A DNA stretch of 55,228 nt from Candidatus Bathyarchaeota archaeon (GTDB taxonomy: Archaea; Thermoproteota; Bathyarchaeia; Bathyarchaeales; Bathycorpusculaceae): NCBI GenBank assembly GCA_903901015.1, contig CAIUPH010000039.1:1-55228 (forward strand), in the 5' to 3' direction. The position numbers and the translations under genes are program-made. Below are positions 1 to 55,228 of the stretch, one piece after another. Within the stretch, counting starts at the first letter, position 1; each line of letters starts with the position of its first letter. The notes below the pieces were generated by a model, which saw nothing but the letters and a program-made list of their open reading frames with translations, searched no databases and was not told the origin of the DNA.

Positions 1-140
1 TCAAAACCCCTTGTCTGCACTTGCCAAACGTTCGCGGTGTTGTTTCCGCATTTTGGGCATGCACGCATGTACATTGCTTGTTTTCCCGAGTTTACTTTGA
101 CTGGTTTTAATATTGAACCGCATTCTTTGCAAAAGTCCAT
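1..140 (-). CDS. TFS/RpoM-like zinc-ribbon protein, N-terminal part only
   Basis: The reading frame opens at an ATG at 140 and runs off the left edge, so only 46 residues are visible. A GGAG Shine-Dalgarno element lies 9 nt upstream. The fragment begins MDFCKECGS and carries a second CPKC pair about 24 residues on, giving a C-x2-C...C-x2-C zinc ribbon. This resembles the N-terminal ribbon of archaeal transcript-cleavage factor TFS and of RNA polymerase subunit M/RPB9. The part that would separate TFS (C-terminal ribbon with acidic hairpin) from other zinc ribbons lies outside the window, so the assignment is at the family level only. Confidence 0.6.
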   Translation of the reverse strand, partial: MDFCKECGSILKPVKVNSGKQAMYMRACPKCGNNTANVWQVQTRGF

Positions 141-632
141 TGATTATTTCTCCGTTATTTTTACGTTGAATCCAATCGTTGATTCGCCGGATACTTTAGG
201 GGTTTATCACACCCTGCCGTGTTAGCTATAGGCTGGTTGGGTTATAAAAAATAATGCGACTGCAGTTGCGCTACAACAGTTACACAAAAGTTTTGGCTAT
301 AACTTTCATATTTGGAGCCTAATAGAGGTTCTATGCACAAACCATGGAGGGGTCTCTGCGTTCACGAACCTATTAGGATCCAAATATCATATCATTGCAG
401 AAACCTATAGGGGGTAGGGTCCTATTGGCGTTTTTCAAGCTCATTAAAATGTTGAAAACCCGACTTCCCGCCCTGAACAGCAAACCCAGCAAAACTGCAA
501 ACCGGAAAAATCACTGAGCTTCCACCCCGAAAAAAAGGTTCCAAATAGGATTTTGCTCAGGTACCGCTCCAAAGTTTTTTGTGAATTGACGAATTTCATG
601 TCGAGGATTTTCGGCATTATTACCATTCTAAC
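141..632. other. Intergenic region with repeat copy A
   Basis: No convincing gene was seen on either strand. The only open frame (444-626, minus) has no ribosome-binding site and a biased composition. Positions 303-437 hold a composite copy of the dispersed repeat described separately; the rest is unassigned. Confidence 0.6.
303..437 (+). repeat. Dispersed MITE-like element, copy A (composite)
   Basis: The left half starts ATATTTGGAGCCTAATAG and is answered by GAACCTATTAGGATCCAAATAT in inverted orientation, giving a long imperfect palindrome (about 308-387). The right part, ATTGCAGAAACCTATAG then GGGTAGG and TATTGGCG, matches the tail of the copies near 20.7 and 46.8 kb. Copy A thus looks like two overlapping or nested units. 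It lies between a minus-strand gene start and a minus-strand gene end. Confidence 0.65.
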
Positions 633-1070
633 TTATTTTTTCAGATTCGCTGTCTTTATTTTCTCTGCTACCAGATCCAATTTGGAGCGCTCGACTTCTT
701 TTAACTCATGGAAAGGCGGCAGTTTCTGATTTAAGAACCGTGGAACCACGTGGATGTGGAAGTGGAATATGTCTTGTCCTGCAGCTTTACCGTTCTGCTG
801 AATTATGCTGATGCCGTCTGCATTTGTGGCTTTTTTGACTGCCGCCGCGATTTGTTTGGTTACAATGTGGACTTGGCTAAGGTTTTTCTCTGGGATGTCG
901 AAGATGTCGACGTAGTGGGCTTTGGGAATCACAAGCGTATGCCCCATGTTCAGCGGTCGTATGTCGAGGAAAACCATGGTCGTTTCGTCTTCGTAGATGG
1001 TGCTTACTGGAGCTTGCCCACGGACTATTCTGCAAAATATACAAGATTCATCAAACGTCAAATCAACCAC
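633..1070 (-). CDS. HIT family nucleotide hydrolase
   Basis: This 145-residue protein has the full histidine-triad signature HFHIHVV (His103, His105, His107), the middle His being the expected nucleophile. It also has a CIFC zinc pair (Cys10, Cys13) common in Fhit/HINT-like enzymes. HIT proteins hydrolyse nucleoside phosphoramidates or dinucleoside polyphosphates in the cytoplasm; the substrate cannot be read from sequence. The start is a GTG at 1070 with no clear ribosome-binding site. It is divergent from the DUF59 gene, with a short shared promoter region. Confidence 0.9.
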   Translation of the reverse strand: MVDLTFDESCIFCRIVRGQAPVSTIYEDETTMVFLDIRPLNMGHTLVIPKAHYVDIFDIPEKNLSQVHIVTKQIAAAVKKATNADGISIIQQNGKAAGQDIFHFHIHVVPRFLNQKLPPFHELKEVERSKLDLVAEKIKTANLKK

Positions 1071-1096
1071 TCTGGGCTTTAGCTTTAATCAATCAG

Positions 1097-1105
1097 TTTA
1101 TATGC
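1097..1105 (+). promoter_or_regulatory. TATA box for the DUF59 gene
   Basis: TTTATATGC lies about 42 nt before the ATG at 1147, a normal archaeal TATA position for a short 5' leader carrying the GAGG at 1135-1138. Confidence 0.5.
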
Positions 1106-1146
1106 TATTTCCACTTCATATTTCTTTCAGCTAAGAGGTTTTGAAA

Positions 1147-1437
1147 ATGACTGAACTTGAAGATAAAGTTCGCGCAGAAGCAGGAAAAGTGCAGGACCCC
1201 GAAACCGGACAAACCTTCGAAGAGATGCAGATGATTCAGAGCGTAAAAGAAACCGAGCCGGGCACAGTCACCATCGAATTCGTGCCGACAAGCCCGTTTT
1301 GCCCCATCGCCTTCAAGCTTTCAGCTGATTTACGCGACGCAGCGAAGTCGGTTCCAGGCGTTAAGAAAGTGCTTGTTTATTGCCGTGGTCACGCGATGGA
1401 AGAGCAAATCAACGAAAGAACTAACAAAGAAGCATAG
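1147..1437 (+). CDS. MIP18/DUF59 family iron-sulfur assembly protein
   Basis: The protein has 96 residues from the ATG at 1147, chosen over the upstream in-frame TTG at 1141 because GAGG at 1135-1138 is 8 nt away from it. It shows the DUF59 core: an N-terminal helix with a DPETGQ turn, a strand ending in a PTSPFCP segment, and a C-terminal helix. The Cys in SPFCP is the conserved one of SufT/PaaD/MIP18 proteins. Family members help deliver Fe-S clusters. It stands alone between divergent and convergent neighbours, so no pathway partner is visible. Confidence 0.8.
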   Translation: MTELEDKVRAEAGKVQDPETGQTFEEMQMIQSVKETEPGTVTIEFVPTSPFCPIAFKLSADLRDAAKSVPGVKKVLVYCRGHAMEEQINERTNKEA

Positions 1438-1505
1438 TTTTTCAACTTCTTTTTCCATTTTATTTTGAGCGGATATTACTAAAAGAACTATCTTTGCAGT
1501 GCAGG

Positions 1506-2276
1506 TTACTTCATTCTTGTAAACGCCCAAGTGCCAACGACAATCATGATGCCGTCGAAGAGAGCAACAACTCCGATGTCAATCCATAGGGGCTGAATCT
1601 GAAGTGGCGTCCACGCGGCGCCCAACGTAACATTTCTCAGGGCGTCCACGCCGTAAGTCAGTGGGTTCCAAGCTGCAATGTCAACTAACCAACTGGGCAA
1701 ACTGCCTCCTTTAAGGGGAAACAATGCGCCGCTTAAGAAGAACAGGGGCAAATTCACGAAGGTTTGGATGGCGCCGAAGCCTTCAAGGTTACCCATGAAA
1801 CTTGCGATGACTAACCCGATGCTGACTAAGCCAAAGGTGATTAGCAGCATTATTGGCAGAGCGTAAAAGAACGTGATGGGGCTGATTGGTATGCCCAAGG
1901 CTAAGCCTATGACGAAAACTATGATTCCCTGCAGCAGAGCATCTGTGCTGTCGCCAACCATCTTTCCCATGAAAATCGTGAATCTGGAAACGGGGGAAAC
2001 CAAGATTTCTTTCATGAAGCCGAATTCTTTGTCCCAGATGACGTTTATACCCATGAACATAGCGGTGAAAAGCAATGTTTGGCCGATGATGCCGGGCAAT
2101 ATGACTTGTCGATAGGTTAAGTTGGCGGGCAGCGCAAAGCGGGTTGCAAATGCAGCGGCGAAGATGACGAGCCACAGCAGGGGCTGAATGAAGCTGGTTA
2201 CGAGTCGCGTGCGGTCGCGGTAGAAACGTTTGATTTCCCGCAGCCACAGAGTGTAGAATCCTCGGGCTTCACTCAT
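1506..2276 (-). CDS. ABC-2 type exporter permease (DrrB-like)
   Basis: This 256-residue membrane protein has about six hydrophobic segments and the ABC-2 layout: a cytoplasmic N-terminus with an ExxRxxRDR-like stretch, then the membrane domain with a conserved WNPLTYGVDALR motif before the last helices. The start overlaps the stop of the ATPase gene by 4 nt (ATGA), indicating a translationally coupled two-gene exporter operon. Substrates of this family range from drugs to lipids and polysaccharides; none can be inferred here. Confidence 0.9.
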   Translation of the reverse strand: MSEARGFYTLWLREIKRFYRDRTRLVTSFIQPLLWLVIFAAAFATRFALPANLTYRQVILPGIIGQTLLFTAMFMGINVIWDKEFGFMKEILVSPVSRFTIFMGKMVGDSTDALLQGIIVFVIGLALGIPISPITFFYALPIMLLITFGLVSIGLVIASFMGNLEGFGAIQTFVNLPLFFLSGALFPLKGGSLPSWLVDIAAWNPLTYGVDALRNVTLGAAWTPLQIQPLWIDIGVVALFDGIMIVVGTWAFTRMK

Positions 2277-3262
2277 TTTATTGCCCTCCTACGAGCCGCA
2301 GATGCACCATGCAGTTCTTTGCCTGTGTCCTCGCGGATGTTTCTGCCAGTATAATGCAGGAACACATCTTCTAAGTTGGGTTCACGCAGCACTATCGATT
2401 CTACGTAGATGTTGTTTTGGGCAGCTAACTCCATTATGCGGGGCATGACTACTTTGCCGTTGCGCACCGTTATTTCTAATGCGCCATCAACAATCTTTGT
2501 TTTGGGGAACCCTAACCATTTAGTTACAAGCTCCGCTAACGCGTTTACGTTGTTTGCTCTAACCGCTACAACGTCGCCTTCAAGGGTATCTTTGAGTTTT
2601 TGCGGTGTATCTAAAATCACCATTTTTCCATGGTCTATGATGGCGATTCGGTCTGAGAGCCTGTCGGCTTCATCCATGTAGTGGGTGGTTAAGACGACGG
2701 TGATATCGTGGGTTTGTTTTAGTTCTTTTATGTATTTCCAGATGTGGTCGCGGGTCTGCGGGTCCAATCCGACGGTTGGTTCATCTAGAAACAAAACTTT
2801 AGGATAATGAATTAATCCGCGTCCAAGCTCAAGCCGACGCCGCATGCCGCCCGAATATGTACGCAGCAAATCATCCGCCCTATCTTCCAACTCAACGAGT
2901 TTTAAGATGCGGTTGATGCGTTCCTTCTGCTCCGACGCTGGAACCCCAAAAAGGTTCGCGTGCATGAAGAGGTTCTCCCTGCCCGTTAAACGGTCGTCGA
3001 TGCTTGGGTCCTGAAAAACTATACCTATTGATTTTCGGACTTTGTTGGCTTCGCGAACGATGTCAAAACCGTTAACAGTCGCGGACCCAGAGGTGGGCTT
3101 AAGAATCGTGCAGAGCATGGAGACAAACGTGGTTTTTCCAGCGCCGTTGGGTCCAAGCAACCCAAAAATCTCGCCTGGTTCCACAGCGATGTCTAAGCTG
3201 TCGACTGCTTTGAGGGAACCGTAAGTTTTTGTTAACTGCTTGGTTTCGATGGCGTGGGGCAT
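2273..3262 (-). CDS. ABC exporter ATPase (DrrA-like)
   Basis: The protein has 329 residues from the ATG at 3262; an in-frame TTG at 3286 would add 8. It has Walker A GPNGAGKTT, a YSGGMRRRLE signature, Walker B VLFLDEP, the D-loop GLDPQTR and an H-loop TTHYMDEAD. A roughly 100-residue C-terminal extension of the DrrA type (ending with LEDVFLHYTGR) follows the nucleotide-binding domain. It energises the coupled permease downstream (1506-2276). Confidence 0.93.
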   Translation of the reverse strand: MPHAIETKQLTKTYGSLKAVDSLDIAVEPGEIFGLLGPNGAGKTTFVSMLCTILKPTSGSATVNGFDIVREANKVRKSIGIVFQDPSIDDRLTGRENLFMHANLFGVPASEQKERINRILKLVELEDRADDLLRTYSGGMRRRLELGRGLIHYPKVLFLDEPTVGLDPQTRDHIWKYIKELKQTHDITVVLTTHYMDEADRLSDRIAIIDHGKMVILDTPQKLKDTLEGDVVAVRANNVNALAELVTKWLGFPKTKIVDGALEITVRNGKVVMPRIMELAAQNNIYVESIVLREPNLEDVFLHYTGRNIREDTGKELHGASAARRRAIK

Positions 3263-3420
3263 TTTTGGGTTTTCTCTTTTTAGCAATGAAACTTATGCCA
3301 GATTTAAGGATATTCACGCGGCTAAATAAAAAACAGAAGAAAAATCAGCCCTTAAAGTATTCAGAAAAAAATAAATGCCCCCGAACAGGCTAGTTTATTC
3401 TTAATTGAAGCGTTTTACCT

Positions 3421-4896
3421 TTGCCTGAACCTAAACCACCGCGAAAACTTTCCCTGTTCGATGTTACAAACCTGGTTATAGGGGCGATTATCGGCGCAGA
3501 CATCTACGTGGCATCCTCTTTTGGCGCGGGTTTCCTCGGTCCGTTTAGCTTGGTGGTCTGGGTTATCGCGGGATTAATCGCCATCATAATTGCCCTGTGC
3601 TTTGCCCAGTGCGTGATGCTGCTGCCCAAAGTCGGTGGACCATACGCTTATGCTAAGGACGCTTGGGGACCGTTTGCGGGGTTCACAGTGGGTTGGTCGC
3701 TTTGGCTGGCTGAGTGGATTTCTTTGGCAGTTTTCCCTTTAGCCTTCACAAGGTACCTGATGTTTTTTATTCCAAACCTCGACGTTCTAACGCAGAGCCT
3801 GGTTAAAGTGGCGTTCGTGGCGTTTCGCGCAGTAACTAACATCGTTGGAGTCAGGGCAGCGGGCAAAGTCAACGACATTTTAACCCTGCTCAAATTGGCG
3901 CCGCTGGTTTTCTTCGTTATCGCGGGAATAACATGGATTTTCTTTAACCCCGCCGTAGCATCCGCTAATTTTTCTCCGTTTACCCCGTTTGGATTTGCGG
4001 GTTTTGGCTCAGCAGTGGTGTTGATTTTTTGGGCTTACGCGGGTTTTGAGATTTCCACGATTCCAGCTGAGGACGTGGAGAACCCGAGCAAGAACATTCC
4101 CAAGGCAGTCATCATGGGAATATTGGTGGTGACGGCGTTCTACTTAACCACCAACGTCGTTTTGTTCGCCGTCCGAAACTACAGCCTCCTCGCCACAGAC
4201 ACCGCGCCGCTGGCGGCTGCCTCAAGCGGGATATTAACGTCGAACGCGGCTTTGGCGCTCTTCGGCGGCTTGCTAGTTGGTGTTGGAGCTTTGATTTCTG
4301 TCGCAGGCTCCGACGAATCAGGCATGATTGGCACCGCAAGGCTTGGATACGCGTTGGCTGCAGACGGCTTATTCCCTAAACTGTTCGCGAAAATCCACGC
4401 CAAATACAAAACACCCTACGTCTCAGTAATCATCCAAAGCGTAACCGCGTTAGTTGCCGCGCTTTTAGCGCCGCTCTTCGGAGGGTTGAGTCTGCTCATT
4501 TCGGTGTCGGTGTTTTTCTTGGCGATTGCGTATTTGGCAACGTGTGCTTCTGTGTTTCCATTGCGAAAGAAAAACCCCGTGGTTGGCGCTGTTTATGGCA
4601 AGAGGAACATGGTGATTCCAGTGCTTGGCGTATTGTTCTCGGTTTACTTGATTACCCAGTGCAGCCTCACCCAGATTGCCATCGGCGTTCTGCTGCTTTT
4701 GGTGGGAATCCCAATCTACGTCAAATACTCGCCAAAGAAAGAATTAACCGAAGCAAAACAAGCCCTGATGTCAGAACCCAACATCTTCCGCAGAATGTAC
4801 CGCCAAGAACACGTTTTCCTAGCGCATCTTCTACATCACATCAGAAAAATCTTCAGAGGAGCCACGGGTAAACCAACCGAAAACGATGTTCCGTAA
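3421..4896 (+). CDS. APC-superfamily amino acid permease
   Basis: This 491-residue protein has about 12 membrane segments. The first helix carries the unwound GAIIGADIY motif of the APC fold, and a GYALAADGLFPKLFAKIH loop is typical of the amino acid/polyamine permeases. The C-terminal 60 residues are cytoplasmic and basic. The start is a TTG at 3421. A TATA-like TTTATTC about 25 nt upstream suggests a leaderless transcript. The transported amino acid is unknown. Confidence 0.85.
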   Translation: MPEPKPPRKLSLFDVTNLVIGAIIGADIYVASSFGAGFLGPFSLVVWVIAGLIAIIIALCFAQCVMLLPKVGGPYAYAKDAWGPFAGFTVGWSLWLAEWISLAVFPLAFTRYLMFFIPNLDVLTQSLVKVAFVAFRAVTNIVGVRAAGKVNDILTLLKLAPLVFFVIAGITWIFFNPAVASANFSPFTPFGFAGFGSAVVLIFWAYAGFEISTIPAEDVENPSKNIPKAVIMGILVVTAFYLTTNVVLFAVRNYSLLATDTAPLAAASSGILTSNAALALFGGLLVGVGALISVAGSDESGMIGTARLGYALAADGLFPKLFAKIHAKYKTPYVSVIIQSVTALVAALLAPLFGGLSLLISVSVFFLAIAYLATCASVFPLRKKNPVVGAVYGKRNMVIPVLGVLFSVYLITQCSLTQIAIGVLLLLVGIPIYVKYSPKKELTEAKQALMSEPNIFRRMYRQEHVFLAHLLHHIRKIFRGATGKPTENDVP

Positions 4897-4938
4897 CGTT
4901 AAATTTGCACCTTCACAATACTATTGTGGAGATTTTTT

Positions 4939-5376
4939 ATGCCCGAAATGAATTTTGAAGGTACCGCCACATGGAAAGGCGCAACAGAATGTGAACTCTC
5001 AATCAAAGGCAAGAAACTTGTAACCGTCAGTCCCCCACCATCGTTTGGAGGAAAAGAAGGCTACTGCGTGCCCGAAGACATATTCGCCGCGGCTTTAGCA
5101 TCCTGCATAAACACGCTGTTTCTTTTAATCGCGAACAACAGCCAACTGAAACTCAAAAGCTTAGAAACCATGGCAAACGTGAAGATGAACGTGGAGGGAA
5201 TGGAGAAACTGATTTTCACAAACGTCCACTTCCAGATGAACGTTGCCTTGGAAAACGATAACGAACGCGAACGCAAAAAAGCCAACACGGTCTACGGGAT
5301 GGCGCAGAAGATTTGTCCAATTCGGCAGTCGTGGGGCGAAGCGGTTCCGATAAGTTTTGAGTTGAATTTCAAGTAA
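4939..5376 (+). CDS. OsmC/Ohr family protein
   Basis: The protein has 145 residues from the ATG at 4939, chosen over the TTG at 4924 because GGAG at 4928-4931 is placed for it. It has the OsmC features PPPSFGGKEGY, the PEDIFAAALASC segment with the first conserved Cys, and the second Cys in KICPIRQSW. This Cys pair forms the peroxidatic centre in OsmC/Ohr organic hydroperoxide reductases, so a thiol peroxidase role is plausible but not proven for this subgroup. Confidence 0.85.
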   Translation: MPEMNFEGTATWKGATECELSIKGKKLVTVSPPPSFGGKEGYCVPEDIFAAALASCINTLFLLIANNSQLKLKSLETMANVKMNVEGMEKLIFTNVHFQMNVALENDNERERKKANTVYGMAQKICPIRQSWGEAVPISFELNFK

Positions 5377-5380
5377 GCAC

Positions 5381-5414
5381 GAGAAAAAAATTTTTCTTTT
5401 TTTTTCCTTTATTT
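5381..5414 (+). terminator. T-rich transcription terminator
   Basis: Just after the OsmC stop, an A7/T-run (AAAAAAATTTTT) runs into a long pyrimidine tract of mostly T on the plus strand, the usual archaeal termination signal. Confidence 0.55.
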
Positions 5415-5474
5415 TCCCATAAAAAACCCTTTAAATAATCAACAATTGACTGCCAGCGGAAAATACGCATTAGC

Positions 5475-5483
5475 CTTAAATAC
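5475..5483 (+). promoter_or_regulatory. TATA box for the ABC operon at 5520
   Basis: CTTAAATAC lies about 40 nt before the ATG of the ATPase gene, consistent with initiation near 5505. Confidence 0.45.
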
Positions 5484-5519
5484 CGAGGATTTCTATTTGC
5501 AGTCGGGGAATTCGAGAGC

Positions 5520-6293
5520 ATGAGCAGTCCATACGCAGTTGACATTCGAAACGTTACAAAACGCTACAACGAACTGGTAGCGGTAAACACCATGAACCTA
5601 ACCATTCAGACGGGCGAAATCTTCGCGCTCTTGGGACCTAACGGTTCAGGAAAATCCACCACCCTCAAGATGCTCATGGGTTTGGTTCAGCCTACTGTGG
5701 GAGAAATCAATGTTTTAGGTGTAGACGTGCTAAAAGACCCTGTTGCGGTTAAGCAGCAGGTGGGCTACGTTCCTGAGTCACCTAACATCTACGAGTTCTT
5801 GACCGGAATCGAATACCTCGATTTCATCGCCGACATCTACGGCATACCAACTTCTGAGAAGAAGCAGCGGATAACAGAGTACCTTAAAGCGTTGCAGCTT
5901 GAGGGACGAGAAGGCGACATGATTAACAGTTACTCGGATGGCATGAAGAAGAAAATCAGTTTAATCTCAGCGTTTTTGCATAAGCCTAAACTTTTGATTC
6001 TTGACGAACCCCTCAACGCCTTAGACCCGAGGAGCGCAAGAATAGTTAAGGACCTGCTGCATGAACTAAAAGCGCAGGGCGTCACAACCATCCTATCCAC
6101 GCACGTGCTGGAGATTGCGGAGGCACTGTGCGACCGAATCGCCATCATGTACCAAGGCAACATCTTAGCGCTGGGCACCATGGAGGAGCTCAGGGGCAGA
6201 GCAAGCATGCCAAACTCTGGGTTAGAAGACATATTCCTCAGGTTAACAGGAACAGGCGATTTAAGAGCTGTCGTTGAGGAACTGCTGCGATGA
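5520..6293 (+). CDS. ABC transporter ATPase, ABC-2 type
   Basis: This 257-residue protein is a single nucleotide-binding domain: Walker A GPNGSGKSTT, a signature with YSDGMKKK (D replacing the second residue of the usual SGG), Walker B LLILDEP, and an H-loop STHVLEIAE. It lacks the long DrrA C-terminal extension of the neighbouring exporter. It overlaps the next gene by 4 nt (ATGA), so the two are coupled. It is probably an export or membrane-integrity system of the YhcG/NatA kind; the substrate is unknown. Confidence 0.9.
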   Translation: MSSPYAVDIRNVTKRYNELVAVNTMNLTIQTGEIFALLGPNGSGKSTTLKMLMGLVQPTVGEINVLGVDVLKDPVAVKQQVGYVPESPNIYEFLTGIEYLDFIADIYGIPTSEKKQRITEYLKALQLEGREGDMINSYSDGMKKKISLISAFLHKPKLLILDEPLNALDPRSARIVKDLLHELKAQGVTTILSTHVLEIAEALCDRIAIMYQGNILALGTMEELRGRASMPNSGLEDIFLRLTGTGDLRAVVEELLR

Positions 6294-7984
6294 ATTGGAA
6301 AAACGTCCTGTACCTGCTGCGGGTTGAACGCAAATCTGGTCGATTAATTAGAGGAATAAAGGCAACAAGGTACCGGGAAAACCGCGTTATTGCCTACTGG
6401 CCCTATTGGGTGGCAGTAATCCTCGGTGTAATTGGCGGTTTAATAGCTAATTTTGCAGTATCTTCAATTTATTCAGATCCAAGCGCCACTCCAAACCTGC
6501 CGCAGCTTGCAAGCGGTTCATTAAGTGTGTTCGTTACTTTGCCAACAATCGTCCTGGTCTTCGCTTTCGTATTTACACTTCTTCAGCAAATCCAGGTTTC
6601 AGGCATCAAGGCGACGGGACAGGTAATGTATTGGCTGCCCATAACATGGCAAGAACAAACGATGGCATCCATCTTATCAAACCTCCTTGGTTTGCCTATT
6701 GCACTGGTTTTAGGTATTGGAACCGGAATTATCGTTTACGGAGCATTCAACGGTTTAATTCTGCAGGCAATCTTGACATCCTTCGTGTTGCTTGCAACTG
6801 CTTTCATGGCAAGCACCCTCGCAGAAGTCCTAAGGTTGCTGCAGATGCGTTTCACCGGCGCAGTCTACAAATCCAGCGGCAAAGCAGCAATATGGGTAAG
6901 ATTAATATCCACAATAGTTATCTTCATAGTTTTCTACACCGTTTATTTCTACGTAATTAACGGAACCGGCGCCCTAACATTCTTCAGAACTGTTCAGCAG
7001 ATTCAAAGCGTCGCTTGGTTTGTTCCCTTCATTTGGCTATCATTAACCATAGGAAACGTTTTTAGTGGAATGTACTTACTGAGCTTAGTGTACATTGCTT
7101 CAGCTGCACTTTTTATCGCGGCACTCTACTTTTTGGCGGTAAAGCTGAACCAGTTATTCGGACTCTACGAGCCCCCAGCAATTAACCTTCAAAAAAGCGG
7201 TGTTTACGCGCCCAAAACAGGGTTTTTGGGTAAACTTGGCTTATCCAGCTCTGAAGCAGCAATAATTCGCAAAGACGCCAGAGCTTTCACTAGACGCCGT
7301 GAAATGGTATCTATTTTCATCGTGCCTATTATCATGATTATTCTCCCAATAATGCAATCGTTCGGGGTAACTGGAACATCAGGGGGCGCTCAGGGTATTG
7401 AAGGGTTAATTTTTGGAAGCGTGATTTTCTTTTTACCGGCTGGTTTTACAGCTTTGCTTCTGGGCGAAGTAATGATTGGCGAAGAAGGACAGTCTGTCTG
7501 GAGAATCTATGCCTCACCGATTTCACCTAAAAGCCTCGTTAAAGCCAAGATGTTCTTCCTAACATTCTTTTCAACAATCATTCTGATTGTAAGCGGAGTC
7601 ATAGGCGTAATATTCTATCATACAAGCTGGGAAGTCTCAATCGCTGCTTTTCTTGGAGGATTCTTTGTGTTGTTAGCCGTGGGTACGGTTTCGTTGACAA
7701 TCGGGTTTAAGGGTCCAGATTTCTCTCAGACCCGTAGAGCAAGGATGGTACGTCAAGAATGGTCGCTGATTGGATTAGTTGTTGGCGCCGTAGTTGGAGT
7801 AGGCGTTTTGGCACCATTAATCGTGACGATCGGGTTATCGCTGTTCTCCGGCAGTGTCATCAGTACGTTAAGTCTTGCCATCGGAGTCGCCATCAGCGCA
7901 GCCATTTCGTTGGGCATAACCATAGTATTTTATAGGATAAATCTGGGGATTGCAGCGGATTTTCTGAGAAAAGCTGAAGTTTAA
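6290..7984 (+). CDS. Large ABC-2 type permease
   Basis: The protein has 564 residues with about 12-13 hydrophobic segments in two halves joined by a soluble stretch around residues 300-345 (LYEPPAINLQ through FTRRREM). This double-length form corresponds to two ABC-2 permease modules in one chain, so a single polypeptide may form the full channel with the coupled ATPase. No substrate motif was recognised. Confidence 0.85.
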   Translation: MNWKNVLYLLRVERKSGRLIRGIKATRYRENRVIAYWPYWVAVILGVIGGLIANFAVSSIYSDPSATPNLPQLASGSLSVFVTLPTIVLVFAFVFTLLQQIQVSGIKATGQVMYWLPITWQEQTMASILSNLLGLPIALVLGIGTGIIVYGAFNGLILQAILTSFVLLATAFMASTLAEVLRLLQMRFTGAVYKSSGKAAIWVRLISTIVIFIVFYTVYFYVINGTGALTFFRTVQQIQSVAWFVPFIWLSLTIGNVFSGMYLLSLVYIASAALFIAALYFLAVKLNQLFGLYEPPAINLQKSGVYAPKTGFLGKLGLSSSEAAIIRKDARAFTRRREMVSIFIVPIIMIILPIMQSFGVTGTSGGAQGIEGLIFGSVIFFLPAGFTALLLGEVMIGEEGQSVWRIYASPISPKSLVKAKMFFLTFFSTIILIVSGVIGVIFYHTSWEVSIAAFLGGFFVLLAVGTVSLTIGFKGPDFSQTRRARMVRQEWSLIGLVVGAVVGVGVLAPLIVTIGLSLFSGSVISTLSLAIGVAISAAISLGITIVFYRINLGIAADFLRKAEV

Positions 7985-8033
7985 ACTGCTTCCCATCTAT
8001 AATTCTCGTTTTTTAGGAGTTTCTAACAGTCAG

Positions 8034-8044
8034 ATTTAAAAGCA
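8034..8044 (+). promoter_or_regulatory. TATA box for the small gene at 8075
   Basis: GATTTAAAAGC lies about 35 nt before the ATG at 8075, giving a very short or absent leader. Confidence 0.45.
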
Positions 8045-8074
8045 CATAGCGAGACATCGTTAACTTGTTTGTGA

Positions 8075-8266
8075 ATGCTTATGGACAACGAGGGAAAAGG
8101 CACAATCTTTAGACGAAAAGACGACCGGTACCTACTTTACTTGCCCGCCCGCGTAGTGGATGACAGCATGTTTCCACTCAAATGCAGCGGCTCAATGCCT
8201 GTTAAGGTTCATTTCAGCGCTAAAGACGGCAAGTTGGTTGTCGAGAAATGGACAGAGGAAACCTAA
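8075..8266 (+). CDS. Small conserved-looking protein, possibly AbrB-like
   Basis: This 63-residue protein (or 61 from the second ATG at 8081) reads as beta-rich and basic at the N-terminus, with RRKDDRYLLYLPARVVDDSMFPL followed by VKVHFSAKDGKLVVEKW. The order strand-turn-strand with a PARVV-like core recalls SpoVT/AbrB swapped-hairpin DNA-binding domains, but the match is weak. It has its own promoter and no operon partner. Confidence 0.55.
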   Translation: MLMDNEGKGTIFRRKDDRYLLYLPARVVDDSMFPLKCSGSMPVKVHFSAKDGKLVVEKWTEET

Positions 8267-8329
8267 CTCTCCAAGCTTATTCGCCAACTTTATCTAACTG
8301 CTAAACCATTGTTTTTATGAGGATTTTTA

Positions 8330-8770
8330 TTGAAAGAACTAACAGTTAAAAGCCCCGTATTCGAAAACATCAGGCCGATTCCAAAAAAGTACAGTTGCGA
8401 CGGCGAAAACATCAACCCCCCACTAACAATCGAAGGAATTCCTAAAGAAACAGTGAGCCTTGCCCTCGTCATGGATGACCCCGACGCGCCAGGCGGAACA
8501 TTCGACCACTGGGTCGTCTGGAACATTTCGCCCTCAACAACCAAAATAGCTGAGCACTCGATTCCCGGGACACAGGGATTGAATGGCATGAGAAAACCCG
8601 GGTATTCTGGTCCTTGCCCACCGTCTGGAACGCACCGGTATTTCTTCAAGGTTTACGCATTGAATGCGCAGCTTACTTTGGGTGCTAAATCCACCAAAAG
8701 AGAACTTGAAAGAGCAATGCAGGGACACATGATTGCGAAGGGCGAATTGATAGGTCTCTACAAAAGATAA
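8330..8770 (+). CDS. PEBP/YbhB-YbcL family protein
   Basis: This 146-residue protein has the phosphatidylethanolamine-binding protein core: the ligand-pocket motif DDPDAPGGTFDHWVVWNI and the second motif GPCPPSGTHRYFFKVYAL. The start is the TTG at 8330, supported by GAGG at 8319-8322 with 7-nt spacing. Prokaryotic YbhB-like members are soluble and of poorly defined function, with anion-binding pockets. It is monocistronic. Confidence 0.92.
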   Translation: MKELTVKSPVFENIRPIPKKYSCDGENINPPLTIEGIPKETVSLALVMDDPDAPGGTFDHWVVWNISPSTTKIAEHSIPGTQGLNGMRKPGYSGPCPPSGTHRYFFKVYALNAQLTLGAKSTKRELERAMQGHMIAKGELIGLYKR

Positions 8771-8784
8771 ACCCATTTAAACTC

Positions 8785-8802
8785 GAATTTTTTTTCCTTT
8801 TG
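8785..8802 (+). terminator. T-rich terminator
   Basis: Following the PEBP gene, a T8 run plus CCTTTT (from about 8789) gives an archaeal-style terminator. Confidence 0.45.
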
Positions 8803-8866
8803 CCCAAAGCAACCGTTCAAACGTTAAATACTTTTAATAAATCAATATCTGATGTAGGTTGAGCTC

Positions 8867-10033
8867 TTGAACCGCAAATTCACCGTTATAGCTGCCGTCG
8901 TTCTGATCGCTTTGATTGTTTTAACGCTTTTTTTTGCGGTCAACTGGCTGAACAATAAAACCGTGGGCAGGCAGTTCTATGTGGGCGTCGAATATGCTTA
9001 TGGTGAAAACCAAACTGTTCAAGTTCAAATAACTCAAATCCAAGCCTTAGTCGACAAAGTTAAGGATTACACAAACCTCTTCATTGTGGGTTCAATAGGT
9101 TTCAAAATTAACCAAACCGCGTTAACCGAGGCGTGCGACTACATTTTCCAAGCTAAACTCAACTTCATCGTACTATTCACAGGTTTAGACCAGTACACCT
9201 ACGACATTACACATTGGATGGTTGACGCAAAGGCAAGGTATGGCGAGCAGTTCCTTGGTATAGATAGGTTCGATGAGCCAGGCGGAAACCAGCTGGACAC
9301 GGGTGCTTCCCAGTTGATTGACCGAACCATAGTCGGCGTTAACGCTTCCTACAGCTACGTCGCTAACGCTTACGTCAGCAACCTCACGGTTTTCCCAGAT
9401 TACTACCTTCAGTTTTCCCCCAAAGTTTTCACCTCGGATTATGGGCTCTACTGGTTTGACTACAAATCAAACTATAGCGCTATATTCGCCGAGTTTGTAG
9501 GCAACGAAAGCAGGCAACGCCACATTGCCCTTTGCAGAGGAGCTGCCGACGCGTTTGGCAGAGACTGGGGTGTCGTAGTAACGTGGAAGTATAGCCAGGC
9601 GCCGTATCTTGAATCTGGCAGCGAACTTTACAGTGACTTATCGCTGGCTTACAGTGCAGGCGCCAAGTACGCGGTGGTTTTCAGTTACCCAGACATTACA
9701 GGCTTTGGCACTTTGACTGACGCGCATTTTGGGGCGCTGCAGAAATTCTGGACCACGATGCATACCAACCCAGATAGCTTTGGCTCGAACAAGCCTGAAG
9801 TTGCCTATGTGGTGCCCGCTGATTATGGGTTTGGCTTTCGCCACCCCACCGACGCCATCTGGGGATTGTTTTCAGCCGACGCGTATTCATCTAAAATCTA
9901 TGAGGACACAAACACGGTGTTGCCCGGCAAATTCGGGTCGAGCTTCGACATAGTCTATGATGAGCCACAAGTAATTGCGCCCTTGCTTGGTAATTACAGA
10001 GAAGTCTTCTACTGGAACCAAACCATAACGTAA
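8867..10033 (+). CDS. Membrane-anchored surface glycoprotein, possibly glycosidase-like
   Basis: This 388-residue protein starts with a TTG and has one N-terminal hydrophobic segment (about residues 7-28), so it is either secreted or anchored outside the cell. At least seven N-x-S/T sequons (NKT, NQT, NAS, NLT, NYS, NES) indicate an N-glycosylated exterior domain. The alternation of hydrophobic strands with acidic ends (FLGIDRFDEPGG, GLYWFDY, VVVTWKYSQAP, YAVVFSYPDI) resembles a TIM-barrel glycoside hydrolase scaffold, with candidate acidic residues in the first of these. This is inference; no catalytic family was recognised. Confidence 0.65.
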   Translation: MNRKFTVIAAVVLIALIVLTLFFAVNWLNNKTVGRQFYVGVEYAYGENQTVQVQITQIQALVDKVKDYTNLFIVGSIGFKINQTALTEACDYIFQAKLNFIVLFTGLDQYTYDITHWMVDAKARYGEQFLGIDRFDEPGGNQLDTGASQLIDRTIVGVNASYSYVANAYVSNLTVFPDYYLQFSPKVFTSDYGLYWFDYKSNYSAIFAEFVGNESRQRHIALCRGAADAFGRDWGVVVTWKYSQAPYLESGSELYSDLSLAYSAGAKYAVVFSYPDITGFGTLTDAHFGALQKFWTTMHTNPDSFGSNKPEVAYVVPADYGFGFRHPTDAIWGLFSADAYSSKIYEDTNTVLPGKFGSSFDIVYDEPQVIAPLLGNYREVFYWNQTIT

Positions 10034-10064
10034 AACTTTGAAACATCCAAAAATGGGTCACCAT

Positions 10065-10137
10065 CATATTTGGAGCCTATTAGTGGTTCTATGTTGAAAC
10101 CATAGAGGGTAGGCAGCCACTAAGGTGCCTATATCAA
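10065..10137 (+). repeat. Dispersed MITE-like element, copy B
   Basis: It begins CATATTTGGAGCCTATTAG, then GGTTCTATG, ACCATAGAGGGTAGG and GTGCCTATATC. It fills the gap between two convergent genes and ends at the stop codon of the MobA-like gene. It matches the left half of copy A most closely. Confidence 0.65.
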
Positions 10138-10794
10138 CTACCGTTTTTTCTTGTATTGCGGTTTTGTCTTCGACGTTTTTCGGGGCTTATCCATAACTGC
10201 TGCTTTCCTAAGGTTCAGGGGCGTGTTCACGGTGAAGAAGGTCTTTAAATCGGGGTCCAACTGCTCAATCACCATCGTTGACATGTAGCGTACTCCATGC
10301 AGCCTATCCACGATTGCCTGTACGTCAAGTTCCTTTTCGGCGAGGGCGTCTTTAGCAGCCTGCAAAGCCTGCTTAGTATGGTAAACTCCATGTAAAGGCT
10401 GGCATATCATATCTGGCGACCTTGGAATATCCGCGGCTCTTCCCATGCAGCAGTCAAAGAGCAAAGTCAACACTTCAGGAACAATAAACGGGCTGTCAAA
10501 GGGCAATATCGCCGAGTACTCGCCGCTGGCTGCTTCAAGCCCACTCAACGCTCCCACCAATGGACCCTCAGACTCAAAAGCGTCAACGACAAACTTTACG
10601 TCCGAAGAAACCACCTTTGCGTACCTGTCTGCGCGTTCCTGCGAGTCTGTTACAACAATAATCTCGTCCACAATGTCCTTCACGGCGTCAATCACATGGG
10701 TAATCAACGGTTTGCCGTTGAGTTCCAAAACGCCCTTATCGCCCTCGAAACCATGCGAGGAACCGCCCGCCAGAATAATCGCTGACTTATCCAT
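10138..10794 (-). CDS. MobA-like molybdenum cofactor guanylyltransferase / NTP transferase
   Basis: The protein has 218 residues from the ATG at 10794 (an upstream ATG at 10821 would add 9). The N-terminus AIILAGGSS and GDKGVLELNGKPLITHV match the nucleotide-binding signature of the MobA/GlmU-type transferases, and DSPFI in mid-protein provides the metal-binding Asp. MobA attaches GMP to molybdopterin. Unusually, the LAGG-x-S-x-R motif reads LAGGSSHGFEGDK: the conserved Arg is missing and the loop is a residue shorter. The C-terminal tail is very basic. Related enzymes use other sugars or cofactors, so the substrate is uncertain. Confidence 0.75.
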   Translation of the reverse strand: MDKSAIILAGGSSHGFEGDKGVLELNGKPLITHVIDAVKDIVDEIIVVTDSQERADRYAKVVSSDVKFVVDAFESEGPLVGALSGLEAASGEYSAILPFDSPFIVPEVLTLLFDCCMGRAADIPRSPDMICQPLHGVYHTKQALQAAKDALAEKELDVQAIVDRLHGVRYMSTMVIEQLDPDLKTFFTVNTPLNLRKAAVMDKPRKTSKTKPQYKKKR

Positions 10795-10876
10795 AACAAA
10801 TGTCACTGACAACTCTAGCATGTACAGTGAATTTTAAGTTTTTTGTACGAGAATAAAGCCAGTACATCTTCCTTCT

Positions 10877-10996
10877 TTAGCTGAGGGACACATGCAGATA
10901 AAATCCCGTTCTGCCGACCAGCTTTACTCTTAAGGTGTCTTTTGGCTGAATTGTTTTTTTATTGTTAGATGATGATGGCGCACCCCTTTTATTCAT
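10877..10996 (-). CDS. Possible 39-residue basic protein
   Basis: An ATG at 10996 opens a frame of 39 codons ending TAA at 10877. The N-terminal third is Ser/Asn/Lys-rich and the rest reads QPKDTLRVKLVGRTGFYLH, which has a natural amphipathic beta pattern. The same frame stays open and protein-like upstream of the ATG (GGEDAETKKAGTLKALEKK) but has no start there, so this may be the 3' part of a decayed longer gene. Confidence 0.35.
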   Translation of the reverse strand: MNKRGAPSSSNNKKTIQPKDTLRVKLVGRTGFYLHVSLS

Positions 10997-11291
10997 CTTC
11001 TTCTCGAGGGCTTTGAGGGTGCCTGCTTTTTTTGTTTCCGCGTCTTCTCCACCTAAAAACGGGAAATGCGGTTATGTTGTGAAATTAAAAACAAGCGTAA
11101 CATGGTTTCACATTCACATGTTGACGTTTTCAATATGGAGCCATGCACACCGTGTGAACAAATTCGTTTTTCTCACATTGATACAGGCGTAGAGAAACAA
11201 TGCAGGGGCAAAAAGCAAACGCGCTCAGTTGCTGTCTTGTGGTTTCCTTAAAACGGTTTTGCCCACATAAAAGGTGGGGGATGGGTTTGGG
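10997..11291. other. Intergenic, unassigned
   Basis: Apart from the open minus-strand frame extending to about 11065, nothing was seen. The plus-strand open frames here lack ribosome-binding sites and have unnatural composition. Confidence 0.5.
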
Positions 11292-12080
11292 TTAAGTGAC
11301 TTCGTTGGTTTCTATTTTTTTTGCCATTTCTGCGAGGATTTTGGTGAAGGGGTGGTCTGGTTTGTCCTGGACGAAGATGAGGTTTCCTTCTGCCCTTAGG
11401 ATTTCGCAGAAGCACGGCACCATACCCAGCATGGGCACTTGGTAGTCGGCTTTGATTTTGGCCGCCATCTCCGCCTTCTTCGCCGTCGCCGATGCATCGA
11501 GCACTTTGTTTAGCACTAACCCGGTTTTCTTTTCGAACAGGTTGTAGAGTTCAGCTAGCATGCGTTTGGTTCCATCTACGTCTGAGCGGTCGCTCGTTGT
11601 CGCCACCACCACGAAGTCGGCGGCTACGATAGCGTTGATGGATGAGTACTGCAATCCAGGGCTCGTGTCGAAGAATAGGTAATCAAATTTCTCGTCTTTA
11701 AGCAAAGTTTCCCTGAGCGCAAGAAGTCGGCCAAGTGCACGCATTTCCCATTTGCGGTCCTTTGACGACATGTCACGTATGGCTTCAGTCGAGGGGTTTG
11801 CTAAGCAAGCATAGAATTTTCCGTCTCCGGGAATTCTGCTGCTTAAATTTATCAGCGCCTTGTCGATTTCGCAGGTGTTATTTAGGTAATCGTTTAGCCA
11901 AAAGTCCGCGTGGGGCGTTTTGAGGATAGCGAACAAGCTTGGCGCGCGAAAGTCAAGGTCAAAGATGCACACTTTTTTTCCTGCTTTGGCGAATGTAGCT
12001 GCTAGGTTGACTGAGAGCAGGGTTTTTCCTGTTCCGCCTTTGTAGGAGTGGACCGCGATTATTTTGCTCATATCTTTCAA
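11292..12080 (-). CDS. ParA/MinD family ATPase
   Basis: This 262-residue protein has the deviant Walker A motif KGGTGKT (residues 14-20), the switch-I-like DLDFRAPS, and Walker B YLFFDTSPG. These define the SIMIBI ParA/MinD/CooC group, whose ATP-dependent dimers position DNA, complexes or metal-loading factors. No C-terminal amphipathic membrane helix is apparent, so a MinD-type membrane role is less likely. The start overlaps the stop of the winged-helix gene (4 nt, ATGA), which suggests the pair acts together. Confidence 0.88.
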   Translation of the reverse strand: MKDMSKIIAVHSYKGGTGKTLLSVNLAATFAKAGKKVCIFDLDFRAPSLFAILKTPHADFWLNDYLNNTCEIDKALINLSSRIPGDGKFYACLANPSTEAIRDMSSKDRKWEMRALGRLLALRETLLKDEKFDYLFFDTSPGLQYSSINAIVAADFVVVATTSDRSDVDGTKRMLAELYNLFEKKTGLVLNKVLDASATAKKAEMAAKIKADYQVPMLGMVPCFCEILRAEGNLIFVQDKPDHPFTKILAEMAKKIETNEVT

Positions 12081-12469
12081 CTCTGTGTTTCCTTATCTAT
12101 GAAAAAATAGGCTTTTCGTCCTTTACGTTCCTTCTTGAGGTAACCCATTATGACCAGCTGGTTTAGGTACGCGCTTTCAACTGCACGTGCACGCTTTGTC
12201 TGCTCAGCGATTTCCTCCGCCGTCGCACGACTACAACGGCAAATCGCCATAGCCGTCTTACGCAAATGATCAGGCATAGACAACAAAGTCATAACATCCA
12301 ACGACGCATCAGGCAACGCCAAAGAATTTTTCTGATTGTTAACATTGCCGCCGCCACTCTTCTGAAGCTCAATCATAACCTCAATCTTATCGTTCAACCT
12401 CTCGAGGCTCTCTTCAATCTTCTCCAAAATGTTTAACGGTTTTTTATTCGATAAGTCGTTTCTAATCAC
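12077..12469 (-). CDS. Winged-helix protein with N-terminal coiled coil, ParA partner
   Basis: This 130-residue protein has an N-terminal heptad-like segment (about residues 13-40, ILEKIEESLERLNDKIEVMI), a Gly/Asn linker, and a winged helix-turn-helix (about residues 60-125). The latter includes ATAEEIAEQTKRARAVESAYLNQLVIMG as helices 2-3 and GRKAYFF as the wing. It is first in the operon with the ParA-like ATPase. By analogy to ParA/ParB or other ATPase-adaptor pairs it could load the ATPase on DNA or control the operon; that is inference. Confidence 0.75.
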   Translation of the reverse strand: MIRNDLSNKKPLNILEKIEESLERLNDKIEVMIELQKSGGGNVNNQKNSLALPDASLDVMTLLSMPDHLRKTAMAICRCSRATAEEIAEQTKRARAVESAYLNQLVIMGYLKKERKGRKAYFFIDKETQS

Positions 12470-12650
12470 ACGCGTTCCCCGAGTTGTTTTTCATGTGTAC
12501 AGTTAGACAATTTAAGCTTGTGCTATTTATTAAGTCTTGCGACATTGTGATATTGATTTGGAGTACATAGCCAAAACAGAAAACTTTATTCAAAAAAATA
12601 AAAATTGTTTGATAGATGTTTGATGATTTTAAGGTGTTAAAACCCTTGGG

Positions 12651-12944
12651 TTAGTAGGGAATCGGCGTTTGATTCCTTGCTTCTTCTACTATGGGTAATA
12701 CTTGTTTTAGTTCCTTGAAGTACTTTAGAACTGTGATGCCGCGTGGCGTGACTGCGAAGACTACTCGTGCTTTTCCTACGATGCGTTCTTCGAATAGGCC
12801 CTGTTTTATGAGGAATTCTAGGTATTCTTTGAGGACGCTGCAGTTAACGTTTGCTTTGTACATGACGTGTGTTAGCTTTAGTGGTCCTCTGTGGGCAAGC
12901 ACTGTAAGGATGTCAACATACATTTCCAGTTTTGATCGACGCAC
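12651..12944 (-). CDS. Winged-helix transcriptional regulator
   Basis: This 97-residue protein has a single winged helix: MYVDILTVLAHRGPLKLTHVMYKANVN (helices 1-2), SVLKEYLEFLIKQGLFEE (recognition helix) and a wing, then a C-terminal helix for dimerisation. This is the common archaeal ArnR1/DUF4364-like type. It has a TTTATAATA-type promoter on the minus strand near 12985. Its target is unknown. Confidence 0.85.
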   Translation of the reverse strand: MRRSKLEMYVDILTVLAHRGPLKLTHVMYKANVNCSVLKEYLEFLIKQGLFEERIVGKARVVFAVTPRGITVLKYFKELKQVLPIVEEARNQTPIPY

Positions 12945-13181
12945 TTAATATTCCTCTTTTTATGTTTAATGGTCCGTTTTATTATAAATAGACTTTAGTC
13001 ATAATTAGTTGTGCTAGAAAAACTATGATTTTTTCGTAGTTTAGTGGCGGGTATCTTGTGAAAAGCGTAACTGTTGATTAGGTAATGGTAGAAATTTTGC
13101 GATTTTCTCCAGCGTAGCCAATTACGACTAAGGTCTAATCATTTATGTATTGGTAATCAGTGTTTTTGTCCATGTTAGCGG

Positions 13182-13361
13182 TTAATTGGCACCTTTTCTT
13201 GCGACGTTGTTTAACACATTTAATCTATTTTCGAAGGCTGTCACCATGTCATCTAGCAGTATTTCACGCAATTCGGTTGACAAATTATTGATTTCATCAT
13301 CAAACACATCTGCTAATTTTGCTTCTAATTCTTTCCTATCTTTATCCGCAATTTGCTTCAT
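13182..13361 (-). CDS. 59-residue acidic helical protein
   Basis: An ATG at 13361 is preceded by a perfect AGGAGGA (13371-13377) at 9-nt spacing, the strongest ribosome-binding site in this part of the window. The product is helical and charged, with the sequence LSTELREILLDDMVTAFENR in the middle and a short basic end. I recall small archaeal proteins with a similar core but assign no function. It stands alone between intergenic regions. Confidence 0.7.
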   Translation of the reverse strand: MKQIADKDRKELEAKLADVFDDEINNLSTELREILLDDMVTAFENRLNVLNNVARKGAN

Positions 13362-13483
13362 TCACACATATCCTCCTAATGAGAAACCAAAAGGGCAGAA
13401 GGTATATACATCACTTATGAAAGCAACCTATGAATCTAAAATTAGTACCTGAAAACAAAACCTCGCAATTTTACCAGCAATCC

Positions 13484-13648
13484 TTAGTCCATTTCTCCGA
13501 TGATTTCGCACTGTTTTGAGTAAACTGCGGATTGCCATGCTCCACGGTTCTTTGCCTTCAACTTTTGGGTTACTCCACTAAACACCCTTCGGCTCGATAA
13601 GAATTTGTATGCGTCACGGTAACTGCAACAATTTATTAAATGTCCAGA
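13484..13648 (-). pseudogene. Possible gene remnant without start codon
   Basis: The minus strand has 54 open codons between two stops, with a protein-like sequence (YKFLSSRRVFSGVTQ, then NRGAWQSAVYSKQCEIIGEMD at the end) but no ATG/GTG start ahead of most of it. The composition looks coding. I read it as the tail of a decayed gene; the parent family is not recognised. Confidence 0.3.
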
Positions 13649-13970
13649 CGTCAGTTATCATACTGCTTTATGCCTTTGCTTATGTAAAATAACGTTTAAG
13701 ATGGATGTTTGATACAGCAATCGATACCTTGCTGACCTTATTTGACATTCAAGAGTTGTTGTTTGTTAGCAATAACATACAAATTTAAACCGCATTTGAT
13801 ATTTTTTCTTCGGGCAAACGGGCATTTATGTGCCTCTAATTTTCTTGAGGGCAACTGGATTTGTTTAATTCTTTTAAAGAAAAATCATGGAGCGTCCTGC
13901 TCGAAAAAGGGTACTTATCCAACAATCAGGTTCGGGCGGTGTTATTACTGGATTTCATATCAGTAAAATG

Positions 13971-13979
13971 ACTATATAG
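13971..13979 (+). promoter_or_regulatory. TATA box of a leaderless gene
   Basis: ACTATATAG is centred 26 nt before the ATG at 14002, the exact spacing expected when transcription begins at the start codon. Confidence 0.5.
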
Positions 13980-14001
13980 TATTTTACTTTTATGAAATGC
14001 C

Positions 14002-14170
14002 ATGAAAAATTCCAATCCACAATATGCCTTCAACAAAACAGAATTACAGTTGCTTAGAGAGCTCGTAGGTAATTGAATTCTTAGAAACACACAAGCGACC
14101 TGAAGGTCAACCATTACCATCTTGGAGCGAATTTTTTTCAAAAGCTAATGACTATGCGGTGATACTCTAA
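14002..14170 (+). pseudogene. Small gene split by a one-base frameshift
   Basis: From the ATG at 14002 the frame reads 24 residues (KTELQLLRELVGN at its end) and stops at TGA. Shifting by one base at about 14066-14070 restores an open frame VIEFLETHKRPEGQPLPSW and on to a TAA at 14170, giving a 56-residue protein in total. The length (169 nt) fits one inserted base. Its promoter is well placed. The family is not recognised; the frameshift may be real or an assembly error. Confidence 0.5.
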
Positions 14171-14195
14171 TGGCGCGAAGGACTCTGCCGCTTGG

Positions 14196-14496
14196 AAGTA
14201 GTAGTACAATCATTTTTTCGTTGTTCAACTACTTTTAAAACAACTCATCAAAGGGCCGCCTCAATTTATTGAGTATTCAACGTTAAATCGAAGATGATTG
14301 GTCCAATATGGTATAAAATGGACGTGAAAGAAGAAGAAGAATGCAAAAATATTTGCGCTTCTTCTTCTACTCAGTAATAGATGATGATGATGAACAACGA
14401 TTTTTTTCTTGTGGTCATCATCAACTAAGCCAAGATAACTATCGCTTTTCCAAATAGAAGTAGTAGTTCTGTAGATTTTGTCGACGACTACTTCTA
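14196..14496. ncRNA. Cluster of four stem-loops with trinucleotide-repeat arms
   Basis: Four hairpins lie within 300 nt. H1 is AAGTAGT/ACTACTT (14196-14234). H2 is AGAAGAAGAAG/CTTCTTCTTCT with an inner GCAAA/TTTGC (14329-14368). H3 is TGATGATGA plus ACAA / TTGT plus TCATCATCA (14385-14423). H4 is TAGAAGTAGT/ACTACTTCTA (14455-14496). Loops are T-rich. No open frame covers the region. H1 and H4 share the same arm sequence. This could be a structured RNA or a DNA-level element; the strand is not determined. Confidence 0.4.
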
Positions 14497-14573
14497 AGCA
14501 TTCTAAACTTTGGGAATTAGCCTTGCGGTAAGAGGTAACGTCCGCGTTAAAACGTCATGCGACGCTCGTTAGA

Positions 14574-14591
14574 CCATTATTAGAATAATGG
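14574..14591. repeat. Perfect palindrome beside a gene end
   Basis: CCATTATT-AG-AATAATGG lies 1 nt past the stop codon of the minus-strand gene at 14593. It could be a hairpin at the mRNA 3' end, although no T-run follows. Confidence 0.5.
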
Positions 14592-14592
14592 A

Positions 14593-14844
14593 CTAGCCGC
14601 TCTTTTCCATTTCAGGCAAACTTTCAATAACCTTCTTTAGGAAAACCTGCAATTTTTCAATGAACTTGTAGAAATCATTTTCATCGATTTCCTTTAACAG
14701 CAGTCCTTTCTCCTCGCCCCAACTAAACGGCGTTGATAAGACTGCGGCTCTCTTATCTTCTAGGTTATCTCGGTGCCGCGAATAAAGATTAAGTGTAAAC
14801 TTGATTTTGTCTAGTGCACGCTTTGGATGATAAAGCTTAGCCAT
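14593..14844 (-). CDS. Hypothetical 83-residue protein
   Basis: An ATG at 14844 starts an 83-residue, mostly helical protein rich in Lys, Leu and Glu, with RALDKIKFTLNLYSRHRDNL and FYKFIEKLQVFLKKVIESL as likely helices. There is no ribosome-binding site, but an A/T-rich TATA-like AAAAATATAGG about 25-30 nt upstream would suit a leaderless mRNA. No family recognised; no operon partner. Confidence 0.6.
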   Translation of the reverse strand: MAKLYHPKRALDKIKFTLNLYSRHRDNLEDKRAAVLSTPFSWGEEKGLLLKEIDENDFYKFIEKLQVFLKKVIESLPEMEKSG

Positions 14845-14970
14845 GAGAAGAAACTTGGCAAGAAAGAACCTATATTTTTTCTTTTTTGTTATAGGTATTA
14901 AAATTTAATTAGAACCACACCTAAAGCTTTTAGAAGGCTAAAGTTGTTTATTTGACAAAGAGCAATCTTG

Positions 14971-15135
14971 ATGTATAAAGCTAAAATTAAAGATAAAATG
15001 TGCACGTGTGGGCATCTTAAAAGTGAACATTCAATTTTTTTAGATAGAGTATGTATTAAACCTAAATGTGAATGTTACAAGTTCGTTTTGAAGGACGAAA
15101 AACAAAAGCTCAATTGTTTAGATTCTGCGTGCTAA
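14971..15135 (+). CDS. 54-residue zinc-ribbon protein
   Basis: This short protein contains CTCGHLKSEH near residues 11-20 and CIKPKCECYKF near residues 28-38, a C-x-C-x2-H ... C-x4-C-x-C pattern seen in small archaeal zinc-binding proteins with a CxCGHxKSEH knuckle. No function can be given. It lies upstream of the gene at 15196 in the same direction. The start ATG lacks a clear ribosome-binding site. Confidence 0.6.
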   Translation: MYKAKIKDKMCTCGHLKSEHSIFLDRVCIKPKCECYKFVLKDEKQKLNCLDSAC

Positions 15136-15195
15136 AAAATGAAGATAGGTAAAACTAATAATCGCTTCAATTGATACTACTATGAGGTCTGGTAA

Positions 15196-15552
15196 ATGGT
15201 GAAAATTAACCTATTGACCTATTTGACTTTCAATTTGAACATGCTCGTTGACAATGGAAAAGGCATGCCGATAAAAGAAACCAGGCAGTTATGCGAACAA
15301 AGAACAATACTTCAAGAGTTGCAAGCACGATTTCCTTTTGCAGAAACACACCTCGACTTATCATCACTAAAGTTACAGCCAGACGCCGAAGAAGAAATTG
15401 AAAACATTTTCCATGAAATGGCAATTTCATTAAAAGACAACGAAATGTGTGTGGCAAACAACGGTTTGTGCCTGTTGATTGCATACGCTCAAGAACAGAT
15501 TCAAAGAGAAACCAGAAAACTTGAAGAGAAAAAAAGCAACGAAAAAGCCTGA
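15196..15552 (+). CDS. Hypothetical 118-residue protein
   Basis: The ATG at 15196 has GAGG at 15184-15187 with 8-nt spacing. The protein is predicted helical: residues about 25-45 (PIKETRQLCEQRTILQELQA) and a charged C-terminal helix ending EEKKSNEKA. No transmembrane segment. It belongs to the AT-rich accessory stretch. Not recognised. Confidence 0.65.
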   Translation: MVKINLLTYLTFNLNMLVDNGKGMPIKETRQLCEQRTILQELQARFPFAETHLDLSSLKLQPDAEEEIENIFHEMAISLKDNEMCVANNGLCLLIAYAQEQIQRETRKLEEKKSNEKA

Positions 15553-15586
15553 TAGCCTAAATTTCAGCATTGATTAAACTAAATAG

Positions 15587-15748
15587 TTTTCGACCCAAAA
15601 AAATAACGCGTTTAGACCGATTTCTGCAAAAGCTCTTTCCAACGTTAGAGCAAAGATCAAGCGATTCGAGCGCAGGGTTAAAGCTGAACAATTACTAGAC
15701 AAAGGCGTTAACCCTGATGAGCGGAAATACCTGCAGCTTCTATATTAG
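15587..15748 (+). pseudogene. Possible gene remnant, start lost
   Basis: There are 53 open codons after a TAG with no ATG, GTG or TTG start. The frame nonetheless reads as a basic helical protein (NVRAKIKRFERRVKAEQLLD, then NPDERKYLQLLY at the end). I interpret it as a remnant, or as a gene with a non-standard start or upstream frameshift. Confidence 0.3.
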
Positions 15749-16117
15749 TCAGCGGCAAACCTTCTGAGCTTTTCCAACTATTCAGAAAAGACCGTTTATG
15801 ATTCCATTAGAGGCTATGAAAATAGAAATATCTGTGATTTCTTTTATCGGTAAACAACATTAATTTTAACTTCATCTATTAACCTCAAAAATCTAATTCT
15901 TGCCCGAAAAAGGCTTAGATACTGTCTTGGCAAGCATAAGCTTATAAAAAATCATGAAGCATCAAGAAATTGTAAACTTGACTACCTTAATTAATTAAGC
16001 GGGATCAGGCTATGATTCGTCAAATATTGGCAGTTATTAAAACTCAAAAATATACGTTTCGAGTCTCAATGTAAGACAAATTAAGAACAAAGTGCTATAT
16101 AATTTAGGTGAATATTT
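15749..16117. other. Intergenic, unassigned
   Basis: AT-rich DNA with no supported gene on either strand. The only feature is the TTTAGGTG just before 16118 that serves the next small gene. Confidence 0.5.
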
Positions 16118-16273
16118 TTGCGTAAACAAAACAGACCAGAAGGATCGACAACCTCCGCCTCTCCAAACAGGAGCAGTATAGCAAGAAAAGCAAATGCTGC
16201 CAATAGTTCGAGGCAGAAGCAAGCAAATGCAAATCGTTCGAGACAGACCCAAGCCGGCAATTCAAAGAAGTAA
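16118..16273 (+). CDS. 51-residue basic low-complexity protein
   Basis: A TTG at 16118 preceded by AGGTG (spacing about 8) starts a 51-residue protein made almost only of Arg, Lys, Gln, Asn, Ser and Ala. It has a loose repeat of ANxSRQ(K/T)QA units (ANSSRQKQANANRSRQTQA). It has no acidic residue except one Glu, so it may bind nucleic acid or be intrinsically disordered. The opposite-strand open frame at 16037-16252 is a shadow. Confidence 0.55.
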   Translation: MRKQNRPEGSTTSASPNRSSIARKANAANSSRQKQANANRSRQTQAGNSKK

Positions 16274-16410
16274 AACAGTATTTTATACTTCTAAATTAAA
16301 TTTTAATTTACCCTGCAAACTTACGGGTTTCAGAAGTTAGCGTAAATCACTAAAAAAGGAAGGAAGAAAGTTCCAGATTCCTTATTTTTTCTCTTACAGT
16401 TTCGTATGGG

Positions 16411-17604
16411 TTACTTTCGAAGTTTTTTTCTTGTCCGCATGGCCACTGCAACTGCACACAGGCTCACAACTCCTACTGCGGCGGCGGAAAAGATTGCTGC
16501 ACTGGTGAACTCTGGTACTGTTGGGCTGGGGGAAGACCCATATGATGGGGATGATGTAGGGTTTGACGAGGTAGATGGGCTGGACGAATCTGAAATGACG
16601 TCGATTGCAGTTGACCCGGCTCCGAATATTTTGCCTGCGCCAGAATCATAGACTACTGACCCAAATGCTTCGGGAACGGTTGCGACAATGGCGTAATTAG
16701 GGGCATCTGAAATAACGGAGTTACCTGCGAATATTTCGCCTTTGGCAGAATCATAAGCTATCCCTGCAACTCCTGATAGCCCAGTTACGGTTGCAACTAC
16801 AGTGTTTGTTTTGTCTGATATGACGTAAACAGAGTTGGCGTAGCTGTCTGCAACGAAAATCAGCCCTTTGTTGGGGTCATAAGCTAAGGCGGAGGGGTAG
16901 CCTTCCATGTTAATGGTTGTGACTACGGTGTTATTACTGTCTGCTATAACTGAAACGGTTTTTGAGACTATATTGCCAACGAAAATTTCACTCATACCTG
17001 AATCATAAGCGATAGCTTTTGGAAAGACTCCGACTAGTATGCCTTCACTGATGGCGTTGTTGTTATCCGAAATTGCGTAGACCCCTCCGGGTTGATTTCC
17101 GTTTGTTGGGCCTGCATCGGTTACGAAGATTTTGTGTTGCCCCGAATCATAAGCTACAGCCCATGGGGACCACCAATGGCTTGATGTTAAGTTTGCAACT
17201 AGTTCGAGGCTGCTGTCTGATATAACCGTAACCGTAGGGGCTTCACCCATAGACGTTGCATAGCCTGAGGCGACGAATATTTCGTTCATGCCAGAATTAT
17301 AAGCTATACCACGAATGCCACCTACATCAGGTATGGATACGCTTGCAACCACTTTGTTTGTGTTGTCTGATACAACCGAAACATTGTTGCCAAAGCCGAA
17401 ACCGGTAACGAATATCTCATGTTGTCCAGAATCATAAGCCATTGTATTGGTTCCATATCCATTATACGCTGTACTGCTGGTTAGCAACCCAGTGATCTCG
17501 GACGATATTGAAAGCGTTGGAATGGCGTGAACCATGCTGACCGCTGACATCGCAAAAATCGTAATTAGAATTAGACTTAAAAGTTTCCAAACTTTAACTT
17601 TCAT
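16411..17604 (-). CDS. Secreted YVTN-type beta-propeller with PEF-CTERM-like anchor
   Basis: The protein has 397 residues from the ATG at 17604, where GGAAGG is better placed than for the TTG at 17628. It has a signal peptide (about residues 1-27), then about seven blades, each with an AYDSGxxxIFVxx strand and a VxVISDxxNxVVAT strand. A Ser/Pro/Thr linker leads to VPEFTSAAIF, a hydrophobic helix and RTRKKLRK. PEF at this position is the hallmark of PEF-CTERM archaeosortase substrates, so the protein is probably processed and displayed on the surface. Propellers of this type bind partners or ligands. Confidence 0.85.
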   Translation of the reverse strand: MKVKVWKLLSLILITIFAMSAVSMVHAIPTLSISSEITGLLTSSTAYNGYGTNTMAYDSGQHEIFVTGFGFGNNVSVVSDNTNKVVASVSIPDVGGIRGIAYNSGMNEIFVASGYATSMGEAPTVTVISDSSLELVANLTSSHWWSPWAVAYDSGQHKIFVTDAGPTNGNQPGGVYAISDNNNAISEGILVGVFPKAIAYDSGMSEIFVGNIVSKTVSVIADSNNTVVTTINMEGYPSALAYDPNKGLIFVADSYANSVYVISDKTNTVVATVTGLSGVAGIAYDSAKGEIFAGNSVISDAPNYAIVATVPEAFGSVVYDSGAGKIFGAGSTAIDVISDSSSPSTSSNPTSSPSYGSSPSPTVPEFTSAAIFSAAAVGVVSLCAVAVAMRTRKKLRK

Positions 17605-18013
17605 AATATTTTTCCCTTCCTTCTTCAATTCAAAATTCCTATTAGTTTCACAGTGTTTCTTTCATATATAAGCTTAATAACGAATAATTGCGAGACACAA
17701 ACGCCTTGGTCTTCCAACGACATAAACCCGTATTTTTTGCGGTTGAATTTTAATCTTTCTCTCTCTTCGTTTTTTCACATCTACGTATATACGACTATTT
17801 ATGATTCTTTACTTGCTTTTACTCTCTCTCTTATACTAAAAACATTTAAAACATTTTATCTCACGTACACAGAGATAGATATCACACACAAACAGACAAA
17901 GACATAGAAAACAAAAGTGAATTAAGGCTTAAATCTGCAGAACGCAGAAAATTGCCTAAAAGATAAAAAAAACTAAAAGCGTGAATTACTAACTATAAAT
18001 ACAAGTGATTTAA
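17605..18013. other. Intergenic, unassigned
   Basis: Strongly AT-rich. It holds the promoter region of the propeller gene and a TATA-like CTATAAATAC at about 17992-18002. The plus-strand frame at 17653-17907 has no ribosome-binding site and an unnatural composition (Leu/Phe/Thr/Tyr runs). Confidence 0.5.
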
Positions 18014-18235
18014 TTGGGCAATGGTGCGATTATACCATTAATAATAGGCGTATTATTCCTCTTAATCGCAATTGGTTGGATGATAATCATTGCAGTATCT
18101 CCAATTGCAATTGTCAACCCACAAGACATGCCACAAGAATGGTGGAATGGAATTGTAAGAAATGCGATAATTATTGGGCCTTTTGTATTAGGTGTTCTCT
18201 TAGTAATCGTCAGTATTGTGTTGTCGAGGCATTAG
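18014..18235 (+). CDS. Small two-helix membrane protein
   Basis: From a TTG at 18014 the 73-residue product has two strong transmembrane segments (about residues 5-30 and 47-70) with a short PQDMPQEWWNG loop. There is no Shine-Dalgarno element, and the nearest TATA box lies only 12-20 nt upstream, so the true start may be slightly later. No family recognised. Confidence 0.55.
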   Translation: MGNGAIIPLIIGVLFLLIAIGWMIIIAVSPIAIVNPQDMPQEWWNGIVRNAIIIGPFVLGVLLVIVSIVLSRH

Positions 18236-18280
18236 TGACTAGTAATAATTAATGTTCAAAAATATGTTTCTGAGCTGAAG

Positions 18281-19663
18281 CTATGTTCTTTTAACAATTT
18301 GTTCATATGCATCTTTTATCTTGATGTATTTCTCATTAGCCATTTGCTTGACTCTTTCGTCCTCAGTCACAAATTTGTCTGGATGCCAGATTTGAGAAAG
18401 GTTCCAAAAAGCCTCTTTGGCTTGTTGCTTGGTGGCAGTTTTCGGAATCCCCAAAATTTCATACGGGTCATCTGAACTTGGTTTCGGCTGGTTAGGTTGA
18501 CCTCGTTTTTTCTGGTCTTCTTCCTCTTTTCTTTTGGCTTCCTCTTCAGACTTCTGTTTCGCCTTTTTTGCTTCTTCTGCCTCTCTTTTTTTCTTCTCTT
18601 CAGATTTCTTTGCTTCTGCATCTTTTTTTTCGCGTGTTCGTTTGTTTTTTTGTTGATTGACTAAGAGGGTTATTGATATTGCAAAAACTCCAATGACAAA
18701 GGCAACTACGTAAATCAGAATGTAATCGTTAGATTGTGAAGTTTTTGAAGGCGAAAATGATGACGATGGTGAAGGGAAAATAAGCGAAGTTGGAGATGGT
18801 GTTAGAATTGAAGTTGGGTTAGAAGTTGGTGATTGTGAAATATTAGGGGAAGGATTTGGTGGATTAGGAGTTGGAGTGGTGGTGGCTATTGGTTGTATAT
18901 TTCCTCCTGTCATTCTAAAATAGTCAAAGTCTGCCGAGAAGCTCACTGTAGGTCCGAAATTTACAACATAGAGTCCAATTGAAATAGGGTCGCTTACTGG
19001 TAACGTGTAGTTTGCAAAGTTCATCCAGTTTGTTCCATCTGCACTGTATAAACCCGTAAATACATCGCTAATTCGATTAACTTTTAGATAAGTCGGGTTT
19101 AAGGCGGTGTTGAATAGGAATGATTGCTGAGCTTGTCCATTTTTTATAATGGTTAGACTAATTGTCTCGTTAGAATTAGCATAATATCTTTCAAACCTCA
19201 GAAAATTGTTAACGTCTTTCCAGATGTAGATTCCAGCACATTCCCATTGTTGATTTGGCATAGCCAAAATTTTAGTTTCAGCAACAAAATCCCCAGATAT
19301 TCCAGTTAGTTCAATTCGGGGAGCATTATAGTTTTTACTTATTTGCCACAAATCCATGTTAGGTTGAGAAGTTATTCTCAAGTAGCCAGCATTAGAAGTT
19401 AAGCTAAATGTTGAGCTTCCAGTAGGGTCAATGACTGTCCATCTGCTGTTAAGAACAGTAGTGTTAAATTCATCATTGAAAGAGGGCGCTCCATTTGGAG
19501 ATGACGCTACAGACTGAGCGTTAGCAAGATACCCTGAAAATGAATAGGTGACTGAAAAACAAGATATAACTAAAAAACATAGGAAAACAAAAGATAATGC
19601 TCTGTTCAATTTGTCACCGTCAGGATATTTGTTCATACGCAATTTAAGTCTATTCTTGTGCAT
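18281..19663 (-). CDS. Membrane protein with external lectin-like domain and cytoplasmic J domain
   Basis: The protein has 460 residues, in order: signal/anchor segment (about 24-50); a LamG/DUF1349-like beta-sandwich (about 60-260; FNDEFNTTVLNSRWTVIDP, WECAGIYIWKDVNNFLRFER, FDYFRMTGG); a Pro/Ser/Thr linker; one transmembrane helix (about 320-343); a Lys/Glu-rich helix (about 345-395); and a C-terminal J domain (about 400-460; DPYEILGIPKTATKQQAKEAFW, HPD in IWHPDKF). J domains stimulate Hsp70 ATPase. Here the J domain would face the cytoplasm and the sandwich the outside. I know of no named family with this arrangement. Confidence 0.85.
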   Translation of the reverse strand: MHKNRLKLRMNKYPDGDKLNRALSFVFLCFLVISCFSVTYSFSGYLANAQSVASSPNGAPSFNDEFNTTVLNSRWTVIDPTGSSTFSLTSNAGYLRITSQPNMDLWQISKNYNAPRIELTGISGDFVAETKILAMPNQQWECAGIYIWKDVNNFLRFERYYANSNETISLTIIKNGQAQQSFLFNTALNPTYLKVNRISDVFTGLYSADGTNWMNFANYTLPVSDPISIGLYVVNFGPTVSFSADFDYFRMTGGNIQPIATTTPTPNPPNPSPNISQSPTSNPTSILTPSPTSLIFPSPSSSFSPSKTSQSNDYILIYVVAFVIGVFAISITLLVNQQKNKRTREKKDAEAKKSEEKKKREAEEAKKAKQKSEEEAKRKEEEDQKKRGQPNQPKPSSDDPYEILGIPKTATKQQAKEAFWNLSQIWHPDKFVTEDERVKQMANEKYIKIKDAYEQIVKRT

Positions 19664-19731
19664 TGTTTGAAAAAATAATTACATGACTTAAAATCTTAAA
19701 TATTTAAGAATTGGAGGTCTAAAACCAATAA

Positions 19732-19740
19732 GTCTTAAAT
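19732..19740 (+). promoter_or_regulatory. TATA box of a leaderless gene
   Basis: TCTTAAATC lies about 27 nt ahead of the ATG at 19764. Confidence 0.4.
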
Positions 19741-19763
19741 CTACACAGGATAGATAGAAACAA

Positions 19764-20252
19764 ATGGAAATGACAAAGGATATGGATAAAGACGGATTAC
19801 TTTGGAAATTGATAGAAGCAGGGCACAATGCGATTTTTGTATGGGTTGCTGTCTACGTTGCTTCAGGCATTGGACTAATTCAAATGATAATTGAAATACT
19901 CAAAATACATACCTTGCTATCTTTTAGTTTGATGGTTTTCGGAGCAATTTATTTCTTTTTGGTTTGCTTAATGACGTTGTCATTGTATAACATATTTAAA
20001 ATAATGCACCACCAAAATGATTGGGCAAATAAACTATTTCCTAAAGAATCTCCTGAAAAATCAGAATTAAGAAAAATCTATTTTGGTAGCAGGTCTTGGT
20101 TAAGCAAATACGTAGTTGGGGAGACGGATGTTATGACTACATGGGTAAAGATTGGCTTAGTTTTGCATTTTTTAGGTTTTCTCGGTTTTGGTTTAGGCAT
20201 TTGGCACATGAACCTATTTTTTCATTGGTTTATCCATACTTGGGGTCTTTAG
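19764..20252 (+). CDS. Hypothetical membrane protein
   Basis: This 162-residue protein has four likely transmembrane segments: about 23-45, 52-78, 126-142 and 145-160. A polar loop (HHQNDWANKLFPKESPEKS) sits between helices 2 and 3. It is divergent from the J-domain gene, and the promoter spacing suggests a leaderless mRNA. No family recognised. Confidence 0.65.
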   Translation: MEMTKDMDKDGLLWKLIEAGHNAIFVWVAVYVASGIGLIQMIIEILKIHTLLSFSLMVFGAIYFFLVCLMTLSLYNIFKIMHHQNDWANKLFPKESPEKSELRKIYFGSRSWLSKYVVGETDVMTTWVKIGLVLHFLGFLGFGLGIWHMNLFFHWFIHTWGL

Positions 20253-20550
20253 ATGGTCTCTCTAATTCAGATTGAATTCTTTTAAGTTCTCTTTAGACCA
20301 AACTAGACTACGACCGCGCATACATGATTTCTTATTGGACTATGCCCTTATGGCGTATTCATATCTTGAATTTGTGCCGTCGTTGTTTTAGATTCTGGGG
20401 CTGTTTATGTGGTTTGCGGTATTCGCTTTTTCAATCCAGCCCCCTGTTAGAGCTGCCTGATGATTTTAGGTCAACTCTAATAGAGAAGTCTCAAAGACTA
20501 AAAACTATAGTTTATTAGGAAGTTTTCAGATTGTTCGTTGCACGCTAAAT
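20253..20550. other. Intergenic with possible decayed membrane-protein fragment
   Basis: The frame at about 20339-20450 reads YALMAYSYLEFVPSLF-stop-ILGLFMWFAVFAFS before further stops. This could be a decayed membrane gene, but the support is weak. The rest holds the tRNA promoter region. Confidence 0.3.
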
Positions 20551-20627
20551 GCGGTAATAGTACAGCTTGGTCAGTACATAGGCTTGCCAAGTCTAGGACC
20601 CGGGTTCAAATCCCGGTTACCGCACCA
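20551..20627 (+). tRNA. tRNA-Gly (GCC)
   Basis: The cloverleaf is complete: acceptor GCGGTAA/TTACCGC, D arm GTAC/GTAC, anticodon stem TAGGC/GTCTA with loop TTGCCAA (anticodon GCC), a 4-nt variable loop, T arm CCGGG-TTCAAAT-CCCGG, discriminator A and an encoded CCA. There is no intron. It decodes GGC and marks the right end of the AT-rich accessory stretch. Confidence 0.95.
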
Positions 20628-20678
20628 TTAAAATTTCAGTTTATACTTTATCTACAATTTTTCGCATGCTAATGGGCA

Positions 20679-20768
20679 GGTTTTAAGCCAATACGACCTA
20701 CCCCTCTTAGTGCTTTGCCTACCCCTCTATAGTTTCTGCAATGAGTTTCTAATAGGCTCCAAATATGC
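20679..20768 (-). repeat. Dispersed MITE-like element, copy C
   Basis: Read on the minus strand it runs GCATATTTGGAGCCTATTAG ... CATTGCAGAAACTATAGAGG, a doubled GGGGTAGG unit, and GTATTGGCTTAAAACC. The two ends are imperfect inverted repeats (TTTGGAGCCTAT against TTTTAAGCCAAT). It lies between tRNA-Gly and the end of the broken ygiD-type gene. Confidence 0.7.
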
Positions 20769-20855
20769 TGGTGAAAAACAGCTTCGTTGCGCATTTGGCA
20801 ACATACCGTTGGGGTCATCGTTATGGGTATTGAATGTTTTCAAATAATGTGGCTG

Positions 20856-21665
20856 TCAGTGTTGTTGATCAATTTTCAGGGAGGTCATCGTTATGGAACC
20901 GCCGACGGGTTTATCGTTGAAAAGCGAGATTTCCTCGTTTTCCCCTTTTAACGCCAAAGCATAGAGAAGAGGCAGGTAATGTTCGGGCGTGGGAATCGCC
21001 AATTCAAATGCTCTGCCCTGAGAACGGTAATTAATTAACCGTTTGTGGTCGTTGTTGAGGATGTACTTTTTCATTTGTTCACTTGCTTCTAATGCCCAGT
21101 CGTAGCCAAACCCAGCTGCGTCAAAGTTGTCCCATGCAATCAACCCTAAATTATGAACCATGTTTCCGCTGCCAATAATCAACACTCCCTTCCTGCGCAA
21201 AGCAGTAAGCTCCTTCGCCAAGTCGTAGTGTAACAGGGCGGGTTTCGTATTGTCCAGGCTCAATTGGACGACGGGAACATCTGCGTCTGGGAACATGCGT
21301 TTTAGGACTACCCAGCAGCCATGATCAAGCCCCCACTCATAATCCAAACCTACTTTCGTTTTGGTGATGATTTCCACGATTTCCTTAGCTAAGTCAAGAT
21401 TTCCCGGCGCAGGGTACTGCACTTCGTATAGTTCTTGTGGAAAACCGTAGAAGTCATGGATAGTCTGGGGGTTCTCCATCGCCGTCGCAAAAGTGCCTTT
21501 GGTTTACCAGTGTGCCGATATGCAAAGCACAGCTCTGGGTTTGGATATTTGTGCCGCGATGTCCCTGAATCCAGCCACGAATTCGTTTTCTTCGATGCCG
21601 TTCATTGGGCTGCCATGTCCTACAAACAGCACGGGCATCAACTGGTCATCTTCGCCGCGTTTCAT
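20856..21665 (-). pseudogene. YgiD-type extradiol (LigB) dioxygenase, interrupted by TAA
   Basis: The frame runs 270 codons from the ATG at 21665 (or 21638) to 20856 but contains a TAA at 21504-21506. Upstream it reads PVLFVGHGSPMNGIEENEF and AVLCISAHW; downstream TKGTFATAMENPQTIHDFYG. Together they align end to end with the LigB-like 4,5-DOPA dioxygenases (YgiD), whose motif is SAHWYT, so the stop replaces a Tyr codon. Zinc ligands in HGSP, SAHW and NMVHNLG are intact. Either the gene is inactivated or this is a single-base error. A downstream ATG at 21479 would give a protein lacking the first ligands. Confidence 0.8.
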
Positions 21666-21767
21666 CAATGTGTCGCCGCAATAACTCTTACATGTAAATA
21701 TTGGGATAAACCTTTTTCTCGGTGGTGTGCTTTCTTGCTGTCGTAGCTAGATAGCAGTCACATACGG

Positions 21768-21774
21768 TTATATG
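21768..21774 (+). promoter_or_regulatory. TATA box of the ABC exporter operon
   Basis: TTATATG is centred about 21-24 nt before the ATG at 21792, fitting a leaderless or nearly leaderless mRNA. Confidence 0.45.
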
Positions 21775-21791
21775 TTACCAACTGCAAAACT

Positions 21792-22802
21792 ATGTCTAGA
21801 CCGCTAATGTCAGATATTATCACCGTTAAGAATCTTGTCGAAGTCTATTCTGATGGAACAAAAGCCGTTGACGACATCTCATTCAGTGTCGCAGAAGGCG
21901 AATTCTTCGGGTTTTTGGGTCCCAACGGCGCGGGAAAAAGCACCACCATCAAAATCCTTACAACGCTTCTGAGAAAAACCTCGGGCACCGTTACGGTGGC
22001 AGGCTTCGACGTTGAGAAGCAAGCAGCCGCTATCCGCAGAATCATTGGGGTTCAAAGCCAAGATACAACCGTTGACGGCGACTTAACAGGCAGAGAAAAC
22101 ATTATGCTTCAAGGTCATTTCCACCAGATGAAAACTGACGAAATCAAAAAGCGCGTTAACGAACTTCTAAAGCTGGTGGGCCTTGAAGAAGCTGCTGAAA
22201 AACGAGCGCGGAACTACTCTGGCGGCATGAAAAAACGTCTCGACCTAGCCACTGCGCTCGTACATAAACCCAAAATCCTGTTTCTCGACGAACCAACAAC
22301 CGGTTTGGACCCTCAGTCGCGTTCAGCCATCTGGACTTATCTGGAGAAACTAAACAGAGAAGAGGGCATCACCATTTTCTTAACTACCCAGTACTTGGAA
22401 GAAGCTGACAAACTCTGCAAGAGGCTCTCAATTATTGACAAGGGAAAAATAGTTGCAAGCGGTTCTCCCGCCGAGCTCAAACGTGAAATCGGCGCAGACT
22501 CCATTAGAATCTCCCTTGAAAACTGCAAAAAAGACAACGCAAAAGCAAAGGAACTTATAAAAACCCTAAATGACGTCAACGAAATAATAGATTCTGAAGA
22601 ATGCCTCACGGTCTTCGCTAAAAACGCTGGGTTGCTCATCGCTGATATCGTTCGAGCTTTAGATAGCAGTGATATTCGGATTGCGTCAGTTACTTTTTCT
22701 TCGCCATCGCTTGATGACGTTTTCATTAAGCACACTGGCAAAAGAATCCGCACTGAAGAACTCGTTAAAGCTCCGAGTGCAATGCTTGGAGGGCGACGTT
22801 AA
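21792..22802 (+). CDS. ABC exporter ATPase (DrrA-like)
   Basis: This 336-residue protein (331 from the ATG at 21807) has Walker A GPNGAGKSTT, signature YSGGMKKRLD, Walker B ILFLDEP with GLDPQSR, and the TTQYLEEAD segment in which Gln replaces the usual H-loop His. The last 100 residues form the DrrA-type regulatory extension ending SLDDVFIKHTGKRI. Its stop directly abuts the permease ATG (TAAATG), so the two form an operon. Confidence 0.92.
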   Translation: MSRPLMSDIITVKNLVEVYSDGTKAVDDISFSVAEGEFFGFLGPNGAGKSTTIKILTTLLRKTSGTVTVAGFDVEKQAAAIRRIIGVQSQDTTVDGDLTGRENIMLQGHFHQMKTDEIKKRVNELLKLVGLEEAAEKRARNYSGGMKKRLDLATALVHKPKILFLDEPTTGLDPQSRSAIWTYLEKLNREEGITIFLTTQYLEEADKLCKRLSIIDKGKIVASGSPAELKREIGADSIRISLENCKKDNAKAKELIKTLNDVNEIIDSEECLTVFAKNAGLLIADIVRALDSSDIRIASVTFSSPSLDDVFIKHTGKRIRTEELVKAPSAMLGGRR

Positions 22803-23594
22803 ATGACTCTGCTTTCTGATACACGGTACGTTTTCATACGGTACATGAGGAAACTTGTTCGAAACCCCATCCTTCTCTTCTTCTCGCTTTTCCAACCAAT
22901 CCTGTTCCTTGCCTTATTCACTCAATTGCTGGGTAGACTTTCCAATTTTCCTGGAGTCCTACCTGTTGGTGTAAGTTATCTTGAGTTTGCAGCCGCAGGA
23001 ATTCTCCTTCAAAACGCGTTTGGAAGCGCCCTGCAATCGGGCAACTCGATTGTAGCGGACATCGACTCGGGATTTTTGCATAAAATGCTCGTTACGCCCA
23101 TGAGTCGTCCAGCAATTTTGCTTGGCAGATTAGCCAGCGACGCCTTTAGGGTGGTTGTTCAAACAGCCATTATTCTTGCATTAGCATACGGTATTGGCGC
23201 TGCAGAAAACTCTCCGTTTACCGTTAACACTGGCGTCATTGGGATTTTGCTGATTTTCTTCACGATTGCGTTCTTTGGACTTGCATGGTCGGGAATTTCT
23301 TTAGCTTTAGGTATGAAGACAAGAAGCGCCGAGACTGTTTTTGCTATAGGTGGAGTCATAACTTTTCCGTTGCTGTTCTTAAGTTCGGCTTTGCTTCCGA
23401 TTAATTTCCTGCCTGGATGGGTGCAAACAGTTTCAAAGTTTAACCCTGTGAGTTACGCTGTTGACGCTTGCCGAGTGCTCATGATTAACGGTTACGATTG
23501 GGGCACGATTCTTCCTGCTTGGGGAGTAATTGGACTTGTTGCGGTTATAACATTGGGTGCTACGCTCTATCAATTCCGAAAAGTAGTCAGCTAA
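22803..23594 (+). CDS. ABC-2 type exporter permease (DrrB-like)
   Basis: The protein has 263 residues with about six transmembrane segments and the family motif FNPVSYAVDACR before the last helices. It is the second paralogous DrrAB-like pair in this window (compare 1506-3262), but in the opposite orientation. The exported compound is unknown. Confidence 0.9.
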   Translation: MTLLSDTRYVFIRYMRKLVRNPILLFFSLFQPILFLALFTQLLGRLSNFPGVLPVGVSYLEFAAAGILLQNAFGSALQSGNSIVADIDSGFLHKMLVTPMSRPAILLGRLASDAFRVVVQTAIILALAYGIGAAENSPFTVNTGVIGILLIFFTIAFFGLAWSGISLALGMKTRSAETVFAIGGVITFPLLFLSSALLPINFLPGWVQTVSKFNPVSYAVDACRVLMINGYDWGTILPAWGVIGLVAVITLGATLYQFRKVVS

Positions 23595-23776
23595 AAAGCT
23601 GATTTTACTTCTCGGAGCTATGTGGTTCTCTATAGATTACAGCTTTTAAGTTCTACTATATACTTCGGCGCTGAAATATGGCGAAAAACCCCAGTTTTAT
23701 GTAACAACTAATATACTTGAACGGTCAATTAACTCCAACTTGAGCAAATCTACTACTCTGACAAAGGAGCAGTCCT

Positions 23777-25465
23777 GTGCTTAGTAAACTCCAGAACACA
23801 TTGAACTCACTGTCCTCAAAAAAATCCTTAAAGTACACTCTCTATATTTCTGCAATCATCATTTTTTTCGCTTTAATCCTTGTGCCTCCAATCATCGGAA
23901 TTGTCATAAAAGCCCCTGCGATGCAGAGCTTCCTCAAACAACCCGTTTTGGTGAACTCGGCGCTTGGCGCCATCTCAAACTCGTTTATCATCGCGTTGAT
24001 TGTTGCCGCTTTGGACCTTATCGCCGGGGTTCCACTGGCATGGTTGATTACCCGCGGCAAATCACGGTGGCTAAGCGTCCTCGATACATTTGCTGATATT
24101 CCCTTTGTGGTTCCAACCGCAGCTTTGGGCTATTCTATTCTGCTGTTCTGGAGTTCAAGCGGCGGAATATCCACGCTTTTCGGAAGTTCCTTGATTTCGC
24201 CCGGTTGGCTTCTTGTAATGCTCTTGCACTTCACCTTCTCGTTCCCAGTCGTTGTCCGAGTAGTTGTGGGCGCAATGCTGGATTACAAGATGGAGTACGA
24301 ACGCGCCTCGCGAACCCTTGGAGCTCCCCCCCTAACTGCTTCAAGAACCGTAACTTTCCCAATCATAAAGCCCTCTTTGATTGCAGCGTTCTCCTTGGCT
24401 TTTGCACGCTCGCTCTCAGAAACAGGCGCAACCTTCATCGTTGCAGGATTAGTCTTCCAGAACGGACCAGTCTTCATACAGAACTTAAGCAACGGGTTAA
24501 AAGCAGGCACTATTTCTCAAGCAACCTACGAAGGCGGAACAGTCTTCGCCAGCTTAATCCTGATTGTTGTTTCGCTGATTATCTTTGGTCTAATCAGGGT
24601 TTTGGGTCAGAAACTAACGTTGCCATTCGGTAAAGGTTTGCCGAGTTTTGAGAAGAAACTCAGCTACAAAAAAGCCGCATGGTCACGCAACAGCATAGCC
24701 CTGTTTGTTTTCATAGTTATCGTGTTAATTCCCTCGCTGTTCGTTGCGTTGCCTGCGTTTCAAGCAATTGCAACAGGATCCACTCTGGCACAGGCTTTAA
24801 TGGGTCAGGGCATTTGGTCAAGCTTCTGGCAGAGTCTTTTCCTCTCTTACAGCTTAGCCGCCATCGTTACCGTGCTCGGAATACTAACAGGGATACCCAT
24901 GGCGATTCTGATTTCACGCAAAACCTTCGGCAAACTGCCCTCAACCATCCTTGACCTATTAATCAACGTGCCCTTAATCGTGCCATCAATCGCGTTGGGT
25001 GTATCGCTCAAGTTTTTCTGGCAAGGCATCCCCGGCATCCCCGAGTTTCTGCTGCTGGTGTTTGCGCATTTAGCGATTACTTACCCGTATTTCGTGCGGT
25101 CAATGTCAGCGGCTATGGAGCGGATAAACGTTGACATGGAAGAAGCTTCCAGAACTCTGGGTGCCAGACCATTCACGGTGTTTAAAACGATAGTTTTGCC
25201 TATCACGAAGTACTCGATTCTTTCTGGTGCAATCATCGTTTTCACTCGAAGCGTCAGTGAAACGGGTGCTACGTTGGCGGTGACATCGAACCTTGTAACA
25301 GCTCCTGTGCTGCTGGTTAAATGGGTAAACTCGGTAAGAGGAATCGTAGCGCCCATCGCTGGAGTCAACGCCTTAACCGTTGGTTTAGCCTGCGGCTTCT
25401 TGATACTGTTCAGCTTCATCATCCTGCTGGTTTTGAGGCTTTTGACTAGAAAAGGAAAGATTTAG
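23777..25465 (+). CDS. Fused double permease of a ThiP/FbpB-type ABC importer
   Basis: The GTG at 23777 is supported by AAAGGAG at 7-nt spacing. The 562-residue protein contains two BPD permease domains with about twelve helices. Each carries an EAA-type loop: EYERASRTLGAPPLTASRTV near residues 174-193 and DMEEASRTLGARPFTVFKTI near residues 453-472. This fused form is known for thiamine (ThiP), ferric ion (FbpB/AfuB) and phosphonate importers. No periplasmic-type binding protein gene is present in the window, so the substrate cannot be fixed. An ATPase follows 51 nt downstream. Confidence 0.88.
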   Translation: MLSKLQNTLNSLSSKKSLKYTLYISAIIIFFALILVPPIIGIVIKAPAMQSFLKQPVLVNSALGAISNSFIIALIVAALDLIAGVPLAWLITRGKSRWLSVLDTFADIPFVVPTAALGYSILLFWSSSGGISTLFGSSLISPGWLLVMLLHFTFSFPVVVRVVVGAMLDYKMEYERASRTLGAPPLTASRTVTFPIIKPSLIAAFSLAFARSLSETGATFIVAGLVFQNGPVFIQNLSNGLKAGTISQATYEGGTVFASLILIVVSLIIFGLIRVLGQKLTLPFGKGLPSFEKKLSYKKAAWSRNSIALFVFIVIVLIPSLFVALPAFQAIATGSTLAQALMGQGIWSSFWQSLFLSYSLAAIVTVLGILTGIPMAILISRKTFGKLPSTILDLLINVPLIVPSIALGVSLKFFWQGIPGIPEFLLLVFAHLAITYPYFVRSMSAAMERINVDMEEASRTLGARPFTVFKTIVLPITKYSILSGAIIVFTRSVSETGATLAVTSNLVTAPVLLVKWVNSVRGIVAPIAGVNALTVGLACGFLILFSFIILLVLRLLTRKGKI

Positions 25466-25516
25466 AATGGCAAATCATAAAAACTCCAGAACCCCTTCAT
25501 TGAGAGAGAGCTAACC

Positions 25517-26617
25517 ATGCCCGATGTCAGAGTCGTAAACGTCACAAAAAAATATGGCAAACTCTACGCTTTAGACAACGTCAGCATAACCATACATGAC
25601 CAAGAATACTTCTCCTTGCTGGGGCCAAGCGGCTGCGGCAAAACTACGTTGCTGAGGTTGATTGCCGGGCTCATTGAACCTGACAGCGGCGAAATCTACA
25701 TTGGCGATCGACGCGTCGACAAAGTGCCGCCTGAAGACCGCGACATCGGCTTTGTCTTCCAAACCTTTGCACTATTCCCGCATATGACTGCTTGGAGCAA
25801 CGTGATTTACGGTCCAAAAGTCAAGAACTACGATGCTAAACAGGCGGAAACCATAGGGCACGAAGTGTTAGAGCTTGTTAAACTTAACGAACGCTTGAAC
25901 GCTTATCCAAGTGAACTCAGCGGCGGCATGATGCAGCGTATAGCCGTTGCCCGAGCGTTAGCTGCAGGCGCCAAAACCCTGCTTCTAGATGAGCCTTTGG
26001 GGCAGCTTGACGCTAAAGTACGCAACGAAATCAGGTACGAGATTCGCAGGATGGCAAAAGACCTCAAATTAACAGCAATCCACGTTACCCACGACCAAGC
26101 TGAAGCCATGTCCATCTCCGACCGCATCGCAGTTATGAAAAAAGGCAAAATCGTTCAGATAGGTACTTCACAGGAACTCTACATGCACCCAAACAGCCTG
26201 TTCGTAGCCCACTTTATCGGTGAATCCAACTTTCTGGAAGGTTACGTCACCAAAGCAAATGGTGAATCAGAAATTGAACTGCGCCAGGGCTTAGTTGTTA
26301 AAGCCTTTAATCAAATGAACATCAAGCCAGGCGAAAGAGTGGTCTTAGCCATTAGACCTGAAACCTGCGAAATGAAAAAAGGACACGTTGCCTCTGAAAA
26401 CTGTTTGTTTGGCAGAGTTGAGAAATCCACTTTTGAAGGGATTGTTGTTCGCTATGAGGTTAGGCTTGAGAACGGCGACCGATTCGTCATAAACAGGCCG
26501 TCGTTGACGGAGGAGTGGTCAAAAATAGGGGAAGACGTCACGATTACTTATCCGCTCGATAAAGCTCATCTGTTTCCGTACCCGGAATCTGGTTTGGCTG
26601 AAGAAATTAAAGTTTAA
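25517..26617 (+). CDS. Importer ATPase (FbpC/PotA type) with TOBE domain
   Basis: This 366-residue protein has Walker A GPSGCGKTT, Q-loop FVFQTFALFPH, signature LSGGMMQR, Walker B LLLDEPLGQLD and an HVTHDQAEAMS H-loop. Residues about 240-350 form the regulatory OB/TOBE domain (with LAIRPETCEM). It belongs with the double permease at 23777. The AGAGAGAGC 8 nt upstream of the ATG is the ribosome-binding site. Confidence 0.93.
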   Translation: MPDVRVVNVTKKYGKLYALDNVSITIHDQEYFSLLGPSGCGKTTLLRLIAGLIEPDSGEIYIGDRRVDKVPPEDRDIGFVFQTFALFPHMTAWSNVIYGPKVKNYDAKQAETIGHEVLELVKLNERLNAYPSELSGGMMQRIAVARALAAGAKTLLLDEPLGQLDAKVRNEIRYEIRRMAKDLKLTAIHVTHDQAEAMSISDRIAVMKKGKIVQIGTSQELYMHPNSLFVAHFIGESNFLEGYVTKANGESEIELRQGLVVKAFNQMNIKPGERVVLAIRPETCEMKKGHVASENCLFGRVEKSTFEGIVVRYEVRLENGDRFVINRPSLTEEWSKIGEDVTITYPLDKAHLFPYPESGLAEEIKV

Positions 26618-26619
26618 AA

Positions 26620-26662
26620 TCCTTTTTTGGGTTTTTGTGTGTCTTTTTTCTTTTCTTTGTAA
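26620..26662 (+). terminator. T-rich terminator of the importer operon
   Basis: Directly after the ATPase stop there are T6, T5 and T6 runs within 40 nt on the plus strand, without a strong hairpin. Confidence 0.5.
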
Positions 26663-26702
26663 CTTTTGAAAAAAGCATGAAATTTCCATTTTTTTGTTCT
26701 TA

Positions 26703-26713
26703 AAATTTAAAAG
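26703..26713 (+). promoter_or_regulatory. Putative promoter of the complex I-like operon
   Basis: AAATTTAAAAG is similar to the box at 8034-8044. Transcription would start near 26735 and include the small upstream frame at 26752. Confidence 0.4.
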
Positions 26714-26751
26714 CAAGTATGTTTCTTTTATGTGAACTAGCTCGGGGTAGT

Positions 26752-26994
26752 ATGGGAGAAATCAGAGCAAGTGGTGAGAGCATACTAGGCGGTTTAATTG
26801 CGAAAGAAACCTGCGTGAAAGACAACTATTTGTCAATTATGCAAAATACTGCCTATTTGCACAATTTAGGTGCAGATAAACTTAAATACGTTCACAGTGA
26901 GGCTCTTGGATATGTCAAGTGCGGATTCACCATTACCCTCAAAGAAGCTTTAACGATTAAAAGCATGAACGGAGCAAAAAAATATGCTTGTTGA
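26752..26994 (+). CDS. Possible 80-residue protein overlapping the operon's first subunit
   Basis: From the ATG at 26752 (preceded by CGGGG) this frame encodes 80 residues, with codon use like its neighbours, and ends 11 nt inside the NuoA-like gene. The GGAG that serves that gene lies in its last codons, so its translation would be coupled to the operon. The sequence (IRASGESILGGLIAKET, HNLGADKLKYVHSEALGYVK) contains no recognised motif. It could be a new subunit, a regulatory leader or chance. Confidence 0.4.
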   Translation: MGEIRASGESILGGLIAKETCVKDNYLSIMQNTAYLHNLGADKLKYVHSEALGYVKCGFTITLKEALTIKSMNGAKKYAC

Positions 26995-27337
26995 CATGAT
27001 AGAAAGCGCCCTCATAGCATTCGTATTAATCTTCATTTCAGCGCTGGTAATCTACAGTTTAGGCAAACGAGCCGCGCCGAAAACCACCATAAGCGAAAAC
27101 GCGCAGTCAGCCTATGCTTGTGGAGAAAAAGTATCCTACTTTGGATTAAAAATCAACGTCTCATTGTACAAGTACCTGATTTACTTCGTAATTTTTGACT
27201 CATCTGTTTTAGTCTTGGCATTTGCATCTTTTTCTTTGGCAGGTGCCGCAAACCCAACAAACCCTCTTCTCTTAATCATGTACCTTGCAATAATTCTTGC
27301 CGCTGGCTTAGTTCTTGTTGAAGGAGGCAAAGATTAA
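26984..27337 (+). CDS. Complex I subunit A-like membrane protein
   Basis: This 117-residue protein has three transmembrane segments (about 7-27, 60-83, 92-110). The loop between helices 1 and 2 carries SENAQSAYACGEKV, corresponding to the conserved Cys-containing loop of NuoA/FpoA, and helix 2 begins YKYLIYFVIFDSS, matching NuoA's FDxE region with Ser for Glu. NuoA is a hallmark of complex I and is absent from ordinary group 4 hydrogenases such as Mbh, Ech and Hyf, to my knowledge. It is first in the operon; GGAG 9 nt upstream. Confidence 0.85.
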   Translation: MLVDMIESALIAFVLIFISALVIYSLGKRAAPKTTISENAQSAYACGEKVSYFGLKINVSLYKYLIYFVIFDSSVLVLAFASFSLAGAANPTNPLLLIMYLAIILAAGLVLVEGGKD

Positions 27338-27873
27338 TGACTGATACAAAAACGTGGGCACGTGTAAAGTCGCCTTGGGTTCTGCACTTTAACTCTGGAG
27401 CCTGCAACGGCTGCGACATAGAAATAGTTGCTCTGCTAACACCAAAATACGATGTTGAACGATTCGGCGTAAAACTCGAGCCCTCACCACGCCATGCAGA
27501 CGTTTTATTGGTGACAGGATGCGTTACACAGCAATGTGCAGAACGATTAAAAGCCATCTATGAGCAGATGCCCCAGCCCAAATTCGTCGTAGCCATCGGA
27601 GCATGCGCATGCAGCGGCGGAGTCTTCGAAGGAAACTACAACGTAGTTGGCGGCGTAGACAAAGTAATCCCAGTAACCGCGTACATACCCGGCTGTCCAC
27701 CACGTCCAGAAGCAATCTTAGACGGAGTCGTAAAACTCTTAAACGCGTTGAATCCGCCTAAACCTAAGAAGCAGCCTAAACAGGCAAAAGCGCCTGAGGT
27801 TGCCAAACCAGAAGCCGCAGTAGCACAAGCGGCTCAAGGAATAGTTGAGGAGGAAAAACAAGTTGCAAAATAG
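27337..27873 (+). CDS. Hydrogenase small subunit / NuoB-like
   Basis: This 178-residue protein overlaps subunit A by 1 nt (TAATG). The proximal [4Fe-4S] site is Cys23, Cys26 (ACNGCDIE), Cys90 or 92 (GACACSGG) and Cys120 (PGCPPRPE). Canonical complex I NuoB has an adjacent Cys pair (CC) at the first site. The CxxCD spacing here is that of [NiFe] hydrogenase small subunits (EchC, MbhJ). The last 45 residues are a Lys/Ala/Pro-rich tail that looks flexible. It docks with the CD subunit. Confidence 0.92.
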   Translation: MTDTKTWARVKSPWVLHFNSGACNGCDIEIVALLTPKYDVERFGVKLEPSPRHADVLLVTGCVTQQCAERLKAIYEQMPQPKFVVAIGACACSGGVFEGNYNVVGGVDKVIPVTAYIPGCPPRPEAILDGVVKLLNALNPPKPKKQPKQAKAPEVAKPEAAVAQAAQGIVEEEKQVAK

Positions 27874-29440
27874 TACTGTAGATATGATTGGTTTAATTAA
27901 ATCCACGTTTGGCGATAAAGTCCAAATTCAATTAGGAGCGCTTGGCGCAGCCGCCATAACCGCAAACAACGGCTTGCACCGCGACGTCCTAAAAACCATG
28001 TTAGCGGCTGACGAAAAAACCGGTATAACAGCCATAACTGGTTTAGACCTTGGAGCAATCATCGGCGTCTACTACCACATACACACCTCCAACGTTTTTG
28101 TTACCATCAAAACTGAAGTCACCAAAGAAAACCCGAAAACCCAAACGATAGTTGACCTTCATCTAGGCGCCGCCTTCCATGAACTGGAAGTTGCAGACTT
28201 ACTTGGCGTCGTTTTTGAGGGGCATCCATCGCCCGGGCACTTTGTGTTGTCAGAAAACTGGCCAGAAGGCATCTATCCACTGCGCAAAGATGTGAAAGCA
28301 AACGAAATAAAATTAGTTCCAACACCAGCTTCTGAAGAAATTCAGCTTCCAGAAAACAAACGACTAGTAAAAATAATAATCGGTCCACAGCATCCAGCGT
28401 TGTTGGAGCCTGAAAAATTCGCCGTAACAGTCGACGGAGAAACCGTGACTAAAGTAGAACCAAGAATCGGCTACGTACACAGAGGCATAGAGAAAGCAGC
28501 TGAATCACGCGGCTACATGCAAGACGTCTACTTGATGGAGCGAATCTGCGGCATCTGCAACTCCTGCCATGCATATGGCTTCGTTGGCGCCGTGGAAAAA
28601 ATATTGAAAACTCAGGTTCCTCCAAGAGCCGAGTACCTACGGGTTATTGCTTTAGAACTCAACAGGTTACACAGCCACCTCTTAACATTGGGTCACGCCT
28701 GCTTAGAAATCGGTTACGAAACGGTGTTCCAGTATTTCTGGAGAGACCGCGAACCAATCATGGATTTAATCGAGTTAACCAGCGGCAACCGCGTTTACTC
28801 ATCACTAATGACTATAGGCGGCGTTCGAAGGGACTTAAAAGACACTGATATTCCAAAAATCAAAACTACCCTTGAAGAACTCCGCGCTAAACTGCCATTC
28901 TACAGGCAAATCTATGAAAACGAACCCACCCTAAAGCTGCGTATGAAAAACGTCGGTGTACTATCCAAGCAAGACGCAATAAACTTGTCTTGTGTCGGGC
29001 CAGTTGCTCGAGGTTCAGGCTACGATGTGGATGTTCGCAAAGATGAACCGTACTCAGCGTACGCTGAGATGCCGTTCAAAGAAATAGTCTACACTACAGG
29101 CGACACATGGGCAAGAATGAACGTTCGCATGGATGAAGTTGAAGAAAGCATCAACATCATCGAGTACGCAGTCGACAACCTCCCTAAGGGACCATTCAGA
29201 TTAGAGCTACCCCGAAGCGTGCCCGCGGGCGAAGCAATTCATCGTCTCGAAGCACCAAGAGGCGAACTCTTCTACTACGTCCGAAGCAACGGCACAGACA
29301 TGCCTGACCGCGTTAAAGTCCGCACCCCAACATTCGCTAACATACCCTCATTCCTCAAAACAGCCATAGGAGAAAGCATAGCAGACGTTCCAGCTAACTT
29401 CGTCAGCTTAGACCCCTGCTTCTCATGTACAGACCGGTGA
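27863..29440 (+). CDS. Fused NuoC-NuoD protein with intact [NiFe] cysteines
   Basis: The start TTG at 27863 is chosen from GGAGG at 27849-27853 (9-nt spacing), giving 525 residues. Residues 1-165 are the NuoC-like domain. Residues 170-525 are the large-subunit domain: GPQHP near 176, HRGIEK (conserved Glu), RICGIC with Cys229 and Cys232, then NSCH, and a C-terminal DPCFSCTDR with Cys519 and Cys522. Both CxxC pairs are what hold the Ni-Fe site; canonical complex I and Fpo D subunits have lost them. The protein ends three residues after the last Cys, so no C-terminal extension needs removing. Fusion of C and D also occurs in E. coli NuoCD and HycE. Confidence 0.92.
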   Translation: MQNSTVDMIGLIKSTFGDKVQIQLGALGAAAITANNGLHRDVLKTMLAADEKTGITAITGLDLGAIIGVYYHIHTSNVFVTIKTEVTKENPKTQTIVDLHLGAAFHELEVADLLGVVFEGHPSPGHFVLSENWPEGIYPLRKDVKANEIKLVPTPASEEIQLPENKRLVKIIIGPQHPALLEPEKFAVTVDGETVTKVEPRIGYVHRGIEKAAESRGYMQDVYLMERICGICNSCHAYGFVGAVEKILKTQVPPRAEYLRVIALELNRLHSHLLTLGHACLEIGYETVFQYFWRDREPIMDLIELTSGNRVYSSLMTIGGVRRDLKDTDIPKIKTTLEELRAKLPFYRQIYENEPTLKLRMKNVGVLSKQDAINLSCVGPVARGSGYDVDVRKDEPYSAYAEMPFKEIVYTTGDTWARMNVRMDEVEESINIIEYAVDNLPKGPFRLELPRSVPAGEAIHRLEAPRGELFYYVRSNGTDMPDRVKVRTPTFANIPSFLKTAIGESIADVPANFVSLDPCFSCTDR

Positions 29441-29447
29441 TTAAGCA

Positions 29448-30449
29448 ATGATTGACTTCTTCATGCTAATCTTCCGCATACTCATCTTCCCAGGATTCGC
29501 ATTTCTGCTACTGTTGACTCTGTTCTGCGATTGGATGGAGCGAAAAATCGAAGCCCGACTGCAAAACCGCGTCGGTCCCATGGTTGCTGGTCCAGGTGGC
29601 ATTCTTCAGCCCCTAGCCGACTTCATTAAACTGTTAACTAAAGAAGACATTACCCCAAGGGCGGCTAAGAAAACAATTTTCAAGTTTGCCCCTCTTGTGG
29701 CTTTCACAATTATGGTTTTTGCGTTATGTTTTATTCCCATTGACGGCGCAAGCGTTTTATCCGCCAATGGTTTCAGCGGCGATTTAATCATTATTTTGGC
29801 ATTTGCAACAGTTGCTAACTTCTTGCTGTTCCTCGCTGGTTGGGCATCATGCAACCCCTACGGCACCATCGGCTCAGCAAGAGTGTTAACCCAGTTCTTA
29901 GGATACGACATACCACTCTTCTTGATTGCTTTAACGCCAGCTTTCATCGCTGGAAGCTTACAAATTGCAAACATTGCGGCGTTCCAGTCAACCCATCTCC
30001 TTCCATTCATCCTACTGGCACCATGGGCATTTGTCCTATTCATAATCACTATGCAGGCAGAACTCGAAAAAGACCCCTTCGACGTTCCCCACTCAGAAAG
30101 CGAACTCGTCGGCGGCTTAGAAACCGAATTCACAGGCGCCAAACTAGCCTTCCTCCATTTAACACGCGATGTACAGGTAATCTTCGGCTCAGCCTTAGTG
30201 GTTGAACTGTTCCTAGGCGGCCCATATGGACCCGTGTTCTTCGGAGCATCTTGGTTCTGGTTTACCCTGTGGTTTGTGCTAAAACTCTTGGTAGTTGTCG
30301 CAATCACCGAGTACATCACAGTCGTGTTCGCCCGTTTGCGCATCGACCAAGTGTTGTCTGGTAACTGGAGAATCCTCTTGCCCGCGGCAATTCTGTCTTT
30401 GATGCTTACTGTGGTATTGGTAACATGGGTTTATCCATTGGTGGTGTAA
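29448..30449 (+). CDS. Complex I subunit H-like membrane protein
   Basis: This 333-residue protein has about eight transmembrane segments. It has conserved NuoH features: ERKIEARLQNRVGPMVAGPGG after helix 1, and EKDPFDVPHSESELVGGLETEFTG in the loop that faces the quinone cavity of complex I. In group 4 hydrogenases this subunit (EchB, MbhM, HycD) couples the catalytic module to the membrane arm. It starts 7 nt after the CD stop. Confidence 0.93.
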   Translation: MIDFFMLIFRILIFPGFAFLLLLTLFCDWMERKIEARLQNRVGPMVAGPGGILQPLADFIKLLTKEDITPRAAKKTIFKFAPLVAFTIMVFALCFIPIDGASVLSANGFSGDLIIILAFATVANFLLFLAGWASCNPYGTIGSARVLTQFLGYDIPLFLIALTPAFIAGSLQIANIAAFQSTHLLPFILLAPWAFVLFIITMQAELEKDPFDVPHSESELVGGLETEFTGAKLAFLHLTRDVQVIFGSALVVELFLGGPYGPVFFGASWFWFTLWFVLKLLVVVAITEYITVVFARLRIDQVLSGNWRILLPAAILSLMLTVVLVTWVYPLVV

Positions 30450-30453
30450 CAAG

Positions 30454-30900
30454 ATGGTTAAAAAATCACGCATATCTCCAATATTCCGGCGGGCAGTGTC
30501 ACACATCTTCACTAAGCCAGCGACGACAAAGTATCCATTCGTTAAGCCGAAGCTTCCAGCCGATTTCCGAGGAAAAACCATATACGAGATTAAGGATTGC
30601 AACATAATTGACATTGGTACGGGTCCAAAAGGGCTAACTTTAGATGTATCATCAATCGTCGGTTCAAACTGTAGAGTCTGCGAAAGAGATTGTCCAACCA
30701 ATGCAATTACAATTGTTGAGGTTGAAGGCGGCAAGAAACGTCCCCAAATCGATCTGAACAAATGCATTTTCTGCCATCAATGCGTGGAAAGTTGCCCCAG
30801 AGGCGCAATCAAGAGTTCAGACCTCTACGAACTGGCAACAACTGACAAAGGCTCATTAATTGAGAAGCCAAACCCAAACGCAAAGGAGACGAAATCTTAA
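30454..30900 (+). CDS. Ferredoxin-like subunit I with incomplete first cluster
   Basis: This 148-residue protein has two ferredoxin repeats. The second, CIFCHQCVESCP, has all four Cys. The first reads GSNCRVCERDCP: Cys73, Cys76 and Cys80 are present, but the first ligand position is Gly70. It might thus hold a [3Fe-4S] cluster or use another ligand (Cys49 lies upstream). NuoI/EchF proteins normally relay electrons through two [4Fe-4S] clusters. It overlaps subunit J by 1 nt. Confidence 0.9.
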   Translation: MVKKSRISPIFRRAVSHIFTKPATTKYPFVKPKLPADFRGKTIYEIKDCNIIDIGTGPKGLTLDVSSIVGSNCRVCERDCPTNAITIVEVEGGKKRPQIDLNKCIFCHQCVESCPRGAIKSSDLYELATTDKGSLIEKPNPNAKETKS

Positions 30901-31364
30901 TGATATTTGAAATTCTCGCTGTAGGCTTAATAATCTCCGCCGTACTGGCGCTTTTCCTTGACGAAGTAATCTATTCCGTTGCCGCATTGGCAGGAACATT
31001 CTTCTTCACCGCGTTCCTCTACGTGGAAAACGGCGCACTCTACGCCGCAATTTTCCAAATCGCCGTGGGCGTTGGCACATTAGCCATATTGTTCCTATCG
31101 GGAGAAATGCTAGGCGATAAACCAAAAATGCAAACTTCTCCAATCCGCGTCGGCGCTTTAGTCGGCGCTGGAGCGGTTTTGTCTTTACCCGCGATTTTCC
31201 TCTCCGTCTCCGGTTCAACGGGCACAACTTCAGGGCTTGACTTCGGTGATGCCCTGTGGAATGTGAGGGGTTTAGACGTTGTTTTACAGGCTCTTGTTAT
31301 CTTGACGGTGGCTCTTGGAATCGCCATCGTGCTTTATGAGAAGAAGAAAAAGGGTGGTCAATAA
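30900..31364 (+). CDS. Complex I subunit J-like membrane protein
   Basis: This 154-residue protein has five hydrophobic helices. The conserved stretch AAIFQIAVGVGTLAILFL corresponds to NuoJ helix 3 with its pi-bulge. J and K together with A and H link the catalytic module to the antiporter-like subunits. It overlaps both neighbours by 1 nt, so the cluster is tightly coupled. Confidence 0.88.
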   Translation: MIFEILAVGLIISAVLALFLDEVIYSVAALAGTFFFTAFLYVENGALYAAIFQIAVGVGTLAILFLSGEMLGDKPKMQTSPIRVGALVGAGAVLSLPAIFLSVSGSTGTTSGLDFGDALWNVRGLDVVLQALVILTVALGIAIVLYEKKKKGGQ

Positions 31365-31684
31365 TGGACTTCGTCATTCTGTCACTGATAATGTTGTCTA
31401 TAGGCATCTATGGCTTGCTCACTAATCGTCAGCTCCTAAAAGTGTTCATATCCGTCGAGTTAATCGCAACGGCAGCCACGCTTAATTTCGTGATGCTTGC
31501 CTCCTCGATGGGTGTAGGCTTGGGGCAGGCGTTTCTTATCTTGGCGTTTTCAACAGATACCGCAGTCAGCGGAGTAATCTTAGCATTGCTTGTCATTGTA
31601 TCCAAAAAATACGGCACAAGCGACATGGCTAAAATAATTCAGATTTTGCAGAGTAAAGGCGAAAGTGAGGATGAAGCGCAATGA
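31364..31684 (+). CDS. Complex I subunit K-like (MrpC-like) membrane protein
   Basis: This 106-residue protein has three transmembrane helices. It carries the conserved VFISVELIATAATLNFVML with the membrane Glu in helix 2. NuoK also has a second Glu in helix 3, whereas here the third helix (FLILAFSTDTAVSGVILALL) has Asp-Thr-Ala instead of the usual Glu-Ala-Ala; whether the Asp substitutes is open. It overlaps the L subunit by 4 nt (ATGA-like). Confidence 0.9.
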   Translation: MDFVILSLIMLSIGIYGLLTNRQLLKVFISVELIATAATLNFVMLASSMGVGLGQAFLILAFSTDTAVSGVILALLVIVSKKYGTSDMAKIIQILQSKGESEDEAQ

Positions 31685-33612
31685 TTCTTGAAGAATTCTC
31701 AGCATGGTTTGTTTGGGTTCTACCGCTAATAGCAAGCTTATTCGTTCCAATCATTGGAAAGTACAGTGATAAAGCCCGAAACTACTTTGTCGTTGCAGTA
31801 GCAGCGGCTACAGCAGTTTTGGCGCTTTCGCTTGTCCCCAGCGTTTGGTCTGGAGATGGAACTGCCAAAATTTTCACTGTAAATTGGATTCCGCAAATCT
31901 CCGCGGGAGTTTACATTGACCCACTCAGCGTGTTGTTCACTTGTCTAGTCGCATTCTTTGCATTGATTATCGCCATCTACTCAATTGGCTACATGAAAGG
32001 CGAAGACGGCTTAACACGCTACTACTACCTCATCTTGCTCTTCATCGGCTCCATGATTGGTCTCGTAATCGCAGACAACATGCTGCAGATGTTCATCTTC
32101 TGGGAAATGGTGGGATTATGCTCCTACGCGCTGATTTCGTTCTGGTACAAAAAACCTGAATCAATCAAAGCAGGCGTCAAAGTTTTCATAATGACCCGCA
32201 TCGGCGACATCGCATTGCTCGCCGCAATCGGCATTCTATTCATGATGTTTAACACCTTCAGCTTCCACGGCGTAATAGGCGGCATTCAAGATGCGGCAAA
32301 AGCAGGCACCTTGAACACAGCGCTCCTGGTTGTCGTTGCCTTCTTGGTTTTAGGCGGTGCAATCGCAAAGTCCGCTCAGCTGCCACTGTTTACATGGCTC
32401 TATAGTGCAATGGAAGCCCCAACCTCAGTCAGCGCCCTCTTACACGCTGCCACAATGGTTAAAGCAGGCATCTATCTGTTGGCAAGGTTCATACTCATCT
32501 TTGCAGCAGCCCCAGCCCTAATAATCGCGCTTCAACCATACTGGTTCCCCACAATCGCTTGGATAGGCGTCTTAACAGCCATCGTCGGCGCCACACTCGC
32601 ATTAACCACAACCGACATCAAAGGAGTCCTCGCATACTCCACCGTTAGCCAAATCGGCTTCATGATGGCTGGTCTGGGCGCATCTGCAACCTCCGCCGGA
32701 TTAATCGGCGACGGCTGGTTCGCAAGCTTGTTCCACATGGTAAGCCACGCTTTCTTCGAAGGCCTCGGATTCCTCATTGCAGGCGGTATCATACACGCAA
32801 TCGGCACCCGAGACATGCGGTTGATGGGCGGCTTAAAGAAAGCCATGCCGATATCCTTCGCTTTAATGGCTATAATGATAATCACAACCAGTGGTCTACC
32901 TCCTTTCGCAGCGTTCTTCAGCAAAGGCTTAATCGTTACAAGCGTAACTGACGCAGGCTACATCGCTCAGGTAATCATCCTCTACGCCACCATGGCGATA
33001 ACCTTCGCGTACGTCGTGCGCATGTTTAGCTTAGTGTTCATGGGTAAAGAATCCGAACACCTGCAAAAACAACATGTTCACGAAGCACCCAAAGTTATGC
33101 TTATCCCAGCCGCAGTTCTCGCAGGCTTATGCATCGTTTGGGGTCTTTCTCAGCCTTTAGTCGCAAGCTTCATGCATGTCACATTATCAGAGGGTTTACT
33201 CGGTGCCTTCACAAACATCGAATTCCCAATCTTCATAGCGCTGCTCATACCCACAGGACTCATCGCTTACTTCAGTTATTATAAGGGCTTCAAGGGCGTG
33301 CGAAACTTTGCAGCAGGCAAAAACCCAATCACAACAACCCTCAAACACGCTTACTTCTTCGACGACTTCTACGGCGCAGTATCACGAGGTATAAACAACT
33401 TCTCTGCAGCTCTCACACGCTTCGAAAACGCCGTCTTCGGCCGCTACCCAGACGCAGCAGGAACCGCAGTCGCTCATGCAGCAGATCCAGAGCAAGCTAC
33501 AACTTTGAAGAAAGGACCGTCTTCATCGTTTAGAAACTATGTTGCCGCGGCAGTGCTCGGCTTCATAATAATCGTTGTGCTGATAATATTAAAAGTGGGA
33601 ATAGGAGCTTAA
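31681..33612 (+). CDS. Complex I subunit L-like antiporter-type protein
   Basis: The protein has 643 residues and about 16 transmembrane helices. The antiporter core includes WEMVGLCSYALISFWY (Glu of helix 5), FTWLYSAMEAPTSVSALLHAATMVKAG (helix 7-8 region with Lys), and SHAFFEGLGFLIAGG (Lys/Glu relay). The length and the long C-terminal amphipathic segment after residue 500 agree with NuoL, whose lateral helix spans the membrane arm. It is one of three antiporter-like subunits, which implies ion pumping. Confidence 0.93.
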   Translation: MILEEFSAWFVWVLPLIASLFVPIIGKYSDKARNYFVVAVAAATAVLALSLVPSVWSGDGTAKIFTVNWIPQISAGVYIDPLSVLFTCLVAFFALIIAIYSIGYMKGEDGLTRYYYLILLFIGSMIGLVIADNMLQMFIFWEMVGLCSYALISFWYKKPESIKAGVKVFIMTRIGDIALLAAIGILFMMFNTFSFHGVIGGIQDAAKAGTLNTALLVVVAFLVLGGAIAKSAQLPLFTWLYSAMEAPTSVSALLHAATMVKAGIYLLARFILIFAAAPALIIALQPYWFPTIAWIGVLTAIVGATLALTTTDIKGVLAYSTVSQIGFMMAGLGASATSAGLIGDGWFASLFHMVSHAFFEGLGFLIAGGIIHAIGTRDMRLMGGLKKAMPISFALMAIMIITTSGLPPFAAFFSKGLIVTSVTDAGYIAQVIILYATMAITFAYVVRMFSLVFMGKESEHLQKQHVHEAPKVMLIPAAVLAGLCIVWGLSQPLVASFMHVTLSEGLLGAFTNIEFPIFIALLIPTGLIAYFSYYKGFKGVRNFAAGKNPITTTLKHAYFFDDFYGAVSRGINNFSAALTRFENAVFGRYPDAAGTAVAHAADPEQATTLKKGPSSSFRNYVAAAVLGFIIIVVLIILKVGIGA

Positions 33613-33616
33613 CAAA

Positions 33617-35221
33617 ATGACTCTACCAATTCTTCTTGCAGTATTTGCAATTCCAACCATAAGCATACCGTTCGTTTACTTTGCAGGAAAGAAATCGCCT
33701 AAACTAGCCGCGATGTTCGTTGCCTTAATCGCACTCATCAACATATTCCTGGTTCTCTCTACGGTTCCCGAAATCCTCAACGGTGCAAAACATCAATACA
33801 TCGAATCATACACGTGGATTCCAACAATAATCAACACAAGGTTCTCTCTGTTTCTCGACGGCATCAGCGCTTCCGTTGCCCTAATCAGCTTAGTGCTTAT
33901 TTTCGTAGCGGCAGTTTACTCAGTCAATTACATGGCTGGAAAAAAGAACCTGCCCTCCTACTACGCGCTCCTCTGTATGCTCTCCGTAGGTTTAGTCGGC
34001 GTCTTCTTAACCTCTAACCTTGTACTGTTCTACTTCTGCTGGGAACTCATGCTCGTACCCGCCTACTTCATAGTCGGTGAATGGGGCTATAGAAACTCTT
34101 ACAAATCAGCCTTCAAACTCTTCATTTTCACCCATGCAGGCGCAGTCTTCGTGCTCTTAGGCATAGGAGCAGTCTACTGGTTGACAAACGGGCAAACAGA
34201 CATGATTTCCGCACAAACCGCGCTGTTGACCGCCAGCCCAGACATCGTCAAATGGGTCTTAATTGCATTCACCGCTGGCTTCGCCGTTAAAATGGCTGTT
34301 TTCCCAGTTCACTTGTGGCTTCCCGATGCCCACTCAGAAGCTCCAGCACCAATGTCCGCGCTTTTAAGTGGTGTCATAATCAGCGCAGGAGCTTACGCAA
34401 TCATCCGCATATCCTTCGGAATGGTATTTCCATCAGTCGGAATCGCTTTTGGAACAAGTTTCCTCTACGCCTTAGCAATAATTGGGGTAGTGACCGCTTT
34501 CTTCGGTTCGTTCCTCGCACTCGTTGCAACCGACATTAAACGCCTCATCGCCTACTCAAGCATCGCCCACATGGGCTACATAATGTTCGGTCTTTCACTG
34601 TTCCCAGTAGCATTAGCCGACAACAACCCAGTACTCCTTACGACTGCAACAGCCATCGCCGTAGTCGGAACTGTACTGCATATTGTCACGCACGCTGCAA
34701 GTAAAGGGCTTTTCTTCCTTACCGCAGGCGGAATCATGCATCAAACCGAAGAGCGAGACATCAACAAAATGGGCGGCTTAGCAAGCAAGATGCCGTTCTC
34801 AACTGTTTCAGGAACCATCGCAGCGTTGAGCATCGCAGGTGCACCCCCGTTGGCATGCTTCATAAGTGAATTTCTAATCTTCGTCGGCGCCATCCAAATA
34901 ATCAACATCACCGGCGGACTCAGCAGCTTCTACATAATACCCACAGCGCTTATGCTCATAGCAACAGTGTTTTCGCTGGCTTACTCGCTACGTTTCGTTT
35001 CAAAAGTGTTTCTTGGAACATCCAAAGATGAAGCGGGCGCAGAAGAAGGACACAAAGACGCAGCCGACCACATAAAAGAAGAAAAACACAGGATCGTCGA
35101 TGTCCCTAACTACATGAAAGTCTCATTAGCGATCTTGGTTGTCCTTGTGGTTCTTATCGGAATCTACCCGACGTTCTTCCTGAATCTAATACAAACAGTG
35201 ACCTTCGGAGGGGTAAGTTAA
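33617..35221 (+). CDS. Complex I subunit M-like antiporter-type protein
   Basis: This 534-residue protein has about 14 helices. Diagnostic segments are CWELMLVPAYFIVGEWGYR (helix 5 Glu), LWLPDAHSEAPAPMSALLSGVIISAGAY, and ATDIKRLIAYSSIAHMGYIMFGL with the channel Lys. A charged cytoplasmic loop rich in Glu/Lys/His (about residues 468-500) is an insertion relative to short NuoM. It starts 4 nt after L. Confidence 0.93.
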   Translation: MTLPILLAVFAIPTISIPFVYFAGKKSPKLAAMFVALIALINIFLVLSTVPEILNGAKHQYIESYTWIPTIINTRFSLFLDGISASVALISLVLIFVAAVYSVNYMAGKKNLPSYYALLCMLSVGLVGVFLTSNLVLFYFCWELMLVPAYFIVGEWGYRNSYKSAFKLFIFTHAGAVFVLLGIGAVYWLTNGQTDMISAQTALLTASPDIVKWVLIAFTAGFAVKMAVFPVHLWLPDAHSEAPAPMSALLSGVIISAGAYAIIRISFGMVFPSVGIAFGTSFLYALAIIGVVTAFFGSFLALVATDIKRLIAYSSIAHMGYIMFGLSLFPVALADNNPVLLTTATAIAVVGTVLHIVTHAASKGLFFLTAGGIMHQTEERDINKMGGLASKMPFSTVSGTIAALSIAGAPPLACFISEFLIFVGAIQIINITGGLSSFYIIPTALMLIATVFSLAYSLRFVSKVFLGTSKDEAGAEEGHKDAADHIKEEKHRIVDVPNYMKVSLAILVVLVVLIGIYPTFFLNLIQTVTFGGVS

Positions 35222-36745
35222 ATGGTTCAAATCTTAGACATTATACTGCCAATATTCACGTTAGTAATCGCGTCTCTACTGACCATTCCAGTATTCAGAA
35301 TAATTAGAAAACAAAACAGCCACAAGACCGCGTTGACGATGACATGGTTCCTTGTCGTTTTCTTGATTGCGGGTGTAACCGTGGCTAACTTAGCATTGAC
35401 TTACTTCAGCACAGCCAATCCAGTCCCCCTGAACTTGGCTTTAGACGGCAGTGCATCTACCGCAGTCTCAAGTTCGTTCTTGGTCGATGCCCTCTCGGTT
35501 TACATGGCAATAATCATCGTTGCCGTCAGCGCAGTCGTCATGGTTTACAGTGTGTTCTTCGTTGATTCAAACGAGCGTCCATCGGACCGATACTTCGCTA
35601 TAATGCTAATTCTCACCGCAGCATTATTGGGCGCAGTTCTCGCAGGTGACCTCTTAACTTTCTTCATATTCTGGGAAGCCGCAACAGCAGCCGCAGCATT
35701 TCTTATGATGTACCGCAAAAACGCCTTCAGCCTAAACGCCACCCTGAAATATTTAATCATGGTCATCATTGCCTCAGCCTTCGTGCTCTTTGGGCTTTCA
35801 ATCGTCTACGGCATAACTGGCAGCTTGAACTACAATACTCTTCGAGAAGCGTTGAGCGCGTCAACTTTGGCTGCCTCAGACAAAAACCTGTTAATAATCG
35901 CTTTCGTATTCATTGCCGCTGGCTACGCAATTGAAGCCGCAATCGTTCCATTCCACTTCTGGCTGCCAGACGCATACACCGCAGCCCCAGCTCCATCAGC
36001 CGCTTTCCTCTCGGCACTGGTTGACCAAGGCAGCTACTACATACTAATCAGAATCCTGCTCTACATCATAATTCCAACGGGACCAAACCAGGTGTTAGAC
36101 TGGACACTTATGCTCGCCTTCTTAGCGTCGATAACCATGGTCATCGGCAACGTATTCGCCTTAATCCAGAACGACGTGAAACGCTTAATCGCATACATCT
36201 GCGTTGCAGACGTTGGCTACAACCTCGTCGCCATCACAAGCGTAACTTCACTGGGATTAGCTGGCAACCTCTACTTCTTCCTAATCGGAGGCTTAACCAC
36301 CGCTTTAGCCTTCATGGTAATCGGCATCATAAACAACTACGGCATAAGAACCCTCAGTGATTTCGCGGGAATCGGCAAGAAAATGCCGCTGGTAAGCATC
36401 GCTTTAGTCGTGGCTGGGTTGTCGTTTGCTGGAGTGCCGCCTCTGGGAGGATTCATGGCTAAATACCTCGTCTTCACCGCCGCAATACAAGCACAGCTTG
36501 GCTGGTTAGCCGTAATAGGAGTCTTAACAAGCATCCTGCAAACCGCTTACATATTCAGGCTCATCAACGCCATGTACGCAAAGAAACCCAAAGACGAAAC
36601 CCCACTAAAAGAAAACAAGCGCATACTCATCCCCGTTTTCATCCTCGTCGCTGCAATCTTCATCTTAGGCTTGTTCCCTGACCTCGTCTTGCAACTGCTA
36701 CAGCCTGCAACGCAACAATTATCTGCCCTAATCCCCTCAATTTAA
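35222..36745 (+). CDS. Complex I subunit N-like antiporter-type protein
   Basis: This 507-residue protein has about 14 helices. It has FIFWEAATAAAAFLMMYRKN, FHFWLPDAYTAAPAPSAAFLSALVDQGSY and IQNDVKRLIAYICVADVGYN, the equivalents of the M motifs with the ion-channel Lys and Glu. It is last in the operon; no NuoE/F/G or FpoF/O gene follows, so no NADH or F420 input is encoded here. Confidence 0.92.
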   Translation: MVQILDIILPIFTLVIASLLTIPVFRIIRKQNSHKTALTMTWFLVVFLIAGVTVANLALTYFSTANPVPLNLALDGSASTAVSSSFLVDALSVYMAIIIVAVSAVVMVYSVFFVDSNERPSDRYFAIMLILTAALLGAVLAGDLLTFFIFWEAATAAAAFLMMYRKNAFSLNATLKYLIMVIIASAFVLFGLSIVYGITGSLNYNTLREALSASTLAASDKNLLIIAFVFIAAGYAIEAAIVPFHFWLPDAYTAAPAPSAAFLSALVDQGSYYILIRILLYIIIPTGPNQVLDWTLMLAFLASITMVIGNVFALIQNDVKRLIAYICVADVGYNLVAITSVTSLGLAGNLYFFLIGGLTTALAFMVIGIINNYGIRTLSDFAGIGKKMPLVSIALVVAGLSFAGVPPLGGFMAKYLVFTAAIQAQLGWLAVIGVLTSILQTAYIFRLINAMYAKKPKDETPLKENKRILIPVFILVAAIFILGLFPDLVLQLLQPATQQLSALIPSI

Positions 36746-36752
36746 AACGCGA

Positions 36753-36791
36753 AGGTTTGGCACCAAGCCAACCTGACCTTTCTTGTTTTCT
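36753..36791 (+). terminator. Operon terminator after subunit N
   Basis: The hairpin AGGTTTGGC / GCCAACCT (36753-36774) is followed by CTTTCTTGTTTTC, a T-rich tail. This marks the end of the ten-gene operon. Confidence 0.6.
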
Positions 36792-36901
36792 TAATCTTAC
36801 TAAATGCATCTGATTCAATTTATAAAGCGAAAAGATATTTTAGGGCAAGCGCTCTTAAGTGTAGATAATAGCCAACTGTTTTTTAAGCCTCTGTAAAGGG
36901 G

Positions 36902-37087
36902 ATGAACATGGTTTTAGTCAGCTTTGTCATGAGTTCTTATAATCACAAGAAATACATAGGCGAATCCATAGAGCGAGTTCTGAATCAAACCTTCAAAGAC
37001 TTTGAACTCATAATAACCGACGACTGCTCCAGTGACAGTTCACGAGACATAATAGCCCGCTACCAAAACAAAGACCCAGTATGTTGA
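36902..37087 (+). pseudogene. Truncated family 2 glycosyltransferase
   Basis: A 61-residue reading frame begins VSFVMSSYNHKKYIGESIERVLNQTF and continues ELIITDDCSSDSSRDII, a textbook N-terminus of a GT-A family 2 glycosyltransferase (the DD before the Cys is in the nucleotide-binding site). It then stops after NKDPVC, where the full enzyme would need about 200 more residues. The convergent proA gene ends only 10 nt beyond. It is a fragment, not a functional enzyme, and probably marks a deletion junction. Confidence 0.75.
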
Positions 37088-37096
37088 AACGAATGC

Positions 37097-38338
37097 TTAT
37101 TTTCTAATATGCCCATCGCCCAGAACCACGTACTTTGTCGTGGTCAAATGTTGTGCGCTCATGGGTCCCCTTGCGTGGAGTTTTTGGGTGCTGATGCCGA
37201 TTTCTGCTCCGAGCCCAAACTGGTTGCCGTCTGTGAATCGTGTGGATGCGTTCCAGTAGACCGCAGCGGAATCGACTTCACGGATAAAGCGCAGGGCTTT
37301 GTCGAAGTCTTTGGTGAGGATGCTATCGGAGTGTTTTGTGCCGTATTTGTTGATGTGGGCTATGGCTTCGTCCAAGTCCTTTACGACTTTGACGCCTATA
37401 ATCAGGTCTAAGTATTCGGTTCCCCAGTCCGCTTCGGCTGCTGCTTTTACGTCGGGAACAATTTTGCGGGTTTCTTCGTCGCCTCGGACTTCCACACCAT
37501 TCTTTCTGAGTTCAGCAACTATCACTGGCAGGTACTGTTTTGCGATTTTGCTGTGCACCAGCAGTTTCTCTGCGGCGTTGCAGGTTCCGGGGCGTTGGCA
37601 CTTGGCGTTTATCACGATGGGCGTGGCTTTGGCAAGGTCTGCGTCTTCTTCAACGTAGATGTGGCAGTTGCCCGTTCCAGTTTCGATGACGGGAATCCTT
37701 GATTTCTCCACCACCGTCTTGATTAAGTCGGCGCCTCCGCGGGGAATGAGCACGTCGATGTATTCGCTCATGCTCATCAATTCCTCGGCAACTTTTCGAT
37801 CGGGTGAGTTCACCACTTGAACGGCGTCAACAGGCACGTCGGTTCCAGTCAATGCATCCCGTAAAACCTCGCCAATGACCACATTCGAGTTTAATGCGTC
37901 CGAGCCTCCGCGAAGAATCACTGCATTTCCAGATTTGATGCAGATTCCAGCAGAATCCGCAGTTACGTTGGGGCGTGACTCGTAGATTATGCCGACAACT
38001 CCAAGGGGCACGCGGACCTGGCTGATTATCAAGCCGTTGGGGCGTGTCCAGCTGCTAAGGATAGTGCCGATGGGGTCGGGTAGTGCTGAGACTTCCCTGA
38101 GTTCTTTTGCCATGGTTTGGATTTTCTTTTGGTCTAACGCCAAACGGTCGAGCAATGCTGCTTTTACGCCTTTAGCTTTAGCGGCTTCAACATCGGTTTT
38201 GTTCGCAACTAAAATTTTCTTTGTATTCGTTACTAGTGCGTCTGCCATCTTGCAGAGCGCAGTGTTCTTGGCGTCTGCTGAAAGCTTTCCCATTTCAACT
38301 GAAGCGGCTTTGGCTTTTAGGCATATTTGCTTAATCAT
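37097..38338 (-). CDS. proA: Glutamate-5-semialdehyde dehydrogenase
   Basis: This 413-residue protein is in the aldehyde dehydrogenase superfamily: YESRPNVTADSAG and the nucleotide-binding RGGSDALNSN, the GTGNCHIYVEEDADL segment, and the catalytic loop NAKCQRPGTCNAAE. It reduces glutamyl-5-phosphate in the second step of proline synthesis. Its start codon overlaps the proB stop by 4 nt (ATGA), so proB-proA is one operon. The third enzyme, ProC, is not in the window. Confidence 0.95.
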   Translation of the reverse strand: MIKQICLKAKAASVEMGKLSADAKNTALCKMADALVTNTKKILVANKTDVEAAKAKGVKAALLDRLALDQKKIQTMAKELREVSALPDPIGTILSSWTRPNGLIISQVRVPLGVVGIIYESRPNVTADSAGICIKSGNAVILRGGSDALNSNVVIGEVLRDALTGTDVPVDAVQVVNSPDRKVAEELMSMSEYIDVLIPRGGADLIKTVVEKSRIPVIETGTGNCHIYVEEDADLAKATPIVINAKCQRPGTCNAAEKLLVHSKIAKQYLPVIVAELRKNGVEVRGDEETRKIVPDVKAAAEADWGTEYLDLIIGVKVVKDLDEAIAHINKYGTKHSDSILTKDFDKALRFIREVDSAAVYWNASTRFTDGNQFGLGAEIGISTQKLHARGPMSAQHLTTTKYVVLGDGHIRK

Positions 38339-39459
38339 TTTTCTTCCTCAAACAGGTGTATGTTTCGGTGTTCGATAATTTCTTTGGGTTTATCGGCTCC
38401 GAGTTTTGTGTGTACTTCACTTACCTGTAAGCCTTTAATTAGGTTTAACTCTGCACTGCTAAAGTTGGGGTTTCCTTTGGCAAACTCTGTGCCGGTTTCA
38501 TCCACGATGCTTATTACGTCTCCGACGCTGAAGCTGCCTACAACCCGCACTACGCCGACGGGCAGCAGGCTGGAGCCTTCCAAGATGGCTTTTTTAGCTC
38601 CCTCGTTAACGTGGATTTGCCCCTTTACAGCCGCGCCGTAAGCTATCCAGCGTTTCACAGCGGTCATGCGGCTTTGAGGTTTAAAGTAGGTGCCAACGTC
38701 TTTCCCTGCGAGGATATCCAAGATGACGTTTTTTCTTCGGCTATTCGCGATAACCACTGCGATTCCGCAGGAAGTTGCGATTTCAGCGGCTTTGATTTTG
38801 CTCTGGATGCCGCCTCTGCCCAGTTTACTCTTGCCGTTGAGCGAGTTTTTTAGTTCAGCCGTGATGGTGTCGACCGATTTTATGAGTTCGGCTCCGGGTT
38901 GCGAAGGGTCAGCGGTGTATAAGCCCTCTACGTCGGAGAGAATGATAACTAAGTCAGCGCAGACTGCACCGGCAACAAGCACCGAGAGAATGTCGTTGTC
39001 GCTGAAGTTGATTCTGTAGCCTTCAGTTCGCATCAGTTCATCCACGGAGACAACGTCGTTTTCGTTGATTATCGGGACGACGCCGATTTTTAGCAGTAAC
39101 CCAAGCACATCGCATGTGTGGACGTAAGATTTCCTGTTCGAGAGGTCTTCAGCAGTGAGCAGTATCTGGGCAACTTTCAAATCGAATTTCTTGAAGAGCT
39201 CACGATACTTTGCCATCAAAACACTCTGACCCGTGGCTGCTGCTGCCTGCTGGAACGTCACATCTTTGGGTTTAGGGGGAATTTCAAGCTCCGCGATGCC
39301 TGCTGCAACCGCTCCCGAGGTAACGAGGACAACCTTATCGCCCTGTTTGGTTGCGGCGGCTATTTGGCACGCTAGGTTTTCCATTTCTAATTCATCCAGC
39401 TTTCCCTCGCTGGTTATGCCGTTAGTGCCGACTTTAACGACTATTAACCTTGAAGCCAT
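38335..39459 (-). CDS. proB: Glutamate 5-kinase with PUA domain
   Basis: The protein has 374 residues from the ATG at 39459 (a GTG at 39462 is the adjacent alternative); AAGGGA lies about 8 nt upstream. The amino acid kinase domain has KVGTNG at the N-terminus, NENDVVSVDEL, and ILSDVEGLYTADP. Residues about 275-370 form a PUA domain, as in long bacterial-type ProB. It phosphorylates glutamate in the first step of proline synthesis and is coupled to proA downstream. Confidence 0.95.
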   Translation of the reverse strand: MASRLIVVKVGTNGITSEGKLDELEMENLACQIAAATKQGDKVVLVTSGAVAAGIAELEIPPKPKDVTFQQAAAATGQSVLMAKYRELFKKFDLKVAQILLTAEDLSNRKSYVHTCDVLGLLLKIGVVPIINENDVVSVDELMRTEGYRINFSDNDILSVLVAGAVCADLVIILSDVEGLYTADPSQPGAELIKSVDTITAELKNSLNGKSKLGRGGIQSKIKAAEIATSCGIAVVIANSRRKNVILDILAGKDVGTYFKPQSRMTAVKRWIAYGAAVKGQIHVNEGAKKAILEGSSLLPVGVVRVVGSFSVGDVISIVDETGTEFAKGNPNFSSAELNLIKGLQVSEVHTKLGADKPKEIIEHRNIHLFEEEK

Positions 39460-39599
39460 CACTTTATCCCTTTTATGTCCAGACTTATTTGAAATAGGGG
39501 CGGCTTACTTAAAAATGCAACCAAATTTTGGAGTTAGAACTCGAGTATTTACCTAAAAATCAGATTGAACGTGTGCAATCGACTAATTTTCTAGAAAAA

Positions 39600-39608
39600 T
39601 ATATATAC
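39600..39608 (+). promoter_or_regulatory. Strong TATA box for the pyrophosphatase gene
   Basis: TATATATAC lies about 28 nt upstream of the ATG at 39632, fitting a leaderless mRNA. Confidence 0.55.
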
Positions 39609-39631
39609 AAAATGGATATGCGTTGTTGAAC

Positions 39632-41851
39632 ATGTTCATACCCATAAATGCATTAGCAATAGCTTCTTCATCATCGGTTAACCCACTTGTTTTTTGGATT
39701 GCTCCAATAGCAGGCGTAATAGCCGTTCTTGCTTCGCTTTTACTCATGTATAAAATAGGCAAAATGAGTCCAGGCGGACCAAAAACAGTCGAAGTCGGCA
39801 ACGCCATCAGGGAAGGCGCCTATGCTTTCCTCAAAAGACAGTACACAACAATCGCAATCATCACAGTAGTTATATTTGTGCTACTGTGGATTGCCTTGCC
39901 CAGTGGACCTTTCGGGGTAGGCACCGCAGCAGCCTTCTTGGTAGGCGCGATTGCCTCCTTGGCGGCTGGCTACATCGCCATGGATAACGCGACAAAAGCA
40001 AACGTTCGCACCGTGGCAGCGGCAAAAGAGTTTGGCGCAGAAAAAGCGTTGAAAACCGCGTTTTACGGCGGCGCAACGATGGGTATGGCAGTAGTCGGTT
40101 TATCTCTTTTAGGCGTAAGTTTTCTGTTTCTGCTTTACGGCGGATACAACGCCATGTTCAACACGTTGGATGTAACGCAGGCTGCAACTCTTGGACGAGA
40201 CGCAGCAAGCGGAATCGTCGGTATGGGTTTTGGCGCTTCACTTATTGCCTTGTTTGCCCAGCTCGGAGGCGGAATTTACACTAAAGCCGCAGACGTAGGC
40301 GCAGACCTTGTCGGCAAAGTTGAAGCAGGCATCCCAGAAGATGACCCACGCAACCCAGCAGTAATCGCAGACAACGTCGGCGACAACGTGGGCGACTCAG
40401 CTGGAAGAGGCGCAGACTTATTCGAATCTGCCACTGGGGAGAACATCGGTGGCATGATTATCGGCGGCTTAATCAGCATCGCAACTGGAAACCTCATATT
40501 CCTGATTTTCCCGCTGATTGCACGAGCCTTAGGAATCTTTGCAACTTTAGTCGGTATGCCTTTTGTTAAGCTCACTCCAGCAGAAGCCAAGCACCCAATG
40601 AAAGCCCTGAGAAAAGGCCTCATGGTAACAACTATTGTGTCAGGTGTTCTGTTTCTGTTCGCAACGATTTTCCTGTTAGGCAACGGCGAATTCTCAATGA
40701 CGTTCATGTACCTGTACTTCTGCTTGCTCTCAGGTTTAGCAGCAAGCGTAGCCATCGACTACATCACAGACTACTACACTGGAAGCGACCGCGGACCAGT
40801 CGGACGGATTGCTAAAGCCAGCGAAACAGGAGCCGCAACCAACATCATTACAGGATTCGCAGTAGGACTCGAAACAACTATGCTGCCCATAGTGTCATTA
40901 GTTGTTGCACTCATAACATCGTATTGGCTTGGAACACAATTTGCAGTTTCATGGAACGCTTCGCATGTATCGCAGATTACCCCCATCTTCATCGGCGGAA
41001 TCTACGGAACCACTCTTGCAACGATGGGTATGCTTGCAGTCATGGGTATGGTCTTAGCCTTAGACGGCTTTGGCCCAATCGCAGATAACGCAGCAGGCAT
41101 AGCACAAATGTCAGGTGAAGGCGGCGCAGAAGAAACCATGGAAGCCCTCGACGCAGTAGGCAACACAACCAAAGCATTAACTAAAGGCTTTGCACTCGGG
41201 TCGGCGTTACTTGCGGCGCAGTTGCTGTTCCAAACATACGCATCAGAAGTTAGCGCACGCACAGACGTTAACTTCGTGGTAGATATCTCGAACCCAGCAG
41301 TGCTAATCGCAGGCTTCATCGGCGCAATGCTGCCATTCTTCTTCAGCTCACAAGCCATCAGCGCAGTCGGAAAAGCAGCAGCAGAAATGGTGGAAGAAGT
41401 CAGACGCCAATTCAGAGAAATCCCCGGCATCATGGATGGAACAGGCAAACCTGATTATGGCAAAGCAGTGGACATCAGCACAAAATCCGCGTTAAAAGGC
41501 ATGGTACTTCCAGGATTAATCATCGTGGTCGTTCCAATCGTCATCGGTATATTGTTGGGACCCGAAGCAGTTGGCGCACTTGTAATCGGCGCAACACTCT
41601 CAGCAGTTCCACTGGCACTATTCATGAACACAGGCGGAGGAGCATGGGACAACGCAAAGAAACTCATTGAATCAGGCAAATATGGCGGCAAAGGATCCCC
41701 CGCACATGCAGCAGCAGTAGTCGGCGACACAGTCGGTGACCCACTCAAAGACACAGCAGGACCCAGCTTACACGTACTCATAAAACTGCTCAGCACCCTT
41801 AGCATTGTCTTCATTCCGCTGTTCATCAACCTGCTAAACCTAATCCACTAA
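39632..41851 (+). CDS. hppA: Membrane-bound H+-translocating pyrophosphatase
   Basis: The protein has 739 residues from the ATG at 39632 (a TTG at 39623 adds 3). About 16 transmembrane helices. The PPi/Mg site motifs are intact: GADLVGKVEAGIPEDDPRNP, DNVGDNVGD and the late DTVGDPLKDTAGP. The segment GNTTKALTKGFALGSA has Lys at the position that marks K+-independent enzymes (Ala in the K+-dependent class), so proton pumping without K+ activation is expected. It converts pyrophosphate energy into an ion gradient and could cooperate with the hydrogenase-like complex. Confidence 0.95.
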   Translation: MFIPINALAIASSSSVNPLVFWIAPIAGVIAVLASLLLMYKIGKMSPGGPKTVEVGNAIREGAYAFLKRQYTTIAIITVVIFVLLWIALPSGPFGVGTAAAFLVGAIASLAAGYIAMDNATKANVRTVAAAKEFGAEKALKTAFYGGATMGMAVVGLSLLGVSFLFLLYGGYNAMFNTLDVTQAATLGRDAASGIVGMGFGASLIALFAQLGGGIYTKAADVGADLVGKVEAGIPEDDPRNPAVIADNVGDNVGDSAGRGADLFESATGENIGGMIIGGLISIATGNLIFLIFPLIARALGIFATLVGMPFVKLTPAEAKHPMKALRKGLMVTTIVSGVLFLFATIFLLGNGEFSMTFMYLYFCLLSGLAASVAIDYITDYYTGSDRGPVGRIAKASETGAATNIITGFAVGLETTMLPIVSLVVALITSYWLGTQFAVSWNASHVSQITPIFIGGIYGTTLATMGMLAVMGMVLALDGFGPIADNAAGIAQMSGEGGAEETMEALDAVGNTTKALTKGFALGSALLAAQLLFQTYASEVSARTDVNFVVDISNPAVLIAGFIGAMLPFFFSSQAISAVGKAAAEMVEEVRRQFREIPGIMDGTGKPDYGKAVDISTKSALKGMVLPGLIIVVVPIVIGILLGPEAVGALVIGATLSAVPLALFMNTGGGAWDNAKKLIESGKYGGKGSPAHAAAVVGDTVGDPLKDTAGPSLHVLIKLLSTLSIVFIPLFINLLNLIH

Positions 41852-41961
41852 AACAGCGTCAATCGGGAAGTTTTTTCTTCCCCAAAAATTTTCTTTATTT
41901 TCTTCCACAGTATATTTTTACTTCGCCACACATTCACCTAAGCTAACCGAGATGCACCCGC

Positions 41962-43056
41962 TTGAAAATCATCGAAAAGAACCTGCCGCAGGGCTTCGTG
42001 AAAGTTGTTCCCGATTCGCCTGACGACCTGTGGCACCTCTACAACGTCATTTACCAAGGTGACGAGGTTTACGCTTACAGTTCAAGAGCCATAAAGAGCG
42101 ACACAGAAGCATCGCGCCCAAAAAGCGGGGAACGTATGTCAGCGTTCATGGGTGTCAAGGTGATTTCTGTAGGTTGGGACAAGTTTCTGGGTAAATTGCG
42201 TGTCCACGGCACTATTTGCCATGCGCCAGATGTTATCCCAACAGGTGCTCACCATACGCTTAGTATAGCGTTGAATCAGCAGGTAACCATCGTTAAGAAA
42301 GATTGGCCAAAACATCTTCTCGACCGATTAACACGGGCAAGCGAAACGGAGAAACCCTTGCTCATAATCTCCATCGACGACGAAGGCTTTGCCATCGCTG
42401 AAACCAAGCAGTATGGAGTAGACATAAGAGTTGAAGAACGCATGCGGCTGCCTGGAAAACATGAAGCTGATAAACGTGTTGAAGCAACGAAAGGATACTT
42501 CAAACGTGCGATGACCAGTCTGAACCAGCTTTGGGCTCCGCATCACAATGCAATTGTGATTGTTGGCGCGGGGTTTGTCAAGGGCGAGTTTGCCAGTTAT
42601 CTTTCGGAAGAAGCTAAAGAAATGAACAAGTCGGTTGCGGATGTGAAGAGCGTCAACAACGGCGGCACCTCGGGCATCTATGAGGCTCTACGCTCAGGCG
42701 TTTTGCTGAAGGCGTCGCATCGGCTGCGCATCGTGGATGAAACCGAGACGATGGAGGAAGTCATGAAGCGCTTGGGCAAAGGCGAAGGCACCGTAACCTA
42801 TGGCTTGAGTGCAGTGGAGAACGCTGTGATTATGGGTGCGGTTGAGAAACTCGTTGTCGCCGACACAACGCTTCGGGATGCAGACGAGAATCAGCGGCTT
42901 AAACTCGAAGAATTAATGCATCAAGTCGAAAAACGCAACGCGCCAATAACCGTTGTCAGTACGGAGCATGAAGCAGGAGCAAAACTCACTGCTCTTGGCG
43001 GAATCGCAGCACTGCTTAGGTTTCCAGTGTACAGGGACACCCCTACGCAATCCTAA
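41962..43056 (+). CDS. pelA: Pelota homologue, ribosome rescue factor
   Basis: This 364-residue protein has the three eRF1-like domains of archaeal Pelota (Dom34). The N-terminal domain spans about 1-130 (LPQGFVKVVPDSPDDLWHLYNVI). The central domain lacks the GGQ motif of release factors. The C-terminal domain contains YGLSAVENAVIMGAVEKLVVAD. With aABCE1 and aEF1A it splits stalled ribosomes. The start is a TTG at 41962. Confidence 0.94.
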   Translation: MKIIEKNLPQGFVKVVPDSPDDLWHLYNVIYQGDEVYAYSSRAIKSDTEASRPKSGERMSAFMGVKVISVGWDKFLGKLRVHGTICHAPDVIPTGAHHTLSIALNQQVTIVKKDWPKHLLDRLTRASETEKPLLIISIDDEGFAIAETKQYGVDIRVEERMRLPGKHEADKRVEATKGYFKRAMTSLNQLWAPHHNAIVIVGAGFVKGEFASYLSEEAKEMNKSVADVKSVNNGGTSGIYEALRSGVLLKASHRLRIVDETETMEEVMKRLGKGEGTVTYGLSAVENAVIMGAVEKLVVADTTLRDADENQRLKLEELMHQVEKRNAPITVVSTEHEAGAKLTALGGIAALLRFPVYRDTPTQS

Positions 43057-43146
43057 TGTGGAAAACAACAATAAATAATCAACATTTCCTTTTTCAGTGC
43101 TAATTATTCAGTTAAACCAGCGGTTGAGAGTCCCTTATAAAGATGC

Positions 43147-43155
43147 TTTATATAC
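43147..43155 (+). promoter_or_regulatory. TATA box of the TBP gene
   Basis: TTTATATAC is a near-consensus archaeal TATA box, about 40 nt ahead of the TBP ATG at 43191. Autoregulation is possible but not shown. Confidence 0.6.
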
Positions 43156-43190
43156 CCCTCTTTCATTTAAATATTTAACCGTGAGTGGAC

Positions 43191-43760
43191 ATGAGTAAAA
43201 GACAACCAATCATTAAGATCCAAAACATCGTAGCTTCAGTCTCACTTAACCAGAAAATTGACTTACAAAAAATCGTGGAAAAATTCCCACAGACCGAATA
43301 CAACCCCAGCGTATTTCCAGGCCTTGTTTTCAGACTTAAAAAACCAAAAACAGCCACCTTAATTTTCGGGACGGGCAAGATGGTTTGCACAGGAGCTAAA
43401 TCCGAAAAAGAATCTCGCAGTGCAGTAGAAAAAGTTGTTAAAGAACTCCGCGGCGAAGGCATCCAAATCACGGAGAAACCAGTCGTCATGATTCAGAACA
43501 TTGTAGCTTCAGCTGAACTTGGCGGCGAAATCGACTTGGAAAGCCTCGTTTACAAACTCAGCAAAGTCATGTATGAACCTGAACAGTTTCCAGGGGCAGT
43601 CTACCGCATGGACGAACCGAAAGTAGTGTTCCTAATCTTCAGCGCAGGCAAACTCGTTTGCGTCGGAGCCAAAAAAGAAGAGCAAGTCTACGAAGCCGTC
43701 GACAAAATCCAAGCGCTGCTCGAAGAAAAAGAACTCATCTACTACCCCGCTCCTCCATAA
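43191..43760 (+). CDS. tbp: TATA-binding protein
   Basis: The protein has 189 residues from the ATG at 43191 (GTG at 43185 possible). It consists of two saddle repeats: IKIQNIVASVSLNQKIDLQKI with FPGLVFRLKKPKTATLIFGTGKMVCTGAKS, and MIQNIVASAELGGEIDLESL with FPGAVYRMDEPKVVFLIFSAGKLVCVGAK. The phenylalanine and valine residues that wedge into DNA are kept in both. It nucleates archaeal transcription initiation with TFB. The C-terminus ends in an acidic helix plus a short Pro-rich tail. Confidence 0.97.
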   Translation: MSKRQPIIKIQNIVASVSLNQKIDLQKIVEKFPQTEYNPSVFPGLVFRLKKPKTATLIFGTGKMVCTGAKSEKESRSAVEKVVKELRGEGIQITEKPVVMIQNIVASAELGGEIDLESLVYKLSKVMYEPEQFPGAVYRMDEPKVVFLIFSAGKLVCVGAKKEEQVYEAVDKIQALLEEKELIYYPAPP

Positions 43761-43761
43761 T

Positions 43762-44478
43762 CTACTTTTTCATTCTCCGACGAACCGCAGGGTTCAGGTC
43801 GGAAACTTTTTTTAGCGCCAACTCAAAAGTTTCATCCACAGCAAGTTCTTTTTTAACGAAAACTCCTGTTCTGCCGACTGTATCGCGCCTCATAAGTGCA
43901 TGTACCCTGTCCAAAACGGTTTCAGCAGCGACGCCCAAAGTTTTAGCGGTGGATTCTTCTTTGCCAATCACACTGCTCTCCACATGTCCTTTCTCTGTGG
44001 GTTCAATGAGCATGAGTCGCTTGTCCACGCCTGCGACGCGCAAATCGGTTTTGAGCTGGTTTAGGTTTACTTCGCCGCCAAACCTGTAGAACTCCCTCTC
44101 CACACGGCGCATCTCCATAAGTGGAAACGAAACCGTTGTTGCCTCGTCGATTTCTATGTGGGCTTTCATGGCGTAGGATGGCGTGGCTTGAACGATAAAG
44201 CGTGTGTTGATGGGTACTTTGGCTTTTTCAAGGGCGGTTTCCACCAAGAAACTGTTTTGCACTTCAGGGATGAACACGTCAACGTCGCTGCCTACCTTTA
44301 CGTCTCCCCTTGCAATGCTTCCATGAGTGATTGAAAGCAGATGAAATGCGTCAAGCGCCTCCATAACCCAAACCGCTCTGCAACGAAGCGTTTTCAGCTG
44401 CTTCCAGCGTTCGCTAGAATACGTGACTTCCCTGTATTCTTCATGTTTGGTAGGTTTGACAGCCATCTTACGCGCCAA
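43762..44478 (-). CDS. Pol beta-superfamily nucleotidyltransferase (COG1665-like)
   Basis: This 238-residue protein contains the nucleotidyltransferase signature GSIARGDVKVGSDVDVFIPE, which supplies the Gly-Ser and the two metal-binding Asp residues; a third acidic position is in HIEIDEATTVSF. The rest is a large archaeal-specific C-terminal region. Substrate unknown. Start at TTG 44478 or ATG 44466. It is convergent with the TBP gene, their stops only 1 nt apart. Confidence 0.85.
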   Translation of the reverse strand: MARKMAVKPTKHEEYREVTYSSERWKQLKTLRCRAVWVMEALDAFHLLSITHGSIARGDVKVGSDVDVFIPEVQNSFLVETALEKAKVPINTRFIVQATPSYAMKAHIEIDEATTVSFPLMEMRRVEREFYRFGGEVNLNQLKTDLRVAGVDKRLMLIEPTEKGHVESSVIGKEESTAKTLGVAAETVLDRVHALMRRDTVGRTGVFVKKELAVDETFELALKKVSDLNPAVRRRMKK

Positions 44479-44545
44479 TTCTACCTTTAGTGTGGCATCG
44501 TTTATTTAGTTTAATTCACCAATCAAACTTATCGAAGGAACCCTG

Positions 44546-45484
44546 ATGGATACCCCTGTCTGCAGTGCCTGCAAAACCCGTGAAGCCTTCTTCTACAGGC
44601 CATATTCAGGGGAGCGCCTGTGCAAAAAATGTTTCACACTGTCCGTCGAATCAAAAGTTAGGGCAACCATCAACCACTATCACATGCTCGGAAGCGCTGA
44701 AAATTTGGCGGTGGCGGTTTCAGGCGGCAAAGACAGCTTAACCCTTTTGCATATACTGGCCAAGCTTAAGCGTTTTAAACCCAAAACCAACATCACCGTG
44801 GTCACGGTGGATGAAGGCATCAAGGGCTACCGCAACGAAGCCTTGGAAATTGCAGCTGAAAACTGCAAGCAACTCGAAATCCCCCATCACATCGTCTCCT
44901 TCAAAGAGCTCTACGGTTTCACGCTTGACGAAATAATTTGCAGCGCAAGAAAAAAAGGCCAAACCGAACTCACCGCATGCGCTTACTGCGGCGTATTGCG
45001 GCGCAAAGCCATCAACACGGGTGCACGGCAGGTTAAAGCCACCAAAGTCGCCACTGGACACACCCTCGACGATGAAGTGCAGACGGTTTTGATGAATATT
45101 TTCCGCGGCGACATCGCAAGGTTATCCAAAGAGAAACCAGTCACCAACGAAGTCCACCCCATGTTCGTCCAAAAGATTAAGCCGCTGTGCGAAATTCCCG
45201 AAAACGAAAGCGCACTCTACGCCTACGCCAAAAACATCCCGTTCCAAGACACACCCTGCCCATACGCGTCCGAAGCACTGCGCAATGATATACGCGGCAT
45301 GCTTAATCGCATGGAGCAAAAGCATGTGGGAACAAAATTCGCTGTTTCAAGAGCCCTCGAACGCCTTCGCCCTGCACTTGAAGAAACCGCTAAGAAAGAA
45401 GATTTTAAAACCTGCACGGAATGCGGTGAACCGTCAGCGATGGATTTGTGCAAAGCATGCGAATTGCTTAGGCATGTTCAATGA
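44546..45484 (+). CDS. TtuA/Ncs6-type tRNA 2-thiolation enzyme
   Basis: This 312-residue protein has an N-terminal zinc ribbon (Cys6, Cys9, Cys26, Cys29), the PP-loop SGGKDS (residues 59-64) that adenylates the tRNA base, a CAYC pair and a distal Cys in TPCPYA that together are the [4Fe-4S] ligands in TtuA, and a C-terminal zinc ribbon (CTECGE...CKAC). The family makes 2-thiouridine or 5-methyl-2-thiouridine in tRNA. AAGGAA precedes the start. Confidence 0.93.
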   Translation: MDTPVCSACKTREAFFYRPYSGERLCKKCFTLSVESKVRATINHYHMLGSAENLAVAVSGGKDSLTLLHILAKLKRFKPKTNITVVTVDEGIKGYRNEALEIAAENCKQLEIPHHIVSFKELYGFTLDEIICSARKKGQTELTACAYCGVLRRKAINTGARQVKATKVATGHTLDDEVQTVLMNIFRGDIARLSKEKPVTNEVHPMFVQKIKPLCEIPENESALYAYAKNIPFQDTPCPYASEALRNDIRGMLNRMEQKHVGTKFAVSRALERLRPALEETAKKEDFKTCTECGEPSAMDLCKACELLRHVQ

Positions 45485-45715
45485 TTATTTGTGGTTGATT
45501 TTCTGGTCGCTTTTTAGTTTGCGCAGTATCTCTGAGGCTTCCATGGCGTTGTTGGCGGCAGCTACTTTTTTTGCTTTCAAAAGATTTATGTGGACGCCAC
45601 AGTAGGGGCAAATCTTTGTTTTCTGCTCCATACCCGCCAGCGTTAAACCGCCGCACTGCGTGCATTTCACGATTATTGTCGCGCCCATCTTGTTTGCTTC
45701 CGAAATGCTTTTCAT
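45485..45715 (-). CDS. DUF1922 zinc-ribbon protein
   Basis: This 76-residue protein has CTQCGG and CPYCGV spaced by about 17 residues, with the MEQKTKICPYCG layout of archaeal DUF1922 proteins. The initiator may be the ATG at 45715 or the internal one at 45688, which starts at GATIIVKC like family members. Its stop abuts the convergent thiolation gene. Function unknown; nucleic-acid or protein binding is typical for such ribbons. Confidence 0.8.
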   Translation of the reverse strand: MKSISEANKMGATIIVKCTQCGGLTLAGMEQKTKICPYCGVHINLLKAKKVAAANNAMEASEILRKLKSDQKINHK

Positions 45716-45755
45716 TATACGGGTTCATTAATAGTTTGGTAGGGAAGAGAGCGTT

Positions 45756-46118
45756 ATGAGCGTTGATGGAGACCAGTACAAATCCAGAGTTCATCTGACC
45801 GATTTAGCGGTTCAATACTTCAAGAAGGAAGGCTACAAAGTTAACAGCGAAAACGTAAAGCTGGAAGGACACAGCGGCGTTTCGCATCATTTTGACTTAA
45901 TTGTTCAGAAAGGACGTTTGGAGCAGGCCGTCTGGATAAGAGATTGGAACCGAACCATCGGCGTAAACGTAATCATCAACTTGGATACGTCTTCGGAAGA
46001 CGTAGATTTATCGAGCCCCATAATGATTGGCGAAAAATTCAGCGACCACGCCAAATCATACAGCAACAGACGCAAAATAACGTTGTTGACCAAGCAGAAA
46101 CTGGGCAGTTTCCGTTAG
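45756..46118 (+). CDS. Possible restriction-endonuclease-fold protein
   Basis: This 120-residue protein has a layout reminiscent of small Mrr-like nuclease-fold proteins: helix (TDLAVQYFKKEGYKV), then SGVSHHFDLIVQKGRLEQAVWIRDW. The Asp in HFDLIV could be the first catalytic acid, but the usual ExK is not clear (AVWIRDW instead), so it may be inactive or act as a binding module. It is divergent from DUF1922. Confidence 0.5.
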   Translation: MSVDGDQYKSRVHLTDLAVQYFKKEGYKVNSENVKLEGHSGVSHHFDLIVQKGRLEQAVWIRDWNRTIGVNVIINLDTSSEDVDLSSPIMIGEKFSDHAKSYSNRRKITLLTKQKLGSFR

Positions 46119-46119
46119 C

Positions 46120-46701
46120 CTAAATTTTCAGGTACTCATCCGTTAAGCCTTCCCGCTCCAGCATGCCGAGCCAATCCACGATGCCGACGAAGCAGGTTTT
46201 GCGTTTCTCGAGAACATCCATGATTTCTTCAACCACGGCTTCAGTCGATTTGCCCGTGACATCCAACTCGCAAACCTTTCCGCCATGCGCCTCTACCGCT
46301 TCGCCAAGGCAAACATCGATGATTTCCGCCTGCAGGTTCTCCCACATTTTGGTGCCGCTGTAACCGCATTTTTCCATGAGCTGCTTGAGTTCTTTGGGGT
46401 TTCTGCGCAACACAAAATCCAGCGCAACATGCTCGGTTGGCGTTACTGCGCTGGCGTAGTGTCCGTCGACCACGATGTTGGTGTTTTCTGAGGCATCTAT
46501 AACTTTGGAGAGTTTCTGCTGCATCGCTTCCTCGTTGATGATGATTGTGTCGCGTTCTTTATCCTCGCCCAACGTTAAGTTGTAGGTTTTGGCGAAGTCT
46601 GTGAGATTGATGTATTCAGCGTTGAGTTTGGCGGCGAGGGCTTTGGCTGTGGTTGTTTTGCCTACGCAGGGCGTGCCGGTTATGAGGATGACTCGTTTCA
46701 T
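46120..46701 (-). CDS. Fap7/AK6-type adenylate kinase
   Basis: This 193-residue P-loop kinase has GTPCVGKTTTAK at the N-terminus and VDGHYAS in the NMP-binding region. Eukaryotic Fap7/hCINAP works in 18S rRNA maturation with Rps14, and archaeal homologues bind Rps11; the same role is plausible here, with the ribosome-biogenesis enzyme Tsr3 two genes away. A family-typical LMEKCGYSGTKMWENLQAEI follows. Confidence 0.9.
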   Translation of the reverse strand: MKRVILITGTPCVGKTTTAKALAAKLNAEYINLTDFAKTYNLTLGEDKERDTIIINEEAMQQKLSKVIDASENTNIVVDGHYASAVTPTEHVALDFVLRRNPKELKQLMEKCGYSGTKMWENLQAEIIDVCLGEAVEAHGGKVCELDVTGKSTEAVVEEIMDVLEKRKTCFVGIVDWLGMLEREGLTDEYLKI

Positions 46702-46810
46702 GGGTCAATCTGATGGATGCGGCTAATTTATTGTTACGGATAGGTTTTCTGCTTTTTGTTCTGGCATCCTTCCTTTTCCCAAATTTAAGTGTGGATTTTC
46801 AACTTGCTAA

Positions 46811-46888
46811 TGCATGGTTTTGAGCCAATACTGACCTACCCCTCTATAGGTTCTGTGCATACCTTGGATATTAGGATCCAAATATGCC
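46811..46888 (-). repeat. Dispersed MITE-like element, copy D
   Basis: On the minus strand: GCATATTTGGATCCTAATAT ... GTGCACAGAACCTATAGAGG, GGGTAGGTCAGTATTGGCTC, AAAACC. Its ends are imperfect inverted repeats (TTTGGATCC against TTTTGAGCC). It lies in the intergenic gap between the kinase gene and the Tsr3 gene. Confidence 0.7.
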
Positions 46889-46910
46889 TGAAAACTCATA
46901 CACTAAAGGC

Positions 46911-47495
46911 TCACTCGAACACGTTCTTGCTTGGCTCGCGTTTCTTTGGTTTCAGCAGGCGAGTTTGCATCTCCACGATGTCCGCGCTGGCTTTAGCAGT
47001 TACATAATTGTCCAGCAGCATCTGGTTCAACTCGAAAAACGTGTGCCCCCATGGAAAAATCAACAAAACAGCCTCAGCTTCCTGTTTGAAACCAGCAATG
47101 TACAGGGCTGCCGCGATGGCTTCGGCAGTTGTAAGCTTGGTTAGTTTGCCAAAGTTAACAGGGTTGCCGGCAATCAAGATGGGCAGGCAGCGGCTGGTTC
47201 CCTTAACATGTTCCCCCATGACTTTTTGAGCGTGTTCCCAACTGCAATCCAGAGCTGCTAACCCGAACTGCTCAAGCCTTTCTTTGTCTGCTGGTGAAAA
47301 CGCGATTTCCCCAAAAGGGTTGAGCACGATGGCGCGTTTTGGCAAAAACCTTGCGCTGGTAACTATTCTGGCGAGCCCGCGACGTTTTAGCCTTAATGCA
47401 GTGTTCTTTTTAGGGTCATCCTGAGCTGCATGGTAAATGGTGATCCTCACAGATTGATTTGGCTGCGGTTGTTGGTCGTCAGAATTAGGTTCCAC
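46911..47495 (-). CDS. Tsr3 (DUF367) 16S rRNA aminocarboxypropyltransferase
   Basis: This 194-residue protein starts with a GTG at 47495 and overlaps the end of the upstream NAD(P)HX-repair gene by 11 nt. The family segments AIVLNPFGEIAFSPAD, GLAALDCSWEHAQK, RCLPILIAGNPVNFGKLTKLTTAEAIAAALYI and FPWGHTFFELN are all present. Tsr3 transfers the aminocarboxypropyl group from S-adenosylmethionine to rRNA in small-subunit maturation. Confidence 0.93.
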   Translation of the reverse strand: MEPNSDDQQPQPNQSVRITIYHAAQDDPKKNTALRLKRRGLARIVTSARFLPKRAIVLNPFGEIAFSPADKERLEQFGLAALDCSWEHAQKVMGEHVKGTSRCLPILIAGNPVNFGKLTKLTTAEAIAAALYIAGFKQEAEAVLLIFPWGHTFFELNQMLLDNYVTAKASADIVEMQTRLLKPKKREPSKNVFE

Positions 47496-49026
47496 TGGGT
47501 TTGCGCACCTTCAAATGATTCATCGGATCTTCAAAAACACTTGGAATAAAATCGATAAGGTCCGTTGCAACCATATGGAAACCAATTTCAGCCGCAACAA
47601 AATCCCCTGCAGCACCATTCACGAATGCTCCCGCAACCGCGGCTTCAAAAACATCTGCTTTCCGAGCCATTAAACCAGCAACGATTCCGCTGAGAACATC
47701 TCCGGTTCCGCCGACAGTCATGCCTGGATTTCCAGTGAAATTCAACTTTGAACGTTCAGGACTGCAGATTACGTCAACTTTGCCCTTAACTAAAACGGTG
47801 GCGTTCAGTTTTTTGGCGGTTTTCTGTACTGCCAAGACGCGTTCGTCCTGGTTTTCAGGCAGTTCCTCGCCGGTTAAGATGGCGTATTCGCCTGCGTGAG
47901 GCGTCAAAACAAGCGGCACCTTCAACTGTCTTTTAAATTTAGCGAAGGCTTTTAACCCGTCAGCATCCAAAAGCAGCGGCTTCTTGGCTTTTTCAACCTC
48001 ATCCACGCATGCCTTAACGAACTTTAAGGTTTCAGGGTTCAAACCCAACCCTGGACCCATAGCTACAGCGTCAACCATGCCCAAGTAGGGCTTGATTGTT
48101 TCCATGTTGGCGGGGTTAAGGTTGTTTCCCTCAAGCTTAATCGTTATCAAGTCAGGCGACATCGAAGAGATTGCCGATGCCGTCTTTGCGGGAGCTGCAA
48201 GGTAAACTATGTCTACTCCCGTTCTCTGGGCCGCCAACGAAACCAAGGTGGGAGCGCCCGAGTATACTTCGCTGCCGCCAATTACGAGCAAACGTCCGAA
48301 GTCGCCTTTATGCGACGTTGGGCTCCGAGATTTAGTGACCATTAAAACGTCGCCTGGACCCGCAAACTGTTCCATCTCCATGGGCAAACCAATGTCTGTG
48401 ACGACGAGTTCACCAACGTATCGCTTGGCTTTCTCCAATCCTGGCTTTGCCTTATGGAACGTTATGGTTAAATCGGCTTTTACAGCGGTGCCTAAGACTT
48501 CGCCTGTGTCGGAATCGATGCCTGTGGGCACGTCGACGGCTATCTTGACGCCACTTAAACTATTGATGTAGTCCACTGCTTTGGAGATTGGTGGTTTAAG
48601 TTTTCCCTTGGTTCCCGTACCAAGCAAAGCATCGATTACTATGCCTGCATCCACTTTAGGAATGAGCGAACTATCCGATGCTTCAAGCAGCTCAACTTTG
48701 TCCTGCAACGACTCAAGAATACCCCAGTTACTAAGCGCCGCCTCATGGTTAATATCGCGGCTTCTGCCCACCAAAACCACCGTAACCTCAAAACCCGCCC
48801 CCAAAAGATGCCGTGCAGCAACAAAACCGTCGCCGCCGTTCCCGCCTAAACCGCAGAAAACCAGGGCTTTCTTGTTCTTCTGGAACCGCGTGATGGTTTC
48901 TTGAGCGACACTGCGTCCCGCATTCTCCATCAACTGAAGCAGGCTTACGCCAAAGTATTGTGCGTTGGCTTCTAAAGCGCGCATTTCGCGGCTGGTGATA
49001 GCGGGGTTCTTGGTTTTGGGTTGCAT
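47485..49026 (-). CDS. nnr: Bifunctional NAD(P)HX epimerase/dehydratase
   Basis: The protein has 513 residues from the ATG at 49026; an in-frame GTG at 49104 would add 26 unconserved residues, which I reject. The N-terminal half is the epimerase (SREMRALEANAQYFGV, LMENAGRSVAQE, CGLGGNGGDGFVAARHL). The C-terminal half is the ADP- or ATP-dependent dehydratase (HKGDFGRLLVIGGSEVYSGAP, AMGPGLG, TPHAGEYAILTG, GNPGMTVGGTGDVLSGIVAG). It repairs hydrated NAD(P)H. Confidence 0.95.
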   Translation of the reverse strand: MQPKTKNPAITSREMRALEANAQYFGVSLLQLMENAGRSVAQETITRFQKNKKALVFCGLGGNGGDGFVAARHLLGAGFEVTVVLVGRSRDINHEAALSNWGILESLQDKVELLEASDSSLIPKVDAGIVIDALLGTGTKGKLKPPISKAVDYINSLSGVKIAVDVPTGIDSDTGEVLGTAVKADLTITFHKAKPGLEKAKRYVGELVVTDIGLPMEMEQFAGPGDVLMVTKSRSPTSHKGDFGRLLVIGGSEVYSGAPTLVSLAAQRTGVDIVYLAAPAKTASAISSMSPDLITIKLEGNNLNPANMETIKPYLGMVDAVAMGPGLGLNPETLKFVKACVDEVEKAKKPLLLDADGLKAFAKFKRQLKVPLVLTPHAGEYAILTGEELPENQDERVLAVQKTAKKLNATVLVKGKVDVICSPERSKLNFTGNPGMTVGGTGDVLSGIVAGLMARKADVFEAAVAGAFVNGAAGDFVAAEIGFHMVATDLIDFIPSVFEDPMNHLKVRKPSGT

Positions 49027-49082
49027 TTTGGGGTCTTGATATGTTAATTGTCCGTTGGGAAATAAGGCTATCCTTACGCCGT

Positions 49083-49112
49083 ATACAAAAGCATCGCCCA
49101 ACACACTTTTTG
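49083..49112 (-). repeat. Direct repeat, left copy
   Basis: On the minus strand this reads AAAAAGTGTGTTGGGCGATGC and then TTTTGTAT. It matches 53564-53594 at 29 of 31 positions with one mismatch and one indel. It lies 57-86 nt upstream of the NAD(P)HX-repair gene start. Confidence 0.6.
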
Positions 49113-49777
49113 CTCAAACCAGTTCAAAATTGCTGAAAAGTCGTGAAAACATCGAAACTTGCCGAACCTTATATATACGTGAAAACGTCTGGGCTGAAAA
49201 TAACTAAGAAAACCACTCAGTCAGAGATTGGCTGCCTCAGGTTTGTATATCAACCACGTTCTCTCTACAGGTAACCTCTCAATTCCCTTGTCTAAGCCTC
49301 TGCAGAAGTCGGTAAATAGAGCAAACTGACAAAAAATTGGTTCGGCAACGGGATTTTAGACAGTGTTCAGGTTTCAAAGGGGTGTCTTTCAAGTTTAACA
49401 GAAGAGGTTCTGAGCAAATTGCGTTTAGAAGCGTTGAGTTTTACTTTGACATCCTCCAAAAAGTAGTTTTTTAAATAGTGAAACTGTGGATTTTTTGGTT
49501 TTTATAGCAGAATTGGCTGATAAGGTTGGGGTGCTGGATTTTTGATTAACGAAAAATAATCGAACGTTCATTTTTTACATTTAAAAGTTAAAAAACCACA
49601 TCATGTATTGAGTAAAGTTAAACAAAATTGTCAAATTTTCCATAGCGCCGTTTGATTTTTGAAGTCACAAGCTACGAAGGATTACGAACAGCCCGACAAA
49701 AATAGCTCTGCTAAGATATTTCAAGAAATTAAAAATAACAAAAAATATTTGCCTTTGGGCAGACTGTCTTTGCTCTT
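49113..49777. other. Gene-free region with orphan promoter 1
   Basis: A strong TATA motif with a purine-rich upstream element (CGAACCTTATATATAC, 49163-49178, plus strand) faces about 480 nt with no supported open frame. A T6 stretch at about 49467-49472 could end a transcript of about 270 nt. The frame 49659-49880 is not supported because it overlaps the AsnC-like gene antisense. Confidence 0.4.
49163..49178 (+). promoter_or_regulatory. Orphan BRE/TATA promoter 1
   Basis: CGAACCTTATATATAC on the plus strand; transcription would start near 49197 into DNA without genes. It shares 13 bases with orphan promoter 2 at 50898. The TATA core is nearly palindromic and could also serve the minus-strand gene at 47485-49026. 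Confidence 0.5.
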
Positions 49778-50012
49778 TTACTCCCTCGAAATAATCATCG
49801 TTGAAGTAACGAGCACGCTTGGCACAGCTCTAATGCTCTGCGAAACAAACTCCCAGCTTCTCCAAGCTATCTGCCGATAACGTTGCAATCACGTCATATT
49901 CGCCGAAAACAATGTCTGCCCGCGTGACTTCCTTGAATTCGGTGAGTTTTTGAGCAACTTCTCTTTCGTTTCCCGAAGCTACCTTGAATAGAACATACGC
50001 TAAAATCGCCAT
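49778..50012 (-). pseudogene. Stand-alone AsnC/Lrp ligand-binding (RAM) domain, frameshifted
   Basis: From the ATG at 50012 the frame reads MAILAYVLFKVASGNEREV and FKEVTRADIVFGEYDVIATL, a clear RAM domain without a DNA-binding part. After LEKLG (about 49851) the frame stops early. Moving one base restores EFVSQSIRAVPSVLVTSTMI and a natural end (TAA at 49778). The total of 235 nt agrees with one extra base at a CTGGGAG site. Such 77-residue proteins bind amino acids or oligomerise with Lrp regulators. Confidence 0.8.
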
Positions 50013-50152
50013 GTTTTCACCGTTTACAAAGTCTCATGAAGCCTTAATTACTATTCCATGCAGCCAAAACCTTAGCAAAAAAGTTTATCCATACCTTTTA
50101 TCTTTAATTAAATTAGGTTTTACCCCAAAACTTTTTGAAAATGGTGACGTAA

Positions 50153-50875
50153 GTGATCAAAAACTATACTTTGAAAGAAACAGATGCCCTATTAATAACC
50201 GACATTCAAAAAGATTTCTTGCCCGGCGGAGCCCTGCCCATTGAAGGCGGCGAAGAAATCATCCCTATCCTTAACGATTACATCCAACGGTTCAAAACAG
50301 CCAAAGCGCACATTTTGGCTTCCCGCGATTGGCATCCAATAAACCACATTTCCTTCAATACACAGGGTGGTCCATGGCCGTCCCACTGTGTTCAGGAAAC
50401 AAGCGGGGCAAAATTCAGCCCAGACCTCAAACTGCCCGAGCACACCGTAATTATTTCTAAGGCAACAGACCCTAAACATGAGAGTTACTCTGCTTTTGAT
50501 GGCACAAACCTGGCAAACGAACTGAAAAGGATTTGTGTAAAGCGGCTGTTTGTGGGCGGTTTGGCGACGGATTACTGCGTCGTCAACACGGTTCTTGATG
50601 CGCGAGAACTTGGCTATGAAACCGTGTTGCTCACGGATGCAACGTTGGGCATCAACGTTAATCCTGGTGATGTAGATGAAGCCATCAAAACAATGGTTAC
50701 AAACGGCGCCGAGCAAACTACAGTTGACGATTTCTCGGATGCTGTCGATGTGCTGCCCATAGAGGAGACGCAGCCTGACGGGTTGGAAGAGAAGCCTTTG
50801 CAACGGGCGGAGGTTAAGAAGAAAGCGCGGATGCGCCCCAAGGGATCAGCAAAACGGATTCGAACAGAGCGGTAG
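50153..50875 (+). CDS. pncA: Nicotinamidase / isochorismatase family
   Basis: This 240-residue protein starts with a GTG. The catalytic triad is Asp17 (ITDIQKDF), Lys in IISKATD and Cys in ATDYCVVNT; the metal site is DWHPINH. It deamidates nicotinamide to nicotinic acid in NAD salvage, which may be linked to the NAD(P)HX-repair enzyme nearby. The C-terminal 40 residues are a basic tail (KKKARMRPKGSAKRIRTER) not seen in most family members, possibly for RNA or membrane contact. Confidence 0.92.
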   Translation: MIKNYTLKETDALLITDIQKDFLPGGALPIEGGEEIIPILNDYIQRFKTAKAHILASRDWHPINHISFNTQGGPWPSHCVQETSGAKFSPDLKLPEHTVIISKATDPKHESYSAFDGTNLANELKRICVKRLFVGGLATDYCVVNTVLDARELGYETVLLTDATLGINVNPGDVDEAIKTMVTNGAEQTTVDDFSDAVDVLPIEETQPDGLEEKPLQRAEVKKKARMRPKGSAKRIRTER

Positions 50876-51428
50876 TGAAGGTTTTTTCGAACTGTCGCGA
50901 ACCTTATATAATCATGCGGCTAAATCCGCGAGTAAATTTGGTTTGCACCGAAAAATCCGTTTTCCCCGTTTCTTTTTTGCTGGCGAACAGTGATTTCGTT
51001 TAAGAGTTTAGTTTTTACGCTTGAAACTGGCTAAATAGTGCTCAGGCACGGGGATTGTGGATTATTTTTGGTGGTTTGTGAAGTTGGATTAACTTCAAGT
51101 TGTAATGTTAGACATTGTTAGCTTTGTTTTTTCCAAGTTTTTCGAGCTATACTCTGCTTTTTGGTTAATGTTTGGTTCTTTCAGGGGCTTTTTTCATCAT
51201 TGACGCTTTATGGTTAAGGTGTTTGTTTTTTTTTGTCTGCGAATTTTTTTCGAATGATCACTTTTTACAATAAAAGGCCAAAAGAAGACATATCTGTTTG
51301 TTAAATTATCACTAAATAGTTAAAATTCCCAATTAACCCAGCCATTGTTGCCCGGAAAAAAGCGAAAATCCGAACTTTACCGCAGGTAGCTTGAAAAACA
51401 AAAAAACCATACCAGTAAATCAGGAACG
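50876..51428. other. Gene-free region with orphan promoter 2
   Basis: CGAACCTTATATAATC (50898-50913, plus strand) precedes a GCGG/CCGC hairpin (50916-50929) and about 490 nt without a supported gene. A stretch at 51024-51061 (AAACTGGC to GGCACGGGGATTGTGG) resembles 49323-49360 at 27 of 38 positions. Confidence 0.4.
50898..50913 (+). promoter_or_regulatory. Orphan BRE/TATA promoter 2
   Basis: The motif shares CGAACCTTATATA with 49163-49175, in the same orientation and with no open frame downstream. Confidence 0.5.
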
Positions 51429-51841
51429 TTACTCGCCCATAACTTGAATGATAACAATGCGTTCTCGGGGATAGACGTCGGTTTCCACAAAGAACAGCGA
51501 CTGCCAGGTTCCAAACTTGACTTGCCCCTCAATCACTGGCAGAGTCTTGTCCGGCGGAAGAACCATAGAGCGCAGATGCGAATGTGCATTCGACGGGTGC
51601 AGTTAGGAACCGTTTTTTGGCGATAGTTCTTCCAAAAAACTTTGATGTCTTCAAGCAGGGCGTCGTCGTTCTCTGTCAGGATAAGTATGCCGGTTGCGTG
51701 GGGAGCAAAGACGTGGACGATGCCGTTTTTGATTCCTGAATTGGAGACTTCCTGACGGATCGGCTCGGAAATGTCGATAAAGTCTATTTCACCTTGGGTG
51801 TTGAACATGTAGGTTTTGCTGTGGACTTTAAAGCTGGGCAT
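51429..51841 (-). pseudogene. YjbQ/UPF0047 family gene with frameshift and stop
   Basis: From the ATG at 51841 the frame reads IDFIDISEPIRQEV, GIVHVFAPHATGILILTEND and LLEDIKVF. At a T6 tract one T appears to be missing; adding it gives LEELSPKNGS, then a TAA where the family has Tyr, then LHPSNAHSHLRSMVLPPDKTL, KFGTWQSLFFVE and RIVIIQVMGE to the natural TAA at 51429. It thus has two lesions. YjbQ proteins are small hexamer-forming enzymes linked to thiamine phosphate synthesis; the conserved His and Thr/Trp region (HSH, GTWQ) is present. Confidence 0.8.
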
Positions 51842-53661
51842 CTGTTGTTCGCGTTGTTTTATCAGACTGCACTGCAGAAAAAGTTTTTGAGAATTCAGCG
51901 TAAATTAATGAGTTTGGGGATGCTTTTGTATACGGAACTCGTTAGGCGTGGCAAATTTGCTTTTTTTGTTTCTGGCGTCGCCTAACTTTTGGACCTTTGC
52001 CACCCCAAAGTTGGCTGCATTTAACAGTCAGGCAGCAACCAACTGCTAAAATTTGTTCAATTAATTTACTGTTTTTTCACCCGTTGCCTTCCGTGATGGT
52101 TATTATTTGCTGAAATATGCAGTCTACTAATCCAACTGAACGGTGTTTCTTACCCAAGCGCTCCTCAGAACATTAACCAGTTTAGGCAGGTATAGCACAA
52201 GCAATATTGCGCGCTGAGCCCAACGGGACTAAACGCAAGCGTTTTCGCACCTTTTTAACCAGGCAATACTTGTCTGGTGATAACTAAAACAAACTCCCAA
52301 AGATGCGCCAAAGGGCTAACAAAACGTTAAAGCACTCACAGCCAGCACTTTTTTCTTTAAACAAACTTGAGATCTACTTTTTAGTGTCTGCGAATCGCAA
52401 GGCAAACAAACAAATGCTTTCTAAAGAAAAAAAATAAGAGAAAACTTTGACACACCGCTGCTTTAAGAAAAAAACATTCTACAGTTTTGGTGATATGCTA
52501 AACCTGCTTCAGGCATCCAGATGGTCTGCAGCTAGGCTAACTGTGTCACCAGCCAAAGTGCAACATTCTGAAACCTAAAACAGGTAAACCTCTCTTTACT
52601 GGACACGAAAAAGCTGAGAGAAAAAAATTCTTATAGTTTTGGCAGCCGCAAACCTTTTCGCAGCCCAGACACAGAAGAACCCTTGTTCCACTGCAAACCG
52701 TCGTGAAACTCAAAGTTTTTTTAAACTCGGGTCAAATTCTCAGGAACTTTTCAGCTAAATATTTTACGGGGCAGCGTTAACTTCTTTTTCATCAAAAAAC
52801 CTGAAATTAAGCTTATTTTGGTATCATATGGAATTAAAGCCGTTGTTTTGCTCCGAAATGAGCTTAATGTAAAAACTCGCGGTTTTTTTCTATGGAAACA
52901 ATAATTTAAAAGCCCGTTTTAAAGGTAAAATGCTGAAAGAGACTTAATTGTGCCCTGTTCGCTTTGTGCCAAACAGACTGGCATGGACATTACCAGAGCC
53001 TCATATAAGTACCTTCGAAAATCTCCATGCGAAGCAAACACCACTTTTTTCGGTTAGCCTTCGACCAAAAACGACGGTTTTTCGCATTTTTTGGCAAGGC
53101 AGCAAACTTTGGCGTTTTTGGTAGAAAATTTTGGGAACCACAAATTTTGTTAGTCAGACTCGGTTTGAGCGATTTGTCTCGCTATTTTTGCCCCTAACAT
53201 TTTTTTGGCTGTTTTTTTTGGCAAAGAGTGGACCTGTTGTTTTGTGGTTGGTTTTGTAGAGTTGAGGTTTATTTTTTTTCCTGGTTTATGCGTCCCTATG
53301 GTGAACGTGTTGCATCCTATTTTCCAAGTTTTTCGTGTTTTCGCATGGTCACTTTGAAATTTTTTTGTCTCTTTGGGAACAATGTTTTCGGTTCCTTTGG
53401 AGCTATCAGTGACTTTTCAAGTGCTTGATATAGTCTAAACCGCGGATATTTTTGAGAGGTGAATGTTGGTGAATACTTAATCCGTTATTATGGTTGCTGT
53501 CGTAATACTGCGTTTTTTATACGTCACCAGCACCCTCTAGCCTCACACACAAATATTTAGCGAATACAGAAGCATCGCCCAAACACACTTTTTGTGTCCC
53601 CTAAGGAACATTTTTTATCCCAAGACCCCGATTTAATACACTGTCAAAAGAGAGGAAAGCG
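51842..53661. other. 1.8-kb gene desert
   Basis: No open frame is supported on either strand. Visible items are a T-rich part from about 52780 to 53420; two similar segments, AGAAAAAAACATTCTACAGT (52465-52484) and AGAAAAAAATTCTTATAGTT (52620-52639), each running on into TTTTGG; a possible TATA box (AATTTAAAAGC, about 52907-52917) ahead of a 34-codon frame with two Cys at 52950; and the right direct repeat (53564-53594). It could host non-coding RNAs or be decayed sequence. Confidence 0.45.
53564..53594 (-). repeat. Direct repeat, right copy
   Basis: Same orientation and near-identical to 49083-49112; it lies 68-98 nt before the Hjc start. Together the copies bracket the gene-poor 4.5-kb segment. 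Confidence 0.6.
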
Positions 53662-54105
53662 TTGACCACCGAAATCGATCGAATCAAACTTAGACGCTGG
53701 CGCAAACGAGGCTTCTACAGCGAAACAGTCCTAGTAAAACTCCTACAGAAAAAAGGCTACAACGCCGTCCGCGTCCCAGTAAGCAACCCAAGCCTCAACC
53801 CCCTGCCAGACGTAATGGCACGCAAAGGCAAACACATGTACGCATTCGAAGTAAAAAACGCCAGCTACTACGCCTACTTTCCAAGAGTACAAATTGACAA
53901 ACTCTTCCGGTTCCTGAACGAGTTAATTCCCTCAGACAACCAAAACAAACACGCCGTCATCGCAGCTCATCTTGGAAAAAGATGGATCTTCAAAGAAATA
54001 ACCTGGGCTGATTGGGAAAAAAACAAACTTCCTGACAAAGTCAGGATTTTAAAACGCGACCGAGGCAACTTAAACATCGACACAAGTTACCAGCAGAACC
54101 CGTAA
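53662..54105 (+). CDS. hjc: Holliday junction resolvase
   Basis: This 147-residue archaeal Hjc starts with a TTG; AGAGGA lies 6-7 nt upstream. Catalytic residues are Glu21 (in GFYSETVLVKLL), Asp50 (PLPDVM), Glu63 and Lys65 (FEVKNAS), the PD-(D/E)xK nuclease set, with RVPVSNPS before the Asp. It resolves four-way DNA junctions in recombination and replication repair. It is transcribed alone and is followed by an ABC exporter. Confidence 0.95.
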   Translation: MTTEIDRIKLRRWRKRGFYSETVLVKLLQKKGYNAVRVPVSNPSLNPLPDVMARKGKHMYAFEVKNASYYAYFPRVQIDKLFRFLNELIPSDNQNKHAVIAAHLGKRWIFKEITWADWEKNKLPDKVRILKRDRGNLNIDTSYQQNP

Positions 54106-54170
54106 ACAACCGTACCTCAAGCACCTTAAAGGCAACCTCCCACTAAGCTACTGTTGAGGGAAAGTGCGGG

Positions 54171-54863
54171 ATGGCTGAACAGGAAAACATAATTGTTTCA
54201 ACGCAGGGGTTAACAAAGATTTTTCCGATAGGCGAAAGAAAAATCACTGTTCTAAAAGACATAAACATACAGATTCGCCGAGCCAGCTTCACAGTTATTT
54301 GTGGTCCGTCAGGCTCTGGAAAAACCACTTTACTAAACATTTTGGGCGGCATTGACCGACCTACAGAGGGAAAAATCTTCGTTGCTGGACAAGATTTGAC
54401 GGATAAAGACGAGAATTTCTTGTCCGATTTCCGCTGCAGTCATATAGGGTTTGTTTTTCAAGCGTACAATTTGGTTTCCACGTTGACGGTTGAGGAGAAC
54501 GTGGCTTTTCCTATGGAGTGGACACGAAAACCACCTGCAATGATTGCGCAAAGAGTGAGTGATCTCCTGAAAACGGTGGGGTTGGAACAGCGAGCACACC
54601 ATTTCTCAGCCCAGTTGAGTGGGGGCGAACAGCAGCGGGTCGCTTTCGCCCGAGCTTTAGCCAATGACCCTGAAGTGATTTTGGCAGATGAACCCACGGG
54701 TAACCTGGACCTGAAGAACGCTCAAAAAATTCTCCAAGTATTTCAGCTCCTGAAATCCAAAGGAAAAACTGTCATCGTTTCAACCCATGACATGGCGATT
54801 AGGGATTTAGCTGACCAAGTTTTATGCTTAGACGACGGAAAATTGGCGGGTAACGATGAGTAG
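54171..54863 (+). CDS. MacB/LolD-type ABC ATPase
   Basis: This 230-residue protein has Walker [11 protein letters not shown]-loop [17 protein letters not shown], signature [15 protein letters not shown], Walker [13 protein letters not shown] and H-loop STHD. This is the MacB/LolD/FtsE-like type that works with FtsX-domain permeases. Its last codons overlap the following permease by 8 nt. Confidence 0.93.
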
Positions 54864-55228
54864 CGCTGGTTTTCCAATCAACGATTTGATGCGGCGAAAG
54901 CTGCAGACAAGCTTAACAATCAGCGTTTTAACGTTGAGTGTTGCGTCAACATTGTTTTTATTGTTGTTCAGTAACCGTTTAGGGGTGGGTATTGAATCAA
55001 CATCAGGTTTATTGACTGTGGGTTTAAACGCGGTCTTTAGCCAATTCATCCTGTTCATCGGCGTATTGATTTTTGTCATAGGCGCCGTTTTGACTTCATT
55101 CGTTGTTTTTTTGATGTTGTCTCAGAGGACCCATGATTTTGGCCTCATTAAAGCGGCAGGGTGCCCAAACAGCCTCGTCGCAGGATACTTCATGACAGAA
55201 CTCCTCGCTGTAACCTTTGCCGGCTGCA
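54856..55228 (+). CDS. FtsX/MacB-type ABC permease, 5' part only
   Basis: The frame from the ATG at 54856 gives 124 residues and leaves the window. It has an N-terminal basic segment (LMRRKLQTSLTISVLTLSVA) entering a transmembrane helix, then a second (LFIGVLIFVIGAVLTSFVVF) and MLSQRTHDFGLIKAAGCPNS, the conserved FtsX-domain coupling stretch. It forms an exporter or mechanotransmission unit with the ATPase before it. Confidence 0.85.
   Translation, partial: MSSAGFPINDLMRRKLQTSLTISVLTLSVASTLFLLLFSNRLGVGIESTSGLLTVGLNAVFSQFILFIGVLIFVIGAVLTSFVVFLMLSQRTHDFGLIKAAGCPNSLVAGYFMTELLAVTFAGC

Follow-up and report, generated by a model that had tools for sequence, protein, structure and literature searches.

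A membrane-anchored J-domain protein with a lectin-like ectodomain in a Bathyarchaeota genome, and relatives with other exteriors

A gene of Candidatus Bathyarchaeota archaeon, located in the window analysed here (the whole 55,228-nucleotide stretch of contig CAIUPH010000039.1), was found to encode a protein in which a signal peptide, a beta-sandwich, a Pro/Ser/Thr-rich linker, a transmembrane helix, a charged helix and a J domain with the HPD motif follow one another. By its gene content the organism is an archaeon, probably one of the Bathyarchaeia. This order, proposed in a first-pass annotation made from the letters alone, was borne out by Pfam, hydropathy and composition. The layout is real and recurrent and has no name in Pfam or NCBIfam, in agreement with the same annotation, which knew of no named family of this kind; yet the inside half resembles bacterial DjlA. 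Class C membrane J proteins such as DjlA are known, and the present proteins differ from them in having swappable ectodomains and an ER/K rod, and no TerB domain. The protein probably acts as a membrane-tethered class C J protein, that is, a DjlA-like DnaK tether with a large exchangeable ectodomain.

Architecture and topology of the protein

The open reading frame is complete from ATG to stop, with the frame intact, and was divided into the following parts.

18281..19663 (-): gene of the J-domain protein, 460 amino acids, type I membrane (ORF and Pfam)
19517..19663 (-): signal peptide, residues 1-49 (basic n-region, hydrophobic core 22-40)
18908..19477 (-): extracytoplasmic concanavalin-like beta-sandwich, GH43_C2/DUF1349, residues 63-252 (Pfam, AF2, Foldseek)
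18728..18898 (-): Pro/Ser/Thr-rich linker, residues 256-312 (composition, AF2)
18656..18727 (-): single transmembrane helix, residues 313-336 (hydropathy)
18479..18655 (-): charged stalk, ER/K-type single-helix rod, residues 337-395 (composition, AF2)
18299..18469 (-): C-terminal J domain with DjlA-like loop and end, residues 399-455 (Pfam, NCBIfam, AF2)
18377..18385 (-): HPD motif, intact, residues 427-429

Hydropathy placed the signal-type helix at about residues 22-40, preceded by five K/R residues, and a plausible cleavage site, judged by eye, would lie between ANA and Q. Residues 63-252 matched GH43_C2 (1.3e-15; 58.1 bits against a cut-off of 22.7) and DUF1349 (1.7e-14; 54.3 bits against 32.4), both above the curated Pfam cut-offs. 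The AF2 model, which was built from only five sequences, presented a beta-sandwich of moderate confidence, poor at residues 37-93, a linker predicted to be disordered (pLDDT < 50 at 258-310), one continuous helix over residues 312-385, and a confident J-domain block (pLDDT 82-94). Foldseek ranked the DUF1349 protein 3mep (TM-score 0.71-0.75 by target) and the C-terminal modules of GH43 proteins first, followed by galectins and L-type lectins (ERGIC-53, VIP36). The description of the exterior as lectin-like was therefore fair, while the label LamG was imprecise, as no LamG family matched and the fold is that of the DUF1349/GH43 C-terminal module. The likeness to this module (3mep; the C-terminal module of GH43 beta-xylosidases) extends over the whole domain and fold; GH43 proteins, however, carry a catalytic domain, whereas Pfam found only the C-terminal module here, the catalytic five-bladed propeller being absent, and the ectodomain is joined via the membrane helix to a J domain. 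The linker consists of S, P and T at 67%, and of five N-X-S/T sequons in the protein three fall within the ectodomain and a fourth within the linker.

The transmembrane helix is flanked by one K/R in the 15 residues before it and six in the 15 residues after it, and because of this balance the ectodomain is placed outside and the J domain inside; the converse orientation, named in the first-pass annotation as a finding that would overturn its proposal, was thus rejected. The same positive-inside topology was obtained, from hydropathy and charge only, for two of the relatives described below (G062 and G033).

The stalk (residues 337-395) is devoid of L, I, V, M and F and holds 41 E/D-K/R pairs at i+3/i+4 against 22 expected, a number reached by 0 of 1000 shuffles. 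A salt-bridge excess of like kind was present in the stalks of the three relatives, being reached by 28 (G062), 0 (G021) and 3 (G033) of 1000 shuffles. Since no heptad pattern was found in any of these four stalks, a coiled-coil dimer is not supported; its composition and charge spacing are those typical of an ER/K single alpha-helix. At 1.5 Å per residue, the 49-59 helical residues past the membrane would span about 7-9 nm.

Residues 399-455 matched DnaJ in Pfam (1.8e-10, above the curated cut-off). The Pfam matches shown included neither a DnaJ zinc finger nor a client-binding domain of the C-terminal kind, and the chain ends with the J domain.

Relatives with exchanged ectodomains

Relatives were searched in 91 genomes of the family, in which the genome of the present gene is designated G000. 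The J-domain search recovered mainly canonical DnaJ and a few other proteins, and the subfamily proved rare, with four members in 4 of the 91 genomes (G000, G062, G021 and G033). These four scored above 100 bits with the subfamily J alignment, which was itself built from them, while a soluble protein of G012 scored 74 and everything else less than 47. Extension of the J-alignment search to 398 genomes of the phylum yielded no further close member, the G012 protein, which has no transmembrane helix and bears the motif HPA, being the only other subfamily-like J protein.

The G062 protein, from another genus, has 649 amino acids and comprises a signal peptide, a CARDB-containing ectodomain, P/T linkers, a transmembrane helix, a rod and a J domain; the search for the same architecture in other archaea, which the first-pass annotation had recommended, thus recovered the order linker, transmembrane helix, charged helix and J domain in an independent genus. 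The G033 protein, from a genus-mate, has 832 amino acids, with a signal peptide, Asn/Gly-rich repeats (read as a beta-helix), InlB-type repeats, a Gly/Ser linker, a transmembrane helix, a rod and a J domain in which HPD is replaced by AYD. The G021 protein (213 amino acids) has two transmembrane helices, a rod and a J domain, and no ectodomain. BLAST between the ectodomains of the G000, G062 and G033 proteins detected no similarity.

Two of the ectodomain families also occur apart from the J half. Five J-less DUF1349 proteins with plain C-terminal transmembrane anchors, sharing 32-37% identity with the ectodomain, were found in four genomes (G027, G058, G059 and G060), and a tandem paralogue beside the G033 gene, with 66% identity, stops just after the transmembrane helix and has no J domain. 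The presence of the same ectodomain families on plain anchors indicates that ordinary surface proteins gained or lost the J half on more than one occasion. As judged from these comparisons of sequence, the unit of transmembrane helix, rod and J domain recurs with ectodomains that are unrelated to one another; this suggests a rare, modular strategy for placing Hsp70 at selected sites on the membrane. A viral origin was considered and rejected: no relatives were found on viral contigs with the whole protein and the J alignment as queries, and phage and plasmid matches were limited to a DUF1349 domain or a J domain alone. The J-domain tree, built on short domains, left 14 of its 19 inner branches open.

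The inside half was compared with known membrane J proteins. DjlA (E. coli b0055 and relatives) likewise has one N-terminal membrane helix and a cytoplasmic J domain at its C-terminal end, and the long DjlA-type loop that follows HPDK and the KGF/KGW ending of the last helix are present in the G062, G021 and G033 proteins; E. coli DjlA ends IQQAYELIKQQKGFK and the G062 protein ends IQQAYEEIMKAKGWT. In NCBIfam, DjlA ranked top for all three HPD-bearing members, over the J part only and well under its cut-off, the J part of the G000 protein reaching 36 bits against a cut-off of 162. A plasmid search with the transmembrane-rod-J half of the G062 protein gave Legionella DjlA as sole match (44% over the J domain). 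DjlA, however, has a short periplasmic N-terminus, whereas the G000 protein has a signal peptide and an ectodomain of about 200 amino acids, with about 260 residues outside; and where DjlA carries TerB between membrane helix and J domain, the G000 protein carries the rod, with no TerB domain found by Pfam. Small signal-TM-J proteins of other Thermoproteota (L133, L134 and L136) share the order and topology, with HPD intact, but have a short outside segment and a full-length J domain of canonical type that does not group with that of G000. Sec63 and ER-lumenal J proteins, which are membrane J proteins too, were some of the proteins that matched the G000 J domain weakly in sequence; they have the J domain on the lumenal side and several transmembrane helices, in contrast to the cytoplasmic J domain and single helix of the G000 protein.

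The DnaK link and the proposed function

The G000 genome contains one DnaK, encoded with grpE and dnaJ (grpE-dnaK-dnaJ) on contig C22. An HPD-bearing J domain, the lack of DnaJ zinc finger and client-binding domains and a cognate DnaK in the genome place the predicted protein among the class C membrane J proteins. DnaK is also present in G021 and G062, and HPD is intact in all three members from DnaK-positive genomes. In G033, which is 90% complete, no HSP70 and no canonical DnaJ were found, and GrpE is cut down to its N-terminal part (Pfam positions 7-104 of 165), the gene with the AYD motif lying 1 kb from this remnant. On the G033 contig C122, AlaRS (82% identity to G031), TiaS and a flippase-like gene keep the arrangement seen downstream of dnaK in G031, and because this order is kept, the absence of dnaK is more than a missing contig. 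In this disrupted dnaK locus (L070:4615-4971 and G033 contig C122), a MobL relaxase/TraG-like element lies between the GrpE remnant and the AlaRS block, with no dnaK. These MobL/TraG genes raised the possibility of a misbinned contig, which was rejected by the syntenic AlaRS, TiaS and flippase genes. The decay of HPD alongside the loss of dnaK, seen in one genome, fits a putative DnaK-dependent role of the J domain, and G033 offers a compact test case, with dnaK lost and the J motif decayed.

In the reading considered probable, the signal peptide would export the lectin-fold domain, which may hold the protein at a surface ligand such as a glycan, the cell coat or another surface protein. The transmembrane helix would cross the membrane and the stiff ER/K rod, about 7-9 nm long, would carry the J domain into the cytoplasm, where HPD presumably stimulates the single DnaK of the cell, directing it to putative membrane-proximal clients near the ligand of the ectodomain. 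Against this reading stand the weak helix II basic patch described below, the small number of transmembrane members, four in all, the single genome in which HPD and dnaK were lost together, the many open branches of the J-domain tree, the few sequences behind the AF2 model with its poor stretch at residues 37-93, and the lack of a conserved neighbour gene that would mark a client or pathway. Through a set of J proteins whose exteriors can be exchanged, contacts at the archaeal cell surface would be linked to the chaperone system.

A tentative alternative is that the protein recruits the chaperone to the membrane for protein export or membrane-protein assembly, the ectodomain being a mere location anchor or passenger. 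The plain-anchored proteins with the same ectodomain families are in accordance with it, as are the G021 protein and the small L133 and L136 proteins, which have no sizeable ectodomain, but the loci read showed no linkage to genes of Sec or of any other export system.

Less probable, and on the whole unlikely, is a true transmembrane receptor, in which an outside ligand would cause the J domain to cluster or to change its position, with DnaK activity as the signal output; the proteins would then form an archaeal surface receptor family, with interchangeable exterior sensors on one transmembrane-ER/K rod-J effector and Hsp70 recruitment as output, and outside binding would decide where or when DnaK remodels membrane proteins. 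Receptor families do have such a layout, in which the cytoplasmic half stays constant and the ectodomains are swapped, and DjlA can switch on the Rcs relay, for which its J domain, its membrane anchor, DnaK and GrpE are required (PMC11709261). Hsp70 tethered at the membrane can thus control signalling, yet almost nothing of DjlA is outside, and its effect on the relay appears upon overproduction. Moreover, a disordered, flexible-looking P/S/T linker would not easily pass a conformational change, and the rod consists of one isolated helix instead of a coiled coil. The first-pass annotation had coupled an outside binding event to cytoplasmic Hsp70. The Hsp70 part of this claim gained indirect support from the grpE-dnaK-dnaJ genes and the HPD/DnaK pattern, while the transmission of an outside event did not, a constitutive tether explaining the same data; transmission of an outside signal by the J protein is possible.

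That the J domain has no Hsp70 function and persists as a module for structure or binding is more improbable still. The helix II basic patch is weak compared with E. coli DnaJ (R22 to K, K26 to W and R27 to N, aligned by eye) and the G033 version lacks HPD, both in favour of such a module, but the motif is intact in every transmembrane member of the DnaK-positive genomes and the HPD-less member sits where dnaK was lost.

Finally, an assembly or gene-prediction artefact fusing a surface protein to a J protein, which the first-pass annotation had named as a possible refutation and which could be suspected from the occurrence of the exact ectodomain-J pair in one genome and from the fragmented assembly (117 contigs), can practically be dismissed, because the frame is single and open, GC is even along it (ectodomain 0.37, linker 0.41, stalk 0.38, J domain 0.39), and independent genes in G062 and G033 repeat the layout with mutually unrelated ectodomains.

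Genomic setting and further J-domain genes

Comparison with the corresponding locus of G016 delimited the following features.

13940..20489 (.): interval of about 6.5 kb holding the J gene, with no same-site counterpart in G016 (locus comparison)
20551..20627 (+): tRNA-Gly (gcc) bordering the insert, also found at this site in G016

Within the interval, only about 70 bp, at 20294-20360, have a G016 counterpart. The flanks keep the G016 order, with ParA/HTH genes to the left and an ABC transporter to the right, and the interval between the conserved flanks measures about 3.2 kb in G016 against 8.8 kb here. The J gene has a GC of 0.377 and a GC3 of 0.31, compared to GC3 values of 0.45-0.59 in the measured window genes outside the insert. 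The gene is accessory and was probably acquired next to the tRNA gene; the GC3 gap and the absence from the same G016 site uphold the earlier description of the host stretch as AT-rich and accessory. No conserved neighbour gene pointing to a client or pathway was present in the loci read. The same insert contains a gene (16411-17628) for a secreted YncE/NHL-like beta-propeller with a Ser/Pro linker and a C-terminal transmembrane helix. Outside the insert, the LigB-family dioxygenase gene at 20856-21479 looks truncated, with an in-frame TAA at 21504-21506 compared to the 260-amino-acid copy of G018.

Other genes were noted during the searches. Divergent J-like proteins of 126-135 amino acids, from three genera (L074:2521-2910, L075:5475-5855 and L076:5737-6144), have in common the C-terminal motif LEDT..VQSILPE.VKPAPLGKT..ELW, and in G210 (L122:5090-8362) a J domain is inserted between the two helicase halves of an SNF2-type helicase. 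A conserved gene of about 134 amino acids with no Pfam match immediately precedes grpE in DnaK-positive relatives (L125:2808-3209 and L126:4901-5350). Furthermore, Pfam identified GvpL/GvpF proteins with a fused C-terminal J domain in G075 (L073:5259-6242), G002 (L072:3044-4027) and G085 (L078), the G085 copy being cut by the contig end. A second, divergent DnaK directly follows these genes; the two look like a dedicated Hsp70-J pair, and the G075 surroundings look like a gas-vesicle cluster.
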